Assembly: GCA_017889705.1 (NCBI GenBank)
Contig: JAGGAB010000003.1
Location: 1 to 64,000, forward strand
DNA from: Bacillota bacterium
Lineage (GTDB): Bacteria > Bacillota > Negativicutes > Sporomusales > Sporomusaceae
DNA length: 64,000 nt
Direction: 5' to 3'
In this document: one piece after another, positions 1 to 64,000 of the stretch
Position numbering within the stretch: position 1 is the first letter of the stretch
Layout: each line of letters starts with the position of its first letter
Made by a program: the position numbers and the translations under genes
Notes under the pieces: generated by a model
The model's input: only the letters and a program-made list of their open reading frames with translations
Told to the model about the DNA's origin: nothing
Database searches by the model: none

Positions 1-98
<98 letters not shown>

Positions 99-382
99 AT
101 TGGATGCCGTCTAAATACGACTTTATCTCTAGCTGCCACTTTCTAAATTAAGGCTATACAGCATTTACTTAGAAGAGACAGGCAAAAGTTCAAAGTCATA
201 TTTGACTACATTATTATGAAGCCATTTGTTGGCTCTATAAATCAATTAAGAAATTGTTTTGGTTTGTATGTCGCAAGCGACATACTACCGCACATCTGGC
301 TTTTTGATGCATTACTTACATTGTTCAGTTTTCAGGGAACGTTTTTGTTTTCCGCCAACCGCATTACGGTGACAGCTTTTAT
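99..382 (-). other. rRNA operon leader
   Basis: This is untranslated leader between the rrn promoters and 16S. It contains the motif CCCTGAAAACTGAACAA (complement near 323-340), which resembles the boxA-like antitermination and processing segments found before Firmicute 16S genes. A palindromic stretch TGTCGCAAGCGACA lies at 269-282. The one open frame on the plus strand here (216-428) has no ribosome site and is not taken as a gene. Confidence 0.6.
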
Positions 383-411
383 ATATTATCACATCATGTT
401 TGACATGTCAA
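383..411 (-). promoter_or_regulatory. rrn promoter, 16S-proximal
   Basis: Read leftward: -35 TTGACA (406-411), a 17-nt spacer, and -10 TAATAT (383-388). It is the closest to 16S of three tandem promoters with identical geometry. Confidence 0.85.
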
Positions 412-462
412 TATATGATTTTTGGTAATTTTGCCTACTGCTTGGCGCAGCTGACTTTTTAT

Positions 463-491
463 ATATTAACACTTACATTACAGTGTGTCAA
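463..491 (-). promoter_or_regulatory. rrn promoter, middle
   Basis: Read leftward: -35 TTGACA (486-491), a 17-nt spacer, and -10 TAATAT (463-468). Confidence 0.85.
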
Positions 492-556
492 TATTCAATT
501 TGCTCTTATGGTGAACTTTATTTAGAACTTTATTAGCCACCAAGGGCAACTCGTTT

Positions 557-585
557 ATAATATCACACCACCTTTATTATGTCAA
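557..585 (-). promoter_or_regulatory. rrn promoter, distal
   Basis: Read leftward: -35 TTGACA (580-585), a 17-nt spacer, and -10 TATTAT (557-562). It lies just downstream of the terminator that closes the preceding small gene, so rrn transcription is insulated from it. Confidence 0.85.
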
Positions 586-593
586 CCGCATGG

Positions 594-624
594 ACAAAAA
601 GAAAAACATCGTATAAACGATGTT
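594..624 (-). terminator. Intrinsic terminator of the 51-aa gene
   Basis: Leftward, the hairpin AACATCG/CGATGTT (arms 605-611 and 618-624) is followed by a T-rich tract. It overlaps the stop codon of the small gene and lies before the first rrn promoter. Confidence 0.75.
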
Positions 625-779
625 TAGCAATAGCATGCGATATATTCTTCTGACAGCATATCTAATTTCTGCTGCATTTCGTTAATTGTCCCTGCCGTAA
701 AATTGAACTCTTTTAAGTCTTCGCTATGAAGCAGTGATGAAAGTTTATCAATCTGCTCTAATAATTGAAGCTTTTTCAT
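624..779 (-). CDS. Small hypothetical protein (51 aa)
   Basis: The short leftward frame starts MKKLQLLEQIDKLSSLL and ends with EEYIACYC. A GGAGAG ribosome site sits a suitable distance upstream of the ATG at 779, and a terminator overlaps its 3' end, so it looks like a genuine single-gene unit. The product is acidic, predicted helical, with leucine-rich spacing that could form a short coiled coil. I do not recognise a family. It lies between the rrn promoters and the deacetylase gene, with no functional clue from either. Confidence 0.65.
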   Translation of the reverse strand: MKKLQLLEQIDKLSSLLHSEDLKEFNFTAGTINEMQQKLDMLSEEYIACYC

Positions 780-917
780 TTCTGGTACTGCACTCTCCTT
801 AATTTTGAACTGCAGTACTTATATTACCAACATTAGTTATCTTTGTAAATAACTTTATTTAATCACAGAATAGCAAGTTTATTCTTGAAATTATCACTTT
901 CCATTTACACTTCACTT

Positions 918-1748
918 TTAGCGTGGCAACTCGCCAAATCGTTCTTTGAAGGCATCAGCCGGCATATTTTTATATTCAATTATATATTTTTTAAATAACG
1001 CCATATTATTTTCACTCATGATTGTACCCATATAAATTCGCGGAATCGTATATTTTGCTTCATAGCCCATTAATCCTAAATCAGCTACAGCAAACGCCGC
1101 TTCATACTCAGCTTCTTTAACCGCTTGCAATACATCTTGATTATAGTGACCATAAGGATAAGCTATAATACGGCAAGGTTTTTGCGTGTAAGCTTCTATA
1201 AAATTCTTAGAAGTACTAACTTCTTGTTGTATTTTGATCTTGGGACTATTACTAAGATCGGGATGTGTCATAGTATGCGATTGAATAGCAAACAACGGGT
1301 TTGCAGCTAGTTCTTTCAACTGCTTATCAGTTATATATGGATATCCCGGCAAATTTAAATTAATGCCGTCTTTGAAGATAAAAAAAGTTGCATGCATCTT
1401 ACGTTTAGTAAGTTCAGGCGCGGCATATTTATAAATGCCTTCATAACCGTCATCAAAAGTAATCAATACCGCTTTCTCAGGGATAGGACGATTAGTGTTA
1501 ACGCAATCTAAAAACTCTTCCATTGATAAGCTATAATATCCCTCTGCAGCCAACCAATCAAGTTGTTTGATAAAATCTTTCACTGCAACGTCAAATCCGT
1601 TGATCGGCGTAACTTTAATATCGTGATACATGAGTATCGGAGGAAAATAACTTCGGCCTTGTTCAGCGTCTCTGTTTGCAAACGCATTTATCTGAAACGT
1701 ACTCAATACTAATGATAAGAATACTATATAAAAATACTTTTTAACCAT
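918..1748 (-). CDS. Polysaccharide deacetylase, NodB domain, exported
   Basis: This is a carbohydrate esterase family 4 deacetylase expected to remove N-acetyl groups from envelope or exopolysaccharide sugars outside the cytoplasm. Residues 1-24 form a signal peptide (K-K, hydrophobic core, NAFA). Motif 1 is TFDDGY with D99 and D100, the catalytic base and a metal ligand. Motif 2 is SHTMTH with H158 and H162 as metal ligands, and YPYG follows. The N-terminal ILMYHDI is typical of the PgaB/YadE-like subgroup. Its 276-residue length suits a single NodB domain. It is a lone gene 22 nt downstream of the radical-SAM gene to its right. The polymer substrate cannot be read from sequence. Confidence 0.9.
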   Translation of the reverse strand: MVKKYFYIVFLSLVLSTFQINAFANRDAEQGRSYFPPILMYHDIKVTPINGFDVAVKDFIKQLDWLAAEGYYSLSMEEFLDCVNTNRPIPEKAVLITFDDGYEGIYKYAAPELTKRKMHATFFIFKDGINLNLPGYPYITDKQLKELAANPLFAIQSHTMTHPDLSNSPKIKIQQEVSTSKNFIEAYTQKPCRIIAYPYGHYNQDVLQAVKEAEYEAAFAVADLGLMGYEAKYTIPRIYMGTIMSENNMALFKKYIIEYKNMPADAFKERFGELPR

Positions 1749-1770
1749 GCTTTGCCCTCGCTTTTATTAT

Positions 1771-2736
1771 TTATTCCTGTGTCAAAAACTTTTTCACCGC
1801 CGGGCCATTTAAATAAGCGCATTCTTTCCCCTGCCAGGTATCTCGCGCCAATAATTGCGCCTCAATCTCATCACGGATTTTCCACCAGCCGGTCTGCCAA
1901 TTGGTAAACAGCGTATTTGATTCCGGCGCCCGGCCAATAAGACGCTGAATAACAATATCGGGATGCAGATACTCCAAAAATGCAATTACTCTCTCAACAT
2001 ATTCTTCTTTACTGATCAAAGAGATTTCTCCGCGTTTGTACCATTCAGCCATAACTGTGTTCTTTACAATATATAAAGCATGCAGCTTAACTTGGTCAAC
2101 TCCCATTGCCGAGACAATTTTTGCACTTTCTATTGTATCAGTCATATCATCCCAAGGAAGGTTCAGGATTAGATGAGCACACACTTCCATCGACCAATTT
2201 TTAATTCGCCGCACTGCATCAATAAATTCAGCCAATGTGTGACCACGGTTAATTTTGATCAGACTATGGTAGTTGACTGTCTGCAGCCCCAGTTCAATAC
2301 TAATGTCAATTCCTTGTTTCTGCCTGATATCTGCAAGCATTTCTAAGTAATTGTCATTAATACAGTCAGGCCTAGTTGCCAATGCAATCGCAACAATGTC
2401 TTCCTGGCACGCCTCCAGAACATGCTGTTTTAATTGGTTAAGCGGCAAATAGGTATTGCTAAAGTTTTGAAAATACGGTATGAATTTTTTGGCTTTATAT
2501 TTGGGAGTAATGTGCGCTTTATTGGCAGCCAATTGGTCAGTAACTGTTAACCAAGCTGGCAAGTTTTCATAACCGGCACCTATTTCTCCGCAAAAGACGC
2601 AGCCGCTCTGCCCGCATTGACCGTCCCGGTTTGGGCAGGTAACCGGCAAACTTACCGGTAATTTGTATACTTTTTCACCATACCTATGTTTCAGGTAGGT
2701 TGAGTATGTGTTATATCTAGTTCCAGAAGTCATCAT
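1771..2736 (-). CDS. TIGR01212-family radical SAM protein (YtqA-like)
   Basis: The protein has 321 residues. The N-terminal region carries a cysteine cluster (CPNRDGQCGQSGCVFCGE) containing the C-x6-C-x2-C type 4Fe-4S site of this radical-SAM subfamily, followed by a TIM-barrel body with motifs such as ELGLQT and HLILNLPWD. Family members (Bacillus YtqA) have no settled biochemical role. The start overlaps by 20 nt the 3' end of the B12-binding radical-SAM gene, so the two are co-transcribed and probably translationally coupled. A methionine at residue 2 is an equally good start. Confidence 0.88.
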   Translation of the reverse strand: MMTSGTRYNTYSTYLKHRYGEKVYKLPVSLPVTCPNRDGQCGQSGCVFCGEIGAGYENLPAWLTVTDQLAANKAHITPKYKAKKFIPYFQNFSNTYLPLNQLKQHVLEACQEDIVAIALATRPDCINDNYLEMLADIRQKQGIDISIELGLQTVNYHSLIKINRGHTLAEFIDAVRRIKNWSMEVCAHLILNLPWDDMTDTIESAKIVSAMGVDQVKLHALYIVKNTVMAEWYKRGEISLISKEEYVERVIAFLEYLHPDIVIQRLIGRAPESNTLFTNWQTGWWKIRDEIEAQLLARDTWQGKECAYLNGPAVKKFLTQE

Positions 2737-4480
2737 AATTTATCACCTGATAAGAAGGTTTGATATCCTCATAAGAGAAAAGTACCGCAACCTCTTGTTT
2801 AACTAAACTTTCATGGTTTTGCAGATAGGCGGGGACATCCACACTAAATACTTCGATATGATAACTCTTTTTAACCTCCCGCCAGGTAGTGAAGCTAAAG
2901 TTGGGTAAATACCGTCGAGCCCGATTGCTGTCCCGCCAAAAAGCAGTCTTATGCGCGGCCCATTTATCATTTGCAGCTTGATTAACCTGATTCCAAGGCA
3001 AGAGTTCAGGACGAACAGCCCCGTGTTCGTTCATAAGTGCATCAAATTTCAAAAGTTCCTGATATTCAGTTATCACCTCAGGATTACAAGCAGCGCAGAA
3101 TTCAGACAAATATTTATACAAACTTTTTGTACTATGAGCAACAAGATGATATCCATGCTGCTCCCAATAATTGGCCAGTTTACTATAGAAAGCAAATGCA
3201 CCACCGCCACTAAGTGCAATAAGCCAAGACAAGCTATAGCAGAATCGGCCGCTGTTATATATCTGTTCAAAAACTTCTTCTAGTATTTTGAGGTGTCTGA
3301 CACCCGCATAGTCCATATAGTTGTTTCCCAACACCTCATAAGGCGCACTGTCCATTGCAAGATAACCATGAATGGCAGCATTTTCCCTGATACCTGAACC
3401 TTTCAGTAGCTTGAGGAAGCCAATTTGCAGCATATCAGGCCGCAGATCATACACTTCATCAAACGATTTGGCAAATACCTCGATATTTTCATATGGCAAA
3501 CCGACAATCAAATCCAAATGCATATGGATGTTGCCATAATCTCGAATTGTGCTGACATGCTCCACAATTTTCGGCCAGTTATTATGCCTTTTTATAGTAG
3601 TTAATGTTTGTTCATTAGTAGATTGAATGCCTATTTCAAACTGGAATCTGCCCGGAGGCACCTGCCGCAAAAATTCCACAACTTCCTGATCAAGGATATC
3701 AACCGCAATTTCAAAATGGAAGTTTGTCCGGCAAGTCTGCTCAGCCAAGAACTTTAATATCGGAAAATAATGTTCCTTACGGGTATTAAATGTACGGTCA
3801 ACAAATTTAACCTGCTTTACATTATGGGAGATAAAAAAGCGCAAATCGCGCATCACTCTTTCCTGACTAACAAATCGCACACCGGAAGTGGCACTTGATA
3901 AACAGTATTGACATGCAAACGGACACCCGCGTGAGCTCTCATAATATAGTATTTTATCGCTAAGTAATTCCATATCGCCGTCAGCGTAAGGAAATGGAAT
4001 ATCATCAAGGTTAGTGACTTGCTGTGGTTGGCTTGTAACAATCGTTCTTTGATTTCGATAAGCTAACCCGGGAATAGCCTCGATTTCATGTCCATTATTC
4101 AGCATTGTCAGCAACGCGGCAAAGGTTTGCTCGCCTTCTCCTAATACGATATAATCAACAGCCGCATGCTCTTTCAATATATCTTCCGGTTGATACGATA
4201 CTTCCGGGCCACCCAGAACAATAATTGTTTCAGGCTGAACTTTTTTGATAAGGGCCGCCAATTGTAGACTTGCTTCTATATTCCAAATATAACAGGCTAA
4301 GCCAATTACAGTTGCCTGACAAGCAAAAAGATCACTTACTATCTCAAGCACACCATTATTTATAGTGTACTCACGGACTGCAATATCGCGACCTGGCGCC
4401 TGGCAATAGGCTGCTAAATAGCGCAGCGCCAAAGATGAATGAATATATTTGGCATTCAAGGTTGATAGTACGATTTTCAT
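2717..4480 (-). CDS. B12-binding radical SAM protein (DUF4080 type)
   Basis: An N-terminal cobalamin-binding-like Rossmann domain (about residues 1-130, with VLGGPEVSY) is followed by a radical-SAM domain with ESSRGCPFACQYCLS (C-x3-C-x2-C) and a C-terminal DUF4080-like extension. Family members are thought to be B12-dependent radical-SAM enzymes, often methylases, with unknown substrates. I place the start at 4480 because AGGAG lies 7 nt upstream; the ATG at 4498 is only 3 nt from its purine tract. The 3' end overlaps the next radical-SAM gene, giving a two-gene operon. The first domain lacks a clear DxHxxG motif, so cobalamin may bind without a histidine ligand. Confidence 0.88.
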   Translation of the reverse strand: MKIVLSTLNAKYIHSSLALRYLAAYCQAPGRDIAVREYTINNGVLEIVSDLFACQATVIGLACYIWNIEASLQLAALIKKVQPETIIVLGGPEVSYQPEDILKEHAAVDYIVLGEGEQTFAALLTMLNNGHEIEAIPGLAYRNQRTIVTSQPQQVTNLDDIPFPYADGDMELLSDKILYYESSRGCPFACQYCLSSATSGVRFVSQERVMRDLRFFISHNVKQVKFVDRTFNTRKEHYFPILKFLAEQTCRTNFHFEIAVDILDQEVVEFLRQVPPGRFQFEIGIQSTNEQTLTTIKRHNNWPKIVEHVSTIRDYGNIHMHLDLIVGLPYENIEVFAKSFDEVYDLRPDMLQIGFLKLLKGSGIRENAAIHGYLAMDSAPYEVLGNNYMDYAGVRHLKILEEVFEQIYNSGRFCYSLSWLIALSGGGAFAFYSKLANYWEQHGYHLVAHSTKSLYKYLSEFCAACNPEVITEYQELLKFDALMNEHGAVRPELLPWNQVNQAANDKWAAHKTAFWRDSNRARRYLPNFSFTTWREVKKSYHIEVFSVDVPAYLQNHESLVKQEVAVLFSYEDIKPSYQVINYDDFWN

Positions 4481-4650
4481 AATCATTCTCCTAGCCATAA
4501 TCTCCCTGCAAGTATAGTAGTTTCAGGCTGCCTTGTCAAATTATCCTGCATGGTTTGACCGGCATTCACCAACAAAACCGGTTCTGCATAAAATGAAACA
4601 AGGTAAACACTACCTTATAGGCCGCGCCATTACGTAAGGAGGGTTAAACA

Positions 4651-5427
4651 ATGCGGATTATGATCGATGGACATTATTTGCCGGGGAATATCCGCGTCAA
4701 CCGTGATTTATTAATAACACTTGCCAATATAGCGAAATCCTTAAAATTCGGAATCCGCTACGACGCCCAACGCGAATTAGTCTTAATAAACTCCAAAGAT
4801 TCCTCCATGCCGCCATTACCAACTGATAAGTATGTAGAGGAAAGGATTGAAGATGAAAATGCCCGCCTTGCCGGCAAAGTTATTTGCCTGGATCCCGGAC
4901 ATGGCGGCAGCGATTCGGGAGCGAAAGGTCCAACAGGCACCCTGGAAAAAGACAATACACTGGCCATTGCTCTACTACTCAAAGAAAAGCTCGAAAGAAA
5001 TGGAGCTACTATTGTCATGACCCGCGACTCCGATACACCGGTCGCCTGTACTGCCGATCAGGAAGAACTTAGTGCCCGGGTTGATGTCGCCAACCATGCT
5101 GAGGCTGATTTGTTCATCTGCATCCATAATGATGCCTTTACCAGCAGCACAGCTGCAGGCACCACTACCTTTCATTATGGCGATAAAGAATCACAAAAGC
5201 TTGCCAGCCTTGTCCAGCAAAACCTTGTAGAAAAACTAGGAACAAAAAACCGAGGTTGTCGTTTTGCCAGTTTTTATGTGTTGCGCTATACCAATATGCC
5301 ATCAATATTAATTGAAGTTGCATTTATTTCTAATATAGTTGAAGAAATGCTGTTATCCAGCGTCGACGGCCGCGACAATACAGCTGAAAGCATTTGCAAC
5401 AGTATATTAAGGTACTTTAAAGTATAA
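4651..5427 (+). CDS. N-acetylmuramoyl-L-alanine amidase (Amidase_3)
   Basis: The C-terminal domain, about residues 75-258, is a zinc amidase that cleaves the bond between muramic acid and the peptide stem. Visible elements are DPGHGGSDSG with H84, E99 in the following loop, CIHND with H159, and IEVAFISN with the catalytic Glu. The N-terminal 70 residues resemble a short copper-amine-oxidase-like or wall-binding module. No signal peptide is apparent, which is odd for a wall enzyme and suggests mother-cell or unconventional action, or an upstream start not seen. GGAGG lies correctly before the ATG. Candidates include CwlD/LytC-type sporulation amidases; I cannot decide between them. Confidence 0.88.
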   Translation: MRIMIDGHYLPGNIRVNRDLLITLANIAKSLKFGIRYDAQRELVLINSKDSSMPPLPTDKYVEERIEDENARLAGKVICLDPGHGGSDSGAKGPTGTLEKDNTLAIALLLKEKLERNGATIVMTRDSDTPVACTADQEELSARVDVANHAEADLFICIHNDAFTSSTAAGTTTFHYGDKESQKLASLVQQNLVEKLGTKNRGCRFASFYVLRYTNMPSILIEVAFISNIVEEMLLSSVDGRDNTAESICNSILRYFKV

Positions 5428-5525
5428 GAAATCTTTTATTTCGGGCATGCTATACCAGGAAATATTACCAGTCTATGCTAATATATACTATATACGTTAA
5501 CTATTTTAAATAAGGAAGTGGTTCA

Positions 5526-7337
5526 ATGTCAGAAGCATCTACAGCTTTGCCCGCCCGCGATCAAATTCAGTCTGACTACAAATGGCAGGTAGAAGATATT
5601 TATGCCAGCGAAGAACTATGGCAAGCTGATTTTGACAAAATAAAAACAGCCCTACCTAAATTGGCTGAATACAAAGAAACCCTGTCTCATTCGGCCTCGC
5701 GCCTTGCAGCTTGTTTAGAGCTGCGAGACGAACTAAATATTATGGCCGGAAAATTATTTGCTTATGCCCGCCTGCACAGAGATGAAAATACAGCCAATGC
5801 CAAATATCAGGCTCTTGTCGGCAAAACCGAAAGCCTGCTTGCTGAATTGGGCGCAGCCAGCGCTTTTATTGAACCTGAAATCATTGGCATTCCTGATACT
5901 ATGCTAAAAGCCTTCCAAACCGAACAGACTCTGGCCGATTATAGCTTTTACTTTGAAAATCTTATTCGCCAAAAAAAGCATATTCTCTCACCAAATGAAG
6001 AAGAAATCCTATCACGCTCTGTTGAAGCTACTCAGGCAGCCGAAAATATTTTTAATATGCTGGCCCATGCTGATATGACATTTCCTGATATTACAGGCGA
6101 AGACGGAAAAACCATAACACTCAGTGAAGGACGTTACCGTTCTTTAATTATGTCGACTGACCGCAAAGTACGTCAGGCCTCTTTCACCGGTTTATTTGGT
6201 TCCTATAATGCTTTGCGCAACAGCTTTGCTGCCACACTGACAGGAAATATAAAGAAAAATATCTTTTACTCCCGCACCCGTAAATATGGGTCTACTTTGG
6301 AGTCAGCATTATCCGACGGCAATATCCCGCTAAGCGTTTATGATAATCTGCTGACAACCATCAATAACAATCTTGAACCACTGCATCGTTATATTTCTCT
6401 TAAGAAAAAGGCTTTACATTTGGATAGCATCCATATGTATGATTTATATACCCCACTTGCCCAGGAAGTAAAGTTCAACATACCTTACCAGGAAAGCCTG
6501 CAATTGGTCCGTAACAGTTTGTCACCACTTGGCCCCGAATACACCACTCTTCTAAACAAAGGCTTAAGTTCCGGCTGGATTGACGTATATGAAAACAAGG
6601 GAAAACAAACAGGTGCTTACAGTTGGGGGGTATATGGTGTTCATCCCTTTGTGCTTCTCAATTATAATGACCGTCTGGAAGATGTCAGTACACTGGCCCA
6701 TGAGATGGGCCACGCCATCCATAGCTATTACAGTCAAGCCACTCAACCTTACGCCACTGCCCAATATACCATTTTTACAGCTGAAGTTGCCTCCACTACC
6801 AACGAAATTCTGCTAAACGACTTTCTTTTGAAAACAACAACAGACAAACAAAAAAAGCTGTACTTAATTAATCAATACCTTGAAATGGTTCGGGCTACTG
6901 TCTATCGTCAGACTATGTTTGCGGAGTTCGAAAAATATATCTATGACAAATCAGAACAAGGCGAAACCCTTACTGCTGACTCATTTGATGAAATTTGGCA
7001 TAATCTTAATGCCAAATACTATGGTCCGGAAATGGTTGTTGATTCTGAAATTGATGTGGAATGGGCCAGAATTCCTCACTTTTATTGGAATTTTTATGTA
7101 TACCAATATGTTACCGGCTATGCGGCGGCTACTACCTTGGCAGACAAAATGTTGCATGAAGGTACAGACGCCCAGCAGCGTTATATTGATTTCTTAAAAA
7201 GCGGTGGTTCAGATTACCCTATTGCCATACTCCAAAAAGCCGGTGTTGATATGTCAAAACCCCAGCCGATTGAGCTTACACTTACTAAGTTTTCAAGCAT
7301 GCTTGACGAGCTGGAAAATTTAATATCCAAGTCTTGA
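5526..7337 (+). CDS. pepF: Oligoendopeptidase F (M3 metallopeptidase)
   Basis: This cytoplasmic zinc peptidase hydrolyses peptides of roughly 7-17 residues. The 603-residue length matches PepF/PepB proteins. The zinc site HEMGH begins at H392 within TLAHEMGHAIHS, and the downstream EVASTTNE supplies the third ligand. The N-terminal helical domain begins DQIQSDYKWQVEDIYAS, typical of PepF. AAGGAAGTGG precedes the ATG. It stands alone between the amidase and the zinc-ribbon gene, whose promoter overlaps its stop codon. Confidence 0.95.
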   Translation: MSEASTALPARDQIQSDYKWQVEDIYASEELWQADFDKIKTALPKLAEYKETLSHSASRLAACLELRDELNIMAGKLFAYARLHRDENTANAKYQALVGKTESLLAELGAASAFIEPEIIGIPDTMLKAFQTEQTLADYSFYFENLIRQKKHILSPNEEEILSRSVEATQAAENIFNMLAHADMTFPDITGEDGKTITLSEGRYRSLIMSTDRKVRQASFTGLFGSYNALRNSFAATLTGNIKKNIFYSRTRKYGSTLESALSDGNIPLSVYDNLLTTINNNLEPLHRYISLKKKALHLDSIHMYDLYTPLAQEVKFNIPYQESLQLVRNSLSPLGPEYTTLLNKGLSSGWIDVYENKGKQTGAYSWGVYGVHPFVLLNYNDRLEDVSTLAHEMGHAIHSYYSQATQPYATAQYTIFTAEVASTTNEILLNDFLLKTTTDKQKKLYLINQYLEMVRATVYRQTMFAEFEKYIYDKSEQGETLTADSFDEIWHNLNAKYYGPEMVVDSEIDVEWARIPHFYWNFYVYQYVTGYAAATTLADKMLHEGTDAQQRYIDFLKSGGSDYPIAILQKAGVDMSKPQPIELTLTKFSSMLDELENLISKS

Positions 7338-7362
7338 CAATTGCATATGTGCGGGTTATATT
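7334..7362 (+). promoter_or_regulatory. Sigma-A promoter for the zinc-ribbon gene
   Basis: TTGACA (7334-7339), a 17-nt spacer, and TATATT (7357-7362). The -35 box overlaps the pepF stop codon. Confidence 0.75.
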
Positions 7363-7469
7363 GGGAATATGACAAAATATAATTGCTCTCGATGGCTAGC
7401 CGTTTCGTGTCTTGACCAACCGACTAGCAATTGTGTTCGTCAAACACCTATTATGGAGGTTGGTTAAAG

Positions 7470-7766
7470 ATGGAATTTCAAGACAAAGAGCTTTCTTGTA
7501 AAGAGTGTGGGGTAGCTTTTACTTTTTCGGCATCAGAACAAGCTTTTTATGCTGAAAAAGGATTCCAAAACGATCCTTCCCGCTGTCCCGATTGCCGCGC
7601 AGCAAGAAAACGGCAAAACGGTGGTGGCCGTATGGGTACTTCCCGCCCACAACGTGAGATGTTTGACGCAACCTGCAGCGCTTGTGGCGTTACAACCCAA
7701 GTTCCATTTCGCCCTACCGCCGGCAAACCCGTATATTGCCGCGATTGCTTCCAAGCCAACAGATAA
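7470..7766 (+). CDS. Zinc-ribbon protein (98 aa)
   Basis: This small cytoplasmic protein has three cysteine pairs. An N-terminal zinc-ribbon (CKECG about residue 8, then CPDC about residue 38) follows the trinucleotide-binding-type layout, and a second ribbon is built from CSACG and CRDC near the C terminus. The linker is basic and Gly-rich (RKRQNGGGRMG), consistent with nucleic-acid contact. The start is set at 7470 by GGAGG; the longer frame from 7431 lacks a ribosome site. Similar proteins are annotated only as zinc-ribbon or CxxC-x-CxxC proteins of unknown role. It is a monocistronic unit with its own promoter and terminator. Confidence 0.85.
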   Translation: MEFQDKELSCKECGVAFTFSASEQAFYAEKGFQNDPSRCPDCRAARKRQNGGGRMGTSRPQREMFDATCSACGVTTQVPFRPTAGKPVYCRDCFQANR

Positions 7767-7780
7767 TTTCAGTTTACTTA

Positions 7781-7810
7781 ACAGGCCAGTTTATTCTGGT
7801 CTGTTTTTTA
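7781..7810 (+). terminator. Intrinsic terminator
   Basis: The hairpin ACAGGCCAG/CTGGTCTGT is followed by a run of six T residues just after the zinc-ribbon gene. Confidence 0.85.
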
Positions 7811-7895
7811 TTTTCTAAAAACTCATTCTGTATTGAGTGTAATATATTCATTCTTCATGTAAAAACTATACTAAACACCTAGTAAAGAGGAATTT

Positions 7896-8817
7896 ATGAC
7901 AATCATCAAGCCAATGCTGGCCAAAGCAGGCTCTTTGCCTGATACAGAGGCCCAATCCGAATATAGTTTTGAGATTAAATGGGATGGTATTACAATACCC
8001 CGAACTCTCAGCACTAGCATCAACGCTAAAAAGTAAGCACACTGAGATTATTCTTGACGGAGAAATTGTAGCCTTTAACGCCGACGGACTCCCCTCCTTC
8101 TCTCTGCTGCAACATCGAATGGGATTAAAAGAAAATCTAGTTGATAAGAGAATGCATGTAATCCCCATAAACTACATCATTTTCGACTTATTGCAACTTG
8201 ATAGCGACTCACTCTTAGAAAAGCCCTACTATGAACGGCGAGCTATTTTGGAAGGTCTTGCCCTTGAAGGCCCATATTGGCAGACACCTGCTTTCAAGAC
8301 AGGCGAAGGTACTACCATCCTAGCTGCCAGCCGTCAACTAGGCTTGGAAGGCATTATTGTCAAACGCTTCGATAGTATTTATCAACCTGGTAAACGCAGC
8401 AATGCCTGGCTAAAAATTAAGAATCAACTCCGTCAAGAATTGGTGATTGGTGGCTGGATTCCAGGTCAGGGCACACGTAAAAATCAAATTGGTGCACTTT
8501 TGCTTGGCTATTATGAGCATTTGCCGCAAGCCGAACTAGAAATCGGTAATCCACAGCATTTAATGTATGCAGGTAAAGTCGGTACTGGGTTTACGCAGTC
8601 CATGTTAATAAAACTTGTCGGGTTATTAGTACCGTTAACCAGAAAATCCACGCCTTTTGCGAATACTCCTGACATTAAAAATGCACGCTTTGTCGAACCT
8701 CAGTTGGTTGGCGAATTCGAATTTACCGAGTGGACGCCTAACCATACCCTCCGCCATCCTGTTTTTAAAGGTCTGCGTACTGACAAAGACCCACTGCAAG
8801 TTATTCGCGAAGAATAA
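7896..8817 (+). pseudogene. ligD: NHEJ DNA ligase (LigD ligase domain), disrupted
   Basis: ATP-dependent ligase of bacterial end joining. The first frame (ATG 7896, AGAGG upstream) opens MTIIKPMLAKAGS and reaches the nucleotidyl-transfer motif EIKWDG with K28 near 7977-7994, then goes off frame and stops at 8034-8036. The rest of the ligase, from YPELSAL through LDGEIVAFN, EGIIVKR and the C-terminal OB fold, lies in another frame and runs intact to 8817. Between WDG and YPEL roughly 20-25 residues normally present in the adenylation domain are absent, so this is an internal deletion plus frame change rather than a single-base slip. A restart inside the gene would lack the catalytic lysine. 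It is first in the ligD-ku-ligD(pol) operon. Confidence 0.85.
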
Positions 8818-8835
8818 ACATAGGAGGTAATGCTT

Positions 8836-9693
8836 ATGCCTCGCCCCATGTGGAGCGGTTCAATCAGCTTCGGACTTGTTAATATTCCGGTCAAACTTTA
8901 TAACGCCGTCAAGAAAAAAGCTATTCATTTCAATCAACTGCGCAAATCAGATGGCTGTCGTGTCCGTTTAAAGAAAGTTTGCCCGTCCGACGGCGCCGAA
9001 GTTGAGGCCAATAATATTGTCAAAGGCTATGAAATATCCCCTGATCAGTATGTCGTTGTCACTAGCGACGAACTTGAGGCGATTCAGCCTGAAAATGCAA
9101 AAACGATTGCAATTGAAGACTTTGTTAAAATTGATCAAATTGATCCACTGTACTATGATAACTGCTATTATCTTACACCTGACAAAGGAGCCAGCAAAGC
9201 GTACTTTTTGTTGCTGGCGGCAATGCAAAATACTGAGCAAATTGCCATCGCCCGGGTAGTTATGCGCAACAAAGAATATCTCACCGCCATCCGGCCAATC
9301 GGTAAAGCTCTGGCACTTTCCACAATGCATTTTGCCGACGAAATCGTTAAGATAACTGAATTAGAAGATATGCCCACCGATTTTTCGGAACCAGCTAAAA
9401 AGGAGTTGGCGATGGCCGAACAGTTAATCCAGTCACTCACCACCAAGTTTAATCCAGCCCAATACCATGATCAGTATTATCAGCAAGTTATGACCATGTT
9501 GGAGAAGAAGGCCGAAGGACAAGTGGTTACCGGCCAGCCTGACGTTAAGCCTGGCGGCAAAGTAATTGACTTAATGGCAGCACTTGAAGCAAGCATTACA
9601 GCAATGAAAACCAAAAACGGCAGCGGAAAAGGCAAAGATCATAATGACTCCGAAAAATCAGCAACCTCAAAAAAGAAAAAAGCCCATGCCTAG
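8836..9693 (+). CDS. ku: Ku protein, NHEJ DNA-end binding
   Basis: Bacterial Ku forms a homodimeric ring on double-strand ends and recruits LigD. The protein opens MPRPMWSGSISFGLVNIPV, the family signature, and keeps the beta-barrel core through FNPAQYHDQYY. The C terminus is a lysine-rich tail (KKKKAHA) like those that aid end threading. I prefer the ATG at 8836, which lies 8 nt after AGGAGG; one at 8830 is too close. It sits 18 nt after the broken ligase gene, and the polymerase gene overlaps its end, so it is still expressed as part of the operon. Confidence 0.95.
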   Translation: MPRPMWSGSISFGLVNIPVKLYNAVKKKAIHFNQLRKSDGCRVRLKKVCPSDGAEVEANNIVKGYEISPDQYVVVTSDELEAIQPENAKTIAIEDFVKIDQIDPLYYDNCYYLTPDKGASKAYFLLLAAMQNTEQIAIARVVMRNKEYLTAIRPIGKALALSTMHFADEIVKITELEDMPTDFSEPAKKELAMAEQLIQSLTTKFNPAQYHDQYYQQVMTMLEKKAEGQVVTGQPDVKPGGKVIDLMAALEASITAMKTKNGSGKGKDHNDSEKSATSKKKKAHA

Positions 9694-10609
9694 TGACACA
9701 AAACTCAAAACAACCCTTGAAATAGCTGGCCACCAACTAAAAGTTAGTAACCTTTCTAAAGTCTTTTATTCGGTTACAGGCTTTACCAAGGGCCATATGC
9801 TTGATTATTATATTCGCATCGCACCCTACCTGCTGCCACACCTTGCCAACAGACCGCTGACAATGAAACGCTACCCTAATGGCGCACAAGGGAAATTTTT
9901 CTACCAAAAAGAATGTCCATCTCCTCGACCAGATTGGGTCAAAACCATTCCGGCATGGAGCGGCAGCAATAAACGGAATATAAATTTTTGCAATGCCGCT
10001 GATTTACCTACTTTAGTATGGGCTGCCAATTTGGCGGCACTGGAACTACATACTTCGTTATCTGTAGCACCCGCGATGAATCAGCCCTCCCTGCTGGTTT
10101 TCGATCTTGATCCAGGTTCACCAGCCACTATTGTTGACTGCGCTCAAGTAGGGCTGTTGTTAAAAGAGTATTTCGATAAGCATAAACTGCAAAGCTTCCC
10201 AAAAACATCAGGCTCCAAGGGCCTGCAGGTATATGTACCGTTAAATACTCCGACAAACTACGAGACCACTAAGAATTTTGCTCAAATGATAGCCAATCGC
10301 TTACAGGAAAAATATCCTGCCCGGATTGTGGCCAACATGAAAAAGACGTTGCGCACAGGTAAAGTTTTTATTGATTGGAGCCAAAACGACGAACACAAGA
10401 CAACCGTCTGTGTCTATTCACTCCGTGCCAAGGAACATCCCTCAGTCTCCACTCCAGTCACCTGGGAGGAAGTTGCTACCGCAGTAGAACAAAACAATCC
10501 TGAGTTGCTCGCTTTTGAAGCAACTCAAGTATTAGACCGAACAAGCAAGCTGGGTGACCTTTTTTCACCTGTCCTAACTTTGAAACAAAAGTTGCCAGCT
10601 ATACAGTAA
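9644..10609 (+). CDS. ligD: LigD polymerase domain (primase-like), stand-alone
   Basis: This stand-alone LigD_pol/AEP primase-type polymerase adds nucleotides at broken ends. LVFDLDPG gives the metal-binding pair D154 and D156 and VFIDWSQN the third acidic residue. SFPKTSGSKGLQVYVP is the conserved nucleotide-binding stretch. It overlaps ku by 50 nt if the start is 9644; an alternative ATG at 9686 overlaps only the ku stop codon and would drop a lysine/glutamine-rich leader of 14 residues. Neither has a strong ribosome site, so translation is probably coupled to ku. Splitting polymerase and ligase into separate genes is common in Firmicutes. Confidence 0.93.
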   Translation: MTPKNQQPQKRKKPMPSDTKLKTTLEIAGHQLKVSNLSKVFYSVTGFTKGHMLDYYIRIAPYLLPHLANRPLTMKRYPNGAQGKFFYQKECPSPRPDWVKTIPAWSGSNKRNINFCNAADLPTLVWAANLAALELHTSLSVAPAMNQPSLLVFDLDPGSPATIVDCAQVGLLLKEYFDKHKLQSFPKTSGSKGLQVYVPLNTPTNYETTKNFAQMIANRLQEKYPARIVANMKKTLRTGKVFIDWSQNDEHKTTVCVYSLRAKEHPSVSTPVTWEEVATAVEQNNPELLAFEATQVLDRTSKLGDLFSPVLTLKQKLPAIQ

Positions 10610-10611
10610 CC

Positions 10612-11050
10612 TAAGAAGGAAGAGATGATGTTACTTTTAGCATCGCCCTAAAAGTAACCAAAAGGTCTAGGCCTGAAGCCTCCACGCTAACCTGTTCCAC
10701 TAGAGATCTTCTTTCATAGCTATATGATATAGTCTCCATTTCAATGCGCGGACCTGAAAAGCCGGGCGATATTCCTAAAATTCGTAAACTCGCTGCGCTC
10801 AAACAGTACGAATTTCTTAACGGAATATCACCCGGCTTTTCTCCTGCGGAACGCTTTCTACGGCAAAGGCCATGTGGGAGACGAAAAGTACGAAGGTTGC
10901 AGTGTGCAGCATCTCGGCGGCACTATCTTAGGGTTTAGCTAACATGAGCTGGCGTAAAAAATACTGGGGCACAGGCAGTCATTATGCACAAGCCCGGTGC
11001 ATGACGCCCATCTGTGCTGGGATTTGTATTTGACTCCCTTGTACTATAAG
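10612..11050. repeat. Structured intergenic repeat A, copy 1
   Basis: About 440 nt of non-coding sequence, closely matching 21221-21712. Landmarks in order are a hairpin GTTACTTTTAG/CTAAAAGTAAC (about 10634-10663), a large hairpin 10756-10841 whose 20-nt arms pair except for one C/A mismatch, with an inner stem AAATTCGTA/TACGAATTT, and a tail with GCACAG...CTGTGC (about 10969-11020) ending in TTGTATTTGACTCCC. No ribosome site or conserved reading frame supports coding. It follows the NHEJ operon and precedes a terminator. Confidence 0.85.
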
Positions 11051-11060
11051 ACCTTATAGC

Positions 11061-11093
11061 AAAAAGCTGGAAGCCTTTGGCTTCCAGCTTTTT
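11061..11093. terminator. Bidirectional intrinsic terminator
   Basis: A perfect inverted repeat AAAAAGCTGGAAGCC/GGCTTCCAGCTTTTT with a 3-nt loop. It can end leftward transcription from the broken pckA and rightward transcription through repeat A. Confidence 0.85.
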
Positions 11094-11102
11094 ATTATTC
11101 TG

Positions 11103-11122
11103 ATAGAAAGTATAACTTTCTT
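11103..11122. repeat. Truncated copy of repeat B (palindromic end)
   Basis: AGAAAGTATAACTTTCTT here is identical to the start of repeat B near 19028-19045. Only this palindromic segment is present, directly beyond the 3' end of the broken pckA. Confidence 0.5.
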
Positions 11123-11129
11123 GATCTCA

Positions 11130-12612
11130 CTAGCCTTTGGGTCCGGCTGCGATGATCTCAGATGGCATATTTTGTTTGAAATTATTAAAGTTTTGGACAA
11201 ACAGTCGGGCTAATTCTTGTGCTTTACGATCATACTCCGCTTTATCAGACCAAGTGTTACGCGGCATAAGAATTTCGGCTGGCACACCTGGGCAGCTTTC
11301 CGGAACGTAAATATTGAATACTGGGTCAAGCTGATAAGCTACTTGTTCCAACTGTCCTTCAATGGCTGCCGTCACCATAGCGCGGGTAAAGGCAAGCTTC
11401 ATGCGATTGCCCACCCCATAAGGTCCGCCCGACCAACCTGTATTAATTAAGAAAACATTAGTATTATGCCGTTTAAGTTTTTCGCCTAAGAGTTCGGCAT
11501 ATCTAAGCGGTGACAGTGGTAAAAACGGCGCTCCAAAACAAGCCGAAAAGGTAGCCTGAGGTTCGGTAATGCCGCGTTCGGTACCTGCTAGTTTGCTGGT
11601 ATAACCTGACAAGAAGTGATACATTGCTTGTAAATACAATTGTTTGGGGATGTCCAGCCACTCCGGGGATAAGTGCATTCGGTATATAATCTACCGGATA
11701 CGCAACCCTAGTATTTTCAGTAATTGAACCGTCTGCGAAATCTGGCGTACGGGCTATCTGATCTATAACTACATTCTCCAGCACAGCACCAAAGCGAATA
11801 GCTTCCCAAATCTGCGGTTCGGTCTCACGATTAAGTCCAATGCACTTTGCGTAACAGCCGCCTTCAATATTAAAAATCCCGTTGTCACTCCAACCATGTT
11901 CGTCATCACCAATCAGGCTACGGTCCGGGTCAGCTGACAAAGTGGTCTTACCGGTGCCGCTTAGCCCGAAAAACAGGGCAGTATCGCCACTTTCTCCGAC
12001 ATTGGCTGAGCAATGCATAGATAAAATGTTCCGATCAGGTAAGATATAGTTCATAACGGTAAATATCGACTTTTTCATTTCACCAGCATAATGAGTACCA
12101 CCGATAAGCACTAACCGTTGTTCAAAATTAAGAATAATAAAGGCTTCCGAACGAGTGCCGTCAATGGCTGGGTCTGCTTTGAAACCTGGCATACAAATAA
12201 CTTTGTAATCAGCAGTAATCTCTGCATCTTGTGCTTCAGGACAGATAAAGAGCTGATGGACAAATAAATTCTGCCATGCGAATTCGTTAACAAACTGTAC
12301 GCTAATACGATTCTCGGTATCAGCACCGGCATAACCAGTAAAGGTAAACAATTCCCGGTTTTGCATGTATGCCTGCATCCGGTTATAAATATTAGTAAAT
12401 TTATCTGCGGAAAAGGGCTTGTTATTATCCCAAGCAATCTTATTGTGAACTGCAGGTGAATCAACCACAAATTTGTCATTCGGCGAACGTCCAGTATATG
12501 TGCCTGTCGAAACACGCAGCGCGCCGCTCGCAGTTAATTGTCCCTCACCGCGCGTAATGGCTGCTTCTACTAATTGCACCGGACTCAGATTATGATGTAC
12601 CTTCCCGTTCAT
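11130..12612 (-). pseudogene. pckA: PEP carboxykinase (ATP), disrupted copy
   Basis: The gluconeogenic enzyme converts oxaloacetate and ATP to PEP and CO2. The N-terminal two thirds (start 12612) hold [13 protein letters not shown], the P-loop [21 protein letters not shown] and ENTRVAYP. After AGHPQTIVF the frame breaks near 11630-11636 and the remainder ([20 protein letters not shown] onward) continues in another frame to 11130. The intact paralog at 17441-18973 shows that about 18-19 residues, LTADAFGVLPP and what follows it, are missing at the junction. This segment is highly conserved, so the product should be inactive. The two copies otherwise align over their whole length. Confidence 0.88.
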
Positions 12613-12864
12613 GCCTTATACCCCTCTCGTATTTAACGTTGTTTAGTATTCTATATCAGCACACGAAATCATTATATCATAAGTATACTGTATACAAAAG
12701 TACTATATCATGAAAAACCGTATATTTTTTACGATATAGTATCTACTAATTGCGTTAATAGTATAATATAAAGCAAAAAATAATGCTACCCCTCTGACTT
12801 ATTTGTATTACTATGAGCAGTAGTACACATAAGTTATTGGCGTAGCAGGTAAAGTTTTAATAAT

Positions 12865-14367
12865 CTATTCTGTTATATGTAAGGTTGCCTTAACCACTTT
12901 TGGCATATCCTGTTTACTGCACACAACCGTGTGGCGAATAGGTTTATGTTCCAGTTCAGCCAGCGCAGGCGGTATTGGTCGATTAATCATGTCCGCCAAT
13001 TGGCTCAGCGCAGCAAATTCCGTTTCGGTTTTCAGGCTGTCGGCTCCAGCAAGAGCAGCAAGCACCGTCTCATTAAATTTAAAAGGACTAGCAGTTGAAA
13101 CAATAATATTTGGCGTAGCATCACCAGACTGGCGGCGATAGGCTTCAGCAACCTGCCAGGCCACTGCCGTATGCGGATCAAGAGCATACCCATATTCCTT
13201 ATGTACCCGCCCAATAGTAGCTGCGGTCTCAGCATCGTCCACCCAGCCTGAAGGAAATACCTCTTTTATAGCAGCCAAATATGTCTCACCAATGTTATAT
13301 TCCCCGGCTTCATTAAGCTCAGCCATCCACTTGCTAACCTGGCAGGCATCCTTGTTGGTAACATGGTATAATAACCGTTCCAGATTGCTGGAAATTAAAA
13401 TATCCATTGACGGAGAATAGGTTTTATAGAACTGCCGCTTGCGGCTATAAACACCAGTCGTAAGAAAATCAGTTAAAACATTATTGCTGTTAGAAGCACA
13501 AATCAGTTTGTTAATTGGCAAACCCATTTGTTTTGCATAATAGCCGGCCAAGATATTACCAAAATTACCGGTGGGCACAACAAAGTTCACCTTGTCGCCT
13601 TGCTTTATTTGCTGCTGCTGTACTAAATCGGCATAGGCACTAAAATAGTATACAATTTGCGGTACTAGTCGTCCCCAGTTAATGGAGTTTGCTGACGACA
13701 GCTTAAAACCTTTATCCGCAAGTTCTGCATTAAAATCAGTATCGTTAAAGATGCGTTTTACCCCTGTTTGCGCATCGTCAAAATTACCTTTAACAGCAAA
13801 CACCTTGAGATTGGTCCCCTCCTGGGTAACCATTTGCAACCGCTGAATCTGACTTACGCCTTCCTCTGGATAAAACACCATAACCTGTGTTTGTTCAACA
13901 TCTTTAAAGCCTTCTAATGCCGCTTTACCGGTATCTCCGGAAGTAGCAACAAGAATAACGATCTGGGCTTGTTCATCATTTTTTTTAAGCGCACACGACA
14001 ATAGTCTGGGCAATAATTGAAGTGCCATGTCTTTAAACGCACTGGTCGGGCCGTGCCACAATTCCAAAGCAAACAGGTTATCCTTTACTTTAACAATAGG
14101 AGCCACTGCCGGACTGCTAAATTTGCCATCCCCATAAGCGCCTGCAACACAGCTTTTCAGCTCATCAACCGTATAATCAGTCAAAAATAAGTGCAATATA
14201 GCGGCCGCACGCTCTTGATAACTTAGCGGCTGCAAACCGAGCAGAAACGCATCATCTACACAAGGTATAACCTCCGGTACAAATAATCCCCCATCAGGGG
14301 CTATACCTTGAGCAATGGCCTGTGCTGCCGTTAATCCGTCTCCCTGACCACGTGTGCTAAAATACAT
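12865..14367 (-). CDS. thrC: Threonine synthase
   Basis: A PLP-dependent fold-type-II enzyme converting O-phospho-L-homoserine to L-threonine. The 500-residue length fits the longer, E. coli/yeast-like class. The PLP lysine lies in TSAFKDMALQLLP, and VATSGDTGKAALEG is the phosphate-binding loop. The N terminus MYFSTRGQGDGLTAAQAIAQG is typical. AGGAGACTTTC-type sequence precedes the ATG. It is 35 nt downstream of the B3/B4-domain gene and may be in one leftward unit with it and the YbaK gene. No other threonine genes are present. Confidence 0.95.
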   Translation of the reverse strand: MYFSTRGQGDGLTAAQAIAQGIAPDGGLFVPEVIPCVDDAFLLGLQPLSYQERAAAILHLFLTDYTVDELKSCVAGAYGDGKFSSPAVAPIVKVKDNLFALELWHGPTSAFKDMALQLLPRLLSCALKKNDEQAQIVILVATSGDTGKAALEGFKDVEQTQVMVFYPEEGVSQIQRLQMVTQEGTNLKVFAVKGNFDDAQTGVKRIFNDTDFNAELADKGFKLSSANSINWGRLVPQIVYYFSAYADLVQQQQIKQGDKVNFVVPTGNFGNILAGYYAKQMGLPINKLICASNSNNVLTDFLTTGVYSRKRQFYKTYSPSMDILISSNLERLLYHVTNKDACQVSKWMAELNEAGEYNIGETYLAAIKEVFPSGWVDDAETAATIGRVHKEYGYALDPHTAVAWQVAEAYRRQSGDATPNIIVSTASPFKFNETVLAALAGADSLKTETEFAALSQLADMINRPIPPALAELEHKPIRHTVVCSKQDMPKVVKATLHITE

Positions 14368-14402
14368 AGAAAGTCTCCTCCCACTAAAACCAATCTCTCC
14401 GG

Positions 14403-15077
14403 CTATTCTTCATTATTAATAATATATTTTCCCGCTACTGTTCCGCCATTATAACAAACAAACATTTCACCAGCAAAATCCATGATGTCATTCAATTCGG
14501 AAGTGCTGACACTTTCATCAGCGTAAACAACCGCTAATAAATTGCGAGTTGTCAAGTTAACTGCCGTCCGCCGTGAATCGGCAGTAGGATTGCCAAATAC
14601 GCCGACATCATCTGTCAAAAACGGTTTGTTTTCTGTAGAGACGGTCTTCCCAGCCATATTAGTATACTGTCCTTCTGTCGCCAATTTGTAGCTGGCATCG
14701 CCCACAATTTGGTCTAAATCATAGAGCCCAAACGGCAGCAAATACTTAATAGAACAATAGTTATTGACATCCACAGCACTATTGACATAGTATAAATTTT
14801 TCTTCTGCAAAACCCGCCGCACTAAAGCCTCTGAGGCTGGACGGTAACGACCCGGATCAAAGTGGAGTTTTTTGTACATATTGCGTACAGCCAAAACTCT
14901 TGGAAGTTTAGGCAAGATATCCATATTATACGCCTGCCCGACTTCAATTTGCAGCCTATCAAACTGCTGGCTCAGTGCTGTCGGCGTCCCCCGAACAACA
15001 ACATCATTAATAGTCAAATATCCTAAGCGGCAATTCGGAACAACATGACTAATGCTTTCATGGATCGTAATTTTCAT
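14403..15077 (-). CDS. B3/B4 tRNA-editing-like domain protein
   Basis: This 224-residue protein is built of the B3/B4 domain found in phenylalanyl-tRNA synthetase beta chains, where it edits mischarged Tyr-tRNA(Phe). Family-like stretches include MYKKLHFDPGRYRPASEALVRR, VDVNNYCSIKYLLPFGLYD and RTAVNLTTRNLL. Stand-alone members are assumed to act on tRNA or free aminoacyl groups, but none is well defined. Its neighbour on the 5' side, YbaK, is a tRNA-editing deacylase, so a small editing cluster is plausible. The N-terminal 60 residues form a separate beta-rich part. Confidence 0.8.
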   Translation of the reverse strand: MKITIHESISHVVPNCRLGYLTINDVVVRGTPTALSQQFDRLQIEVGQAYNMDILPKLPRVLAVRNMYKKLHFDPGRYRPASEALVRRVLQKKNLYYVNSAVDVNNYCSIKYLLPFGLYDLDQIVGDASYKLATEGQYTNMAGKTVSTENKPFLTDDVGVFGNPTADSRRTAVNLTTRNLLAVVYADESVSTSELNDIMDFAGEMFVCYNGGTVAGKYIINNEE

Positions 15078-15110
15078 AATATAAATTTACCCCTCCCGGA
15101 CATTCAAATA

Positions 15111-15596
15111 CTAATCTTTGCTACTACGAGCGATAGAACATACTTGAGCATTTACCGCTTGCGTTAAGTGTTCAGGGGAAAGAATAATCTGACACCCTCT
15201 TACACCTGCGCTAACAGCAATTACCTGCCAAGTTTCTATACTTTTATCTATAAAAACCGGATACCGCTTTTTTGTTCCCAGTGGGGAAACACCGCCTCTA
15301 ATATAACCAGTTAACGGCTGAACTTCTTTCAAGGCTACCATTTCAACTTTCTTATTGCCACTGTTAGCCGCCAACGCTTTCAGATCAAGTTCTGCTGCTC
15401 CTGGAATACAGGCCATAATAATACCGGTTTTATCGCCCCTGGCTACCAGTGTTTTATAAACCTGTCCATCAGGCATCCCTACTTTTTCAGCTACATGTTG
15501 CGCGCTTAAGTCATTCTCATCAACTTCATATTCGCGTAATTCATATGCAACTTTAAGACCATCTAATATTCTAGCAGCATTTGTTTTCATAGCCAA
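15111..15596 (-). CDS. ybaK: Cys-tRNA(Pro) deacylase, YbaK/EbsC family
   Basis: This free-standing editing domain hydrolyses mischarged Cys-tRNA(Pro) (E. coli YbaK activity). The 161-residue length and the motifs VYKTLVARGD, KKVEMV, LTGYIRGGVSPLGTKKRYPV and the conserved lysine of KTL match the family. It starts at ATG 15596, with a methionine at residue 3 as an alternative. It is the first gene of a leftward run with the B3/B4 protein and thrC. Confidence 0.92.
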   Translation of the reverse strand: MAMKTNAARILDGLKVAYELREYEVDENDLSAQHVAEKVGMPDGQVYKTLVARGDKTGIIMACIPGAAELDLKALAANSGNKKVEMVALKEVQPLTGYIRGGVSPLGTKKRYPVFIDKSIETWQVIAVSAGVRGCQIILSPEHLTQAVNAQVCSIARSSKD

Positions 15597-15816
15597 TAGG
15601 TTTCTCCTCTTACATCACTATATGCAATTAGGCATCCGTATAATTCACCGGCAGGTTAATGATCAGTCACGGGAATTAAACAGAATTTTACTAACAAATT
15701 TTGTTCCTGCTTTAGCCAAGAACCACCTATATCTTTTGCATTTTTTCACAGTATATTATTGTTTCCTCTATTTGTCAACAAAGAGCTACGAGCGCGGTTT
15801 ACCGCGCCCGTGACTA

Positions 15817-16080
15817 CTAATCTAGGCTCATGTATTTTACCTTTACATTAGAGATTTGCTGAAGTTCTTGTTCCATTTGTTTTACCGGAACATCATCGCC
15901 ACATAATTGAAGTAAGATAATCCCACTATTGGTACAAGAATTTACAGCCGCATCGTGAAGACCTAACCGCACCCTGATGTGGCAACCATATTTTGTAAGT
16001 ACATCCTGAACCTTTACTGCTGTTTCAACACGATTGTCCTGGACAATGGTCATAATTGTCGAGCAATTGTTCATTAACAA
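15817..16080 (-). CDS. Small ACT-like protein, TM1266-type
   Basis: The 87-residue protein has a predicted beta-alpha-beta-beta-alpha-beta pattern. Its segments AVKVQDVLTKYGCHIRVRLGLHDA and SGIILLQLCGDDVPVKQMEQ line up with ATKINDILHEYGEYIVGRMG and its downstream region in the hydrogenase-associated protein at 34333. I therefore call it a divergent member of the ACT-like TM1266 family, putative regulators. GGGAGGTATT precedes the start. A GC-rich hairpin at about 15791-15810 lies downstream. It is a single gene; the role is inferred from fold only. Confidence 0.6.
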   Translation of the reverse strand: MLMNNCSTIMTIVQDNRVETAVKVQDVLTKYGCHIRVRLGLHDAAVNSCTNSGIILLQLCGDDVPVKQMEQELQQISNVKVKYMSLD

Positions 16081-16256
16081 TACCTCCCGAATATACTTGT
16101 AATAATATTATATATTATTTGTCCATCTTTTATAAAGACTTACATTACAAATTTAAACAAAATAATTTAATTCATGCGTTTTTTCGTATATAATTAAATA
16201 GGTTGCCGTCGATGTCAAAGTCTGTTTTGCTCTTATTTTTATATTGCGAGGTTTCT

Positions 16257-17330
16257 ATGAATACACCATCTGAAAACCGTAAAATAATAGATCAGCGTAT
16301 ACAACATCTTGTTCCCGGCATGGAATTGTCTCGTGATATCTGTTCTGATGATGGAAAAATATTAGTTAGCCAAAATAGTATTTTAACTCAGCATATAATT
16401 CAAAAACTATATCAGTGGCAAATACCTTATGTATCTGTTTATGCTGAAGTAACCACACACAATCCGGTTATCGATCCCCGACTGCAAAAGTTTCTTAATA
16501 CCTATAATCAATCAGTTACTATTGTACAGAAAGCCTTTGACGATATCCGAGCCACCCAGGAGATTCCACTAGATACCTTTACCGCAACTGCAGATGACAT
16601 TGCTGCCGGTGTTATCGAAGCAGGCAATGTGGTTGACCAATTATATAATTTGCCGCCTTGTGACGACTACACCATGTATCATAGTGTTAATGTAAGCGCT
16701 ATCTCTGCGCTTGTTGCCACTTGGCTCAACTACCCCCCCGATTCAGTCAACGCTATTTCTTTGGCTGGCTTGCTGCATGATGTTGGCAAATCCCGTCTGC
16801 CACTCGAACTCTTACACCGTCCTAATCGCCTTCCCGACAATTCCTATCAAGAGTACATGCAGCATGTTTCTCACGGTTATCATTTGGTTAGTAAAATCCC
16901 CAATATCTCGCAAAGTATTTCCGCAGCCATTTTTCAGCACCATGAACGTCGGGATGGCAGTGGTTATCCTGGCGGAATTACTGATTATTACATCCATCCT
17001 TATGCTAAAATTGTGGCGATAGCCGACGTATATGACGAAGGAATGACCATTAACTGTGAAAACCCACACTCCAGATTAAGCCCTTATTCCAGTCTGCAAA
17101 AGTTGCGCGAGCAGGTTTATCGGCTAGATCCAAAAACCTGTATAATTTTTGCTGATAATATGACGAATTTCCTCTCCGGCAATCGGGTTGCCCTAACCGA
17201 CGGGCGTCAGGGACGTGTAGTATTCATTAACAAAGATTACCCCGCACGTTCCATGGTTCAGCTTGATGAAGGAACTGTCATCGACTTATCCGAGCAAACC
17301 GAAGTTAGTATACATTATATAGTACGTTAG
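16257..17330 (+). CDS. HD-GYP domain protein, putative c-di-GMP phosphodiesterase
   Basis: The C-terminal two thirds is an HD-GYP domain, which hydrolyses cyclic di-GMP. Visible are MYHSVNVS, LLHDVGKSRLP with the HD pair, and HHERRDGSGYPGG with the GYP signature. The N-terminal part (QRIQHLVPGMELSRDI, about residues 1-100) is a DUF3391-like helper segment often seen in these proteins. The last 60 residues (GRQGRVVFINKDYPARSMVQL) form a small beta domain. The start at 16257 has GAGG upstream; a TTG at 16203 would add a hydrophobic stretch but has no ribosome site. It is a single gene followed by a terminator. Confidence 0.9.
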   Translation: MNTPSENRKIIDQRIQHLVPGMELSRDICSDDGKILVSQNSILTQHIIQKLYQWQIPYVSVYAEVTTHNPVIDPRLQKFLNTYNQSVTIVQKAFDDIRATQEIPLDTFTATADDIAAGVIEAGNVVDQLYNLPPCDDYTMYHSVNVSAISALVATWLNYPPDSVNAISLAGLLHDVGKSRLPLELLHRPNRLPDNSYQEYMQHVSHGYHLVSKIPNISQSISAAIFQHHERRDGSGYPGGITDYYIHPYAKIVAIADVYDEGMTINCENPHSRLSPYSSLQKLREQVYRLDPKTCIIFADNMTNFLSGNRVALTDGRQGRVVFINKDYPARSMVQLDEGTVIDLSEQTEVSIHYIVR

Positions 17331-17333
17331 TCT

Positions 17334-17359
17334 AAACCGTCACTTGTGACGGTTTTTTC
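17334..17359 (+). terminator. Intrinsic terminator
   Basis: The hairpin ACCGTCA/TGACGGT is followed by TTTTTT directly after the HD-GYP gene. Confidence 0.88.
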
Positions 17360-17440
17360 TATTCTCTTTAGCGCATTTGATTATTGTCTGAATAGAATAT
17401 CTTACAATAATTCAAAGATCGCCGAGGGAGGAGAAAAGCG

Positions 17441-18973
17441 ATGCGTTACTTTAATACCTCTATCGCAAAATTAGTTGAACTGGCATTGCAACGAAAGGAA
17501 GGTATGTTGACAAACACCGGCGCTTTCTTAGTATATACAGGCATACATACCGGTCGTTCTCCAAATGACAAATTTATTGTAGATTCAGCAGAAATACAAG
17601 CTGATATTTGGTGGAAAAATAATCAAAAGATCTCAGAATCTCAATTCGAAATCCTTCACACCAAAATGCTAAATTACCTACGCGGTAAAGATCTGTTCAT
17701 ATTTTCCGGCTATGCAGGTGCTGATCCCAATTATTCGCTATCGGTAAAAGTAATTAATGAGTGTGCCTGGCAAAATATTTTTGTCCAACAGTTATTGCTT
17801 AGTCCGCACGCTATCAGCCAACCGGTCGCCGCTGAGCCCCAGTTAACAATTTTAGCAGCGCCTGGGTTTACTGCTGTCCCGAACATAGATGGCACAAATT
17901 CAGAAAGCTTTATTCTCGTCCATTTGCATAAAAAGATAATTCTCATTGGCGGAACCCATTATGCCGGTGAAATAAAGAAGTCTATCTTTTCGGTAATGAA
18001 TTATCTACTGCCCAAACAAGGTATTCTACCAATGCACTGCGCGGCTAACCAATCCCCAGATGGCAAAACAACCTTATTTTTTGGTTTATCAGGTACCGGC
18101 AAAACTTCACTTTCCAGCGATGCGGCTTATCAACTTATCGGCGATGACGAGCATGCCTGGAGTCCTGAAGGCATCTTCAATATCGAAGGTGGCTGTTATG
18201 CTAAGTGTATCGGTTTATCTTCCAGAAAAGAACCACAAATCTGGAATGCCCTCAAATTTGGAACCATTTTAGAAAATGTGGTAATTGACAACGCCGACCG
18301 CATCCCCAACTACGCCAGCCAGACATTAACCGAAAATACTCGCGCCGCCTATCCAATGAGCCATATCGATGATAGTGTTTTTCCCGGAACAGGTGCCCAT
18401 CCAAAAACCATCATTTTATTAACAGCCGATGCCTTTGGTGTTCTGCCGCCTATTGCTAAACTCACACCTGAGCAAGCGTTATATTATTTTCTGTTAGGTT
18501 ATACCAGCAAATTAGCGGGTACAGAGCGCGGCATTACCGAACCTCAGGCAACTTTTTCAGCTTGCTTTGGTGCCCCTTTTCTACCGCTGCCGCCAGTTGT
18601 TTATGCTAATCTTTTAAAAGAAAAAATAGCCAGTCATCAGGCGCAAATATTTCTAGTCAATACCGGCTGGCAGGGTGGCTGTTATGGAATCGGTGAGCGG
18701 ATTGACATTTGTGCCACCCGCAAAATGGTAACTGCAGCAATAGCAGGCAGTCTGGCCGCCGTCCCTTATGTTACTGACCCAATATTCAACCTGCTTATTC
18801 CTGCAAGTTGTCCGGAAATCCCCGGCAACCTGCTTATTCCGTCAGAGTCCTGGAATGATAAATCAGCCTATCGCGAAACCGCCCATTACCTGGCCTCTTT
18901 ATTCCGATCCAAAGCAATAGAGGGCGATATCCCAAACGAACTCACGTTTGCAGGACCCAACACCATCAATTAG
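17441..18973 (+). CDS. pckA: PEP carboxykinase (ATP), intact copy
   Basis: A 510-residue ATP-type PEPCK for gluconeogenesis or, in reverse, anaplerotic CO2 fixation. The motifs are complete: GTHYAGEIKKSIFS, P-loop [45 protein letters not shown] and [25 protein letters not shown] precedes the ATG. It is convergent with, and paralogous to, the damaged copy 4.8 kb to the left, and keeps the segment missing there. It has its own terminator and is probably monocistronic. Presumably it supplies the cell's PEPCK activity now. Confidence 0.96.
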   Translation: MRYFNTSIAKLVELALQRKEGMLTNTGAFLVYTGIHTGRSPNDKFIVDSAEIQADIWWKNNQKISESQFEILHTKMLNYLRGKDLFIFSGYAGADPNYSLSVKVINECAWQNIFVQQLLLSPHAISQPVAAEPQLTILAAPGFTAVPNIDGTNSESFILVHLHKKIILIGGTHYAGEIKKSIFSVMNYLLPKQGILPMHCAANQSPDGKTTLFFGLSGTGKTSLSSDAAYQLIGDDEHAWSPEGIFNIEGGCYAKCIGLSSRKEPQIWNALKFGTILENVVIDNADRIPNYASQTLTENTRAAYPMSHIDDSVFPGTGAHPKTIILLTADAFGVLPPIAKLTPEQALYYFLLGYTSKLAGTERGITEPQATFSACFGAPFLPLPPVVYANLLKEKIASHQAQIFLVNTGWQGGCYGIGERIDICATRKMVTAAIAGSLAAVPYVTDPIFNLLIPASCPEIPGNLLIPSESWNDKSAYRETAHYLASLFRSKAIEGDIPNELTFAGPNTIN

Positions 18974-18989
18974 CAAATGTTACTAGAAA

Positions 18990-19019
18990 GTGGAGCACAA
19001 AAACAGCTCCACTTTTTTT
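18990..19019 (+). terminator. Intrinsic terminator of pckA
   Basis: GTGGAGC/GCTCCAC with a 9-nt loop, followed by seven T residues. Confidence 0.9.
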
Positions 19020-19022
19020 GCC

Positions 19023-19115
19023 CTAACAGAAAGTATAACTTTCTTAAAAACAGGATAAGTGCAACATCGGCTTGCGCCGTCGCTTAAAAGCTCGGCGCAA
19101 GCCGTGTTTTCTTTA
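19023..19115 (+). repeat. Repeat B, copy 1
   Basis: A non-coding unit of about 93 nt starting with the palindrome AGAAAGTATAACTTTCTT and ending in a perfect 12-bp hairpin CGGCTTGCGCCG/CGGCGCAAGCCG. A diverged copy lies inverted at 55321-55400 and a fragment at 11103-11122. The remaining stretch to the nadE ribosome site (19116-19230) is AT-rich and shows nothing definite. Confidence 0.75.
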
Positions 19116-19241
19116 TTAATAATAAGTACATATATTATTACAAATAATATGGCAATAGTAGTAATTTTTAGAAGGACAAGTGCCGTTTGACAGCGAAAAA
19201 TAGTGAATGTTATTTGTATGCACAATTGAGGTGAATGTTTT

Positions 19242-21131
19242 TTGCTCAAAATTGCTTTAGGCCAGATGGAGGTTATTCCCAACAGGCCAGATTTAAATAC
19301 CGATAAAATGTTGACCATGATTCACAATGCACGCAGCCAACAGGCTGACATCATTATCTTCCCGGAAATGGCCATTCCCGGTTATTTGTTGGGAGATACC
19401 TGGGAACAACGTTCTTATCTATATGATTGTGAATACTTTGGTCAAAAGATAATTGCGGCTTCTCAGGATATTTGTATAGTTTTCGGCAATGTTGCTATAG
19501 AGTGGGATAAGCACGGCGATGATGGCCGTGTACGCAAACACAATGCCTGTTTCGTCGCCCAACATGGTCAGCTTGTTGCTACTCGCATTAAGACTCTTCA
19601 GCCCAATTACCGCGAGTTCGATGACACTCGGCATTTTTTCAGTTTGCGCAAACTCGCCCTTGAGCGCAAGCAAGATCTTGAAACCTTATTGACACCTGTC
19701 AACATTACAATTAAAGATAAAGTATATACTATCGGCTGTATCATTTGCGAAGACGGCTGGAATGACGATTATAGCTTTGATCCCATTGCCGCACTTCAGG
19801 CTAATGGTCCCCTTGATGTAATAATCAATATTTCCAGTTCTCCCTTTACGTTAGGCAAAAACAACAAACGCAACCGGGTGTTCTCCCGCCAAGCCCGAGA
19901 AACTGGCGTGCCGCTTATTTATCTAAATACTGTCGGCCTCCAAAACAATGGCAAAACCGTATATACTTTTGACGGATTCAGTACCGTATATAATCGTTTG
20001 GGACAAATCATTGCCTACTGCCAGCCTTTCGCCGAAACGCTGGACTATCTTGATCTTCCAATAACAACTGTCGATCAAGAACTGCCAGCAATTACTGTGC
20101 CTGATGATTTCACTATTGATAGCTTATATCAGGCTATCAGTTATGGCACTAAAAAATTCTTACATTCCATTGGTATGACTAAAGTTGTTATTGGTCTTTC
20201 CGGCGGCATAGATTCGGCAGTAAGTGCCGCACTGTATGCCAGTATTTTAAACCCTGAAAATATCTTGCTTGTGAATATGCCTAGCAAATTCAATTCTGCC
20301 ACCACCAAAAATTTGGCAGCACAACTGGCACAAAATCTGGGTTGCCTCTATACAGTAATGTCTATTGAGCAATCAGTTGAGTATACTGCTGCCCAACTTG
20401 GCGGCACACCAGTCACCAACCTGGCAAATGGTCGGCAATGCAACTTATTGGTATCCTCCTTCGTTCTGGAAAACATTCAGGCGCGCGACCGCTCTGCCCG
20501 GTTGCTTGCCGGGATTGCTGCCGCGTTTGGCGGTGGCTTTACCTGTAATGCTAACAAAAGTGAACTTACTGTCGGGTATTCCACACTTTATGGCGATCAA
20601 GCCGGTTTTTTAGCGTCGTTAGCCGATCTCTGGAAACACCAGGTCTATCAGTTGGCTAGTTACTTGAATACCCATGTTTATGGACGGGAAATCATTCCCC
20701 AAGCCATCATTGATTTAGTTCCCAGCGCAGAGCTTTCCTTTGATCAATCAGTTGACCAGGGTAAAGGCGATCCAATCATTTACCCTTACCATGACTATTT
20801 GTTCCGCGCCTTTATGGAGTATTGGAACAGGGCTACACCTGAAGACATCTTAAGCTGGTATAGTCAAGGCTCCGCCGTTCTTGAACAAAAACTCGGCTGC
20901 CAAAGCGGCATTGTTGACCAATTATTCCCCGGCCCACGTGAATTTATTGAAGATCTTGAACGCTGGTGGCGGCTTTATACAGGAATGGCAGTAGCCAAAC
21001 GCATTCAAGCCCCGCCAGTATTGGCAGTCAGCCGCCGGGTATATGGGTTTGATCACCGCGAATCACAAAACACTATTTATTTTACGCAAAAATATCTTAC
21101 ACTTAAGCGAAGCTTATTATCTCCGACCTAA
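19242..21131 (+). CDS. nadE: NAD+ synthase, glutamine-hydrolysing
   Basis: The last step of NAD synthesis: amidation of nicotinate adenine dinucleotide using ammonia channelled from glutamine. The N-terminal 280 residues are a nitrilase-type amidase with FPEMAIPGY (catalytic Glu), IKTLQPNYREFD (Lys) and GCIICEDGWND (Cys). The C-terminal synthase holds the P-loop GLSGGIDSAVSAAL. The 629-residue two-domain form is usual for this class. The start is a TTG at 19242, 8 nt after GAGGTG; no in-frame ATG is nearby. It is a single gene with its own terminator. Confidence 0.94.
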   Translation: MLKIALGQMEVIPNRPDLNTDKMLTMIHNARSQQADIIIFPEMAIPGYLLGDTWEQRSYLYDCEYFGQKIIAASQDICIVFGNVAIEWDKHGDDGRVRKHNACFVAQHGQLVATRIKTLQPNYREFDDTRHFFSLRKLALERKQDLETLLTPVNITIKDKVYTIGCIICEDGWNDDYSFDPIAALQANGPLDVIINISSSPFTLGKNNKRNRVFSRQARETGVPLIYLNTVGLQNNGKTVYTFDGFSTVYNRLGQIIAYCQPFAETLDYLDLPITTVDQELPAITVPDDFTIDSLYQAISYGTKKFLHSIGMTKVVIGLSGGIDSAVSAALYASILNPENILLVNMPSKFNSATTKNLAAQLAQNLGCLYTVMSIEQSVEYTAAQLGGTPVTNLANGRQCNLLVSSFVLENIQARDRSARLLAGIAAAFGGGFTCNANKSELTVGYSTLYGDQAGFLASLADLWKHQVYQLASYLNTHVYGREIIPQAIIDLVPSAELSFDQSVDQGKGDPIIYPYHDYLFRAFMEYWNRATPEDILSWYSQGSAVLEQKLGCQSGIVDQLFPGPREFIEDLERWWRLYTGMAVAKRIQAPPVLAVSRRVYGFDHRESQNTIYFTQKYLTLKRSLLSPT

Positions 21132-21150
21132 ATTCAACTCCAAAAAACAC

Positions 21151-21183
21151 AGGGCTGTCGCAATAGCGATGGCCCTATTTTTA
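21151..21183 (+). terminator. Intrinsic terminator of nadE
   Basis: AGGGC-TGTCGC/GCGATG-GCCCT hairpin followed by ATTTTTAT. Confidence 0.75.
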
Positions 21184-21220
21184 TGTAAAAATTAATCTGT
21201 GCCATTAATAGAGACAATAG

Positions 21221-21712
21221 AATACAAGGAAGGGGTCTTACTTTTGGCATGACCCAAAAGTAACAAAAGGTCTAGGCCAAAAGCCTCCACGCTAACCGGT
21301 TCCACTAGAGAGCAGCTTTCATTGTTGTATGATATAGTCTCCATATCAATGCACGGACCTGAAAATCCGGGTGATATTCCTAAAATTCGTAAACTCGCTA
21401 CGCTCAAACAGTACGAATTTCTTAACGGAATACCACCCGGATTTTTCTCCTGCGGAACGCTTTTTCCGGCAAAGGCCAAGGGGTTACGAAAGTTACAAGG
21501 GTTGCCGTGGGCACCATCTAATGGACCACACCTTCTGTAAGACAAAGTGGTGGTACTATCTTAGGGTATCAGGACAAAACTACACCCTCTTTGCTCAGAT
21601 CGTAACCAATTCAGAAGCACAGGCGGTCGTTATGCATGGTTAAGCGCCAGCGGCGAAGCGTTGTATGACGACCGTCTGTGCTGGGCTTTGTATTTGACTC
21701 CCCTTGTTATAT
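21221..21712. repeat. Structured intergenic repeat A, copy 2
   Basis: About 490 nt, same orientation and order as copy 1 at 10612-11050. The first hairpin is TTACTTTTGG/CCAAAAGTAA (about 21238-21264). The large hairpin spans 21361-21447 with arms GAAAATCCGGGTGATATTCC and a near-complement. The tail hairpin pairs AGCACAGGCGGTCGT with ACGACCGTCTGTGCT (about 21616-21684), followed by TTGTATTTGACTCCCC. Several stem positions differ from copy 1 by paired changes. No coding signal. Confidence 0.85.
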
Positions 21713-21754
21713 AATACTTCCGCACCTCCTCGAACTTATGAATTCTAATGTATG

Positions 21755-21791
21755 AAAAAAGCTGTCGCACTAAGTACTTAGTGCGACAGCT
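21755..21791 (-). terminator. Intrinsic terminator of the zinc-ribbon membrane gene
   Basis: Leftward, AGCTGTCGCACTAA/TTAGTGCGACAGCT with a GTAC loop, then TTTTTT. The arms are perfect. Confidence 0.92.
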
Positions 21792-21813
21792 CCGTGTTTT
21801 ACTGAACAACAAT

Positions 21814-22173
21814 CTATTTCAGTAATCCGCGTAATATCCAAAAACCAGCAACCGCTGCGCCGACCACTAATAGGACAAACATCAGTAGTGGCAGAAAAAA
21901 GAAGAGCGCTACGGCTAAAATAGCAACTACCGCTAAATTTCCCAGCCAGCTTGAAGAGCCAAACGAGAAATTGAATTGTTTAAGCCTAGGCGAACCTCCT
22001 GTTTCATATCGACTATGCTGATCACGACCAGCATGGCTGTTATCCTCAATGGTAACACCGTGAAAACTATCTCGTTCCTGCCGGCTGAGTACCGTGACAG
22101 ACAATTGATGATTGCAATGCGGACAAGCCGCTGCACCGTCTTGTATGGTCTCCTTACAGTTAGGACATTGCAT
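21814..22173 (-). CDS. Zinc-ribbon membrane protein (119 aa)
   Basis: An N-terminal zinc-ribbon (CPNC at residues 3-6, CPHC at 17-20) is joined by a polar linker to two closely spaced hydrophobic segments (about residues 78-115) predicted to enter the membrane. This layout is common in small Firmicute proteins of unknown function. A GGAGG-type site precedes the ATG. It begins 19 nt after the 515-residue gene and is probably transcribed with it. No function is proposed. Confidence 0.75.
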   Translation of the reverse strand: MQCPNCKETIQDGAAACPHCNHQLSVTVLSRQERDSFHGVTIEDNSHAGRDQHSRYETGGSPRLKQFNFSFGSSSWLGNLAVVAILAVALFFFLPLLMFVLLVVGAAVAGFWILRGLLK

Positions 22174-22192
22174 TTGTTACCCCTCCTGGCAC

Positions 22193-23740
22193 TTATTGTA
22201 GATCATACAACAAGGAAATCATACCTTCTTCACTTAAGTATCTTGGATCATATTTCTCAAGCTTGAGGATATCAAAAAGCTTGGCAAGATTACTGCTAAT
22301 GCTTTTTTTGCCCACATCCATTTCTTCAGCCAGTGAGTCTAGTGACAATTCAGCTTCACCATTATTGACCTGTGAAAAAGCATGGATAACCGCCGCGGCC
22401 CATACTGCCGGTTTTCGGACAGTTACGGTGGTTAGTTGGGAAAAATCATGCCATAGCTTTTGCGCCAACACAATATCATGCTGTGAATAACCCAGCAGCG
22501 GCATAAATGTTGTAAGCGCTTCTGTGACTGCGGTATTAACAACGTTCCCATCAGCTATCGGTTGCGGCAAGCTGCGTTCCAGCTGTAAATATGATGTAAC
22601 ATTGACTCTGGCCCAGGTAGCCAGAAGATCAATCGTATGTCTTACAGCATTGGCATGACGCTCAACAAAGTCGTTCCAGGTAGCATTCGGCTGCTGCAAG
22701 GTAAGCATAGCTTTCTGTCGTTGGATTTCTTCTTTAACCCGTTTACGCAAATTACTGCTTATTTCAACACTAGTAATAAAATTAATCATAACCATTTCAC
22801 GTTCCTCTTGTTGTAAGAAAACGTGTCCGTAAAATAGCAGTTTTTTTACAAGCTTATAGTCAAAATTCGGGTTTGGCAGGCGAAATCTTTCATCAGTTAA
22901 GAGATTAACACACTCAACCCAGTCTTGGTTTACCACCGTCTCCACATAAAAAACCGTAAATTTGGCTTCTTTTAGTTCAAGTAGTATCTTGTGTTCTTCC
23001 GCTGTTAAACGTTCACTATAGTCATTTTCAAACTGAGCTATTGGTGTACGGTCATTTGACAGCAGGTGATAATCAAACAAGAAATAATCCCAAAATCCCA
23101 GCCAAAATTCATCATCGGTTTCATCTTCCGGCATTTGTCCCAAAGGACCTAGAAACAACACCAGTGCCCGATCAAAATCTTCAATAAAGTTTTCCTGTTG
23201 AAAATAGGAGCTAAATTTAAGCATTAACCGCTCTACCGCTTCACCAACAATCCGTCCGATATCTTGGGGAACAGTAAGTGAAGTTTTCAGCGGCAGTATA
23301 CTTTCTTCATCCCCCAGCTCAATAAACTTAAGCCGCTTACTTCCTGTCATAAACTTAGCTGCCTGCTCAAGTTCAGCTGTATCAAAAAATATTTTTTTTG
23401 TAGCCAGATACTGATAAAACTCGCGCAATACATCAAATAGATGACTTACCATTTTTACATTGGGTTTAAACCCCTCAGTTTGCACGATCATCCATTCAAC
23501 AGCCAAACTATATTCAGCTGCAGTCATCTCATCAATTGCTATTTCTCCCGAATAAGATAAATAAGCAACAAACATTTGCAGATTATGCCACAGATCCCTA
23601 AGTACCAGGTCATCGGCTCCCTGCCAGGCTTTTTGCCGCAGAAAGCCTTCAATCCATTCCCGTTTTATCGCTAAGTTCCAGGCATGCTCTTCATCAAAGA
23701 ACAGCCGGACCTCGTCATACACGTTTTTTATGTTCGTCAT
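22193..23740 (-). CDS. Hypothetical protein with C-terminal DUF6398-like helical/HTH region
   Basis: This is a 515-residue soluble, mostly helical protein rich in Glu and Leu, with no signal peptide. The last 90 residues (AVIHAFSQVNN, then LDSLAEEMDVGKKSISSNLAKLFDIL) read like a helical bundle followed by a helix-turn-helix, as in DUF6398-type or cyclin-like modules, suggesting nucleic-acid or regulatory binding. The N-terminal 180 residues recall phage-integrase-like or SEC-C-associated helical domains, but I cannot assign them. It is followed 19 nt later by the zinc-ribbon membrane gene. The function is unknown. Confidence 0.7.
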   Translation of the reverse strand: MTNIKNVYDEVRLFFDEEHAWNLAIKREWIEGFLRQKAWQGADDLVLRDLWHNLQMFVAYLSYSGEIAIDEMTAAEYSLAVEWMIVQTEGFKPNVKMVSHLFDVLREFYQYLATKKIFFDTAELEQAAKFMTGSKRLKFIELGDEESILPLKTSLTVPQDIGRIVGEAVERLMLKFSSYFQQENFIEDFDRALVLFLGPLGQMPEDETDDEFWLGFWDYFLFDYHLLSNDRTPIAQFENDYSERLTAEEHKILLELKEAKFTVFYVETVVNQDWVECVNLLTDERFRLPNPNFDYKLVKKLLFYGHVFLQQEEREMVMINFITSVEISSNLRKRVKEEIQRQKAMLTLQQPNATWNDFVERHANAVRHTIDLLATWARVNVTSYLQLERSLPQPIADGNVVNTAVTEALTTFMPLLGYSQHDIVLAQKLWHDFSQLTTVTVRKPAVWAAAVIHAFSQVNNGEAELSLDSLAEEMDVGKKSISSNLAKLFDILKLEKYDPRYLSEEGMISLLYDLQ

Positions 23741-23822
23741 GGTAACCCTTTAACTCCTTTAAGCACGTTAACGAACCTTATTATAGCACGTTTATTCTTG
23801 CTAAGCCAGTGGTCGCTACGGC

Positions 23823-25094
23823 TTATTGGAATTGTTTCCCAGTAGTTAGTGCATCTAGAAATGTCTTACCACTCCGGTTCTTGATTGACAGATCACTAAC
23901 TACCACATGCATAACCGATATCCGTCCTTGCGGCGTACTATGTCCGCCAAGGCTGTGTATTGCATACGGTTGTCCGTCATGTTCACCCAAATACATCATA
24001 ACATGACCGGGCATGTATACAGCATCTCCAGGTTGCAAATTCGCAATCTGGCTAGCACGCTCGCTGGAAAACTTAATTGCCTGGCCGGCCGCTCTTTCCT
24101 GTTCATCAGCATTACGAGGCAGTTTAAGTCCAAAACTGCGATACACATCAAGTATTAGCGATGAACAATCCCAGCTATTATGCATTCCACCCCAACCATA
24201 GCGCTCGCCTTGCATCTTGAATACTTGCTTAAGAACATTCGCCCTAGTATAAGGTAAATAACCGCAAACAACTTGATACTCTGACGGCTGCGCTGCCAGA
24301 GTAAATGTTAATTCCCCTTTTGAACCACGCGCTGGCAGTTTGATAGCCTTTTTGCCGCTTGCCAACGGTAATTTAGCACCCATGGCAAATACGGCATCTC
24401 CAATTACAAGCCTACGAGCCGTTACAGTTAAAAACTCCTTAGAGTCAATATATTCCAGCCATTGCTGACGGTTAGCCGCAATAGCTAAATCTTTAGCAGG
24501 CAGCCATCCTCGATAGTTATAAGTTTGAACATAATACCAATCGCGACTTGCACTCTGGTGCAGTATAACAACAGGTTCGGCCGAATCAATTGCGGTTTCC
24601 TGAAAATTATCAAACTCACTGTCATCGCTTCGGTCTGCAATAAAATCATTTGTAGGATATGTCCTAATATTAGTGCGCTTCACAGTAAAAGCCCAGCGCA
24701 TTGTAGCAACCGGCGCAATAGCCTGCTTATTGCAGTTGGCTTCCAGCGCTTTATAGTATCCAGTTGCAGCCTGTTTACCATTTACATACTCAGTATCTTC
24801 CGGCTGTTTAGGCACAGCAATAAGGTTTTGCAGTTTGTCTTTTGATAATTGCTTTGGATATTGACGCAAATCATACACAGTATCAGGCAAGCTGGCAATT
24901 ACTTTTTGATTAAACTCGCCAATCTGTTTATTATCCATGATTATTTTATCAGGTGATTGCAATTTAGCAAGCCAAAAATTCTCGCTGAGCATCACCGGTG
25001 TGACATTAGGCATCATATAAGGTTCAGCCGCAATTGCCGGCAATGCTAAAAGGACCAAATTAAGCATTACAATTAAAAGTCTCAGCTTTTTCAT
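23823..25094 (-). CDS. SH3 and NlpC/P60 cell-wall endopeptidase, exported
   Basis: A secreted cysteine peptidase that should cut the gamma-D-Glu to diamino-acid bond in peptidoglycan peptides. Order: a signal peptide (MKKLRLLIVMLNLVLLALPAIAA), an N-terminal NlpC/P60-stabilising region, two SH3b-like repeats (about 130-290, including RTYP and WYYVQTYNYRGWLP), and a C-terminal NlpC/P60 domain with WDCSSLILDVY (Cys), PGHVMMYLG (His) and IHSLGG (His). The start 25094 has GGAGGG upstream; an earlier start at 25148 would mask the signal peptide. The architecture matches YkfC-type enzymes. Confidence 0.9.
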   Translation of the reverse strand: MKKLRLLIVMLNLVLLALPAIAAEPYMMPNVTPVMLSENFWLAKLQSPDKIIMDNKQIGEFNQKVIASLPDTVYDLRQYPKQLSKDKLQNLIAVPKQPEDTEYVNGKQAATGYYKALEANCNKQAIAPVATMRWAFTVKRTNIRTYPTNDFIADRSDDSEFDNFQETAIDSAEPVVILHQSASRDWYYVQTYNYRGWLPAKDLAIAANRQQWLEYIDSKEFLTVTARRLVIGDAVFAMGAKLPLASGKKAIKLPARGSKGELTFTLAAQPSEYQVVCGYLPYTRANVLKQVFKMQGERYGWGGMHNSWDCSSLILDVYRSFGLKLPRNADEQERAAGQAIKFSSERASQIANLQPGDAVYMPGHVMMYLGEHDGQPYAIHSLGGHSTPQGRISVMHVVVSDLSIKNRSGKTFLDALTTGKQFQ

Positions 25095-25489
25095 TTTATC
25101 CCTCCACTGAATTAATCCTCGCCTTTTTCCATAACAGATATAATTCACCAGATAGCGTAACTCTCCTGCAAGTCAATAGGAAAAATGATTATCAGCGAAT
25201 ATGAATAGCGACATAAGGACAAATATACCAGTAAAAACCTTTTTAAGGCTATAACGTTACGCAACAATAACCCAACTCAAATAATAAATATTCTTCTTGA
25301 CTAAATTAATGCCGCATGATATTCTATAAAAGATTATTGTCCAAATGGTTTAAAACCTCTATTTAGAAAAAGTAGTTCCTCGGTTTCTCTTTGTTCTAAT
25401 TAGTTAATTGGTAGTAGTCCTAGGTAATGCGGCTGATTATGCTTTCAGAGCGTAATAATTACCAATTTAGAATTAAGGAGGATTCAGAT
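25095..25489. other. Intergenic region with one promoter
   Basis: About 395 nt of AT-rich sequence between divergent genes. Apart from the promoter at 25297-25325 for the small rightward gene, I see no conserved RNA motif, repeat or open frame. Confidence 0.5.
25297..25325 (+). promoter_or_regulatory. Sigma-A promoter
   Basis: TTGACT (25297-25302), a 17-nt spacer, and TATTCT (25320-25325), about 165 nt upstream of the 65-aa gene. The long leader holds no clear structure. Confidence 0.5.
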
Positions 25490-25687
25490 ATGCAACGTAT
25501 TATATCATTAGTTAAACGCCTAGCTTTTCTGGGGTATTGCACCTTTGAAATTGAAAATATTATCAAAGAAGCTACTGGTCTTGATATTGTCGATAGCTTA
25601 AGCAACACGCAAGAAGTTGCCGTCATTCAACACCTGGAAATGTATGAGCAATTGGGTCTTAATTATTTGCAAACCTATAGTAAATAA
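25490..25687 (+). CDS. Small hypothetical protein (65 aa)
   Basis: It starts at ATG 25490 after AAGGAGG and encodes MQRIISLVKRLAFLGYCTF and a further helical stretch ending LQTYSK. The protein is mostly alpha-helical with no signal peptide. A terminator follows, so it is an independent unit. I do not recognise a family. The longer frame from 25427 has no ribosome site. Confidence 0.7.
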   Translation: MQRIISLVKRLAFLGYCTFEIENIIKEATGLDIVDSLSNTQEVAVIQHLEMYEQLGLNYLQTYSK

Positions 25688-25696
25688 GACTCATGT

Positions 25697-25730
25697 AAAG
25701 AGAGCATAATGTATATGCTCTCTTTTTTTT
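25697..25730 (+). terminator. Intrinsic terminator
   Basis: GAGAGCATA/TATGCTCTC hairpin followed by eight T residues. Confidence 0.9.
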
Positions 25731-25862
25731 GTTCCACGATATAAAAAAAGCTTATTTTCCAGCCTGATTCACAGCTAAATTTCCATAATGCAGAATCCTG
25801 TTTTAGGAAATTATGGTATAATGTATTTATTTACACATATTTTCCAGGGAGGAATTTCACAA

Positions 25863-26774
25863 GTGACTACACCGAAATTTAAAGGTATTATCCCGCCGGT
25901 TCCCACCATCTTTAACCATGAAGGCCAACTGGACAAAACCGGAATGAAACATATGATTGACCACCTTATCGCCGGCGGTGTTGATGTCTTGTTTTTCTTA
26001 GGAAGCGCCGGTGAATTCAGTCAGATGTCTGCTGAAATGCGTAGAGAAATTGCTGAATTCTGTGTTAGTTATACCAATCACCGTTTGCCTACTCTGATAG
26101 GAATTGCCTCGCCCGGCACAGATGAAACTATCAAGTACGGTCTGCATGCTAAAGCAATCGGTGCTGATGGAGCAGTCTTAGTTAACCCCTATTATGCTAT
26201 CCTGCGCGAAGAGCATATTTATAATTACTATAAAGAGGTAGCCACAGCAGTTGACCTGCCAATCATCCTCTACAATTTCCCTGCTCTTACCAACCAGGAT
26301 CTCAGCCCGGCTTTGGTAAAGTGCCTGGCATTAGACTTCCCTAATATTGTCGGTATAAAAGATACTGTGGACTCTATGCGTCATATCCGTGACGTTATTC
26401 TGACAGTTAAGCCGGTTCGCCCTGACTTTGGGGTTTATGCCGGTTTTGATGAATATATGCTGGACACTTTGATTATTGGCGGCGACGGCGGTTTTCCTTC
26501 AAGCGCCAACTTTGCCCCCTATCTTGCCAAAGGCATTTACCAGGCCTTCCAGGCTAAAGACGGCGAGCGCTTAATTGACTTGCAGCGGCTGCTTTCCTAT
26601 GTTCCACCTATCTTTGCTTTAGAATCGCCCTTTTACAGTGTTGTCAAAGAATCGGTAAAAATGGTTGGCGTTGATATTCCAACTAAGGTATTGCCGCCTG
26701 CCGCCCCTTTAACCGCTGAAAAGAAGGCCATGATTCGCGAAGTCCTTCAAAAACTAGGAGTTCTGCGCCAATAA
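25863..26774 (+). CDS. DapA/NAL-family lyase-aldolase
   Basis: A class I aldolase-type TIM barrel that forms a Schiff base with a 2-keto acid such as pyruvate. GSAGEFSQM is the carboxylate-binding loop, YNFPALT carries the active-site Tyr, and GIKDTVDS holds the Schiff-base Lys. The start is GTG 25863 after GGGAGG; upstream in-frame ATG 25788 has no ribosome site. The GSAGE in place of the GTTGE seen in true DapA, and the lone position away from lysine genes, argue for a paralog such as a 2-keto-3-deoxy-sugar-acid aldolase rather than dihydrodipicolinate synthase. The exact substrate is unknown. Confidence 0.85.
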   Translation: MTTPKFKGIIPPVPTIFNHEGQLDKTGMKHMIDHLIAGGVDVLFFLGSAGEFSQMSAEMRREIAEFCVSYTNHRLPTLIGIASPGTDETIKYGLHAKAIGADGAVLVNPYYAILREEHIYNYYKEVATAVDLPIILYNFPALTNQDLSPALVKCLALDFPNIVGIKDTVDSMRHIRDVILTVKPVRPDFGVYAGFDEYMLDTLIIGGDGGFPSSANFAPYLAKGIYQAFQAKDGERLIDLQRLLSYVPPIFALESPFYSVVKESVKMVGVDIPTKVLPPAAPLTAEKKAMIREVLQKLGVLRQ

Positions 26775-26790
26775 GCTTACTTTACGATAA

Positions 26791-26821
26791 AATCCGCGTT
26801 CATAACGAACGCGGATTTTTT
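26791..26821. terminator. Bidirectional terminator
   Basis: AATCCGCGTTC/GAACGCGGATT hairpin with a T run on the plus strand, placed between convergent genes. Confidence 0.88.
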
Positions 26822-26829
26822 TAGCTTGT

Positions 26830-27954
26830 TTAAGAAATCTTTTTTTGAAACTTGATAATACTGAGTGATAGTGCAACTAGAATATATACCATTAACGCCA
26901 ATATCTGAGACCATAAGAAATTGACACCAATACCTTTTAACACAATGCCGCGCAATATCTCCAGATAGAAAGTCAATGGCAATAAATGTCCCAATTGATA
27001 AAACAGCATCGGCATAGCATCCCGTGGAAACATAAAGCCCGATAAAAGCACACTTGGCAAAAATACGAAAAACGATAACTGCATTGCCTGCATCTGGGTT
27101 CTGGTTACTGTAGAAATAAGCACCCCCAGTGACAAAGACGCAACAATAAAGAGTGTGGTTAAGCCGTACAAGAGAGCTATACTACCTTTCAATGGCACAT
27201 CAAACACCAATGCCCCCACAGTTAGCGCCAAAGTAGCCTGAACATAACCAACAAAAATATAAGGGATGATTTTCCCAAGCATCAATTCATGGGATTTCAT
27301 GGGGGTTACAATTAATTGTTCGAGCGTGCCCCGTTCCCGTTCCCGCACAATCGCCATTGAGGTAATCATGACCATTGTCATCGTCAGGATAATGCCCAAA
27401 ATTCCTGGGACCATATAAAAGGCCGAAACAAAATCCGGATTATACCAGGGGCGAATACGAATATCAATTGGTGAAACCACCTGTTTCCCCTGGGAAATCT
27501 GCATCCGTTTTAATAATATTTCCTGTGATCTGAGCTGCCCGATAAACTGGGCTGAGGAAATAGCCGATGAAGCAGCCATAGAATCTGAGGCGTCAACAAT
27601 GACTTGTACTGAAGCACTGCGCCCATGTTTTATATTATCTGTATAATCCGGCGGAATAACAATGCCGACCTTAGCTTTATTGCTCTCAACAGCTTCATTG
27701 ACTTCCTGATAATTCCGGGCTACATATTTCATGTCAAAATACCCGCTGGCCTCGAAGGCAGATAATAGCTCTCGCCCCTCCTGCTGCAAAGACTGATCAA
27801 AAACAATAGTCGGCAAATGTTTTACATCGGTATTTATGGCAAACCCAAACAGCAGCAGTTGTATTATCGGCATAACTACCATCATGGCAAATGTCAGGCG
27901 ATCCCGCCGCATTTGGATGAACTCTTTAATTAATAAAGCCTTAAGCCGAATCAC
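26830..27954 (-). CDS. ABC-2 type permease of a drug/lipid efflux system
   Basis: The 374-residue membrane component has one N-terminal transmembrane helix (RRDRLTFAMMVVMPIIQLLLFG), a large extracytoplasmic loop of about 130 residues, and five C-terminal helices with the ABC-2 signature RERERGTLEQLIVTP. This resembles E. coli YbhS/YbhR. It is last in the operon tetR-hlyD-ATPase-ATPase-permease, overlapping the preceding ATPase by 4 nt. Only one permease gene is present against two ATPases, so the permease may form a homodimer. Confidence 0.9.
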   Translation of the reverse strand: MIRLKALLIKEFIQMRRDRLTFAMMVVMPIIQLLLFGFAINTDVKHLPTIVFDQSLQQEGRELLSAFEASGYFDMKYVARNYQEVNEAVESNKAKVGIVIPPDYTDNIKHGRSASVQVIVDASDSMAASSAISSAQFIGQLRSQEILLKRMQISQGKQVVSPIDIRIRPWYNPDFVSAFYMVPGILGIILTMTMVMITSMAIVRERERGTLEQLIVTPMKSHELMLGKIIPYIFVGYVQATLALTVGALVFDVPLKGSIALLYGLTTLFIVASLSLGVLISTVTRTQMQAMQLSFFVFLPSVLLSGFMFPRDAMPMLFYQLGHLLPLTFYLEILRGIVLKGIGVNFLWSQILALMVYILVALSLSIIKFQKKIS

Positions 27955-28856
27955 ACAACCAACTCCTTCCGTTTAGTTTTTACATAATGTACAAATACAT
28001 CTTCCAGTGAAGGCATAATTAGCCGATACCCATAATTTTGGTATTCGGCAATATGTTCTTCCTGAATAAGCACATGCACACTGGTTCCATAAGGATACAC
28101 ATCCAAAACCGCATGATTTTCCGCCTTCAGTCTTGTCACCAGCTCCATCGGATCTTGAGCCGGGATCTCTAGCAACATTCCCGGCAAATCCCGTTTGAGA
28201 TTAGCCGGTGTGTCATCTGCGATTAAGTTGCCTTCATAAATAAAACCAATTGAATCGCAATGTTCAACCTCATCCATAAAATGAGTGGTAACCATAATGG
28301 TCGTTCCCTGACCAGCCAGTTCATAAATAATGTCCCAAAACATGCGCCGGGACTTGGGATCAACGCCTCCGGTCGGTTCATCTAAAAATAAAATTAACGG
28401 CTTATGCAAAATAGAACAGCCAAGTGCCAGCCGCTGCTTCCATCCACCGGAAAGATTAGCTGTCATTTCGTGACGGCGGTCTTTGAGCCTGGCCATGTCC
28501 AGCATATATTCAATCCGTTCCTGCCGAGCTGCTCCATTTAAGCTGTACAGTCCGGCATAAAATTCCAGATTCTCGATCACAGTCAGGTCATCATACAAAC
28601 TAAACTTTTGCGACATATATCCGATTTTTTCTTTAATGGCCTCGCCTTGTGTTTTTAAATCCAGTCCAAGAATATGTCCGCTGCCGCTTGAAGGCGATAA
28701 AATCCCGCAAAGCATGCGAATCGTGGTTGACTTTCCCGAGCCGTTCGGTCCCAAAAAACCATAGATACTGCCTTGGGGGATTTTAAGATTAACTTTATTA
28801 ACAGCTACAAAATTTCCAAAAATCCGGGTGAGGTTTTCTGTTTCTACAGCATACAT
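27951..28856 (-). CDS. ABC transporter ATPase (second)
   Basis: The 301-residue nucleotide-binding protein has Walker A GPNGSGKST, the signature NLSGGWKQRLALG, Walker B ILFLDEPTGG and a switch His in VTTHFMDE. The C-terminal tail resembles ABC-2 drug-export ATPases. It begins where the first ATPase stops (1-nt overlap). Together they correspond to the two halves of the fused YbhF ATPase in E. coli. Confidence 0.92.
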   Translation of the reverse strand: MYAVETENLTRIFGNFVAVNKVNLKIPQGSIYGFLGPNGSGKSTTIRMLCGILSPSSGSGHILGLDLKTQGEAIKEKIGYMSQKFSLYDDLTVIENLEFYAGLYSLNGAARQERIEYMLDMARLKDRRHEMTANLSGGWKQRLALGCSILHKPLILFLDEPTGGVDPKSRRMFWDIIYELAGQGTTIMVTTHFMDEVEHCDSIGFIYEGNLIADDTPANLKRDLPGMLLEIPAQDPMELVTRLKAENHAVLDVYPYGTSVHVLIQEEHIAEYQNYGYRLIMPSLEDVFVHYVKTKRKELVV

Positions 28857-29758
28857 TACGCTTCTCCTCTCCCTGCCAAATAAACAAATAAATCTTCTAA
28901 CGTCGGCGGGATCTCACGGATATCGTACGAGTTGACTCCGGCGGCCTTAAGCGTGGCTTCAACCGCAGCCGTTACATCTGTATCAGGTGCAGTTGCCAAA
29001 TGGTAGTGGTCGCCAAAGGCATTAATATCGAGAATCGGGCATTGCGCCAGCAACTCTTTTATTTGTTTGCTTTCGACTTTAAGGTCAAGCAGGCGAAAAG
29101 GATATGACTCCTTTAACCGTGCAGGCGAATCACAGGCCACAATTTTACCTTCATTCATAAAGGCTACCTGGGTACATAGTTCGGCTTCATCCATATAAGG
29201 AGTAGAAACAAAGATAGTCATGCCTTCTTTATTTAGCCGGTACAGCATCTGCCAAAATTCACGCCGCGAAACAGGATCAACACCAGTAGTCGGTTCATCC
29301 AGGAAAAAGACTTTAGGTTTATGCATAAGTCCAGCAGCCAGTGCCAGCTTTTGCTTCATGCCGCCTGATAAATTATCTGCCAGCCGGTCTTTAAACGGCA
29401 GCAAATTAGTAAAAGCCAGAATCTCCGTACCTAATTCATTTATCCGTTCTTGATTGGCTCCATATAAAGCGCCGATAATCCGAATGTTTTCCATCACTGT
29501 GAGGTCGCCATACAAACTGAATTTTTGCGGCACATAACCAATCTGATCTTTTACCACCTCGGCATTTTCACTGCCCAGCAAGCAAATCGAACCGGCTGTT
29601 GGTTCCATAATACCGGTAATCATGCGAATAACCGTAGTCTTACCTGCACCATCCGGACCCACAAGGCCAAAGATTGTCCCCTCCTCAACAGTAAGGCTTA
29701 GCTTATCTACTGCCGTTATATTACCAAACCGCCTGGTAACATTCGTTAGGGTAATCAT
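28856..29758 (-). CDS. ABC transporter ATPase (first)
   Basis: The 300-residue ATPase has Walker A GPDGAGKTT, signature NLSGGMKQKLALA, and Walker B VFFLDEPTTG. The usual switch His is replaced in the sequence STPYMDEAE (Y where TTH normally occurs), suggesting this subunit may be catalytically impaired and paired with the active second ATPase. It overlaps hlyD by 4 nt. Confidence 0.92.
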   Translation of the reverse strand: MITLTNVTRRFGNITAVDKLSLTVEEGTIFGLVGPDGAGKTTVIRMITGIMEPTAGSICLLGSENAEVVKDQIGYVPQKFSLYGDLTVMENIRIIGALYGANQERINELGTEILAFTNLLPFKDRLADNLSGGMKQKLALAAGLMHKPKVFFLDEPTTGVDPVSRREFWQMLYRLNKEGMTIFVSTPYMDEAELCTQVAFMNEGKIVACDSPARLKESYPFRLLDLKVESKQIKELLAQCPILDINAFGDHYHLATAPDTDVTAAVEATLKAAGVNSYDIREIPPTLEDLFVYLAGRGEA

Positions 29759-30732
29759 TGTAATACCACATCGGCCGGCATACCGGGTTTTAAGATTCCC
29801 TCGGCATTATCAATTTTTACTTTGACGGCAAATACTAGGTTTGCCCGCTCGCTTTGAGTAATACTTTGCCGCGGTGTAAACTCGGCATTTTGATTAATTT
29901 CTTTAATTACTCCCTTAAAGGTCCGGTTAGGATACGAATCCACTTTAACCTTGGCCTCTTGTCCAACCGCAATTAGGCCCAGTTGAGTTGACGATACATA
30001 GATTTTTACCCAGCAGTCATTCATGTCGCCAACTGTCAATATAGCCGCTCCTGGACTGACATATTCGCCTTCCTCATAATTCTTGGCAAGAATCAGACCG
30101 CTAATCGGACTAATGACAATCGTATCCTCTAATAATACTTTGCTGGCTGTGAGCACTGCCTTGCTGCGCTCAAGTTCCAGGCGCTGTGCTTCAATGGTTT
30201 CCGGTCGATTGCCTTCATTGCCGACACTTAACCGCTGTTTGGCGGCATTCATGCTGGCATATGCCACTTCCATGCTGGAACGGGCATTGTCTAGCTGTTG
30301 CGTGGAAACAGCACCGGCCTTATATAAACTTTGATAACGTTCATAATCCTGGCTGGCTTTTTCATATACCGAGCGAGCAGAGTCCAGCATATCACTTAGT
30401 TCCTGCCGCTCCTGACTGCGCGGTCCGGCTTCCAAATCCCGCAGTTGGGCAGCGGCTTTGGCGAGGGCCGCCTCATCTCTTACCACTTGTGCCGCCAAAT
30501 CGGCTCTGGTCACTCTGGCTACCTCCTGCCGGGCTTCAACATAATCACCGGCCTTTAATTTCAAGCCTGTCAGATAGCCATTCACCTTCGGCATAATGTC
30601 TGCCCTGGTTACTTCAATTGTCCCAGTAGCGGTAATGCCGCGCTCTACCGGTCTGAGATACTTATAGGCTGCGCCGCCGGCAGCAAGTACAACAACCAAC
30701 ATGCAAACCAGTATTTTTTTATTGATTGCCAT
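29755..30732 (-). CDS. HlyD-family periplasmic adaptor
   Basis: The 325-residue adaptor links the inner-membrane ABC exporter to the outer membrane. It has an N-terminal membrane anchor (about residues 7-25), a lipoyl half-motif, a long alpha-hairpin rich in Ala/Glu/Arg (about 70-190), the second lipoyl half (ISPISGLILAKNYEEGEYV) and a beta-barrel domain. The organisation matches YbhG. It overlaps tetR by 14 nt. Such adaptors are consistent with a diderm envelope. Confidence 0.92.
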   Translation of the reverse strand: MAINKKILVCMLVVVLAAGGAAYKYLRPVERGITATGTIEVTRADIMPKVNGYLTGLKLKAGDYVEARQEVARVTRADLAAQVVRDEAALAKAAAQLRDLEAGPRSQERQELSDMLDSARSVYEKASQDYERYQSLYKAGAVSTQQLDNARSSMEVAYASMNAAKQRLSVGNEGNRPETIEAQRLELERSKAVLTASKVLLEDTIVISPISGLILAKNYEEGEYVSPGAAILTVGDMNDCWVKIYVSSTQLGLIAVGQEAKVKVDSYPNRTFKGVIKEINQNAEFTPRQSITQSERANLVFAVKVKIDNAEGILKPGMPADVVLQ

Positions 30733-31324
30733 GGTTTTTCACCCCATTCAAAAAAATCTCTACTGCCTGCCCGACAAAGAATTCACCTTGCTCCGCACTA
30801 TCGGGAACAAACTGCCTGGCAATAGGCCGGGCGATAAAATAAAAATTCATCATACCGGCCAACGCCAGGGCAGCGGCATTAATATCCATATCTCTCCGGA
30901 ACTCACCGCAATCCATGCCGTCTTGCAAAGTTGCCGTCAGAAAACCATAAACCCGACGAATATACTTTTGAATAAACGGTTCAAAAAAGGGAGAAGGCTG
31001 ATTTAACATCTCCCTCATAAGAAATTTCGTAAGAAAAGGTGCCTTGCTATGGACGATAGCAACACCTTGCGCATAACGGATTATTTTTTCACTTGGAGAA
31101 GCCTTGATCAACCCCACTGAGTCCAACAGCAGGCTAATCGGAGAAAATTGTTTCTCAATTATTGCAGAGTACAAACCCTCTTTGCCGCCAAAATGATAAG
31201 AGATTAACGCGCTGTTTGCCCCGGCTTCCTTCGCCAACTCCCGGATAGATGCCCCAGACAGCCCTCTTTCCGCAAATAATTTTTCTCCGGCATCAATCAA
31301 TTTATCCCTAGTGTCTTTTTCCAA
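30719..31324 (-). CDS. TetR-family regulator, CecR/YbiH-like
   Basis: A 201-residue repressor with an N-terminal helix-turn-helix (ASIRELAKEAGANSALISYHF) and a C-terminal ligand-binding domain of the DUF1956/CecR type. It is the first gene of the efflux operon, as in the E. coli ybiH-ybhGFSR locus. A perfect 38-bp palindrome sits 15 nt upstream of its start, so autorepression of the operon is likely. The inducer is unknown. Confidence 0.92.
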   Translation of the reverse strand: MEKDTRDKLIDAGEKLFAERGLSGASIRELAKEAGANSALISYHFGGKEGLYSAIIEKQFSPISLLLDSVGLIKASPSEKIIRYAQGVAIVHSKAPFLTKFLMREMLNQPSPFFEPFIQKYIRRVYGFLTATLQDGMDCGEFRRDMDINAAALALAGMMNFYFIARPIARQFVPDSAEQGEFFVGQAVEIFLNGVKNHGNQ

Positions 31325-31338
31325 TGATTTGCTCCTTG

Positions 31339-31376
31339 CTACAATTTAATTAATCGTTTGATTAATTAAATTGTAG
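31339..31376. promoter_or_regulatory. Operator palindrome for the TetR regulator
   Basis: CTACAATTTAATTAATC, a GTTT spacer, and the exact reverse complement of the first arm: 17-bp arms without mismatch. It is located immediately upstream of tetR. Perfect AT-rich palindromes in this position are typical TetR binding sites. Confidence 0.85.
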
Positions 31377-31549
31377 CTGGTATATTTTTTCCTGTCAAGA
31401 ACAATACCTACATTTTCAGAAAATATATAAGGGGAAGAACAATCACTATTTTCTTCCCCTTTATAATAAATCGATCACTTGTCTTGACGAAAACGGGAAA
31501 AAGTAGGACTATAGTAATGGTACACTATTCTTTCTGGAGATGATTATCT

Positions 31550-32665
31550 ATGAATAAAATTCCCGTGCCGGCCAAATATTTACCTGCCGTAGTATTGGCT
31601 GTCGTACTCGCTGCCGTGCTGCTGGGAATCAGCTATATTGGTACTTCTTCCTCTACCAATATGTTGTCGCGCGGCTCAGTCAGTGTAACAACCGCGCCTA
31701 TCAGCATGATAAATAAGCCTTTGGAAATCACATTACCCGGCTCTGTTCAAAGCCGTCAGGCAGTTATCATCAGCGCGGAAATTCCCGGCTGCATCAGCGA
31801 ACTAAATGCCAAAGAAGGGGAATTAGTAAAAGCCGGTCAACAGCTGGTGCATATTGATGGCGCTGGTGAACAGGTTATCGTAGATGCGCCTGCCGGTACA
31901 TCCGTCTCCCCCAATGCCGATGCGCAAGCAAACTATGACAAGCTTGCCAGAGAATATGAGCGTTATCAAAAATTATACCAGGTAGGTGGTATTGCCAGAA
32001 AACAATTTGAAGAAATGACCGCCCGTTTACAAGCAGCACGTGACGCCCTGCAAATCGGTTCCGTACCTGGCAGCAGCAGCCAGTCTCAGCAAGCCGGTTC
32101 GGCTAATCTTACCGCCCCCATTAGCGGCAAAGTAACCGGCCTTTCTGCCACCGTTGGCCAAACAGTACAGCCCGGCCAACAGCTCATGGTTTTGGATACC
32201 GGCGGTGATGTCCGCGGCGTTGTTCATTTAGAGCAAAAAGATTTATATCTTATCCAAGCTGGCACACCGGTTGAAATTTTCCTGGAAAACTCAGGCCAAC
32301 AGTCAATACCAGGCCAAGTAGAAGCCATCTATCCGGAAGCTGGAACCGGTACACCGTCCTTTCTTGCCCATATCAGAATAGACAATGCTAATGGTCTACT
32401 CACACCAGGGATGGCTGTTACAGCACATCTAAAAACCGGCCAATCAACCCCGGTGCGTGCAGTGCCAAACTCTGCCATCATCCAAGATCAAGAAAACACG
32501 TATTTATACTTGGTTATTGATGATAAAATTGTCAAACAGCAAGTTACTGTTGGCGCAATCATCGGCGCTGCAACAGAAATTACCTCAGCTTTACCTGAGC
32601 AAGCGATAGTTATCATCAGCGGCATGCAAAACCTAAAAGAAGGCGATGTCGTGCCGCTGCCTTAA
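31550..32665 (+). CDS. RND-type periplasmic adaptor, orphan
   Basis: The 371-residue membrane-fusion protein has an N-terminal transmembrane anchor (about residues 11-31), split lipoyl domains (AEIPGCISELNAKEGELVKAG and TAPISGKVTGLSATVGQTV), a short alpha-hairpin, a beta-barrel, and a C-terminal membrane-proximal domain (VPNSAIIQDQENTYLYLV). No RND pump or TolC-like gene is adjacent. It is divergent from the TetR efflux operon and may share the regulatory region containing the palindrome, 174 nt upstream. A partner elsewhere in the genome is assumed. Confidence 0.88.
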   Translation: MNKIPVPAKYLPAVVLAVVLAAVLLGISYIGTSSSTNMLSRGSVSVTTAPISMINKPLEITLPGSVQSRQAVIISAEIPGCISELNAKEGELVKAGQQLVHIDGAGEQVIVDAPAGTSVSPNADAQANYDKLAREYERYQKLYQVGGIARKQFEEMTARLQAARDALQIGSVPGSSSQSQQAGSANLTAPISGKVTGLSATVGQTVQPGQQLMVLDTGGDVRGVVHLEQKDLYLIQAGTPVEIFLENSGQQSIPGQVEAIYPEAGTGTPSFLAHIRIDNANGLLTPGMAVTAHLKTGQSTPVRAVPNSAIIQDQENTYLYLVIDDKIVKQQVTVGAIIGAATEITSALPEQAIVIISGMQNLKEGDVVPLP

Positions 32666-32682
32666 TTCATTTTTCAGGCAAA

Positions 32683-32760
32683 AAAAAAATCGTCTCACCC
32701 AAAGGTAAGACGCAAGAGGTCACGTCATAGGGATGCGTTTCCTACGACATTTATAGAATA
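32683..32760 (-). ncRNA. Candidate structured RNA with terminator
   Basis: Leftward, the sequence forms GTCGTAGG/CCTATGAC (a stem closing a loop that contains ACGCAT, able to pair with TGCGT downstream) and ends in CGTCTTACC/GGTGAGACG followed by a run of nine T residues. The last part is a good intrinsic terminator. The stretch lies between two gene ends and contains no reading frame. It may be a short RNA or a terminator with decoration; no known family is recognised. Confidence 0.35.
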
Positions 32761-32821
32761 CACCCAAATTATTTAGAAACTATTAAATATCGACACAATA
32801 ATTGAAAATATTTTTCAAGTC

Positions 32822-32851
32822 AAAATGCCAGACCATTAGGTCTGGCATTTT
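32822..32851. terminator. Terminator of hydG (bidirectional hairpin)
   Basis: AAAATGCCAGACC/GGTCTGGCATTTT perfect arms with a 4-nt loop, 16 nt beyond the hydG stop. Confidence 0.88.
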
Positions 32852-32866
32852 GCTTTATCTCAACTC

Positions 32867-34285
32867 CTAAAAACGGAAATCTCGTTTGCCATCGCTTAAC
32901 TCAGTTAAATGTTCAATGGCAATTTTACGTACTTTTTCATTGGTAATACGGGGAATTTCGTTAGTAATTACCGTCTCGCCCTTTGCCTTAGTATCTGCCG
33001 AAGCATAGTCTTCCAGATATTCCTTAAGTGTCATAAGTGCATTGGGCTGACAACAGTTGGCAATTTGTCCTGTTTTGACAAGACTCATAAACCGGTCGCC
33101 AGTACGCCCTTCCCGGTAACAGGCCGTACAGAAACTGGGGATATACCCAAGGGTCAACAGCCAGTTTACGATTTCATCTAGGGTGCGTCGATCATTTACA
33201 TCAAATTGTGCCGAATTATCATCTTCCGCTTCCGGCTCAACATAACCGCCGACACTGGTGCTGGAGCCGCCACTGATTTGGGATATACCTAACTCCAGTA
33301 CCCGTTCCCGCGTCTTTTGCGATTCGCGGGTAGAAACAATCATGCCGGTATAGGGAACTGCAATACGGAGCACGGTAACGATTTTAGCAAATATATCATC
33401 AGAAATAGCGTTGCTAAATTCCTCAGGATTAATATCATCTGCCGGTCGAATTCGCGGCACACTGATAGTATGCGGCCCAACCCCCATAGCAGCCTCCAGA
33501 TGTTCCGCATGCATCAAGAGACCAATAAAATCATAGCGATACAAATTCAAACCAAACAACACACCAACACCAACATCATCAATGCCTGCTTCCATCGCCC
33601 GATCCATCGCTTCGGTATGATACGCATAGTCCTTTTTAGGGCCGGTTGGATGCAGCTTTTCATAAGCTTCTTTGTTGTAGGTTTCCTGGAAAAGAATATA
33701 TGTGCCAATCCCGGCATCTTTTAATTTGCGGTAATTTTCCACAGTTGTTGCAGCAATATTAACATTGACCCGGCGGATTGCACCATTTTTATGCTTGATA
33801 CTGTAGATGGTCTTAATACTTTCCAGTACATATTCAATCGGATTATTAACCGGGTCTTCCCCGGTCTCCAGTGCCAGGCGCTTATGTCCCATATCCTGGA
33901 GGGCAATTACTTCCTTGACTATGTCTTCCTGGGAAAGCTTTTTACGAGAAATGTGCTTATTTTTCGAATGATAAGGGCAGTACACGCAGCCGTTTATACA
34001 ATAATTAGAAAGATATAATGGCGCAAACATTACAATGCGATTTCCATACAGTTTTTGTTTAATTTCTTTTGCCAGCGCCATCATCTTGGCATTCTCATCT
34101 TCCAAATCGCATTCCAGCAGCACTGCTGCCTCACGGTGAGTCAGTCCTTTGCAATCTTTTGCCCGCTCGATAATGCCTGAAATTAATTCGCGATTGCTTT
34201 TGTTGGCTTGGGCATAGGCAATCGTATCCATAATTTCCTGGTCATCAATAAATTCGGTGGCAATTTTCGATTTACAATTATACAT
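32867..34285 (-). CDS. hydG: FeFe-hydrogenase maturase HydG (tyrosine lyase)
   Basis: A radical-SAM enzyme that cleaves tyrosine to p-cresol, CO and cyanide to build the Fe(CO)2(CN) synthon of the hydrogenase H-cluster. The radical-SAM site is CINGCVYC (C-x3-C-x2-C). The C-terminal auxiliary cluster site is CTACYREGRTG...CC, matching C-x2-C-x22-C. The start at 34285 has AAGGAG 8 nt upstream; a longer frame begins inside the spacer. It is co-transcribed with the ACT-like gene immediately upstream. HydE, HydF and a hydrogenase are not in this window. Confidence 0.97.
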   Translation of the reverse strand: MYNCKSKIATEFIDDQEIMDTIAYAQANKSNRELISGIIERAKDCKGLTHREAAVLLECDLEDENAKMMALAKEIKQKLYGNRIVMFAPLYLSNYCINGCVYCPYHSKNKHISRKKLSQEDIVKEVIALQDMGHKRLALETGEDPVNNPIEYVLESIKTIYSIKHKNGAIRRVNVNIAATTVENYRKLKDAGIGTYILFQETYNKEAYEKLHPTGPKKDYAYHTEAMDRAMEAGIDDVGVGVLFGLNLYRYDFIGLLMHAEHLEAAMGVGPHTISVPRIRPADDINPEEFSNAISDDIFAKIVTVLRIAVPYTGMIVSTRESQKTRERVLELGISQISGGSSTSVGGYVEPEAEDDNSAQFDVNDRRTLDEIVNWLLTLGYIPSFCTACYREGRTGDRFMSLVKTGQIANCCQPNALMTLKEYLEDYASADTKAKGETVITNEIPRITNEKVRKIAIEHLTELSDGKRDFRF

Positions 34286-34332
34286 AATTAAGACTCCTTT
34301 ATATTTTTCTATCTTAAATAAATTCAAATCGA

Positions 34333-34602
34333 CTATAGCTGTATATCTGTATTGGCAGATAGTTTTGAATACACGGTTTTGCTGTTTACATAGGGAATCA
34401 TACCTAACTTCCCTGACAACGCGCTGATAATATCATTGGGAGCATCAACCACAATGCTGATTACCGAAATATTGCGCTTAGGATAGGGAATTCCCATCCG
34501 GCCGACAATATACTCGCCGTATTCATGCAAAATGTCGTTTATTTTTGTGGCCGATTCCTTATTTTCCACCACAATTCCAATAAGGGCTATCCTCGTTTCC
34601 AT
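34333..34602 (-). CDS. TM1266-type ACT-like putative hydrogenase-system regulator
   Basis: An 89-residue protein (METRIALIGIVVENKESATK...) of the family found beside hydrogenase maturation genes, with an ACT/ferredoxin-like fold known from the Thermotoga TM1266 structure. The GAGGAG ribosome site decides the start at 34602. It lies 47 nt before hydG and 25 nt after an intrinsic terminator in the leader. The biochemical role is unknown; a regulatory role is assumed in the family name only. A divergent paralog is at 15817-16080. Confidence 0.85.
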   Translation of the reverse strand: METRIALIGIVVENKESATKINDILHEYGEYIVGRMGIPYPKRNISVISIVVDAPNDIISALSGKLGMIPYVNSKTVYSKLSANTDIQL

Positions 34603-34846
34603 AAAAGACTCCTCTCTGGTTAAACTAAAAAATCCTTGTGCCCAAATTGGCACAAGGATAGACGTTATTAAATAAGGGTAGCAAAACATACTTTGCTCCT
34701 CATAAATTACACCTATTCTCTCGCCTTCTCATTTGGGACGAACCCTCATGCAATCAGCACGATACTTTGTTTTATATTACCCCAAGGTTTACCGCAAGAA
34801 AGAGTGCACGCAGTCTATCTCAGACAGTTCACCTAATATTGTGTAA
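34603..34846 (-). promoter_or_regulatory. Long leader with attenuator upstream of the hydG pair
   Basis: About 240 nt separate the promoter from the first codon. The leader holds several small stems (for example GTCT/AGAC near 34814-34830 and AGCAAA/TTTGCT near 34681-34700). It ends in an intrinsic terminator, TCCTTGTGCC/GGCACAAGGA (34633-34658), followed by TTTTTT, only 25 nt before the start codon. A terminator inside the leader implies regulated read-through. No standard riboswitch consensus could be matched. Confidence 0.6.
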
Positions 34847-34875
34847 ATTGTAGCATATTTTCCGATAAAAAACAA
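34847..34875 (-). promoter_or_regulatory. Promoter of the TM1266-hydG unit
   Basis: Leftward: TTGTTT (34870-34875), a 17-nt spacer, and TACAAT (34847-34852). Confidence 0.6.
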
Positions 34876-34916
34876 TGCTCACACTTTCACAACTATAAAT
34901 TGCATTCGCCACACAA

Positions 34917-34950
34917 ATTCGCCCAGGCTTCACGAAAAGCCCGGGCGAAC
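34917..34950 (-). terminator. Hairpin downstream of the chemoreceptor gene
   Basis: TTCGCCCGGGCTT/AAGCCTGGGCGAA hairpin with one mismatch and a weak T tract (AATTTG) leftward. Probably the end of the chemoreceptor transcript. Confidence 0.55.
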
Positions 34951-35010
34951 ATCTACTTTATTATTTCACTTCACTGCTAATACACAACTGCATACAGAAA
35001 TTTCGTCAGA

Positions 35011-36777
35011 TTATATATGAAACTTTGCCAAAGAATGCTGCATTTTTTCTGCAAGCTGCGCAAGCGACTGACTGGCTGAAGCAATTTCTTCCATAGACGC
35101 AGTTTGCTCCTCTGTAGCAGCAGATACGGTCTCGGTCTCCGCCGCTGTATCCCGGGCAATTGTTTCAACCTCACGGATAGATGCCACAAGTCTTTGATTT
35201 CCATGCGTCACTTGTCTAACAGCATTTGATACTTCATTTACATGCAGCGAAACTTGTTCAACCATTGTTGTGATCTCATGGAATGCTTTCTCTGCAGAAG
35301 ACACCAGATTAGTTCCTGTTTTAACCTCACTTGTGCCTGTTTCCATAGCTTTTACCGCTTGCTCGGTATCAGCTTGTATTTCCTGAATTAAATCCGAAAT
35401 TTGTTTGGCGGCTTCATGTGATTGTTCAGCAAGCTTTCGGACTTCTTCAGCTACAACCGCAAATCCGCGTCCTTGCTCCCCGGCGCGGGCAGCTTCGATA
35501 GCGGCATTTAAGGCTAAGAGATTAGTTTGACCGGCTATTCCGGCAATGGTATCAATAATTTGTCCAATTTCCTGGGAACGTGTGCCTAGTTTCAGAACTA
35601 CCTCGGCTGAATCAGTAACGGTTTTTTCAATATTAGACATTTGTTTGATTGCAGAATAAACGGCTTGTTCTCCGCCTTTCGCCGCAGTTGCCGTTTTTTC
35701 CGATACTTCCGCTACATTTCCTACTTTTCCGTTGATCTGTGAAATACTGTCTGACATTTGTTCCACCGCATCAGTAGCTTGGCCGATCATCTGTACTTGG
35801 TTTTCGGCGCCGCGAGCTACTTCAGTAGTAGAGCTTGCTACCTGAGAAGAGGTCAGGGCTGTTTGCTCAGATGTAGCGGTAAGCTGCTGACTGGCGGCAG
35901 CCACCTGGTTTGAAGAATCCGCTATTTCCTTTATGAGTTCACGCAAGCTCGCCTTCATTTCATTTACCGATGTTGATAAAATGCCGATTTCGTCACTGGA
36001 TTTTATCTTTAAATCGGCAATTCCCAGATTGCCATCAGCAATTTGACGTACTCCTTCTGCAGCCTCCACAATCGGGGCAGATATCCTTCGACTTATGTAC
36101 AAGGCTATGGCTGCCGAAATACTAAGTCCAATTATGGCTATTAATACCGAAATACTTATATCAAACACTAATTTACGTTGATTTTCTTCGGCTTTTTTTG
36201 TCACTTCTTTTTCAATATTGTCTACCCAATTACCTGCGCCGATAACCCAGTTGTAAGGAGTAAATGCCAACGAATAGCCGCGTTTCGGCAAGTCCTCTTT
36301 TTCATTGGGCTTAGGAAACCAATAATCTGTGTAGCCGCCACCTGGCCGCATACCGGCATCAATTATTTCACGAACAAGCTTTTTCCCCTTGGCATCAACA
36401 GAATCAATCCGGCTTTTACCTTCCACATCCCGCCCCAACAAAACGACATTAACGCCTTGCACTGTATCAATCCAAAAATAATTGCCATCATCAAAGCGCA
36501 AATCCCGAATCAAAGTTGCCGCTTGTTTTTTTGCCTCTATTTCAGTAATGAGACCTTTTTGTTGTTGATCATATATCTTTTTTACTAAACTGTGAGCAGT
36601 TTCTACCTGCAGTCGGATACTTCTATCAAATTGTTCGAATAAGGTTGTCCGATACTGTTTTATATCTTCATCATTTTTTCGGATTGTACTTACAATATTG
36701 TAACAGGAAAGAATAATTACACAAACACAACTAGTCGCAACTACAGCAGCAATTAACTTATACTTCAGTTTTGTCAT
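35011..36777 (-). CDS. Methyl-accepting chemotaxis protein with Cache sensor
   Basis: The membrane chemoreceptor carries, in order, TM1 (about residues 6-26), an extracytoplasmic single Cache domain ([32 protein letters not shown]), TM2 (about 190-212), a HAMP domain, and a long coiled-coil signalling domain with the conserved hairpin tip containing [20 protein letters not shown]. Methylation helices are rich in Glu/Gln/Ala. I prefer the ATG at 36777 after GGGGA; a GTG 33 nt further up is possible but gives a charged leader. It is a lone gene; the ligand is probably a small organic acid, judging from the Cache type, which is only an inference. Confidence 0.93.
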
Positions 36778-36932
36778 ATCGAGTCCCCATTTCTCATCCG
36801 ATTTAACCACCGCCCATGTTTCTTGCTCGTAATCATCTCCTTTTTTGTATTAAATTGGGAATTTTCTTACTATTGTTATTATAATTATAAACTATTTTTC
36901 CTGATATTTCACGTCGAATTTTGTCGTTTATT

Positions 36933-37871
36933 TTATTTTAACAGCTCAATTTGTGTATTTTTTAAAGTTTTACACACTTTTTCTACAATATTATCGTTTG
37001 CGTTTATACCTCCAATAAGAAGCGGAAATTTTGCATTATGTTTTTTTTCATTTACGCATAAAGCTTTTGCACTTGAATTCGCATAACAATAGATGCAACC
37101 ATGCAAACAGCAGTCATACGCCCCAATGTCAACACTTTCAATACACTGACAAAAGGGGCGCTGACTTGCCTTTTTTACCCAAATCGAACTACCAATAACA
37201 TCCTCGACTGTTTCTTTATTAATACAGGCAGAATGTCCTATGCCAAATTGTTCAAGCTCAATTTCTTCGGAACAGGTTTCCAACGAGATGTGATTTGCAG
37301 TTGCAATCTCTGAAAAGCATTTGGCCATCTTTAACATGTTCTGTGTATTAATTTCCTGTTCAAGTATGTTTTTTGCATGCTTGCTGGTTTTGGTGTACAA
37401 ATCTACATAACTGAAAATACACTTGTTAGTGTGGCGGCTTAATAGGCGGCACATCGCAGAAAAGTTCTCGCTGTGATACTCTATTGTAAATCTCCGGTTA
37501 ATAATAATAGGATCATAACGCCAGATAACACGTCGACTTCCTATTCTATTGCTGAGTTCTTTAAAGCTCTCAATCATTTTCGCCTTATCAGGCACATTAC
37601 TTTCAATATCTTTGCCATATGGAGTTATCGTCCATAGAAAATAATAAGGATATCCCATGGAGTCAATTATATCCAGTTTATCCATTAAGGGAACAGCATT
37701 CTTTGTCCAAAAGACAATGCAATCTACTACTTCGTGATTTAGAGACACTTTGCTGATTTGTCTGGAATTCATAGGGTTTTTCACATAGACAAACCCTTCT
37801 CTTAAGCGATTTATAAACCAGGAAGAATAGAAAGCCGGTATATCTGTTCTTCTGCTTGCGCTAATTATCAT
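36933..37871 (-). CDS. DUF1848 radical-SAM-like protein
   Basis: The 312-residue protein opens MIISASRRTDIPAFYSSWF, the diagnostic start of DUF1848. The C-terminal CLHGCIYCYA contains a C-x3-C-x2-C Fe-S motif and recalls spore-photoproduct-lyase-like radical-SAM proteins, though here it lies near the C terminus. Additional cysteines (FCQCIESVDIGAYDCC) precede it. No biochemical function is known for the family. It is a single gene. Confidence 0.85.
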   Translation of the reverse strand: MIISASRRTDIPAFYSSWFINRLREGFVYVKNPMNSRQISKVSLNHEVVDCIVFWTKNAVPLMDKLDIIDSMGYPYYFLWTITPYGKDIESNVPDKAKMIESFKELSNRIGSRRVIWRYDPIIINRRFTIEYHSENFSAMCRLLSRHTNKCIFSYVDLYTKTSKHAKNILEQEINTQNMLKMAKCFSEIATANHISLETCSEEIELEQFGIGHSACINKETVEDVIGSSIWVKKASQRPFCQCIESVDIGAYDCCLHGCIYCYANSSAKALCVNEKKHNAKFPLLIGGINANDNIVEKVCKTLKNTQIELLK

Positions 37872-38050
37872 TTAGTTCACCACCACTTTCTCTCTGCTTA
37901 TTCAGGTCACATCCTTATTCATTAATAGCTCAACCTATAAAATAGCCAATTAAAGTAATATTCACTACTTTAACTGACTATTTTATATTATACAGAGTCC
38001 TATTTTTATAAATTGCTCGAATGTCTCTTCAAAGCAATATGCTACCATTT

Positions 38051-38779
38051 TTATTTCATCTGGAATTTTGCTACAGCCTGCCGGAATTTTTCTTCTGATA
38101 TATTATACTCTTTGTTAATTTGTTTCACAGTTTTATTTCTATCCATATTTTCCGGTAATCCCAGTTCTTTAGTAAGCATCTGTTCATTAACCTTAAATGT
38201 GTCAACAACATCAGCCCATTTCATCCAGCCTTTAATTTCACTGGGATTTGTTATTTGCGATACAGCTTTTATGCTCGGACTCTTTGGATTCCAATAACCT
38301 GATAACTGCACAGTACTCACGATAAGAGTAAACATTACAACACTCATCACGGCAAATGCTAGCGGCTTTACTCTAGCAAATACACCATTAATACCCAATT
38401 TAACTTCCAGAGACTGAACCGGGCAAACTGGTACACACTCCATACATTTAATACAACGGGTATCTCTCATACGAGTTATCTCGGAAACCGTAATTCCCAC
38501 AGGGCATTTGCGGTCACATATTTTACAGTTAATACAAGTACTATCACGTTCTATTTCAAATATTGTTAGTCGGGAAAGCAAACCAGCAAAAGCTCCCAAA
38601 GGACACAAAAATCGGCACCATGCCCGCTCCGTTATGAGTGAAATGATCACGAAGCCTGCAATAACCAGCCAGCCGGTTGTACCTTCCACATTCATATGAA
38701 ATATTTGTTTGAAAGGATCATATTCTGCAAACCATAATTGATTTAACAGCCAAGAAAAATACACAATACCTGCCAGCAT
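38051..38779 (-). CDS. NapH/YccM-like 4Fe-4S membrane protein, 5'-truncated
   Basis: The 242-residue protein has three visible membrane helices, AWCRFLCPLGA after the second, two 4Fe-4S motifs (CINCKICDRKCP and CIKCMECVPVCP) and a C-terminal helical tail unrelated to ferredoxin. Such proteins pass electrons between quinones and periplasmic or membrane redox partners. The N terminus seems incomplete: in-frame codons SYGRFI run upstream into the remnant at 38797-39007 without a ribosome site, and the first helices of the family are missing. It may be expressed from an internal start or be a decaying gene. Confidence 0.7.
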   Translation of the reverse strand: MLAGIVYFSWLLNQLWFAEYDPFKQIFHMNVEGTTGWLVIAGFVIISLITERAWCRFLCPLGAFAGLLSRLTIFEIERDSTCINCKICDRKCPVGITVSEITRMRDTRCIKCMECVPVCPVQSLEVKLGINGVFARVKPLAFAVMSVVMFTLIVSTVQLSGYWNPKSPSIKAVSQITNPSEIKGWMKWADVVDTFKVNEQMLTKELGLPENMDRNKTVKQINKEYNISEEKFRQAVAKFQMK

Positions 38780-38796
38780 AATAAAACGACCATAGC

Positions 38797-39007
38797 TTAA
38801 TACTTTAGCAATTCCACTCCTGGCAATGGTGGTTTCACAGCTGAAGCACCGGTTGCAATAACTAACTTATCGTAGGGTATTGTGTCCGCTTCCCCTGTAG
38901 CAAGATTTCTCACTTTCAGTAATTTGGGCCTGAGGATCACACCTGCGAGCCTTAGCAGCAGCTTTAAGCCCAGCCGCCACCCCACCACTCACTACAATCT
39001 TCTTCAC
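38797..39007 (-). pseudogene. CoA-disulfide reductase-like flavoprotein, remnant
   Basis: A GTG at 39007 opens VKKIVVSGGVAAGLKAAAKA with the dinucleotide-binding motif of FAD/NADH disulfide oxidoreductases of the CoA-disulfide-reductase class. After about 30 residues the frame changes and a second piece, KVRNLATGEADTIPYDKLVI then ATGASAVKPPLPGVEL, follows directly. Roughly 70-80 residues in between, including the active-site Cys region, and everything after GVEL are missing. A family of about 440-550 residues is reduced to about 70. The deletion seems to run into the 5' end of the next ferredoxin gene. Confidence 0.85.
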
Positions 39008-39019
39008 AACAATTTCTCC

Positions 39020-39661
39020 CTAACCATTTTGAAATGCTAGCGCTTTCTTGGGGCATTTTTTGACACATCGATTACATTTTAAACAATCGCCATGAGTAAA
39101 ACCTTGTGTATTTCCCTTTTCAATATACGGAGACAATTGTAGCGGGCATGCAGTTGTACAGAGCTTGCAATCTACGCAAGAGTCTTTCACCTGTAACGGC
39201 ATTGGCTTGGCCTTGGCACTAAACCAGCTCGCCAAAGTACCCATAGGGCAGAAAGAGCACCAGGTTCTTTGATGATAAATCAGGCCTAAAATAATGCCGA
39301 CAATTGTAGTAATCAGGATGATCCGGACAAACACCCTTCCCATCTCGCCTATGTCTCCCCACGCATAATACATTTGCACCCCAAAAACACTCATGATAAA
39401 CACAACCATAAATGCCCGGAAGCTTTTACTGCGAACAAAGGCTGGTATGGGTTTATGCGGAGATAGCTTGGCAATTACATTATCATAGAAGCTACCGCGC
39501 GGGCAGAAGTTTCCACACCAGTAACGGCCTTTATAGGGAGCGAGAACAACAGGCGCAAGCATACAAATGATTGCGAGCAAACCAATAGCAGGATAAATAA
39601 TACCTAGCGCGAGAAAAAGCAATAAAATCCAAAATAAATACTGTTGCATACGACTTCTCAT
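39020..39661 (-). CDS. 4Fe-4S membrane polyferredoxin (YccM/NapH-like)
   Basis: The 213-residue protein has four predicted membrane helices, two CxxxCP motifs after helices (YWCGNFCPRGS and TWCSFCPMGT) and two classical ferredoxin clusters (CVDCKLCTTACP and CLKCNRCVKKCP). It is likely a membrane electron-transfer protein. It lies 22 nt downstream of the CsoR/CstR-family regulator and is therefore probably controlled by it. Confidence 0.88.
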   Translation of the reverse strand: MRSRMQQYLFWILLLFLALGIIYPAIGLLAIICMLAPVVLAPYKGRYWCGNFCPRGSFYDNVIAKLSPHKPIPAFVRSKSFRAFMVVFIMSVFGVQMYYAWGDIGEMGRVFVRIILITTIVGIILGLIYHQRTWCSFCPMGTLASWFSAKAKPMPLQVKDSCVDCKLCTTACPLQLSPYIEKGNTQGFTHGDCLKCNRCVKKCPKKALAFQNG

Positions 39662-39683
39662 ATCATCACCATTTCTAAGTTGA

Positions 39684-39959
39684 TTATTTCTTCGCCATGG
39701 TAATCATGGTTTTTGTCAATTTTTCAATCCGTTCGCGGGATTTTGGGTCATCAATACTTATATCTTGCAAACACTCTTCTGCATATCCTTCCAGAATATG
39801 CGCTCCTAATTTATTGACGGCTCCCATTACCGCATTCAGTTGGAACAAGATATCCTCACAATTCTTGTCTTCTTCCACCATTTTTTCAATACCGATAATA
39901 TGTCCTTTAATTGTGCCTAATCGTTGAAGCACGCTTTTTTTCATCTTTTCATTAGCCAT
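39684..39959 (-). CDS. CsoR/CstR-family repressor
   Basis: The 91-residue all-helical repressor contains RLGTIKGHIIGIEKMVEE. The two conserved cysteines C34 and C63 are present, spaced as in the family. The position occupied by His in copper-sensing CsoR (25 residues after the first Cys) is Y59, so a copper site is unlikely and a thiol or persulfide-sensing CstR-like role fits better. The nearby CoA-disulfide-reductase remnant and polyferredoxins agree with sulfur chemistry. A G/C-run inverted repeat lies 55 nt upstream of the start. Confidence 0.88.
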   Translation of the reverse strand: MANEKMKKSVLQRLGTIKGHIIGIEKMVEEDKNCEDILFQLNAVMGAVNKLGAHILEGYAEECLQDISIDDPKSRERIEKLTKTMITMAKK

Positions 39960-40014
39960 TTTGAACGCCTCCTGTCAGATAGTAGTACCGCAATACATCC
40001 CGCAACTGTTTACC

Positions 40015-40036
40015 CACCCCCGCCAGGAGGGGGTAT
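40015..40036. promoter_or_regulatory. CsoR/CstR-type operator
   Basis: ACCCCC, 7 nt, GGGGGTATA: an inverted repeat of G and C runs flanked by A/T, the usual form of DNA sites for this repressor family. Located between the regulator gene and its upstream neighbour. Confidence 0.7.
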
Positions 40037-40121
40037 AGTTTGTATTATAGTTCATATTTTGCCCAAAATCAACAAAAAATAAACCTTACTACTTTTTGAG
40101 CAAGGTTTCTCTCTTTTCTAT

Positions 40122-40736
40122 TCAAATGCCTTCGAGCATAATCCTCTCATGAATTTTTAAAATCTTTTGCCCATAATTATTACCTGGCACAGCCCATTTG
40201 CCGTTAAGCTCTGTCCAAGTTTTTACCCTGCCGAAATTTTTGCTGCTTTTTAACAACATATACCGGGGATCCACTATTTCTTTTTTCGGCGGCAGCGTCG
40301 AAGCATATCCCAATAAATGCTGCACCTGGGCTCTAACTCCTATTTGCGCGGAAAAAAACCAGGCGCCGGCTCTGCCATTACCGGTTGTCCCTAAGCCGCA
40401 ATAATTATTCTGTAACGGTACTACATCTCCGCCAAATTTGAAATAGCCGGTTTCAAGTAATGCCTGAGCAAACACAATATCAGGGCGAATGCCTTCCTCA
40501 ATAGCCTCATTGTAAAAAATAGTAACTAATTCTTCCGGTGACACGGTAATTGCCGGAAACGGATTATTTCTAAGCAGGTACTGCACACATTGCTCTTTCA
40601 TTGCCAGCGGTGGACCCATAATGGACAAATCAAACATTATATTGCTATTAAGTTCGTCCCCTTTTACGTCTGTCCCGGCAAAAGTTACCGAAACCTGAAA
40701 AAACATACAAATAAAAACCAATGCGAAAACGCGCAT
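40122..40736 (-). CDS. Exported glucosaminidase-domain protein
   Basis: A 204-residue secreted protein with a signal peptide (MRVFALVFICMFFQVSVTFAG) and a glucosaminidase/FlgJ-LytG domain cleaving the glycan strand of peptidoglycan. The probable catalytic Glu lies in FAQALLETGYFKFGG, and NNYCGLGTTGN and LLGYAS follow the usual order. The start 40736 is set by GGAGG; upstream in-frame codons from 40862 lack one. It is near other wall hydrolases (42360) but separately transcribed. Confidence 0.88.
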   Translation of the reverse strand: MRVFALVFICMFFQVSVTFAGTDVKGDELNSNIMFDLSIMGPPLAMKEQCVQYLLRNNPFPAITVSPEELVTIFYNEAIEEGIRPDIVFAQALLETGYFKFGGDVVPLQNNYCGLGTTGNGRAGAWFFSAQIGVRAQVQHLLGYASTLPPKKEIVDPRYMLLKSSKNFGRVKTWTELNGKWAVPGNNYGQKILKIHERIMLEGI

Positions 40737-40891
40737 TCCTTTCCTCCATACACTGAACCCCGTGAAACAGCATCCAGCAAAATCAATTTTTAAGTTAGGG
40801 AAATACCCAATAAAAAGTTCGCCTAAACAAGCAACTTGCCGTTCAGGCGATCTGATTAGCACTATACTTCTGTATTTACGCTCTGCTTACT

Positions 40892-41431
40892 CTATATTCG
40901 CGTATCAACTTGAGTTCCAAGTTCTGTTTCCGGCAGCGACTTAGACATAGTTGCCGTAGTAGTACGGGTTTCACCGCCAGATACATAGGTTTTTCCACAT
41001 TCCGGACATACTGATGTAAAAATGCTGACACTTTGTGAAACCACTTTACGGCCTTCGTTACGGGCATCAGCCTGCTCATTGACCACATGTTCCTGCTCAT
41101 GCGCCCTTACCGCCGCAGCTGAGTTCTCCGGCGAAATATGCCCTGGGCTTTTAAACGAAACACTAGGATCATCAGAACCATCCTGATATTTCCGTTCTGC
41201 ACAAGTTTGGCATTCAATCTGCCCGGTTTCTTTTAGGCGCTTAATCTCCGGCTCAGTCCACTCATTGGTTGCGGAAAGCTCCAGTTGATAGGCCGGCCCT
41301 ACTTGCGTAGCCAAATCATTTTGTTCAGCTTGGCTACTCTGTCCGGAAACAGTTATTTTATTTTGGATCTGTTGTGTGCTTAAAATCGCCGGCGCATTAA
41401 CCGGCGGCCGCTCTAGATTGATATTCAGCAT
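40892..41431 (-). CDS. SprA-related putative metalloprotease
   Basis: The 179-residue protein carries an HExxH site in VRAHEQEHVVNE, with two CxxC pairs (CQTC before and CPEC after) that probably bind zinc. The N-terminal 60 residues are low-complexity and polar. Proteins of this kind are annotated as putative metalloproteases of the SprA/CJM1_0395 type, without known substrate. No signal peptide. A possible frame overlap at the C terminus (TQVDTRI) is ordinary. Confidence 0.78.
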   Translation of the reverse strand: MLNINLERPPVNAPAILSTQQIQNKITVSGQSSQAEQNDLATQVGPAYQLELSATNEWTEPEIKRLKETGQIECQTCAERKYQDGSDDPSVSFKSPGHISPENSAAAVRAHEQEHVVNEQADARNEGRKVVSQSVSIFTSVCPECGKTYVSGGETRTTTATMSKSLPETELGTQVDTRI

Positions 41432-41615
41432 TACTATTCACGTCCTTTTCCCAAACAGAAATGAATTTTATGCCTTGTCATATTGATAGTATCGTACTTT
41501 TTCCGGAAAACCTAAGCATAAACTCTTATGCATACTTACATTAATTATAACATTCTGACTTATGTTACGCAAAGGGACTTTAGTCACACTTTCCCGGTGG
41601 TTTTGTACACGTTTA

Positions 41616-41864
41616 TTATACAGTAATTAAACTGGAATTTAGGGTAGCAATACTACTAGCAATCGCCTGAATATTATTTAGATTAGCAATTGGATTTAAA
41701 GCCAACTCTTCCAGAATGTCCTCTAAAACCAGCATGGTAAAAAGCACAACCGAATTTCCGGCAACTATCGTATCATGGGTGGAGGCCGCCAATTTTTCCG
41801 CCTTTTTTTCCAGTTCTTCCACACACTTACCTTGATATGGCGCTAGAGTACGTTGATCTTTCAT
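41616..41864 (-). CDS. Small hypothetical protein (82 aa)
   Basis: Begins MKDQRTLAPYQGKCVEELE after GGGGAG. A hydrophobic middle (NSVVLFTMLVLEDILEELAL) and a helical C terminus suggest an all-alpha protein, perhaps membrane-associated. No family recognised. It is followed leftward by 184 nt without features. Confidence 0.6.
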   Translation of the reverse strand: MKDQRTLAPYQGKCVEELEKKAEKLAASTHDTIVAGNSVVLFTMLVLEDILEELALNPIANLNNIQAIASSIATLNSSLITV

Positions 41865-41957
41865 GCAGTATCTCCCCCTCTCACGTTAATATATTCATTC
41901 CAGCGTAAAGTGTCCTGCAATACCTGCGGCCTTCTTAACAAAAGAACTTGTAACACA

Positions 41958-42242
41958 TCACCTTTTAGGAAAGGTCACTCTGGGTGTATTGCTGATTTTG
42001 CCGCCATTAAACAGTTGCCGCACTACATAAAGTATTTCTGCCGGATTCATATCGTGATGATAGCCTAGCTGCTCAAATTCATGTAAAACAGTTTCTTGCA
42101 CTTGCGGAGAAAGCTCTGCCAATTTACCAAGCTCGGCAAGAACATTTTTTATCTCGGCATTATCCATCATGTCCATGACTTTCTTTCCTTTTTCCAGACC
42201 AATTATTATAAAAAATACAGCTACTTTTTGAACAGAATTCAC
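41958..42242 (-). CDS. Stand-alone FliG N-terminal-like domain protein
   Basis: The 94-residue protein resembles the N-terminal domain of flagellar switch protein FliG: VQKVAVFFIIIGLEKGKKVMDMMDNAEIKNV aligns with the KAAILLxxLG...A..V...L...E...L start, and LSPQVQETVLHEFEQL with the VSPEEKEEVLEEF region. FliG is normally about 335 residues, and its motor-binding middle and C-terminal domains are absent. The start is GTG 42242 after GGAGG. No flagellar gene is in the window. It may be a free partner or modulator of FliF/FliG, or a diverged domain with another role. Confidence 0.6.
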   Translation of the reverse strand: MNSVQKVAVFFIIIGLEKGKKVMDMMDNAEIKNVLAELGKLAELSPQVQETVLHEFEQLGYHHDMNPAEILYVVRQLFNGGKISNTPRVTFPKR

Positions 42243-42301
42243 TTCATGTCCTCCTTCATAATACTTAATCTATGCAATTCCCTGCATCTATGCTAAAAAA
42301 A

Positions 42302-42344
42302 TGCCAACAGCTTATTATCCCCCTGTACAATAAGCTGTTGGCTT
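42302..42344 (-). terminator. Terminator of the M23 peptidase gene
   Basis: Leftward GCCAACAGCTTATT/AATAAGCTGTTGGC with a 13-nt loop, then ATTTTTTT. Confidence 0.88.
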
Positions 42345-42359
42345 AAATTTCTCGACTTA

Positions 42360-43007
42360 CTACAAAACCAAAAAGCGGATTGGGTCAACCGCAGTGCCAT
42401 TTACTCTGATTTCATAATGAAGATGTGGACCGGTACTTCTCCCGGTACTTCCCAGATAAGCAATAACCTGCCCTTTTTTTACTGCTTGACCGGCACTTAC
42501 TATTACGCGGGAATTATGACCATAAATAGTTTCTATACCTTTGCCATGATTAATTTGCACAATATTGCCATAGCCTCCAGACCAACCACTTAGCACAACT
42601 TCGCCATCAGCAGTGGCAAAAATAGGTGTTCCCATACTGTTGGCAATATCAATTCCCGGATGTAATTCCTGCCCGCCGCCCCAAGGTGAATTCCGCCAGC
42701 CAAAACGTGAGCTGACCTCGCCGCTAGTCGGCCAAATAGACGGAGTAGCCGCTAAATTAGCCGCATTCTTCGTGATCTTGTCAACATTTTGAGTTGTTCC
42801 AGCCTCACTAGACTGATCAGAGATCATTTCAGTCACAACGATGTTATTAGCATTGTTGGCACTGTGCGCCTGATAATAATTCGAAAAAACTCCCAGCAAA
42901 ACTATGGAAAATAAACAGAGTGCTACAGCAAGCCATTTGACTGAAATACCTGTGGTCTGTCCAGCAGTCACTTTCTGTTCATTATTAAATTTGCTTAACA
43001 TATTCAT
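42360..43007 (-). CDS. M23 (LytM-type) peptidoglycan endopeptidase
   Basis: The 215-residue protein has an N-terminal membrane anchor (about residues 24-42), a short linker, and a C-terminal LytM domain. Metal ligands are visible in HPGIDIA (H and D) and HLHYEI (HxH), with GYGNIVQINHG and GSTGRSTGPHLHYE typical of the fold. It cuts peptide cross-bridges or acts as an activator of amidases. It is monocistronic, with a good terminator. Confidence 0.92.
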   Translation of the reverse strand: MNMLSKFNNEQKVTAGQTTGISVKWLAVALCLFSIVLLGVFSNYYQAHSANNANNIVVTEMISDQSSEAGTTQNVDKITKNAANLAATPSIWPTSGEVSSRFGWRNSPWGGGQELHPGIDIANSMGTPIFATADGEVVLSGWSGGYGNIVQINHGKGIETIYGHNSRVIVSAGQAVKKGQVIAYLGSTGRSTGPHLHYEIRVNGTAVDPIRFLVL

Positions 43008-43268
43008 TCCTTCTCTGCTCCTTTTAACCGAAACCGCTTCTTGACAGAAACCTGCCTGTTAATTACGTCACCGTCAACCTATATTATAACGGAAAATTAT
43101 ATATTTGGGTTATTATACAATAAATTTTTTTTGCCAAAAAGCAAATGGCTATTCCCGACTATTAACTAAGTGCGCTCAATGAAAACTACTGAAAAATGTG
43201 TCTCTTAAATAAAAAACGCCCAAAACTATAAAGTTCCAGACGCTCCATAATACTGACGAAGTCATAAA

Positions 43269-44102
43269 TTATTTGGTTCTAAGCATATTATATGCTTTAG
43301 CTGAGATATTGGCGATAAAGTTACTGGCATAAGGTACAGCCCGCCGAGTAGTTGTGTACGCACTAATAAGTATTACATCCCGTCCGTCATCAATAATACC
43401 CACATCACACTGCACGCCCGGAAGCTCACCTACCTTATGCAAGACTTTAACCTTTTGCATATATCGCGGTATTTCTTCATTAAAGATAGTCGTAGCTAAT
43501 TCTTCTTTCAATATTGCGGAAAATTCCTTACCCAAATAGGTTTCATTATAGACTGCTTCAATAAGCACAGCCATCTCATACGGAGTTGTTACACTGTGAT
43601 AACCGTATTTAGCAAAAGCATCCCGGCTGTGAATTCTTGTATGAACTAGTTTAAGATCTGTTAAAACTCGTGTTAGTGCATCCGGTTTTTTACGCTCAAT
43701 ATCATCCAATAAGCGATAGAAGGCCGGGTTATCACTTATGACCATCATCTGCCTAATATTGTTATCATATCGCTTTTTCTCATCTGTGGCAGCATCTGTA
43801 TACAAATATTTGTAGATAGCAAGCGCAACGACAATTTTGTGAGTGGATGCAGTAGGAAAAATTGAGTCTTGATTAAAGCCGAAAGTTGTACCTGTTTTTA
43901 AATTCTTTGTATACATACCTGTTTTTCCGTCAAAATTCTCTAAACTGCGTTGAAGCTGTCCTCCAAGATCAGGAGGAGGTTGGGGAACGTTCGTGTCAGG
44001 CAGCACGGCTTCTGGTTTTAGTTGCGGAGTGTTTACCGTGCCACAAGCAATCACACATAACGAAGTCAGGATTAGTAGTAGTATAATTATAGATCGCAAC
44101 AT
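43269..44102 (-). CDS. Class A beta-lactamase-like lipoprotein
   Basis: The N terminus is a lipoprotein signal (LLLILTSLCVIAC). The serine-hydrolase domain has STHK (S-x-x-K catalytic pair), SDN (ISDNPA) and KVG in place of the KTG triad (VLHKVGELPG). The length of 277 residues suits class A enzymes. The KVG variant and the missing clear E166 omega-loop motif make real beta-lactam hydrolysis uncertain; it could be a penicillin-binding or wall-related hydrolase. It is a single gene. Confidence 0.82.
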   Translation of the reverse strand: MLRSIIILLLILTSLCVIACGTVNTPQLKPEAVLPDTNVPQPPPDLGGQLQRSLENFDGKTGMYTKNLKTGTTFGFNQDSIFPTASTHKIVVALAIYKYLYTDAATDEKKRYDNNIRQMMVISDNPAFYRLLDDIERKKPDALTRVLTDLKLVHTRIHSRDAFAKYGYHSVTTPYEMAVLIEAVYNETYLGKEFSAILKEELATTIFNEEIPRYMQKVKVLHKVGELPGVQCDVGIIDDGRDVILISAYTTTRRAVPYASNFIANISAKAYNMLRTK

Positions 44103-44208
44103 ACTAAATCACCCTGGGTTAGTATGCTACTTGAAACAGCGATCTATCCTTTTATTTTCCCGTTTCCCAATTGATTAGCAATCTCAGTGAAAGCGTGTTT
44201 CACTATTA

Positions 44209-44652
44209 TCAGCGAATAATCATAACCGGACAACGTGCCCGCTGCAGCACATAACTGCTAACACTGCCTAATACCAACTGAGCTATTGAACCTAATCCCC
44301 TGCTGCCAATTACAATCAGATCATACCCCTGTTCAATAGCGAAGGATACAATTACCTCGGTGGGCACACCAACTTCAACAACTCCCCTGGCAGCTATACC
44401 TGCAGGCAACATAGCCACAGCTTTGTTAACAGACTCTTGCCCTATTTCCTTGAAATCATCGATTACACCTTCCGGCACACAAACACCACCGCTTGGATCA
44501 CTGAAAGCGGCTACTGTCGAAGATAAGTTAACTACATACAATAAATCGATTGAAGCATCACAACGCTCAGCCAAATATCCGGCATACTCCAGCGCCCTGT
44601 ACGAATTAGGCGAACCATCTATCGGCACAAGAATCTTACGAACTGCTACCAT
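44209..44652 (-). CDS. Universal stress protein UspA family
   Basis: A single 147-residue Usp domain. The nucleotide-binding motif G-x2-G-x9-G-S is present as GSRGLGSIAQLVLGSVS, and the N-terminal ILVPIDGSPNSYRALEYA is typical. ATP-binding type Usp proteins aid stress survival; the specific role is unknown. GGAGGGGA precedes the ATG. Confidence 0.93.
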   Translation of the reverse strand: MVAVRKILVPIDGSPNSYRALEYAGYLAERCDASIDLLYVVNLSSTVAAFSDPSGGVCVPEGVIDDFKEIGQESVNKAVAMLPAGIAARGVVEVGVPTEVIVSFAIEQGYDLIVIGSRGLGSIAQLVLGSVSSYVLQRARCPVMIIR

Positions 44653-44786
44653 TTTTATCCCCTCCTGACATTAGAAATCCTGATTTGAAGTCTTTTGGGT
44701 TTCATTCCACATCATATCAGAATATCCTGCCATTTAAGGAAAAAATCCAGATTCTGCCTTCACACTAAACTATTTTTCTGGATCCA

Positions 44787-45701
44787 TTACGAGCTATCAA
44801 CTGGTTTAGACTGGCTGGCAAGCAAATAGGTTTGGGCGAACTCCAAAAACAATTTGGCCGGATAAGAAATCGTCCGGCCTTTTTTCCAAATCACCGACAT
44901 ACTATGAACAATTTCAGGATTAATAAGCGGAATTGATCGCACAAGCTCAGGACTCAATCTTTCACAGATATTTTGGGGTATTAACGCTATGCCCAAATTG
45001 ACAGCTACTGTTTGCACCATAAGCTCGCGTTGTGCAGTTTCCAGGATAATTTGGGGATGAAAACCTGCCTCATTGCATTTTTTGATTACTTCATCATGTA
45101 AACTAAAATCACTGCTGGAAAGAATAAAGGCTTCCTTTGATAATGAAGACAGGCAAACCTCTTTATATGCAGTCAGCCGATGAGTGGGATGCACCACTAC
45201 TTTAAGCGGATCCTGCGCAAAAGAAAAAGACTCGTATAGTTCCGGATCACTTGGTAAACGACAAATAATACCAATATCTAAAAGTCCGTCATGAATGGCG
45301 CGCTCTATTTTTTTTGACCCATATTCAGACAACTCGGTTTCAATTTCCGGATATTTTTTGCGAAACGCCCCTAGGAGTTGTGCAAATGCTACTGCCTCAG
45401 TCATTAGCGGTAAGCCAATACTTACTTTCCCCTTGGGAAGCCTGTATTTTTCACTAAAAGAATTAGTAAGATTAGCAAAGAGCGTAACCACCTTATCAGC
45501 TTCCACAAGAAAAATCGAACCGGCATCAGTCAGTGTTACTTGCTTAGAATTACGGTGTAACAAAGCAATCCCCAATTCCTTTTCTAAATCTTTTACAAGT
45601 TTACTTATGACTGACTGCGAAACATGCGAGGCTGTTGCGGCTTTACTAAAGCTCTTATGGCGAGCGACTGCAATAAAATATTGAAGATGAAGTATTTCCA
45701 T
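44787..45701 (-). CDS. LysR-family transcriptional regulator
   Basis: A 304-residue LysR protein with an N-terminal winged HTH (HLQYFIAVARHKSFSKAAT, then VSQSVISKLVKDLE) and a C-terminal effector domain. It is divergent from the 109-aa gene at 45859, with 157 nt between. The nearby permease and B12-mutase operon (46347-55118) is the obvious regulatory target by position, but the LysR gene is not directly divergent from it, so this is an inference. The effector could be the catabolised amino acid. Confidence 0.93.
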   Translation of the reverse strand: MEILHLQYFIAVARHKSFSKAATASHVSQSVISKLVKDLEKELGIALLHRNSKQVTLTDAGSIFLVEADKVVTLFANLTNSFSEKYRLPKGKVSIGLPLMTEAVAFAQLLGAFRKKYPEIETELSEYGSKKIERAIHDGLLDIGIICRLPSDPELYESFSFAQDPLKVVVHPTHRLTAYKEVCLSSLSKEAFILSSSDFSLHDEVIKKCNEAGFHPQIILETAQRELMVQTVAVNLGIALIPQNICERLSPELVRSIPLINPEIVHSMSVIWKKGRTISYPAKLFLEFAQTYLLASQSKPVDSS

Positions 45702-45858
45702 ATAAATGACTCCCTCAAAGTCAACTATCGATTTCGTGTATAGTAAATATCATTATTATCTATTTTACTAACAGTTTTGCTAAAGTTATAATAATAACAG
45801 GAAAAAGATACTTGGCCAAGTTCATGACCTGCCATTAACCAAAGGAGTAACTATAACT

Positions 45859-46188
45859 ATGTTGGAAAAAACTTTAGATTTCTTTTATGGAGAAAAAAAC
45901 ACTACAATTTCTGATGCTATTGCCACTGAATTGGATGAACATCAGCAGTTCCTGGAAAAAAACGGCTTTGCCGTCAAGCGTTCCAGCCATTTGATAAATT
46001 ATGAGGCCGCACAATGCCTCACTGCCGAAAAGGGCAATGTTGTCCTGACTACCAACCGTTTCCTGCGCGGCGGTAAGGATTTATCAATTCAATTGAAGCA
46101 GCACGGTTATGAAACTGCTGTTCCTTTATTTCCCGGTAAGCTTGCTGAAACAGTGGCTGTTGTAAATGCCGCTCAGCGTATACGCTAA
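45859..46188 (+). CDS. Hypothetical protein (109 aa)
   Basis: The protein starts MLEKTLDFFYGEKNTTISDA after AAGGAG. The middle LTAEKGNVVLTTNRFLRGG resembles a short beta-alpha unit as in Mut7-C/DUF5615 PIN-like proteins, which is only a weak likeness. It is the only rightward gene between the LysR gene and the permease, convergent with the latter, and is divergent from lysR. It is a possible LysR target. The function is unknown. Confidence 0.65.
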   Translation: MLEKTLDFFYGEKNTTISDAIATELDEHQQFLEKNGFAVKRSSHLINYEAAQCLTAEKGNVVLTTNRFLRGGKDLSIQLKQHGYETAVPLFPGKLAETVAVVNAAQRIR

Positions 46189-46228
46189 AAATGCTGTCTA
46201 AAAATTCAATCATGGTGGTAGTAAACCA

Positions 46229-46272
46229 CAGCACTATTTGCCTAATTTATAGCCAAATAGTGCTGTTTATTT
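46229..46272 (+). terminator. Intrinsic terminator
   Basis: CAGCACTATTTG/CAAATAGTGCTG hairpin with a 13-nt loop followed by a T-rich tract; it ends the 109-aa gene and may also end the leftward permease operon. Confidence 0.82.
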
Positions 46273-46346
46273 TGTCCAATATTGTTTGCTAATTTCGGCG
46301 TCAATGGCGCATACCCCAGGTTTTATTATATTCGTGAATCATAGGT

Positions 46347-47726
46347 TTACATCAAGATAATAGCCACAATGGTTGTTGCAACAAACCCCAAAACAACCGG
46401 TACAAAATTTTTTCTTGCTAGTTCTATTGGGTTAACGCCGGTTATTGCCGCTACCGGAATTAGTCCCCAAGGGATGATTGTTCCACCCCCTGTCCATACT
46501 CCGGCTATTTGCCCAAGTGCAGCCAATGTCGCCTTATCAATCGGCATGGCAGTGCCAAAAGTAGCTGCTACACTCCCAACTAGCGGCAGTGGTGAAAAAC
46601 CAGACCCGTCTAAACCGACAATGATACCTGTGGCTAAACTGACGATCGCTACAAAAAATTTATTCAAAGGAATTACCTGTGACAGATAAATTCCAAAGTC
46701 CTCAAGAAAACCGGTTGCTGTTTTTACATCCAGTATTGATTTGGCTAAATCCCCTTTACCCAGAAAAAAGAAGCCGCCAATGATGATTACCGGCGCAAAA
46801 ATCTTGATGCCAAACATAAACCCATCTCGAATATATTCGGTGATTTTTTCTAATCCTTCCCAACCATCCTTCAGTAGTGTCCCGACCGCCAAAATGATAA
46901 CTGCCGTGGCCCCTAAGAGAGCGGTCGCATCACCGCCTTTTAACTTCAAAACCCACATGGCGGCTACATCAGCAGCAAACGCCAGCGGCGTTACCCAGGC
47001 AAGAATATAGGAAACGGTAGTGATCTCACGCTGTACTTCTTTAGCACGAAATGCATTTTGTTCATTTTTCAATGCTTCTGGATTGTTTCTCATATCTTTT
47101 TTTATCAAAATATATGCAGTTACCGTAGATACCAAACCCATTGTAATCGCCAGCGGAATGCTAGCAGAGATGATTGGACCGGGATCGGCAAAGCCTGCGG
47201 CTTTAGCAGTAATGGTAGGTGCTCCTTGGATTACATAGTCTGTTGATAGTCCAATTCCATGTCCAAATAAGTTCATGGCAATCGCTGCCCCCATAACCGG
47301 CAGTCCAGCTCGTACAGCCACCGGAACCATAATTGCGCCAATTAGGGCAACCGCCGGCGATGGCCAAAAGAACCAGGAAGCAAGCAGCATAGAAAAGCCC
47401 AAAACCCAAAATGCAACATCCGCATTAATCATTAATTTCGCCGCAGGGCTCATTACAAGATAATCCGCTCCGGTATCGCTTAATAGTTTTGATAAAGCAA
47501 CAATCAAAGAAATGACCACGATAATTCCCCAAAACTCATTACCGGCTACAATAAGGGCATTAAAGATAGTAGATACCGCCCCCACTACTGATTGCTTAAC
47601 AACCCAGCCAACCGTTAATAAACCTAAAATGCAAGGAATAAGAGGATCTTTGCGCAGTGCCATAACAACAATTACAACAAATACCCAAAATAGGAACAAC
47701 CAATGTGCTGCCGTCAGTGTCACCAA
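46347..47726 (-). CDS. GntP-like ion-transporter-superfamily permease
   Basis: The 459-residue integral membrane protein has about 12 hydrophobic helices, a central cytoplasmic stretch (KKDMRNNPEALKNEQNAFRAKEV), and repeated small-residue loops (WFFWPSPAVALIGA and GIIVGLDGSGFSPLPLVGS) as in GntP/CitMHS-type carboxylate or gluconate transporters. The start is TTG 47726 (GTG 47723 alternative) after GGAGG. It is the last gene of the leftward B12-mutase operon, so it most likely imports the amino or organic acid that the operon degrades. The substrate is not readable from sequence. Confidence 0.75.
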   Translation of the reverse strand: MVTLTAAHWLFLFWVFVVIVVMALRKDPLIPCILGLLTVGWVVKQSVVGAVSTIFNALIVAGNEFWGIIVVISLIVALSKLLSDTGADYLVMSPAAKLMINADVAFWVLGFSMLLASWFFWPSPAVALIGAIMVPVAVRAGLPVMGAAIAMNLFGHGIGLSTDYVIQGAPTITAKAAGFADPGPIISASIPLAITMGLVSTVTAYILIKKDMRNNPEALKNEQNAFRAKEVQREITTVSYILAWVTPLAFAADVAAMWVLKLKGGDATALLGATAVIILAVGTLLKDGWEGLEKITEYIRDGFMFGIKIFAPVIIIGGFFFLGKGDLAKSILDVKTATGFLEDFGIYLSQVIPLNKFFVAIVSLATGIIVGLDGSGFSPLPLVGSVAATFGTAMPIDKATLAALGQIAGVWTGGGTIIPWGLIPVAAITGVNPIELARKNFVPVVLGFVATTIVAIILM

Positions 47727-47776
47727 TGTAGGTAAGCCTCCTCTTGGTAGTGTTATTTCACAATATAATTCTTCGA

Positions 47777-47938
47777 TTACGAAGGTATAATATTATTTAT
47801 TTGAGCATTTTGCTCTTGTTTATCTTTTGTTGTGTTATTGGGCGATTTCTTGTCTGTCGTCTGTCTTGTCAGTGAGTCTTTATGTTTACAACTTGTCTTA
47901 TCAACACAAATTTCATGGATTCCTCTTATAGTTTCCAT
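47777..47938 (-). CDS. Mini-protein (53 aa) in the B12-mutase operon
   Basis: The ATG at 47938 lies 6 nt after GGAGGTG. The protein starts METIRGIHEICVDKTSCKHK, with two cysteines, and continues as a highly polar, Lys/Asn/Gln-rich tail ending QNAQINNIIPS. It lies between the mutase and permease genes and is likely translated. The last 10 residues resemble those of the 40-aa protein at 55512-55634. No family known; perhaps disordered. Confidence 0.6.
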   Translation of the reverse strand: METIRGIHEICVDKTSCKHKDSLTRQTTDKKSPNNTTKDKQEQNAQINNIIPS

Positions 47939-47995
47939 GGTTTCACCTCCGTTAGTAGTTTTGCCTATTAGCGAGATAATTACTCGAAACAAGTA

Positions 47996-49816
47996 TTATA
48001 TTGTTGTAACAGTATCTTTGCCGATACGACCAGGATAAGCTCCTTCTTCCCGGCTTCCCAGCACACCATTATGAATAGCACTGACAAAATCACCGGTTTT
48101 TATAACTTGCTCAAGTACTTTTTCAATTCTTTCAGTAATCTGCTCGGCATATTTATCAGCCTGCGGCGTAGGCTTGATGCTTGCTTGGCCAAAAAAACGC
48201 AAACTGTCTTGTACGGCTCTGAGGGTATCAATTTTAGCTGGAACGGATATGGGTCCACCCGAATAAGCCTCGTCGGTAGATGCAATGGAAATGGCGTCTA
48301 CTTCAAGAGACATGGCCAAGCAAGCATGCAGAGCGGTTGTTGTGGCTGATTGCACACGATCTTCGGTATGGGTCAGAAAACCGATTGGTGCGCCTGGCCA
48401 AATAGGTGCATTGATAATTTGACGCAACGCATAGATTTTCGCAGCATTAAAATCAATATAATTGTCTTCCATATATTCATGGATCATTACTTCCGGCGAA
48501 TAAGCAAAAAGAGGCTGCAAAATGGGTCTTGCACCTAAACGTACAGCCAAATCGCTGACGATAAGCATACCGGCAAACGCTTTGTGAGCCGGGACACCTG
48601 CCAATTCTTCGTTTGTTACAACATCAAACGGCATATTGTATTTCTTGGCAAACAGAATAGAATGGTAGCCGTCAATCGTCATTCGCTCCGGGTCAGTTCC
48701 TGCCCCGAGTGAGCCATAACAAATATTGATTTTGGTTAAATCCGCACCTATTTTCCCTGCCAAAACAACTGTTTCCGGTGTATTAAGCCCACGATGAGCG
48801 CGTACTTGCCATAGCGTGGATTTTTCTAATGCTCCGTGAATCCTGTTAAGATTGGCCGGTGTTATTACAGTTCCATCTTCCTGATGAGTCAGAAAACCAT
48901 CGAGAAACCCTTCTGTGCGCGCCCCCCAGGAGGGATCAAAATGCACTACTCCGTCTGCTCCCCAAGCTTCACTGGCAAGAATATGGCCAACATCCATAAA
49001 CGGACAGCCTGTACCATACTGGTTAAATACCAGCGGCTTTTTCCTCGTATGCTGTAATTTCAGTACCGACATACGCCTTTTGGTTTCCTCTAAGTAGTGT
49101 TCAAGACCCCGGACTTCTTCAACAGTAAACCGGCGGGTCTTAGGGTGCAATTCACCGGTAGTGTAGTATTTTTGCGGAACTTCACTGCACATTTCGGGAT
49201 ACTGGTTATACAGCTCGCCGTTACCTTCACGCCTGCGCCAACGGTCAACATCCCACAACTCATCCCGGAGCTTGGCCCGTTTTACGCCAGGTGAAGTCTT
49301 ATCTTTTACCCAGTCAAGAATCATATCGGAAATCTTGGCAAGTTTTTCACCAATGCCGGTATGCCGGTATTGGTAATCATAGCTTGCTGTCATATCAATC
49401 TTTTCTTTTTTGCTTCTAAATGGATCCGGATGATATTCGCGTCCTTCGACGAAACAAATAACTTCCTCAATTGTAGTTCCTGGGCCAAAACCGGCATCAA
49501 ATCCAAGTTCAGCCGCAAGCTCGGGACGAATAGCCATACCGCCAATACCGATTTTAGTGTTATTGCGAAGACCGGCGGCATCACTCACATCTATAAAGCG
49601 CGCTAATATCTCACCGACACCATAACCCAGCGTACGACTCAAGAGCAACACATCTACTTTTTCCTTGCTAAAAATCGTCTCAATAATTTCATCAGACGTA
49701 AGGTCAGGCGGCAATAAAAATATCTCATGGCCTGCTTGGGTCAAACCACGCGCAATCATCTTGAGACCAATATCATGTACCGGATCAAGCGGGGCTAAAA
49801 CCACACTTTTTTTCAT
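47996..49816 (-). CDS. Fused glutamate-mutase-like B12-dependent enzyme
   Basis: The 606-residue protein joins two parts. Residues 1-135 form a cobalamin-binding domain with D11-P-V-H14-D-I-G17 (DxHxxG, His ligating cobalt), a following LLLSRTLG, and IGIGGMA, as in glutamate mutase S. Residues about 260-606 form a barrel matching glutamate mutase E: WQVRAHRGLNTPE (about 339), STDEAYSGGP (513-522) in the place of TPHEAxGxP, and a C-terminal GDFVSAIHNGVL...GAYPGRIGKD stretch. Classical glutamate mutase is two subunits; here they are one chain, S before E. It should rearrange the carbon skeleton of an amino acid via a radical. ATGA overlap with the small gene upstream shows coupling. Changed active-site residues make the substrate uncertain. 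Confidence 0.8.
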   Translation of the reverse strand: MKKSVVLAPLDPVHDIGLKMIARGLTQAGHEIFLLPPDLTSDEIIETIFSKEKVDVLLLSRTLGYGVGEILARFIDVSDAAGLRNNTKIGIGGMAIRPELAAELGFDAGFGPGTTIEEVICFVEGREYHPDPFRSKKEKIDMTASYDYQYRHTGIGEKLAKISDMILDWVKDKTSPGVKRAKLRDELWDVDRWRRREGNGELYNQYPEMCSEVPQKYYTTGELHPKTRRFTVEEVRGLEHYLEETKRRMSVLKLQHTRKKPLVFNQYGTGCPFMDVGHILASEAWGADGVVHFDPSWGARTEGFLDGFLTHQEDGTVITPANLNRIHGALEKSTLWQVRAHRGLNTPETVVLAGKIGADLTKINICYGSLGAGTDPERMTIDGYHSILFAKKYNMPFDVVTNEELAGVPAHKAFAGMLIVSDLAVRLGARPILQPLFAYSPEVMIHEYMEDNYIDFNAAKIYALRQIINAPIWPGAPIGFLTHTEDRVQSATTTALHACLAMSLEVDAISIASTDEAYSGGPISVPAKIDTLRAVQDSLRFFGQASIKPTPQADKYAEQITERIEKVLEQVIKTGDFVSAIHNGVLGSREEGAYPGRIGKDTVTTI

Positions 49817-50061
49817 GGCTGATCCACCTTTGCAGCTTCCCTTAGCAGCCAGGCATATTTATCTGCCGGACGATATGCATAGGCGCGGCCGCGGATTCTT
49901 GTGCCAGGTCCTACATGTTGGGCAAATACAATGTCCACATCGCTGAACCCCCAATTTTTGAGCATGTTTAGCATAATATTCCGGCCTTGCAGCTCATTAT
50001 CGCAGACAATAAAGGTTTCTACATCCAATGCGTCCATTATTTGATGCAGCGGATTAGACAT
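49813..50061 (-). CDS. Small protein (82 aa) coupled to the mutase
   Basis: MSNPLHQIMDALDVETFIVC opens the protein and it ends with AAKVDQP. The start at 50061 has AGGTGA at a good distance; a GTG 12 nt upstream is possible. It overlaps the mutase gene by 4 nt (ATGA) and lies 16 nt after the P-loop gene, so it is tightly co-expressed. No family is recognised. The position suggests a mutase accessory subunit, analogous to small partners of other B12 mutases; this is inference. Confidence 0.7.
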   Translation of the reverse strand: MSNPLHQIMDALDVETFIVCDNELQGRNIMLNMLKNWGFSDVDIVFAQHVGPGTRIRGRAYAYRPADKYAWLLREAAKVDQP

Positions 50062-50077
50062 ACTGCCTTTCACCTCA

Positions 50078-51193
50078 TTATTTAAAGTAGATTGTTTCCG
50101 GCGATTCCCAACGGTAGGTATTTAGGAGAATGATATCCACCAGTCGCTTTGCCCCGTGTCTGGTAACATTAAACACTGGAGCTGCAATTCTACGCTTTAT
50201 GGAAACCTCCAGACTATGAAAATCGATATAGTTGGGAATATAGGTTTTAGATTCAAACCGATACTCGGGGAAGAAAGGGTTTACGGTTACCGCAAGTAAA
50301 GGAACACGTCGTAAGACGCCGGTAAAAACACCGGCTTCATAGAGCTTGTCTAATACCTGGTAAAATGACATGAGATTGTCAGTAGTAAGAAGTTTGACGG
50401 GATCCGCAAAAACCAGGAATAGCCGTTGTTCACTGTTGATAAACTGGTTGTACAAGGTTTGCAAAACTTTTTCGTTGGTGATTCCCGGTATGATTAAATG
50501 TCCTTCACTATCATCAAATCCTTGAAATAAGCGCATTGTTTCCTGTTCACTCAAGAGCGACGGCTGCTTGCTGCTGGCAACCTCCTGCAGGTTAGAATTA
50601 AATAAAGTAACATTAGACAATTTTTTCTCGGTTAGTTTGGATAGTTGCTCAGCATACGGCAAATTAGAAAGCCGCCACAACATTTCAGTTTCCTCCGAAA
50701 GAGTAGGTATATTGGTGGTACGTGCTGCACCAGTAGCCAAAATAATACCGTCAGTTTCAGCCATGGGAGCAATACGACTAAGGGCACCATCAAAAATTGT
50801 TACTCCAGGCCCAATCTTGTGCAATAAATCTCTAAGCAGGCGTACTTCTGCGCTTTTATTAGGTCCGGCGGTAACAATCATTCCGGAAGAAATTACTTGA
50901 GTGATGACTACTTTTCCAAGTGGAGTATGGATATTGGTTTTTTCAAGTACCTTAAGTTTTGCAGTGCTGGTTGCTACACATTTTTCTGCTGTGGCAATAA
51001 TTTCTTTCGCCAATACCTTTAATTTAGGTTTTGGCAAGCCGGTGATATTGTCCAGGTTTTCACCATCATAGCCAATACTTGTTAAAAAAATCGGGATTTC
51101 GCGAGCCCTTAATTCGTCAAGTATAGCTGCAGTTGTTGTTGTTTTTCCAGTATTCTTTGCGGTACCAGCAATGCCAATAACCAGCTCAAGCAA
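50078..51193 (-). CDS. P-loop protein, putative B12-mutase reactivase (KamB-like)
   Basis: The 371-residue cytoplasmic protein has a P-loop at its start (GIAGTAKNTGKTTTT) of the dethiobiotin-synthetase/MinD-like kind, followed by ATGAARTTNIPTLSEET and a second alpha/beta domain. Proteins of this size and motif accompany lysine 5,6-aminomutase (KamB-type reactivase) and I suspect the same job here: removing damaged cobalamin from the mutase using nucleotide. The start is TTG 51193 preceded by AGAGG; the longer reading from 51253 lacks a site. No MutL/GlmL-type ATPase is in the cluster. The assignment is by memory of family features. Confidence 0.65.
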   Translation of the reverse strand: MLELVIGIAGTAKNTGKTTTTAAILDELRAREIPIFLTSIGYDGENLDNITGLPKPKLKVLAKEIIATAEKCVATSTAKLKVLEKTNIHTPLGKVVITQVISSGMIVTAGPNKSAEVRLLRDLLHKIGPGVTIFDGALSRIAPMAETDGIILATGAARTTNIPTLSEETEMLWRLSNLPYAEQLSKLTEKKLSNVTLFNSNLQEVASSKQPSLLSEQETMRLFQGFDDSEGHLIIPGITNEKVLQTLYNQFINSEQRLFLVFADPVKLLTTDNLMSFYQVLDKLYEAGVFTGVLRRVPLLAVTVNPFFPEYRFESKTYIPNYIDFHSLEVSIKRRIAAPVFNVTRHGAKRLVDIILLNTYRWESPETIYFK

Positions 51194-51330
51194 ATATATC
51201 CTCTCCCTGCTCAGGGAAAATATCGTAATAAGAAAAATACAGGCCGCTGCCAATTACCCTCTTGGTATCTGGGCTTATACACGGCCTGTTATACAGGTGT
51301 ATATAATTTACTTGGCAGCAGCGGTTTTTT

Positions 51331-52632
51331 CTAGGCCAATGATTGGGCAAAAATGCCGCTCATATTTGCCTGTTCTACCTTGTTTTTAATCTTTTCTATA
51401 TCAGTAGTATAAAGCTCTTTACTGTTTATATGATCAAATAATACAGAGCCGGAGAAGGTGTATTTTTTAGTTAATCCCTCTTGCGTAGCCATTTGCTCCT
51501 TAACGTAGGCAATACCTTCACCACACGCAAGTGATCTTGGAATTTCTAGGGTTTCTTGTCCTAATGCATATCTGGCGGCATTATGTCCGGCCAGTGTTCC
51601 CGTAATAATTGCCTCAGTATGCCCCACCAATAATCCGGCTTTTTCGCCGCCACAAAAGACATTGTCAAGTGTATCGACCTTTAACGTATTGTCACGTGGC
51701 AGCATGCCAAAGTAACGCATCGAGTTGCCAATACCTCCGGCATACGGATCTTCAAAACGGGCATTTTTGCATCCGGGAATTTGGCGCAGAATATCAAGCG
51801 GGTAATACGCAGTCATCAATTTTGCATGACCTGTGTCTAACAAAACGATGTTTTCGGCAAATTCCTTTAGTGCATATTGTTGGCAAGCCTTTTGCCCAAG
51901 AGATGACATGTTTTTTTGCAAATGGGACGGGACGGGAATTACACAGACACCGGTACGATCTAACTTTTCTCTGATTTCCGGAGACAAGGATTCTTTATGC
52001 AGCTTACAGGAACCGCTCATCGCACCTAACGTACCGTCAGTTTTTTCGCCTATCATTTCCTTCACACCAGCTTTTGCACCAATACTCAGGCGCGGACCAA
52101 AGGTCGGGCAACGATAAATACACATGGCACAACCGTTGCCATACTTTGAGCAGTTGGATTGGGGACCGGCTGTGCCGGAAACATCGACAAAGGCATCGCC
52201 GGCAACTTGTATGGATTCTTCTTCTTCAAATAAATCAGCAATTACCCGTACTATCTTTTTATTTTCCATAGCTATATCTTTGACACGGGATTTAAGATGA
52301 ATTTTTATGCCTGCATCCAAAAGCGCTTGGCGAACAGCCGGTTCAATTGTTGACACATCATATAAATTAGCATGCTTATGTCCCGGAAACTCAATATTCT
52401 TATGGCGAGAGTTAGCGTCGGTAATCTCGAACAAATCACCGCCACCCATGGCAATCATTTCTTCGGTAACTGTGAACCGTCCGTTATTGCGCATAATGCC
52501 GCCTACCAAGCCAGTTCCGAGGAGCATATCTGTCCGTTCAAAGAGTTCGACATCACAACCAATTTTTTTAGCTGCCAATGCAGCCGCAGTACCTGCCCAT
52601 CCGCCACCGACAACAACAACTTTTTTAGCCAT
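51331..52632 (-). CDS. FAD-dependent oxidoreductase with candidate Fe-S site
   Basis: The 433-residue flavoprotein has a dinucleotide-binding motif at the N terminus (VVVGGGWAGTAAALAA) and a C-terminal FAD-binding segment (VFCGGEKAGLLVGHTEAI). Cysteines C161, C168, C171 and C175 form C-x6-C-x2-C-x3-C in NCSKYGNGCAMCIYRCP, suggesting a 4Fe-4S cluster in the middle of the chain. The overall layout recalls FAD-dependent dehydrogenases such as TrmFO/GidA and FixC relatives. Within the operon it would provide a redox step, possibly dehydrogenating an amine or a hydroxy acid. GGAGG precedes the ATG. Confidence 0.78.
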   Translation of the reverse strand: MAKKVVVVGGGWAGTAAALAAKKIGCDVELFERTDMLLGTGLVGGIMRNNGRFTVTEEMIAMGGGDLFEITDANSRHKNIEFPGHKHANLYDVSTIEPAVRQALLDAGIKIHLKSRVKDIAMENKKIVRVIADLFEEEESIQVAGDAFVDVSGTAGPQSNCSKYGNGCAMCIYRCPTFGPRLSIGAKAGVKEMIGEKTDGTLGAMSGSCKLHKESLSPEIREKLDRTGVCVIPVPSHLQKNMSSLGQKACQQYALKEFAENIVLLDTGHAKLMTAYYPLDILRQIPGCKNARFEDPYAGGIGNSMRYFGMLPRDNTLKVDTLDNVFCGGEKAGLLVGHTEAIITGTLAGHNAARYALGQETLEIPRSLACGEGIAYVKEQMATQEGLTKKYTFSGSVLFDHINSKELYTTDIEKIKNKVEQANMSGIFAQSLA

Positions 52633-52717
52633 GATAAACCTCCTTTTTTGTGTAATTGCGAAGGCATTGAGGATTGTCTGATTGTCCCCAATGCCTCCAC
52701 GCTATCATGCAAAGTGG

Positions 52718-54178
52718 TTAAAGAATCCCCGCGTATTTAGCAACAATTTCCATAAGTTTAATCTGCGCCTTAACACCATACCGCATAACATCTTTTAGCA
52801 AATTGCCCTTGCTGTCGGTGGTTGCAAGGTCAGGGGAAATATAAATATTACCGTCATAAGCCACTGTTGGAATTACGCCCATTTGGGCCATTCCTGATTG
52901 CAATATGTTGGTCCCAGAATACATATCTTCAATGGAGAAGATTGGCAGACCCATTTCCCCACTATCCCAAGTGCCTTCATAGTTAACCTCAACAGCGCGT
53001 GAGTTGTACGACTTATTGATAATAATCCCAGACTTAAGTTTGGGATGGATATTAGCAAATTCTTCGACAACCACATCATACAGATCATCAACTGATTTGG
53101 TATATATTTCGGGATTATCGCGCAAGACTTTTAGGGCTTGAATTTGTGTAGCCAGCGCTTCCTTCCCTGGATCAAAGGTCACATAGGCGGCTTTGCCATA
53201 GGAAGACGTAGTGCCCCATCTATCGCCATGCATACCCATTGCCCGGCGAATGGGAACCATAACATCTTCTTTGCCGATAATCAAGCCGCTTGTGGCTGCA
53301 CCACTGGCTTTATCCATGCTGTAGATAATCGCATCAGCCCCGGATTTGCGGATATCGTGACCAATCCCAGGCACACCCCAGGCATTGTCTATGATATAGG
53401 GTACTCCATATTCTTTGGCAAGTTTGGCATACATTTTTTGAAGTACAGGCGTACCGTCTGTGTCTTTTTCACCGTAACCATAGCCTGGAGTCTCATAACC
53501 TAAAGACGTGATGCCGGTAAACATACTGGCATGAATCTGAGCAAATTTCTTCATATCTTCATATACTTGCTTGGGATCAACCTTAGTTAACATGGGCACA
53601 GGGTGGTATTTAATACCATGCACATCATATTTTGCCCCTGCCAGCGGAACTATGACAGTATCTAAATTGTTTTGCCGCTTGCCATAGAAACCAAGCTCTC
53701 CCGGAGTAGTACCACGGTCGGCAATCAAATCTTTGTATCTTCCCGGATAGGGCCTACCATACCCGCCTTGATGGTGGAAATGCTTTTCGTAAGGGGCAAA
53801 GTAACGGGTACGGTAGTTGTCACCACGTCCTAAAGCCGGAGGAGTGAACAGGGAATCAAACGCTACCCATAGACCTGCTTCACAAGTGCTTGTCGGTGCG
53901 GCGTCATATTCGTCACCATAAATATCTTTGACCAACTCACGGATTTCATCAACCATCCCGGCTAATGGAATTACCTTTTTACCAGCTTCTTCGCCAGCAT
54001 GCATGATATCATCTCTTAGAGGTGCCGGACATCCGGAAATCCCGCCAGTCATGCCGAATTTCCCTTTGATTTCAGCAGGAATATTAAGTTCTTCGGCTGC
54101 TTTGCGGGCATCGGCATAAATGTTGGGAATATTAGCCTGAAGATGCTTGTACATTTGGAACTTATACTTGAAAGCCAT
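52718..54178 (-). CDS. Fold-type-I PLP-dependent enzyme
   Basis: The 486-residue enzyme has D264 in YIIDNAWGVPG (binds the PLP ring nitrogen) and K290 in YSMDKASGAATSG (Schiff base). The segment after K290, GLIIGKEDVMVPIRRAMGMHGDR, resembles SelA/DgaE-like and aminotransferase-V-like lyases. PTSTCEAGLW supplies the phosphate or ring contact. An alpha,beta-eliminating lyase or aminotransferase acting on the mutase product or substrate is likely, because a RidA gene lies directly upstream and RidA hydrolyses the enamine/imine that such lyases release. The substrate is unknown. GGAGG precedes the ATG. Confidence 0.8.
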   Translation of the reverse strand: MAFKYKFQMYKHLQANIPNIYADARKAAEELNIPAEIKGKFGMTGGISGCPAPLRDDIMHAGEEAGKKVIPLAGMVDEIRELVKDIYGDEYDAAPTSTCEAGLWVAFDSLFTPPALGRGDNYRTRYFAPYEKHFHHQGGYGRPYPGRYKDLIADRGTTPGELGFYGKRQNNLDTVIVPLAGAKYDVHGIKYHPVPMLTKVDPKQVYEDMKKFAQIHASMFTGITSLGYETPGYGYGEKDTDGTPVLQKMYAKLAKEYGVPYIIDNAWGVPGIGHDIRKSGADAIIYSMDKASGAATSGLIIGKEDVMVPIRRAMGMHGDRWGTTSSYGKAAYVTFDPGKEALATQIQALKVLRDNPEIYTKSVDDLYDVVVEEFANIHPKLKSGIIINKSYNSRAVEVNYEGTWDSGEMGLPIFSIEDMYSGTNILQSGMAQMGVIPTVAYDGNIYISPDLATTDSKGNLLKDVMRYGVKAQIKLMEIVAKYAGIL

Positions 54179-54219
54179 AATGTGATTCCTCCAGTATAGT
54201 AATTTTTTTGCTTCTATTT

Positions 54220-54681
54220 TTAAGCCTTTACTTTGACAATCATCTCTACTTCAACAGCAGCATTAATGGGCAGTTCAGCAACACCAACTGCTGAACGGGA
54301 ATGCTGACCTTGTTTGCCAAAAATCGTGCCGATTAATTCAGATGCTCCATTGATAACTTTAGGCTGATCGACAAATCCTGGAGCGCTATTGACAAAGCCC
54401 ACAACTTTTACAATTTGCTCAATGTTATCCAGATTGCCGATAACGCTTTTTACGGCAGCAAGACAGTTTAAGGCGCACACTTTAGCGGCCTCATAACATT
54501 GTTCAACAGATAAGTCAGTGCCTGCTTTACCGGCATATGCGAGCTTTCCTTCTACAAAGGGAATTTGTCCGGATGTGTACACATAGTCGCCGACCTTGAT
54601 CGCAGGAACATACGCCGCTACCGGTTTAGCCACTTCCGGGATGGTTAGTCCCAACTCTTTTACTTTGGACTCAAAGCTCAA
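54220..54681 (-). CDS. RidA-family enamine/imine deaminase
   Basis: A 153-residue member of the RidA/YjgF superfamily. GDYVYTSGQIPFVEGKL, CALNCLAAVKSVIGNLDNI and the C-terminal SAVGVAELPINAAVEVE are characteristic. The Arg that anchors the substrate carboxylate in active RidA enzymes is present in SRSAVGVAELP. RidA speeds hydrolysis of enamines released by PLP lyases such as threonine dehydratase. Start TTG 54681 overlaps the upstream gene's stop (TTGA), so translation is coupled. Confidence 0.9.
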   Translation of the reverse strand: MSFESKVKELGLTIPEVAKPVAAYVPAIKVGDYVYTSGQIPFVEGKLAYAGKAGTDLSVEQCYEAAKVCALNCLAAVKSVIGNLDNIEQIVKVVGFVNSAPGFVDQPKVINGASELIGTIFGKQGQHSRSAVGVAELPINAAVEVEMIVKVKA

Positions 54682-55118
54682 TCTACTTCCTCCTTTTCGC
54701 CTATCGTAATTGCACTTTCTACTGAAGCATCAAGTTCCCGGCCAGTTTTTCTCTTACCAGCCAGCACTATATTGAGATGGTTTGGCATATGTGTTTCATC
54801 AAAACCGGCAATTTTACCGATGACTTGGCCACTTATGCGTACAGAATCTCCAACAACAATAACTCCACCCTGAATTATTTCGATAAAACCAACATAGGCA
54901 ATGCGATTTACCCTTTGTCCTGGCCCTGTCTCTTCATCAGAAAGTATAATTTCATGTATTTCTGATGCCTTAACCGCTCGGGACGAAGGGAGCATTAGTT
55001 CAAGTCCCCGGTCTTCAAACGTACCATCAAGGACTACAGCCAGTTTTCCGCTTATTTGCCGCTTGGCAAAGTAGGGATTAAATTGACCAAACATATTTCG
55101 GGCGTAGGGATCACTCAT
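54678..55118 (-). CDS. Unrecognised protein (146 aa), first gene of the operon
   Basis: The protein begins MSDPYARNMFGQFNPYFAKR and is beta-rich: a short N-terminal region, then VVLDGTFEDRGLELMLP, VGFIEIIQGGVIVVGDSVRI and IVLAGKRKTGRELD. It resembles small beta-barrel proteins labelled only as domains of unknown function (perhaps DUF6917), which I cannot confirm. It heads the leftward B12-mutase operon and overlaps RidA by 4 nt. Preceded by GGGAGGGG. Confidence 0.7.
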   Translation of the reverse strand: MSDPYARNMFGQFNPYFAKRQISGKLAVVLDGTFEDRGLELMLPSSRAVKASEIHEIILSDEETGPGQRVNRIAYVGFIEIIQGGVIVVGDSVRISGQVIGKIAGFDETHMPNHLNIVLAGKRKTGRELDASVESAITIGEKEEVD

Positions 55119-55221
55119 TACTACCCCTCCCTTCTATCGCATATAGTTTTCCGCGTTTTCAAGGTAGCTATGTATAATAATCCTCTAAAAATTAACAACA
55201 CATAGAATCTAAAGAATTCCC

Positions 55222-55252
55222 ATAAAAAAGACTTGGCTTGTGCCAAGTCCCC
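55222..55252 (-). terminator. Terminator in the leader of the B12-mutase operon
   Basis: Leftward GGACTTGGC/GCCAAGTC hairpin followed by TTTTTT, about 105 nt before the first start codon (55118). The gene further upstream already has its own terminator at 55404-55437, so this one sits in the leader. The preceding stretch (about 55253-55290, with TAGGGCTTCTGCCGGCGTCC) is GC-rich and could fold. It may be an attenuator; no riboswitch family is recognised. Confidence 0.6.
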
Positions 55253-55320
55253 CAGGACGCCGGCAGAAGCCCTAGTCGTTCTTATGTCAATAAAATTTTG
55301 TTATAAATTCTGGTAGACTA

Positions 55321-55400
55321 AAGAATACACGGCTTGCGTCGAGCTTTTAGCGACGGCGGAAGCAGATGTTGCACTTATCCTGTTTTTAACTTTCTGTTAG
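55321..55400 (-). repeat. Repeat B, copy 2 (inverted, diverged)
   Basis: Read leftward it matches 19023-19115: CCTAACAGAAAGT, TTAAAAACAGGATAAGTGCA, CCGCCGTCGC and AAAAGCTCG...CGCAAGCCGTGT are shared. The half-palindrome ATAACTTTCT is missing and the terminal hairpin has mismatches. Confidence 0.72.
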
Positions 55401-55403
55401 GAA

Positions 55404-55437
55404 AAAAAAGCTCCCGAAAATAACGGAAGCTTTTTTA
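55404..55437. terminator. Bidirectional terminator of the 40-aa gene
   Basis: Leftward AGCTTCCG/CGGGAGCT followed by eight T residues; the plus strand also carries a T run. Confidence 0.85.
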
Positions 55438-55511
55438 GCATATGTCATTCTTGGGAAATTTCATGATGAGCATGAGTTGTACAGTGATTTTTACATAGTT
55501 TACTTTACATG

Positions 55512-55634
55512 CTAAGGCAAACTGCTGATTACATTTTGAATTTCGACTGCGTTTGTGGCTTCCTCTTGCTGTGTCGGCGGGTTGCCTGCCGGCTTAGTAT
55601 TTTTGTTTTTATCTTTATTTTTTTCTGATTCCAT
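55512..55634 (-). CDS. Mini-protein (40 aa)
   Basis: Starts at 55634, eight or so nt after GAGGTG, and encodes MESEKNKDKNKNTKPAGNPP ending VEIQNVISSLP. It is extremely polar and probably unstructured. Its end resembles that of the 53-aa protein at 47777. It has its own terminator. No family known. Confidence 0.5.
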   Translation of the reverse strand: MESEKNKDKNKNTKPAGNPPTQQEEATNAVEIQNVISSLP

Positions 55635-55759
55635 GCTGAACACCTCATTTATATGTTTTGTGTGACTAACAATAGGCTCTCCTTGTTTTGATTGTGGTAT
55701 ACTGGCAATATTTTCTCATAAAAAAATGGCAATCTGCGCCAGACTGCCGGAAGAACGAC

Positions 55760-56956
55760 TCATATTTCGATTATGTCTTTTCTATTCATAACATGTACCG
55801 CGCCAGCTGCAATTACGGCGCCCAGAACAATTACACCAAATACCAGTTGATATGAAAACGCAGCTTGTATATTATTTAATATGAACCCAATTAAGAGCGA
55901 TTGTACCATAGAGGTAATCTGCCAGGTAAATATCATTACCGCCATAGCAGATCCAAATAAGGTTGGCTCAACAATATCGGTAACCAGCATATTAACAGGG
56001 CCCATAAAAGAGAAAGCGGCTACACCCAATACGACCATTAAACACCATAGCATCAGCTCATTCTGTATCCACGGCAGGCTTAGCAACAGAATAATCAGCA
56101 TAAGCAAGTTTGAAAGAATTACCATTCGTCTTCTTTGTGTTTTACCTTTTGTTACCAAACCGATAACAGGCATGCTTATTGTACCGCAAAGACCAAATGC
56201 AGCCATCATAAAACTGGCAGTTGCAGAAGGGAGAGCTGCACCTTGCACCAGATAAGTAACCAGCCAGGCATTGGCCCCCCAAGTAGTAGAAACTGCACCG
56301 GCATAGATGGCAAGTCCGCACAGAAATTTCTTGTCTTTTAAGAGCCTAACAATAGTTGCTATACTTATGGGGCGTTTAGGCTGAACCACTGAGCCTTGAG
56401 ACGCACTTGGCTTCATTACGCCAAGTGCAGCAACAGTCGTAATGCAGGCTATTATACCAAGCACATAAAATGCCAACCGCCAATTTTGCAGTTGATACGC
56501 ATAGGGTATCAAGGCACTTACAAACGCGACACTTAACGTATTGCCGGTATTCAATAACCCGGCAACAAAATCCCGCTCGGTCTCAGGGAACCAGTCCACC
56601 ATAAGTCTAATACTCATTGGCCACACAACGACAACACTGCAGCCTATCAAAAATTGAGATAGCAATATAGAGTAAAAGGAACCATTCCAGCCCGCAAAAA
56701 ATATACACAATGCCGATACCGCAAGACTGAGCGGCAAAATTTGTTTTGGCGTAAAACGATCCACCAAAAGTCCGCCCGGTATTTGGCATATAATTCTTCC
56801 TAACGCTACTGCCGCAACAATATTGGCACTCTGCTGTATAGAAAAACCAAAAATTTCACCGGCAAAAGGAATAAACGGATTCCATGAGAGGTAATTACTG
56901 AACTGACTAAAATACGCCAAATACGCTAATCCAAAGACAACCCAACGATACGGCAA
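55760..56956 (-). CDS. MFS transporter
   Basis: The 398-residue membrane protein has 12 predicted helices in two halves. GGLLVDRFTPKQILPL is the loop 2-3 motif of the major facilitator superfamily. The first residues MPYRWVVFGLAYLAYFSQFS are typical of the ACS/NNP-like carboxylate group. It could import or export an organic acid; the substrate is unknown. It is upstream of the mini-protein and B12-mutase region, but its own operator or terminator is not seen. Confidence 0.9.
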   Translation of the reverse strand: MPYRWVVFGLAYLAYFSQFSNYLSWNPFIPFAGEIFGFSIQQSANIVAAVALGRIICQIPGGLLVDRFTPKQILPLSLAVSALCIFFAGWNGSFYSILLSQFLIGCSVVVVWPMSIRLMVDWFPETERDFVAGLLNTGNTLSVAFVSALIPYAYQLQNWRLAFYVLGIIACITTVAALGVMKPSASQGSVVQPKRPISIATIVRLLKDKKFLCGLAIYAGAVSTTWGANAWLVTYLVQGAALPSATASFMMAAFGLCGTISMPVIGLVTKGKTQRRRMVILSNLLMLIILLLSLPWIQNELMLWCLMVVLGVAAFSFMGPVNMLVTDIVEPTLFGSAMAVMIFTWQITSMVQSLLIGFILNNIQAAFSYQLVFGVIVLGAVIAAGAVHVMNRKDIIEI

Positions 56957-57080
56957 TATGTGCCCCTCCTGTTACATCCGACCCAAATTTAAAATGACTG
57001 CAAGAGATACTATTACTTATGTATTCGGGGGCAAATTACGATGCCCTTCCTTAATTCTCAATTATTAACACGCGAATAAC

Positions 57081-57109
57081 TTGACAGTATCACTTAACTG
57101 CGGTAATAT
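57081..57109 (+). promoter_or_regulatory. Promoter of the manganese-exporter gene
   Basis: TTGACA (57081-57086), a 17-nt spacer, and TAATAT (57104-57109), with transcription expected about 15 nt before the riboswitch. Confidence 0.8.
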
Positions 57110-57130
57110 AATACTCAATATTACATTCCT

Positions 57131-57220
57131 AAAGGGGAGTAGCTCCCAGAACAGAGTCAACATACTGATGAGTAATCATCTGGCTCTGTTGTTGACTACC
57201 GTCAATTAGCGAGACCTTTA
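57131..57220 (+). promoter_or_regulatory. yybP-ykoY manganese riboswitch
   Basis: AAAGGGGAGTAGC, GAGTCAACATACTG and TTGACTACCG...GCGAGACCTTT match the conserved core of this Mn2+-sensing element, with P1 pairing AAAGG and CCTTT. The 3' P1 strand overlaps the 5' arm of the terminator, so Mn binding should favour read-through into the exporter gene. Confidence 0.9.
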
Positions 57221-57257
57221 GTATGACTTATTGTCATACTAAAAGTCTCGTTTTTTT
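57211..57257 (+). terminator. Riboswitch expression-platform terminator
   Basis: GAGACCTTTAGTATGA/TCATACTAAAAGTCTC hairpin followed by seven T residues, 32 nt before the start codon of the exporter gene. Confidence 0.9.
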
Positions 57258-57288
57258 ATTATATATAAACTTTTTAGGAGGATTCACT

Positions 57289-57969
57289 ATGACTGCATTT
57301 TTAACTTCTCTGGTATTTGTAGTGCTGGCAGAAATGGGTGATAAAACCCAGTTATTAGCTATGGCCTTTGCTACCCGCTACAAGTGGCAAACCGTAATGT
57401 GGGGCGTATTTGCGGCAACCATTTTCAACCACTTATTTGCTGTTGTTGTCGGCAGCTATCTTACTAACTTTATTCCTATGAACTATATCCAAATTGCGGC
57501 CGCCATATCTTTTATTATCTTTGGCCTGTGGACAATCCGTGGTGATGAGCTTGACGGCGAAGATAAAGCTACTAAGCGCAGTCCCTTTTGGACAGTGGCT
57601 ATTGCCTTTTTTATTGCGGAAATGGGAGACAAGACCCAACTGGCAACAGTTGCGTTAGCCGCTCAGTTTAATACCATTATCCCGGTCTGGCTTGGCACGA
57701 CCACTGGTATGATGGTCGCTGACGGTATTGGCATAATTATCGGTATTGTGCTTGGAAAACGAATTCCTGAGAGAACCGTTAAATGGTTTGCCGCCATTAT
57801 CTTTATTTTGTTCGGTCTCTTTGGCCTTTATGAATTCTTACCGCAGCAATACTTAACACCGCCGGTAATTGCCTGTATTTTGGCAGCTACTATGTTATCG
57901 ATGTATCTGGTAGCACGCCTGAGTGGAGACGAAGATAAACTGCCTCAAAAATCAGCACAGGAAGAATAA
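57289..57969 (+). CDS. UPF0016/GDT1-family Mn2+ exporter, MneA-like
   Basis: The 226-residue membrane protein has two repeats of three helices, each holding the family signature EMGDKTQL (near residues 16-23 and 110-117), whose acidic residues carry cations. The bacterial members (MneA/MneP-like) export manganese; human TMEM165 and yeast Gdt1 are homologs. The upstream Mn riboswitch supports this function directly. The start at 57289 has AGGAGG. The last 15 residues are polar and cytoplasmic. Confidence 0.93.
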   Translation: MTAFLTSLVFVVLAEMGDKTQLLAMAFATRYKWQTVMWGVFAATIFNHLFAVVVGSYLTNFIPMNYIQIAAAISFIIFGLWTIRGDELDGEDKATKRSPFWTVAIAFFIAEMGDKTQLATVALAAQFNTIIPVWLGTTTGMMVADGIGIIIGIVLGKRIPERTVKWFAAIIFILFGLFGLYEFLPQQYLTPPVIACILAATMLSMYLVARLSGDEDKLPQKSAQEE

Positions 57970-58021
57970 TTCACTTAGGAATTCCGGCCTTAGCCCGTTC
58001 TTAATGATACAAATAAAATTT

Positions 58022-58058
58022 ATGCCCCGTTACCTAAAATATTTAAGTAACGGGGCAT
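58022..58058. terminator. Bidirectional hairpin between convergent genes
   Basis: ATGCCCCGTTAC/GTAACGGGGCAT perfect arms with a 13-nt loop; T-rich on both sides. Confidence 0.7.
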
Positions 58059-58099
58059 TGCTTTAGCTTTCTGTGAATTAGCCAGCTAACTTACGCTTT

Positions 58100-58852
58100 T
58101 TACGTGATTTTGCGCATAACATTGAGTACTGTTTTCATCTCGTCAATCGGTATTTGTCCAGGCGCTGACCTCTCTTGTCCTACAGCAAAGGTAACCGCTG
58201 AACCGAACACACCGCCAAGCAGCCTTGTCGATACGCCGCACGAGCCCATAGATACTGTGATTACCGGAATATCAAGGCTTTTCTTGGCTTCTACAGTAAT
58301 CCCCAATAAAGTCAGTACATCTTCAAGGCCGTTTGGCATAACTGCAACTTTTGCTACATCGGCACCATAATTTTGGGCCTCCACAAGTTTCTTGAACAAA
58401 CATTCTTTGTCTGGTGTCAAAGTAAAATCATGAAAGGATGCAATAATCTTCGTTCCATTCACAGCTGTAATCTCACGCAGCTTCTTTATCTGTTCCGGCG
58501 GATTACTTAACTCATAATCTACGTATTCCATATCTGTATGCTTAGAGACTGCAGCAATAAGCTTGAATGCATCTTCCTTGGAAAAACCCGGTATATGATT
58601 TCCACCTTCACTGCTGGATCGCAGTGTAAAAATGGTAGGAGTGTCTCCTGTTTTGTCGGCAATCTGTCTAGCTAGCGATATGACTTCATTGGTGTCATTT
58701 ATTTCGTCAAAAAAGTCTGCACGCCACTCGATAATATCCGGCTTCTTTTCTAAAATATTGTTCACTTCTGTCAGAATCAGGTTCCGTGTTTTAGCTACTA
58801 CAGGTGTACAAACAAGCGGTTGATCTCCCTCACCAATTAGCTTAGCTGACAA
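58100..58852 (-). CDS. aroD: 3-Dehydroquinate dehydratase, type I
   Basis: The third step of the shikimate pathway: 3-dehydroquinate to 3-dehydroshikimate, via a Schiff base. The 250-residue type I enzyme keeps IIEWRADFF, IASFHDF (catalytic His) and VAKVAVMP (Schiff-base Lys), and GSAVTFAVGQERSAPGQIPI at the C terminus. The start is TTG 58852 six nt after GGAGGAG. It is preceded by a Phe-type T-box leader, so it is expressed when phenylalanyl-tRNA is uncharged. Confidence 0.96.
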   Translation of the reverse strand: MSAKLIGEGDQPLVCTPVVAKTRNLILTEVNNILEKKPDIIEWRADFFDEINDTNEVISLARQIADKTGDTPTIFTLRSSSEGGNHIPGFSKEDAFKLIAAVSKHTDMEYVDYELSNPPEQIKKLREITAVNGTKIIASFHDFTLTPDKECLFKKLVEAQNYGADVAKVAVMPNGLEDVLTLLGITVEAKKSLDIPVITVSMGSCGVSTRLLGGVFGSAVTFAVGQERSAPGQIPIDEMKTVLNVMRKIT

Positions 58853-58900
58853 AACAATCTCCTCCTTTTAAAATCTTTTTAGTAATATCTATAACAAAAC

Positions 58901-59165
58901 AAAAAATCCCGTCCCTTATAGGGACGAGATTTGACTCCCGCGTTACCACCCAGATTGCATCACACCACTTCAGGTACAAAAAGCACGCTTTCGATACCCT
59001 ATCCTTGTAACGGTGGCAACCGGCACAGCTTACTTTTGCGGAAAATCCACAATTTCCACCTGCAACTCAAAGGGGAATTTCACTACCAGAATCGTCCGGT
59101 TTTCACCAACCACCGGCTCTCTGCACAACTCTTATATAGTTACTTATCCTTATCATCGTCGTTAG
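58901..59165 (-). promoter_or_regulatory. T-box leader (probable Phe specifier)
   Basis: Leftward: stem I with AGTA (complement 59141-59144) and GAA forming the loop-E motif, then codon TTC (complement 59075-59077) as specifier; the AGAGAGCCGGTGG distal loop; the T-box core GGGTGGTAACGCGGG (complement about 58937-58951); and a terminator with arms around a TATA loop followed by TTTTTT (58901-58931). The TTC codon one nucleotide after GAA indicates tRNA-Phe. It controls aroD. Confidence 0.88.
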
Positions 59166-59179
59166 TATGTTTTTTGTGT

Positions 59180-59208
59180 ATTGTATCATCCCGATTTACT
59201 ATTGTCAA
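59180..59208 (-). promoter_or_regulatory. Promoter of the T-box/aroD transcript
   Basis: Leftward TTGACA (59203-59208), a 17-nt spacer, and TACAAT (59180-59185). Confidence 0.85.
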
Positions 59209-59315
59209 TACATATTTGTGTTTTCCGAGAATAAATTACACGTTTGTCATCTTGCCTTGCACACATGTACTCGGTAGGTCAACCAGCACTAGTCTCCAGT
59301 GTTATTTTTATGTTA

Positions 59316-59438
59316 CTAGGCTAGTTCTTCTTCATCACTTCCATCATTCAGTTCATATAAAATGCGCGGCAAGTTCTTAATCAATTCTTCTATTTCCTCA
59401 ACCGTTAATTCAACTTCCATATTCTCAAATAATGTCAT
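59316..59438 (-). CDS. Mini-protein (40 aa)
   Basis: Starts at 59438 after GAGGTG and encodes MTLFENMEVELTVEEIEELI followed by KNLPRILYELNDGSDEEELA. It is strongly acidic and helical. The good ribosome site and clean frame support it; there is no family match and no neighbour in the same operon. Confidence 0.5.
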   Translation of the reverse strand: MTLFENMEVELTVEEIEELIKNLPRILYELNDGSDEEELA

Positions 59439-59694
59439 ACTTAACACCTCACTAAGCTTTAATTTTCTAGCACCAGACTACTACAGCGCTTCTGTCTGGA
59501 GTGCAGATATTGCTATATTAATTAACTACTTATCAGTAAAATGCAACTGCTGCTGTTGTTTTATACTCTTGCAGAAAACGTGCCAGTTACACCCCATATA
59601 GTAAAATAATTTTAAGAAGTCTGTCTAGCGTTTAAAATACCGTACGCTAAACAAACGCCACTGCCACTATTGTCCACCCTGCCACATATTATTA
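59439..59694. other. Intergenic region
   Basis: About 255 nt of AT-rich sequence upstream of the 40-aa gene. No open frame with a ribosome site, repeat or tRNA was seen. Confidence 0.5.
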
Positions 59695-59746
59695 TGAAAA
59701 ATTCATACGAAAACTGCATACCAATGCAATTTTTGTATGAATTTTT
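59695..59746. terminator. Terminator-like hairpin
   Basis: AAAAATTCATAC/GTATGAATTTTTT imperfect long hairpin with an inner TGCAT/ATGCA stem. Confidence 0.6.
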
Positions 59747-59763
59747 TAGTAAAGCAAAATAGT

Positions 59764-59803
59764 AAGCGGCTATTTGCCTTATCACAAGACAAATAGCCGC
59801 TCT
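59764..59803. terminator. Terminator for the C39-like gene
   Basis: AGCGGCTATTTG/CAAATAGCCGCT hairpin with a 13-nt loop, 55 nt beyond the peptidase gene. Confidence 0.75.
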
Positions 59804-59857
59804 TTTCACCACAGCCTTCATTTTTTTGTGTTTGGCTGACACCACTGCCGCCCAGTT

Positions 59858-60646
59858 TCAGCGCGGCTTAGCTACAAGCCATTGTTGGCTTTGCTGGCCT
59901 TTAGGAAGCATATGGGCATCAAACCACATATAGTAAAACTTTTCCACTGGGTTTACAACATAGCCGTCTTGGAAATGATCAGCCGTGTCATAAGAATCTG
60001 CCAAAATCAAAACATCATCAGCAACCGTAGCGGTGCCCATCGTATCATAACCGATAATAACTCGCCAATGTCCGCCCCAATCAATATTTTCAACTAATAT
60101 TGGCGTATTAGTTTTCAAGTTATCTATGACGAAATCCCGGAAATCGCCTATTTTCGCAAAAGTGCTGCCATCTTTATGCGAAGCTGTCAGACTGGATTTT
60201 ACTTCCCAGCCAATGGAGTTAAAGAAAAGAACCATGCCTTTAGTATCTGTGCCTACTGCCGGTTTCGTGTTCATGATTTTTGCAATATCCTGCTCCTGCC
60301 AATTGGTATTGCCAAAATGCACAAGCACCGTTAAGGCAGCTGCAGGGCCGCAAGTTATTTCCGTAGTTTGCTGATACGTTTTATAGTGAGGTAATAGCGT
60401 TAACGTATCTGTTGATTGTAAATTGTAAAAATCTAAAACCTTGTAATACGGCGATTGTTTGACATTTCCTAAACCGTTGTAGGAAGAAGCTCCCTCTTTT
60501 GTTGTGACATATCTGTCAGGATAAGGAATAATCCGGCTTTCTGCAGCATTCTCAATGCCGTCTACGTTGGCAAATCCTACATGTACAAAACCCAAAGTAA
60601 TACACAAAACAAAACTCAAGAGTACTAAACCCATCTTATTTCTCAT
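59858..60646 (-). CDS. Exported C39-like cysteine peptidase
   Basis: The 262-residue protein has a signal peptide (about residues 1-26) and a papain-like C39-type fold: C99 in ITCGPAAALTVL, H193 in WGGHWRVIIGYD, and D217 in LADSYD. These three are the expected catalytic triad. The domain is the Peptidase_C39_2 kind found alone in secreted proteins rather than in ABC exporters. The target is unknown; wall or surface proteolysis is plausible. Transcribed leftward downstream of the peroxiredoxin gene. Confidence 0.85.
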   Translation of the reverse strand: MRNKMGLVLLSFVLCITLGFVHVGFANVDGIENAAESRIIPYPDRYVTTKEGASSYNGLGNVKQSPYYKVLDFYNLQSTDTLTLLPHYKTYQQTTEITCGPAAALTVLVHFGNTNWQEQDIAKIMNTKPAVGTDTKGMVLFFNSIGWEVKSSLTASHKDGSTFAKIGDFRDFVIDNLKTNTPILVENIDWGGHWRVIIGYDTMGTATVADDVLILADSYDTADHFQDGYVVNPVEKFYYMWFDAHMLPKGQQSQQWLVAKPR

Positions 60647-60673
60647 AATATCCCTCCGACTATGTGCTGCAAC

Positions 60674-61147
60674 CTATTTTATTACTATCTTTTTCAATGC
60701 CTCAACAATCTGCGAGGCATGCCCGTCAGCTTTGACTTTTCGATAAATCTCACAGATAATTCCGTCCTTGTTAATAAGAAATGTAGATCGTTCAACACCC
60801 ATAGTCTTTTTGCCATACATATTCTTTTCTTTTATCACTTCGTACAAATTACAGACCGTGCTGTCGACATCGCTCAGCAGCGTAAATGGCAGTGAGAATT
60901 TTGCTTTGAATTTAGCATGAGAGGTTTGGCTGTCCCGGCTAATTCCGATGACGCTTCCACCACATGCGGTAATTGTCTCAAAAAACTCGGCAAACTGCTG
61001 AGCTTCTTTACTACAGCCTGCCGTATTATCTTTGGAATAAATGTATAAAACAACATACTTCCCGCGATAGTCAGTCAAACTATGAAGCTGACCGGTTTCA
61101 TCCGGTAAAGAAAACTCAGGAGCTGCTTGTCCAACCATTACGCTCAT
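60674..61147 (-). CDS. bcp: Peroxiredoxin, Bcp/PrxQ family
   Basis: The 157-residue thiol peroxidase has a peroxidatic Cys in NTAGCSKEAQQF, where the usual motif is TPGCTxEA. The resolving Cys expected five residues later in E. coli Bcp is Gln here; another Cys (TACGG) occurs about 18 residues on and might serve. The rest (RSTFLINKDGIICEIYRKVK) matches Bcp. It reduces H2O2 and organic peroxides with thioredoxin. Only 27 nt from the C39-like gene, so co-transcription is possible. Confidence 0.93.
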   Translation of the reverse strand: MSVMVGQAAPEFSLPDETGQLHSLTDYRGKYVVLYIYSKDNTAGCSKEAQQFAEFFETITACGGSVIGISRDSQTSHAKFKAKFSLPFTLLSDVDSTVCNLYEVIKEKNMYGKKTMGVERSTFLINKDGIICEIYRKVKADGHASQIVEALKKIVIK

Positions 61148-61202
61148 GCTAACACTTCCTTTTCAATCGCCTGTATTCCTATATTATAGCATAAACAAAA
61201 AC

Positions 61203-62015
61203 TTATCCTTTAAATCTTTCCTCTTTTACCTGGGTTTGCTTGTTACAGTAAGACGAAATTTTTCCGTATTTGATCGCATCCACCGGACAACTTTTCAGAC
61301 AATCGCCACAATTGGTACAATTAGCTTCATCAGGCCTGGTTCCCATTTCACAAATACGTAAACAAGCATCGCAGCCATTACAGGCGCTAGTCTTGAAAAC
61401 CCGGAAAAGAGCCATGCCCTTGAAAAGCTCTAGCATCCCGCCGGTGGGACAAACAAAGCGGCACCACAAATTAGCAACTACCAAGCCAGCTGCCACTAAA
61501 CCAAGCACAATAAACGTGCGAGCCAGCCAGAAGGGTGAAGCATGCTCAAAAGAAAGTTTAATAGAATTCCAGAATTCACCGACCCGAATCGGCACCATCA
61601 TACGCGGATTATCTAGTCCAAAACAGATAATGAGAACAGCCAGAATTGCCATAAGCGCTCCCAGCGGTACAAACTTCAACCAGCGATTACGAACACGCAT
61701 TTTTAACAGCGCCACTTTCCCAAGCATCTGATTGAGAAAGCCACCAGGGCAAAGCCAACCGCAAAAGGCCCGTCCAAAAAACAGCACAGACATTGGCAAT
61801 AACAGCCAGAATCCCCAGAAGTAGCTTGTAATTCTTCCCCAGCAGGTAATAACCGGACAGGACTGACAATTCACAAAAGGAACAAGGAAGGGACAGCGAA
61901 AGATGCCGTAAAACGCCCATTGCCCCAAAACCGCCAGCATGACTGTTTGAATTACCAGGCGAGCTTTTGTCAGACAAAAGCTACTTGATTTTGCTGCTTC
62001 ATTTTGATTAGACAT
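61203..62015 (-). CDS. NapH/NosR-like 4Fe-4S membrane protein
   Basis: The 270-residue protein has about five membrane helices, two CxxxCP motifs (FCGWLCPGG and WCRFVCPTGG), and two C-terminal ferredoxin clusters (CNGCDACLRICEMG and CTNCGDCLKSCP). Family members (NapH, NosR C-terminal, RnfB-like) carry electrons to periplasmic partners. The start overlaps the substrate-binding-protein gene by 8 nt, so they are co-translated. It may provide electrons for an extracytoplasmic oxyanion reduction, but no reductase gene is adjacent. Confidence 0.88.
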   Translation of the reverse strand: MSNQNEAAKSSSFCLTKARLVIQTVMLAVLGQWAFYGIFRCPFLVPFVNCQSCPVITCWGRITSYFWGFWLLLPMSVLFFGRAFCGWLCPGGFLNQMLGKVALLKMRVRNRWLKFVPLGALMAILAVLIICFGLDNPRMMVPIRVGEFWNSIKLSFEHASPFWLARTFIVLGLVAAGLVVANLWCRFVCPTGGMLELFKGMALFRVFKTSACNGCDACLRICEMGTRPDEANCTNCGDCLKSCPVDAIKYGKISSYCNKQTQVKEERFKG

Positions 62016-62865
62016 CTTTTACCCCCAGCTTTTCAATTAGAATCCGCCCTTTTTCAGAGGCTGCCGGAATAAAACCATGCTTCGCAAAAATCGCCTGTCC
62101 TTCATCCGAACAAATAAAATTCACATAGTCATCAGCTAACGCACGATCCTTGGCATATTTCATCACACCGATAGTAAAAATCAGCGGCCCGGGTGGGAAA
62201 AGTTCTTCGGGTATAGGAAACACTTCCACTTGTCCGGCAAATCTCTCCATACAGGTTAGCCGCCTTTCCACAATCGAAGCCGCCCCTTCGCCACTTATAA
62301 TTTTGGACATCATCTTAACAACACAGCTTTCCTTCTCAATCATATTTTTGAGAACTGCGCCGTCAATGCCGGCTTTTTTGAGAATACCCATAACAGCATC
62401 ACCACCCGGTGGCGATGCCCCTAATGGCAGGATAACACGAACTCCCGGACGTGCCAAATCCTGCACTGTTTGGATTCCCGCCGGATTGCCAAGAGGAGTG
62501 ATTATTACATACTCGGTAAAACACAAAGGCTTAAAATACAGCATTTTTTCAGCAGTTCTCAAGCTTTTTGCCAGTTGCAGCACCCTTCCGGCAAAAACCT
62601 CGGTTACGGCGCCGCCTAATAGTGATTTTCCCAGTGCAGCTGCAAAAGCTCCTGTGTAATTGATCTTGATACCATTTCGCTGTTCATACAAATTATTAAC
62701 CTCGTTGAAAGCTTCCGACAATCCTCCGCAAGACCAAACTTGCAGTGAATCAGACTGGAAGCGCCCCGCATACAGAAGACCGGGTGTTAGCGCCGCAGCA
62801 ACAACGGAAGCTATGCCCGCTTTAAGAAATGTCCTGCGCTTTACCCCATCTTTTTTATCTTCCAT
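62008..62865 (-). CDS. ModA-like substrate-binding protein, Tat signal
   Basis: The 285-residue protein has a twin-arginine-type signal (KRRTFLKAGIASVVAAAL), then a periplasmic-binding fold resembling molybdate/tungstate-binding ModA: GGLSEAFNEV, LLGGAVTEVFAGRV, GNPAGIQTVQDLARPG and a C-terminal SDEGQAIFAKHGFIPA. A Tat signal on a binding protein suggests folded or cofactor-loaded export. Normally it would be next to a permease and ATPase; none is here and the next gene is a polyferredoxin. Confidence 0.85.
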   Translation of the reverse strand: MEDKKDGVKRRTFLKAGIASVVAAALTPGLLYAGRFQSDSLQVWSCGGLSEAFNEVNNLYEQRNGIKINYTGAFAAALGKSLLGGAVTEVFAGRVLQLAKSLRTAEKMLYFKPLCFTEYVIITPLGNPAGIQTVQDLARPGVRVILPLGASPPGGDAVMGILKKAGIDGAVLKNMIEKESCVVKMMSKIISGEGAASIVERRLTCMERFAGQVEVFPIPEELFPPGPLIFTIGVMKYAKDRALADDYVNFICSDEGQAIFAKHGFIPAASEKGRILIEKLGVKDV

Positions 62866-63046
62866 AATAATACTCCCTTCGCACAGCTATTTAGCAGATT
62901 TTAAGTGACCTTTATATGTATGATCGCTTAGTATAAATTTAATATATATGCAAGTAAAATTTATTCTATAATCACTTATTAAATCCTGCTAAAAAGCAAC
63001 TATTTTGTGCTCTCAAGAGTCGAACCAGGATACAAGACGAAAAATT

Positions 63047-63079
63047 AAGTATCCCACAGCTTAGCTGCAGGATACTATA
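63047..63079 (-). terminator. Terminator of the arsenic genes
   Basis: Leftward AGTATCC-GCAGC/GCTG-GGATACT hairpin followed by TAATTTTT, 25 nt beyond arsN2. Confidence 0.78.
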
Positions 63080-63103
63080 TAGTACATTTAAGACAATTTC
63101 AAC

Positions 63104-63544
63104 TTATTCTAATACGATACTCATACAAGTACTACAAGCAGGACAAGCAGCATTTAACGCCGATTGTTTCAATAAATCTTCCGGTATTTCTTGTCGTTCA
63201 ATAGTTTTAAATCCAAATTCTTTTAGATAGTTTTCTGCCGTTTGCGTCATAAGATATAAGCATTTTATACCTTGCTTGCGCCCTTCAGCAAGTGCAACCT
63301 TAACAAGCTCAGTGGCAATCCCCCGCTGCCGAAACTCAGGGTCACAAGCCAGCGACCGCAACAAGCCCTTGTCCCCGAAACGCTCCATCCCAATTACCGC
63401 TAAGATCTCACTATTGTTACCTAGCACAACCAAGAAATAAATACCATTATCTTCAATGCCGGCAGTTGGCAACCCGACAGTAACAAGTAATTTCTTTATT
63501 CTGGCGAGGTCGTTAGCTGTCGCGTTTCGAATTTTGTAATCCAT
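63104..63544 (-). CDS. arsN2: Arsenic-resistance N-acetyltransferase ArsN2-like
   Basis: The 146-residue GNAT enzyme has the acetyl-CoA loop RQRGIATELVKVAL and an arsenic-type layout with a C-terminal cysteine-rich tail (ACPACSTCMSIVLE). ArsN proteins modify organoarsenicals such as phosphinothricin-like arsinothricin; the ArsN2 branch is often next to arsM. The start is ATG 63544, 5 nt after the arsM stop, so translation is coupled. A longer reading from 63643 overlaps arsM and is not preferred. Confidence 0.85.
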   Translation of the reverse strand: MDYKIRNATANDLARIKKLLVTVGLPTAGIEDNGIYFLVVLGNNSEILAVIGMERFGDKGLLRSLACDPEFRQRGIATELVKVALAEGRKQGIKCLYLMTQTAENYLKEFGFKTIERQEIPEDLLKQSALNAACPACSTCMSIVLE

Positions 63545-63548
63545 TCCG

Positions 63549-64000
63549 TTAATTAGGCTTGCGTGCTCTGATAAAGGCACTGACAATCGCCCCCTCCAGT
63601 TGCACCAACTCTTCTTTCGATAAATGCGCAAACATATCGCCATCTACATCTGCAAACTCATAGACTCGGGTAACCTGGACTTCAATATTTTCGAAGCCGA
63701 CGTTCACCAACTTGCTCTGATATTCGCAGTCACTAAGTGCCCCGGCTATACAACCGGCCCAGGCAATCAAATCCTGCTGTACTGTAAGCGGCAATTCCTT
63801 TTTTAGTACAATGTCTGATACGGCGACCCGCCCACCCGGCTTCAAAACCCGGAAGCATTCTTTTAGCACTTGATCTTTATCAGCCGAAAGGCTAATAACA
63901 CAATTCGAGATAATAACATCTACCGAATTATCCGGGAGCGGAATATCTTCAATATGTCCCTTTAAAAACTCAACATTTGTAATCCCTGATTTTTTCTGGT
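63549..64000 (-). CDS. arsM: Arsenite S-adenosylmethionine methyltransferase (partial)
   Basis: Only the C-terminal part is in the window; the gene enters from the right edge. [21 protein letters not shown] matches the SNCVINL motif of ArsM, whose Cys binds As(III), followed by [13 protein letters not shown] of the methyltransferase fold and CEYQSKL. The C terminus is ordinary. It is first gene of the pair and methylates arsenite. Upstream sequence is not visible. Confidence 0.9.

Follow-up and report, generated by a model that had tools for sequence, protein, structure and literature searches.

The window, the 64,000-nt stretch of DNA analysed here, carries a group of eight minus-strand genes, which we called as open frames. 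Their positions and assignments are listed below.

54678-55118, minus strand: DUF6917 protein, 146 aa (PF21891, 156.5 bits)
54220-54681, minus strand: RidA-family imine/enamine deaminase (PF14588, 103.5 bits; PF01042, 62.6 bits)
52718-54178, minus strand: fold-type-I PLP enzyme, 486 aa, with Lys290, a proposed C-C or C-N lyase (predicted model and PDB matches)
51331-52632, minus strand: FAD flavoprotein, a proposed D-amino-acid dehydrogenase (PF01134 and other FAD families above cut-off)
50078-51253, minus strand: P-loop reactivase subunit, KamB type (NCBIfam NF052386 KamB, 218.1 bits; cut-off 210)
49813-50073, minus strand: small mutase partner, 82-86 aa (next to the mutase gene in 79 of the 80 loci compared)
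47996-49816, minus strand: AdoCbl-dependent mutase, 606 aa (PF02310, 49.3 bits; cut-off 32.1)
46347-47726, minus strand: permease by appearance, 459 aa, likely for uptake (without Pfam or NCBIfam match)

All eight frames described in the initial annotation were found in place, and the motifs it had read in them (DxHxxG, P-loop, PLP Lys290 and RidA signatures) hold across homologues. The tight packing it had reported applies to seven genes, whose longest frames show two 4-nt overlaps and gaps of 41, 85, 77 and 4 nt, but not to the permease, which is separated from the mutase unit by 269 nt rather than 'tens of nt'. The permease, for which Pfam and NCBIfam searches up to E 0.1 were negative and which has a homologue in 24 of the 80 related loci, is a looser member of the unit. 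A promoter scan found fewer promoter-like sites than shuffled sequence gave on average (9 versus 21) and more terminator-like sites (19 versus 10.3). Genes were called as open frames, and in GC-rich genomes this produces long antisense frames that are artefacts.

Co-inheritance, on which the initial annotation had made its operon depend, was assessed in genome neighbourhoods, and the genes were found to travel together. Among 398 Bacillota genomes, the host's being one of them, 39 carried the mutase, and all 39 also carried DUF6917 and the PLP enzyme. These two families each occurred in 40 of the 398 genomes, one beyond the mutase set; genome G421 has the PLP enzyme without the mutase and without DUF6917. 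One genome may bear two handles (G372 and G391 denote the same contig place), so handle counts from separate surveys are not additive. Of 118 related loci, 80 were retained in a locus scan; a separate set of 22 related loci overlaps with these, 12 of its members being identical DNA. The PLP enzyme was present in 75 of the 80 loci, the P-loop reactivase in 63, the flavoprotein in 52 and RidA in 42. DUF6917 was absent from the locus in 19 of the 80, and a genome-wide search covering 10 of these 19 found it elsewhere in the genome in all 10; in nine of those genomes, DUF6917, flavoprotein and RidA form a unit apart from the mutase and PLP enzyme. These results indicate that the operon is real and co-inherited across phyla far beyond chance, and that DUF6917 is a strict partner of the mutase.

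The mutase consists of an N-terminal B12 domain (residues ~1-125), a helical stretch resembling OraS and the KamD N-terminus (~150-190) and a KamD-like barrel. Its AlphaFold2 model (pLDDT 89.3, pTM 0.86) was compared with solved structures by Foldseek. The best PDB match was lysine 5,6-aminomutase alpha (1xrs_A, E 5.4e-18), followed among the hits considered here by 3kp0_A (E 1.2e-11) and glutamate mutase E (E 9.1e-11). Profile comparison with hhalign gave a weak alignment to KamD (E 1.1e-4, probability 56%, 21% identity, 390 columns) and E 0.11 for GlmE, so lysine 5,6-aminomutase alpha fits the catalytic part better than the 'glutamate-mutase-like' enzyme first proposed. In comparison with ornithine 4,5-aminomutase, the TSPxVxR helix matched OraS (E 2.5e-5) and the B12 domain also matched (E 5.5e-11); against OraE the B12 domain aligned and the barrel did not. 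The end of the B12 domain is KamE-like (hhalign).

The cofactor-binding residues were examined in an alignment (A2) of 68 rows, comprising 67 of the 80 locus mutases and the window sequence. Asp11 and His14 of the DxHxxG cobalt-ligand motif were present in 68/68 and Gly17 in 66/68. The PLP-lysine position, His+11, is occupied by Leu (66), Val (1) or Met (1) in these mutases, whereas the lysine was present in the four KamE and three OraE sequences compared. A lysine does occur at His+5, as in the host GlmS and the host methylmalonyl-type B12 protein. PLP contacts of aminomutases named in the review PMC3958899 include Arg184, Ser189, Ser238, Tyr263, Arg268 and Asn299. Among the contacts taken from it, Tyr263 alone had an identical counterpart (Tyr367, 68/68), while Arg184 aligned with Asp294, Ser238 with Arg342, Arg268 with Ala372, and Ser189 and Asn299 with gaps, all within the weak alignment. 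The mutase thus looks like a branch of the lysine 5,6-/ornithine 4,5-aminomutase superfamily whose domains have been rearranged and whose PLP lysine is missing. Since most other PLP contacts have apparently been lost as well, it probably works without PLP.

The P-loop protein matched a KamB-like frame adjoining a KamDE (hhalign, E 2e-42), and its P-loop residues were at least 90% conserved in 58 sequences. Together with the KamB family score, this bears out the earlier proposal that it is the reactivase of a B12 unit. The P-loop lies some 27 residues into the longest frame, and the true start of the protein is uncertain. By profile, the small partner weakly resembles the stretch of OraE that immediately precedes the B12 domain (E 3.1e-4, probability 40%, 47 columns) and is perhaps, judging from this match, the counterpart of the OraE/KamE dimerisation region. 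As the KamE N-terminal domain it gave no match (E 0.031).

An alternative reading of the mutase is a PLP-dependent 1,2-aminomutase that holds PLP differently and moves an amino group of diaminopimelate (DAP), lysine, ornithine or another diamino acid. In fold and profile the mutase comes closest to lysine 5,6-aminomutase alpha, with OraE also close in fold; the reactivase type and the KamE-like end of the B12 domain agree with this reading, and an aminomutase, a dehydrogenase and a PLP enzyme are the set-up of the ornithine route. We nevertheless consider it unlikely, given that the PLP lysine is absent from all the aligned mutases, that Tyr236 as well as the five contacts other than Tyr263 listed above is unconserved in the weak alignment, and that the eight window proteins include no thiolase or CoA family.

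No Pfam model scored above cut-off for the PLP enzyme. Its predicted structure (pLDDT 90.5) matched Cap15, SepCysS, SelA and D-glucosaminate-6-phosphate ammonia-lyase in the PDB, and Lys290 was invariant in 62/62 rows of alignment A3 (61 of 71 usable sequences and the window sequence). This modelled fold leaves the reaction unfixed, and the lyase assignment is a proposal. In the flavoprotein, Cys161, Cys168, Cys171 and Cys175 were at least 90% conserved in 52 sequences and likely bind a [4Fe-4S] cluster. DUF6917 carries the conserved motif GxDxTHxPNHxN; compared with OrtA, a thiolase subunit, it gave no match (E 0.032). Six of the 80 loci have RidA but no flavoprotein, and 16 have the flavoprotein but no RidA. 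RidA had been thought to serve the PLP enzyme, but this is not favoured: in nine of the ten genomes described above it lies with DUF6917 and the flavoprotein in a separate unit, and Ignavibacteriota loci retain the PLP enzyme while both flavoprotein and RidA are missing. RidA thus follows the flavoprotein, in a loose pairing, rather than the PLP enzyme.

The gene context of related loci points to a substrate. In 11 loci from Ignavibacteriota and near kin (five of the 80 and all six added later), DUF6917 is immediately preceded by a complete DAP dehydrogenase gene; a twelfth locus has the 3' end of such a gene. Five of these copies were scored and reached 308-334 bits on TIGR01921 (NCBIfam, cut-off 180.6), and the copy in L112 matched 3wb9, a diaminopimelate dehydrogenase of solved structure, at 6.9e-117. 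At a threshold of E 1e-20, the flavoprotein was not found in any of the 11 genomes with DAP dehydrogenase in the unit. DAP dehydrogenase stands in place of flavoprotein and RidA in these lineages. In L107 the gene immediately upstream of DUF6917 encodes diaminopimelate epimerase (DapF; 228.6 bits, cut-off 114.65), and the same search did find the flavoprotein in that genome. In the Bacillota locus L104 another DapF (238.2 bits) is encoded on the other strand, some 5 kb away from DUF6917. For Bacillota, the DAP reading is thus carried over from Ignavibacteriota and kin and from one UASB270 locus with DapF; three other UASB270 genomes lack the mutase.

One listing of frames near the cluster covered those of at least 100 aa, one per family, outside regulator family u0. 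Peptidoglycan-salvage genes occur in several flanks: amidase-NamZ (L112, L117), LD-carboxypeptidase (L115, L144), M14 carboxypeptidase (L143, L146) and LysA (L112, L114, L117, L144); L112 also has an AmpG-family MFS protein and a NagK-like kinase, both under their cut-offs. DapF and LysA are common housekeeping genes, and neighbours such as that in L104 may be there by chance. The initial annotation had listed glutamate, ornithine, lysine and 2,4-diamino acids as candidate substrates; gene context, mostly from outside Bacillota, points instead to DAP, which was not on that list. From this context we infer that the substrate is, on balance, DAP or a close relative.

The same system might instead act on another wall or protein diamino or dicarboxylic amino acid, such as D-lysine, D-glutamate, lanthionine or 2,4-diaminobutyrate, with relatives of DAP dehydrogenase and DapF recruited to it. 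No DAP-specific gene was seen inside the units of Bacillota, the group of the window; one DUF6917 copy (L176) adjoins an aspartate-dehydrogenase-like gene; and 7 of 60 genomes of one set encode a pair of full-length mutases, perhaps with different substrates. However, two DAP-specific enzyme families, both well above their cut-offs, adjoin DUF6917 in two lineages, and muropeptide-salvage genes surround those loci. We therefore give this alternative only a small share of the probability.

The proposal of a B12-dependent unit with its reactivase, likely catabolic, was supported. That it is a catabolic system for peptidoglycan-derived DAP seems to us about as probable as the contrary, and we are evenly divided on whether the mutase carries out a PLP-free carbon-skeleton rearrangement. 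In the proposed scheme, the D-centre of DAP would be oxidatively deaminated by flavoprotein and RidA, or by DAP dehydrogenase. The mutase would perform a 1,2 skeleton rearrangement without PLP, moving a glycyl group from C3 to C4 as in glutamate mutase, to give a 2-amino-3-methyl-5-oxoadipate skeleton; rearrangement or deamination may come first. The PLP enzyme would then catalyse beta-elimination with pyruvate enolate as the leaving group, yielding pyruvate and, via aminocrotonate, 2-oxobutyrate. A glycyl shift in DAP counts against the scheme, because the acceptor carbon is without the adjacent activating carboxylate that glutamate has. The full conversion of DAP to pyruvate and 2-oxobutyrate is put forward as tentative and rather doubtful.

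An anabolic or wall-modifying system that supplies peptidoglycan or spores with a branched DAP derivative appears very improbable: some Bacillota clusters lie near dacF-like and rluB-like genes (u4 in 11/80 and u2 in 14/80 loci, named by eye) or spmA/spmB-like genes (L087, L110, L174), but these are housekeeping genes perhaps there by chance, the permease, RidA and dehydrogenase suit breakdown, and the system is present in Ignavibacteriota, which are not known to sporulate. A divergent glutamate mutase system, as first suggested, is equally remote; the start of the B12 domain resembles GlmS and GlmE is among the structure matches, but the profile comparison with GlmE found nothing and the host has a separate GlmE (PF06368, 764 bits), preceded by GlmS- and GlmL-like frames (by eye), and on these two grounds the variant was rejected.

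Targeted literature searches, judged mainly from titles and abstract openings, found no description of the system; judged likewise, they found no B12-dependent route of DAP breakdown, and a search on DUF6917 returned nothing. The locus could be the first such route, with a PLP-free mutase on an aminomutase scaffold that would convert the straight C7 diamino diacid to a methyl-branched chain and, once one amino group is lost, cleavage by a fold-I PLP enzyme, a claim we make with considerable reserve. As an amino acid, DAP is diagnostic for the walls of many bacteria, and in soils and sediments it marks dead bacterial matter. If the claim is true, the walls of dead bacteria could sustain anaerobes. 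On this scaffold, a mutase family lacking the PLP lysine would relate skeleton mutases to PLP-dependent aminomutases, and DUF6917, a family of unknown function, gains a defined setting.

Compared with known systems, the unit shares with lysine 5,6-aminomutase (KamDE/KamB) the barrel fold, a KamE-like B12 domain and a KamB-type P-loop partner. It differs in that the B12 domain is N-terminal, fused ahead of the barrel, the putative dimer region is encoded separately, as an 82-aa protein, and the PLP lysine and, in the weak alignment, most PLP contacts are not conserved; family searches named no other lysine-fermentation enzyme among the eight window proteins. With ornithine 4,5-aminomutase (OraSE) it has in common the TSPxVxR helix of OraS, the B12 domain and the combination of mutase, dehydrogenase and PLP enzyme. 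The domain order differs, however, the barrel is unaligned by profile, DUF6917 is not OrtA, and the window PLP enzyme is of fold type I whereas OrtB is of fold type II. Glutamate mutase (GlmS/GlmE/GlmL) likewise uses AdoCbl, has the HxxGxK start of the B12 domain and works without PLP, as proposed for the window mutase. In contrast, the catalytic part here is unmatched by profile (no PF06368 match up to E 0.1), the reactivase is of KamB type, and Pfam and NCBIfam found no methylaspartase among the eight cluster proteins. The earlier conclusion that the pathway differs from the methylaspartate route stands, but missing methylaspartase is a poor argument for it, since this genome also contains a distinct glutamate mutase locus. 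Finally, meso-diaminopimelate dehydrogenase (Ddh) is known for lysine biosynthesis; unlike known Ddh, the enzyme adjoining DUF6917 in Ignavibacteriota and kin belongs to a unit with a B12 mutase.

All eight reading frames proposed in the initial annotation were present on the minus strand at the coordinates given there, and the tight packing claimed for them was borne out for seven (either overlapping by 4 nt or spaced 4 to 85 nt apart) but not for the permease, which lies 269 nt off. In family searches, the DUF6917 frame was assigned to PF21891 (156.5 bits), the RidA frame matched PF14588, the flavoprotein fell among FAD proteins of the GIDA/FAD-oxidoreductase type, and the P-loop protein exceeded the NCBIfam cut-off for KamB, the reactivase subunit of lysine 5,6-aminomutase (218.1 vs 210). 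The B12-binding domain was the sole part of the mutase above a Pfam cut-off. No Pfam model above cut-off was obtained for the PLP enzyme, no Pfam or NCBIfam family above cut-off for the small partner, and no match up to E 0.1 in either database for the permease. The unit and the features around it were as follows:

46347-55118 (-): the eight-gene unit
45859-46188 (+): 109-aa frame, flanked by the permease and a LysR regulator and unmatched in Pfam; 49% homologue in the Pelosinus locus L038
42360-44102 (-): M23 peptidase and beta-lactamase-family protein (PF01551, PF13354), a few kb downstream of the cluster and possibly unrelated
58917-59165 (-): T-box leader (RF00230, 119 bits), upstream of the 250-aa frame
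58100-58852: 250-aa frame resembling 3-dehydroquinate dehydratase by eye

The gene set is a co-inherited system. Among 60 genomes (the host and 59 relatives), a full-length mutase was found in 15, with the relatives' copies 69 to 81% identical; seven of the 15 carried two, a sixteenth genome had an interrupted mutase, and the remaining matches were mostly B12 domains alone. Around these mutases (22 loci), gene order was shuffled, and the counts were 22 for the partner, 21 each for the PLP enzyme and DUF6917, 20 for the flavoprotein, 18 for RidA and 13 for the P-loop gene. A wider scan, with one genome per species, yielded 118 relatives, of which the best 80 were used (12 common to the 22 loci). 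Some of these 80 loci end at contig edges; they contained the partner (79), PLP enzyme (75), P-loop gene (63), DUF6917 (61), flavoprotein (52), RidA (42) and permease (24), and an FCD-type regulator family in 47. Hosts among the relatives scanned include Pelosinus, Sporomusa, Lucifera, Heliobacterium, Heliorestis, Tepidanaerobacter, Fervidicola, Thermovorax, Desulfotomaculum, Formimonas, Halobacteroidaceae and Ignavibacterium. DUF6917 was absent from 19 of the 80 loci and was located elsewhere in the genome in 10/10 of those searched, as a separate DUF6917-flavoprotein-RidA unit in nine (one with a second copy clustered with the mutase) and as DUF6917-RidA-PLP-flavoprotein in one. Across 398 Bacillota genomes, all 39 with the mutase fell within both the 40 with DUF6917 and the 40 with the PLP enzyme (hypergeometric log10 p about -53, kinship not corrected for). 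The sole DUF6917 genome lacking the mutase, G755, carries its DUF6917 copy on a contig that ends within the PLP gene, and one Bacillota genome (G421, C4:133110-134552) carried a PLP enzyme of this kind with neither mutase nor DUF6917.

The two-mutase genomes correspond to the locus pairs L023/L025, L024/L030, L027/L029, L017/L031, L026/L028, L021/L033 and L016/L036; in five of the seven, one locus had no nearby P-loop gene, and two mutases in one genome perhaps serve two substrates. In a same-genus genome (G007; L037, 10001-11822), stops break the mutase frame, and the other cluster genes matched over most of their length. A biotin-dependent carboxylase subunit separates the mutase-P-loop pair from the DUF6917-RidA-PLP-flavoprotein set at L059 (5384-7315), and a frame of 304-306 aa, CorA-like by eye, splits the small partner from the mutase at L114 (9056-9976) and L145 (10806-11720). 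At L080 (5302-7145), 2-oxoacid:ferredoxin oxidoreductase alpha and beta subunits (PF01855, PF02775) lie between the PLP enzyme and flavoprotein. The 15-kb stretch of L176 contains no mutase; at 6247-7414 a DUF6917 copy adjoins both a GntR/FCD-type regulator, so named by eye, and a gene resembling aspartate dehydrogenase.

The unit of Ignavibacteriota and near kin runs regulator, DAP (diaminopimelate) dehydrogenase, DUF6917, PLP enzyme, partner, mutase, P-loop. Of the 80 loci, seven are of this group, two of them labelled Bacteroidetes; five of the seven have the dehydrogenase gene complete, as do 6/6 loci from the same phylum retrieved afterwards. The contigs of the remaining two start inside the end of the dehydrogenase gene and inside DUF6917, respectively. 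These 13 loci are distinct: no two share more than 85% identity over any stretch longer than 400 bases. Five dehydrogenase copies scored 308 to 334 bits on the DAP-dehydrogenase equivalog TIGR01921 (vs 180.6), and the nearest solved structure to the L112 copy was diaminopimelate dehydrogenase 3wb9. The flavoprotein was not found at E 1e-20 in 11/11 genomes with a complete dehydrogenase in the unit, and RidA is missing from 13/13 loci. Neighbouring genes encoded amidase-NamZ (L112, L117), LD-carboxypeptidase (L115, L144), M14 carboxypeptidase (L143, L146) and DAP decarboxylase (L112, L114, L117, L144); L112 also had two proteins scoring under curated cut-offs, one N-acetylglucosamine-kinase-like and the other a transporter of the AmpG family. 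At L107, from another phylum, the gene immediately upstream of DUF6917 is a DAP epimerase (228.6 vs 114.65 bits), and the flavoprotein is present in that genome.

No DAP dehydrogenase, DAP epimerase or salvage-type gene was found within the unit in Bacillota. At L104 (7-2318, minus strand), a few kb from a Bacillota mutase cluster, DapF (238.2 bits) lies on the strand opposite to DUF6917 and some 5 kb away from it, beside an NhaC-family permease 34% like that in the Ignavibacterium locus L112. L072 and L081 have end fragments of LysA genes about 5 kb upstream, scoring just under cut-off. Some Bacillota clusters lie near dacF-, spm- and rluB-like genes (named largely by eye), which weakly back DAP. 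Because DAP dehydrogenase or epimerase stands beside DUF6917 and salvage genes surround the Ignavibacteriota units, gene context points to meso-DAP from peptidoglycan as the substrate; DAP is the best-supported candidate, not a proven one.

Since DAP dehydrogenase replaces the flavoprotein and RidA beside DUF6917, one step is suggested to be oxidative deamination of the D-centre: the flavoprotein would form an imine and RidA would hydrolyse it, while DAP dehydrogenase would do both. DUF6917 seems associated with this deamination. The mutase and PLP enzyme would form the other half of the pathway, and as the window's unit contains no CoA enzyme, the products should be common metabolites. On chemical grounds we infer that glycyl migration together with deamination would lead to 2-amino-3-methyl-5-oxoadipate, from which beta-elimination by a PLP enzyme could release pyruvate and aminocrotonate, hence 2-oxobutyrate. 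DAP's acceptor carbon is not as activated as that of glutamate, a point against this scheme. The oxidoreductase pair inside the L080 cluster is of the pyruvate/2-oxoacid:ferredoxin type.

The initial annotation had labelled the mutase glutamate-mutase-like; this label was not sustained and, with the permease spacing, is the part of the observation that fell. An AlphaFold2 model (68 sequences, pLDDT 89.3) matched lysine 5,6-aminomutase alpha best (5.4e-18), followed by ornithine 4,5-aminomutase (1.2e-11) and glutamate mutase E (9.1e-11). In profile comparisons, each made singly between a pair and not as a database search, the mutase matched KamD at E 1.1e-4 over 390 columns vs 0.11 for GlmE; its B12 domain matched KamE (2.5e-19) and was alone aligned with OraE (5.5e-11), and the TSPxVxR helix behind it is common to OraS (2.5e-5, 31 columns). 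For the small partner there was a weak match to the OraE region ahead of its B12 domain (3.1e-4), and the P-loop protein matched KamB (2e-42). Given these fold and profile matches, the parts of KamDE and OraSE appear to be present in the unit in a different order.

The PLP contacts of the aminomutase named in PMC3958899 are Arg184, Ser189, Ser238, Tyr263, Arg268 and Asn299; against these, in a weak alignment, the mutase retained Tyr263, and the other five were replaced by other residues or gaps. The position of the PLP-holding Lys, 11 residues past the cobalt-ligand His, was Leu, Val or Met in 68/68 aligned mutases. As this Lys is missing and most contacts appear changed, the protein is read from its sequence as a putative PLP-free mutase on an aminomutase scaffold. 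The four KamE and three OraE examined carry the Lys at His+11, whereas the window's mutase family lacks it and has instead a Lys at His+5, as do the host's GlmS and its methylmalonyl-type B12 protein. The system adds a new branch to a known enzyme superfamily, in a pathway apparently undescribed.
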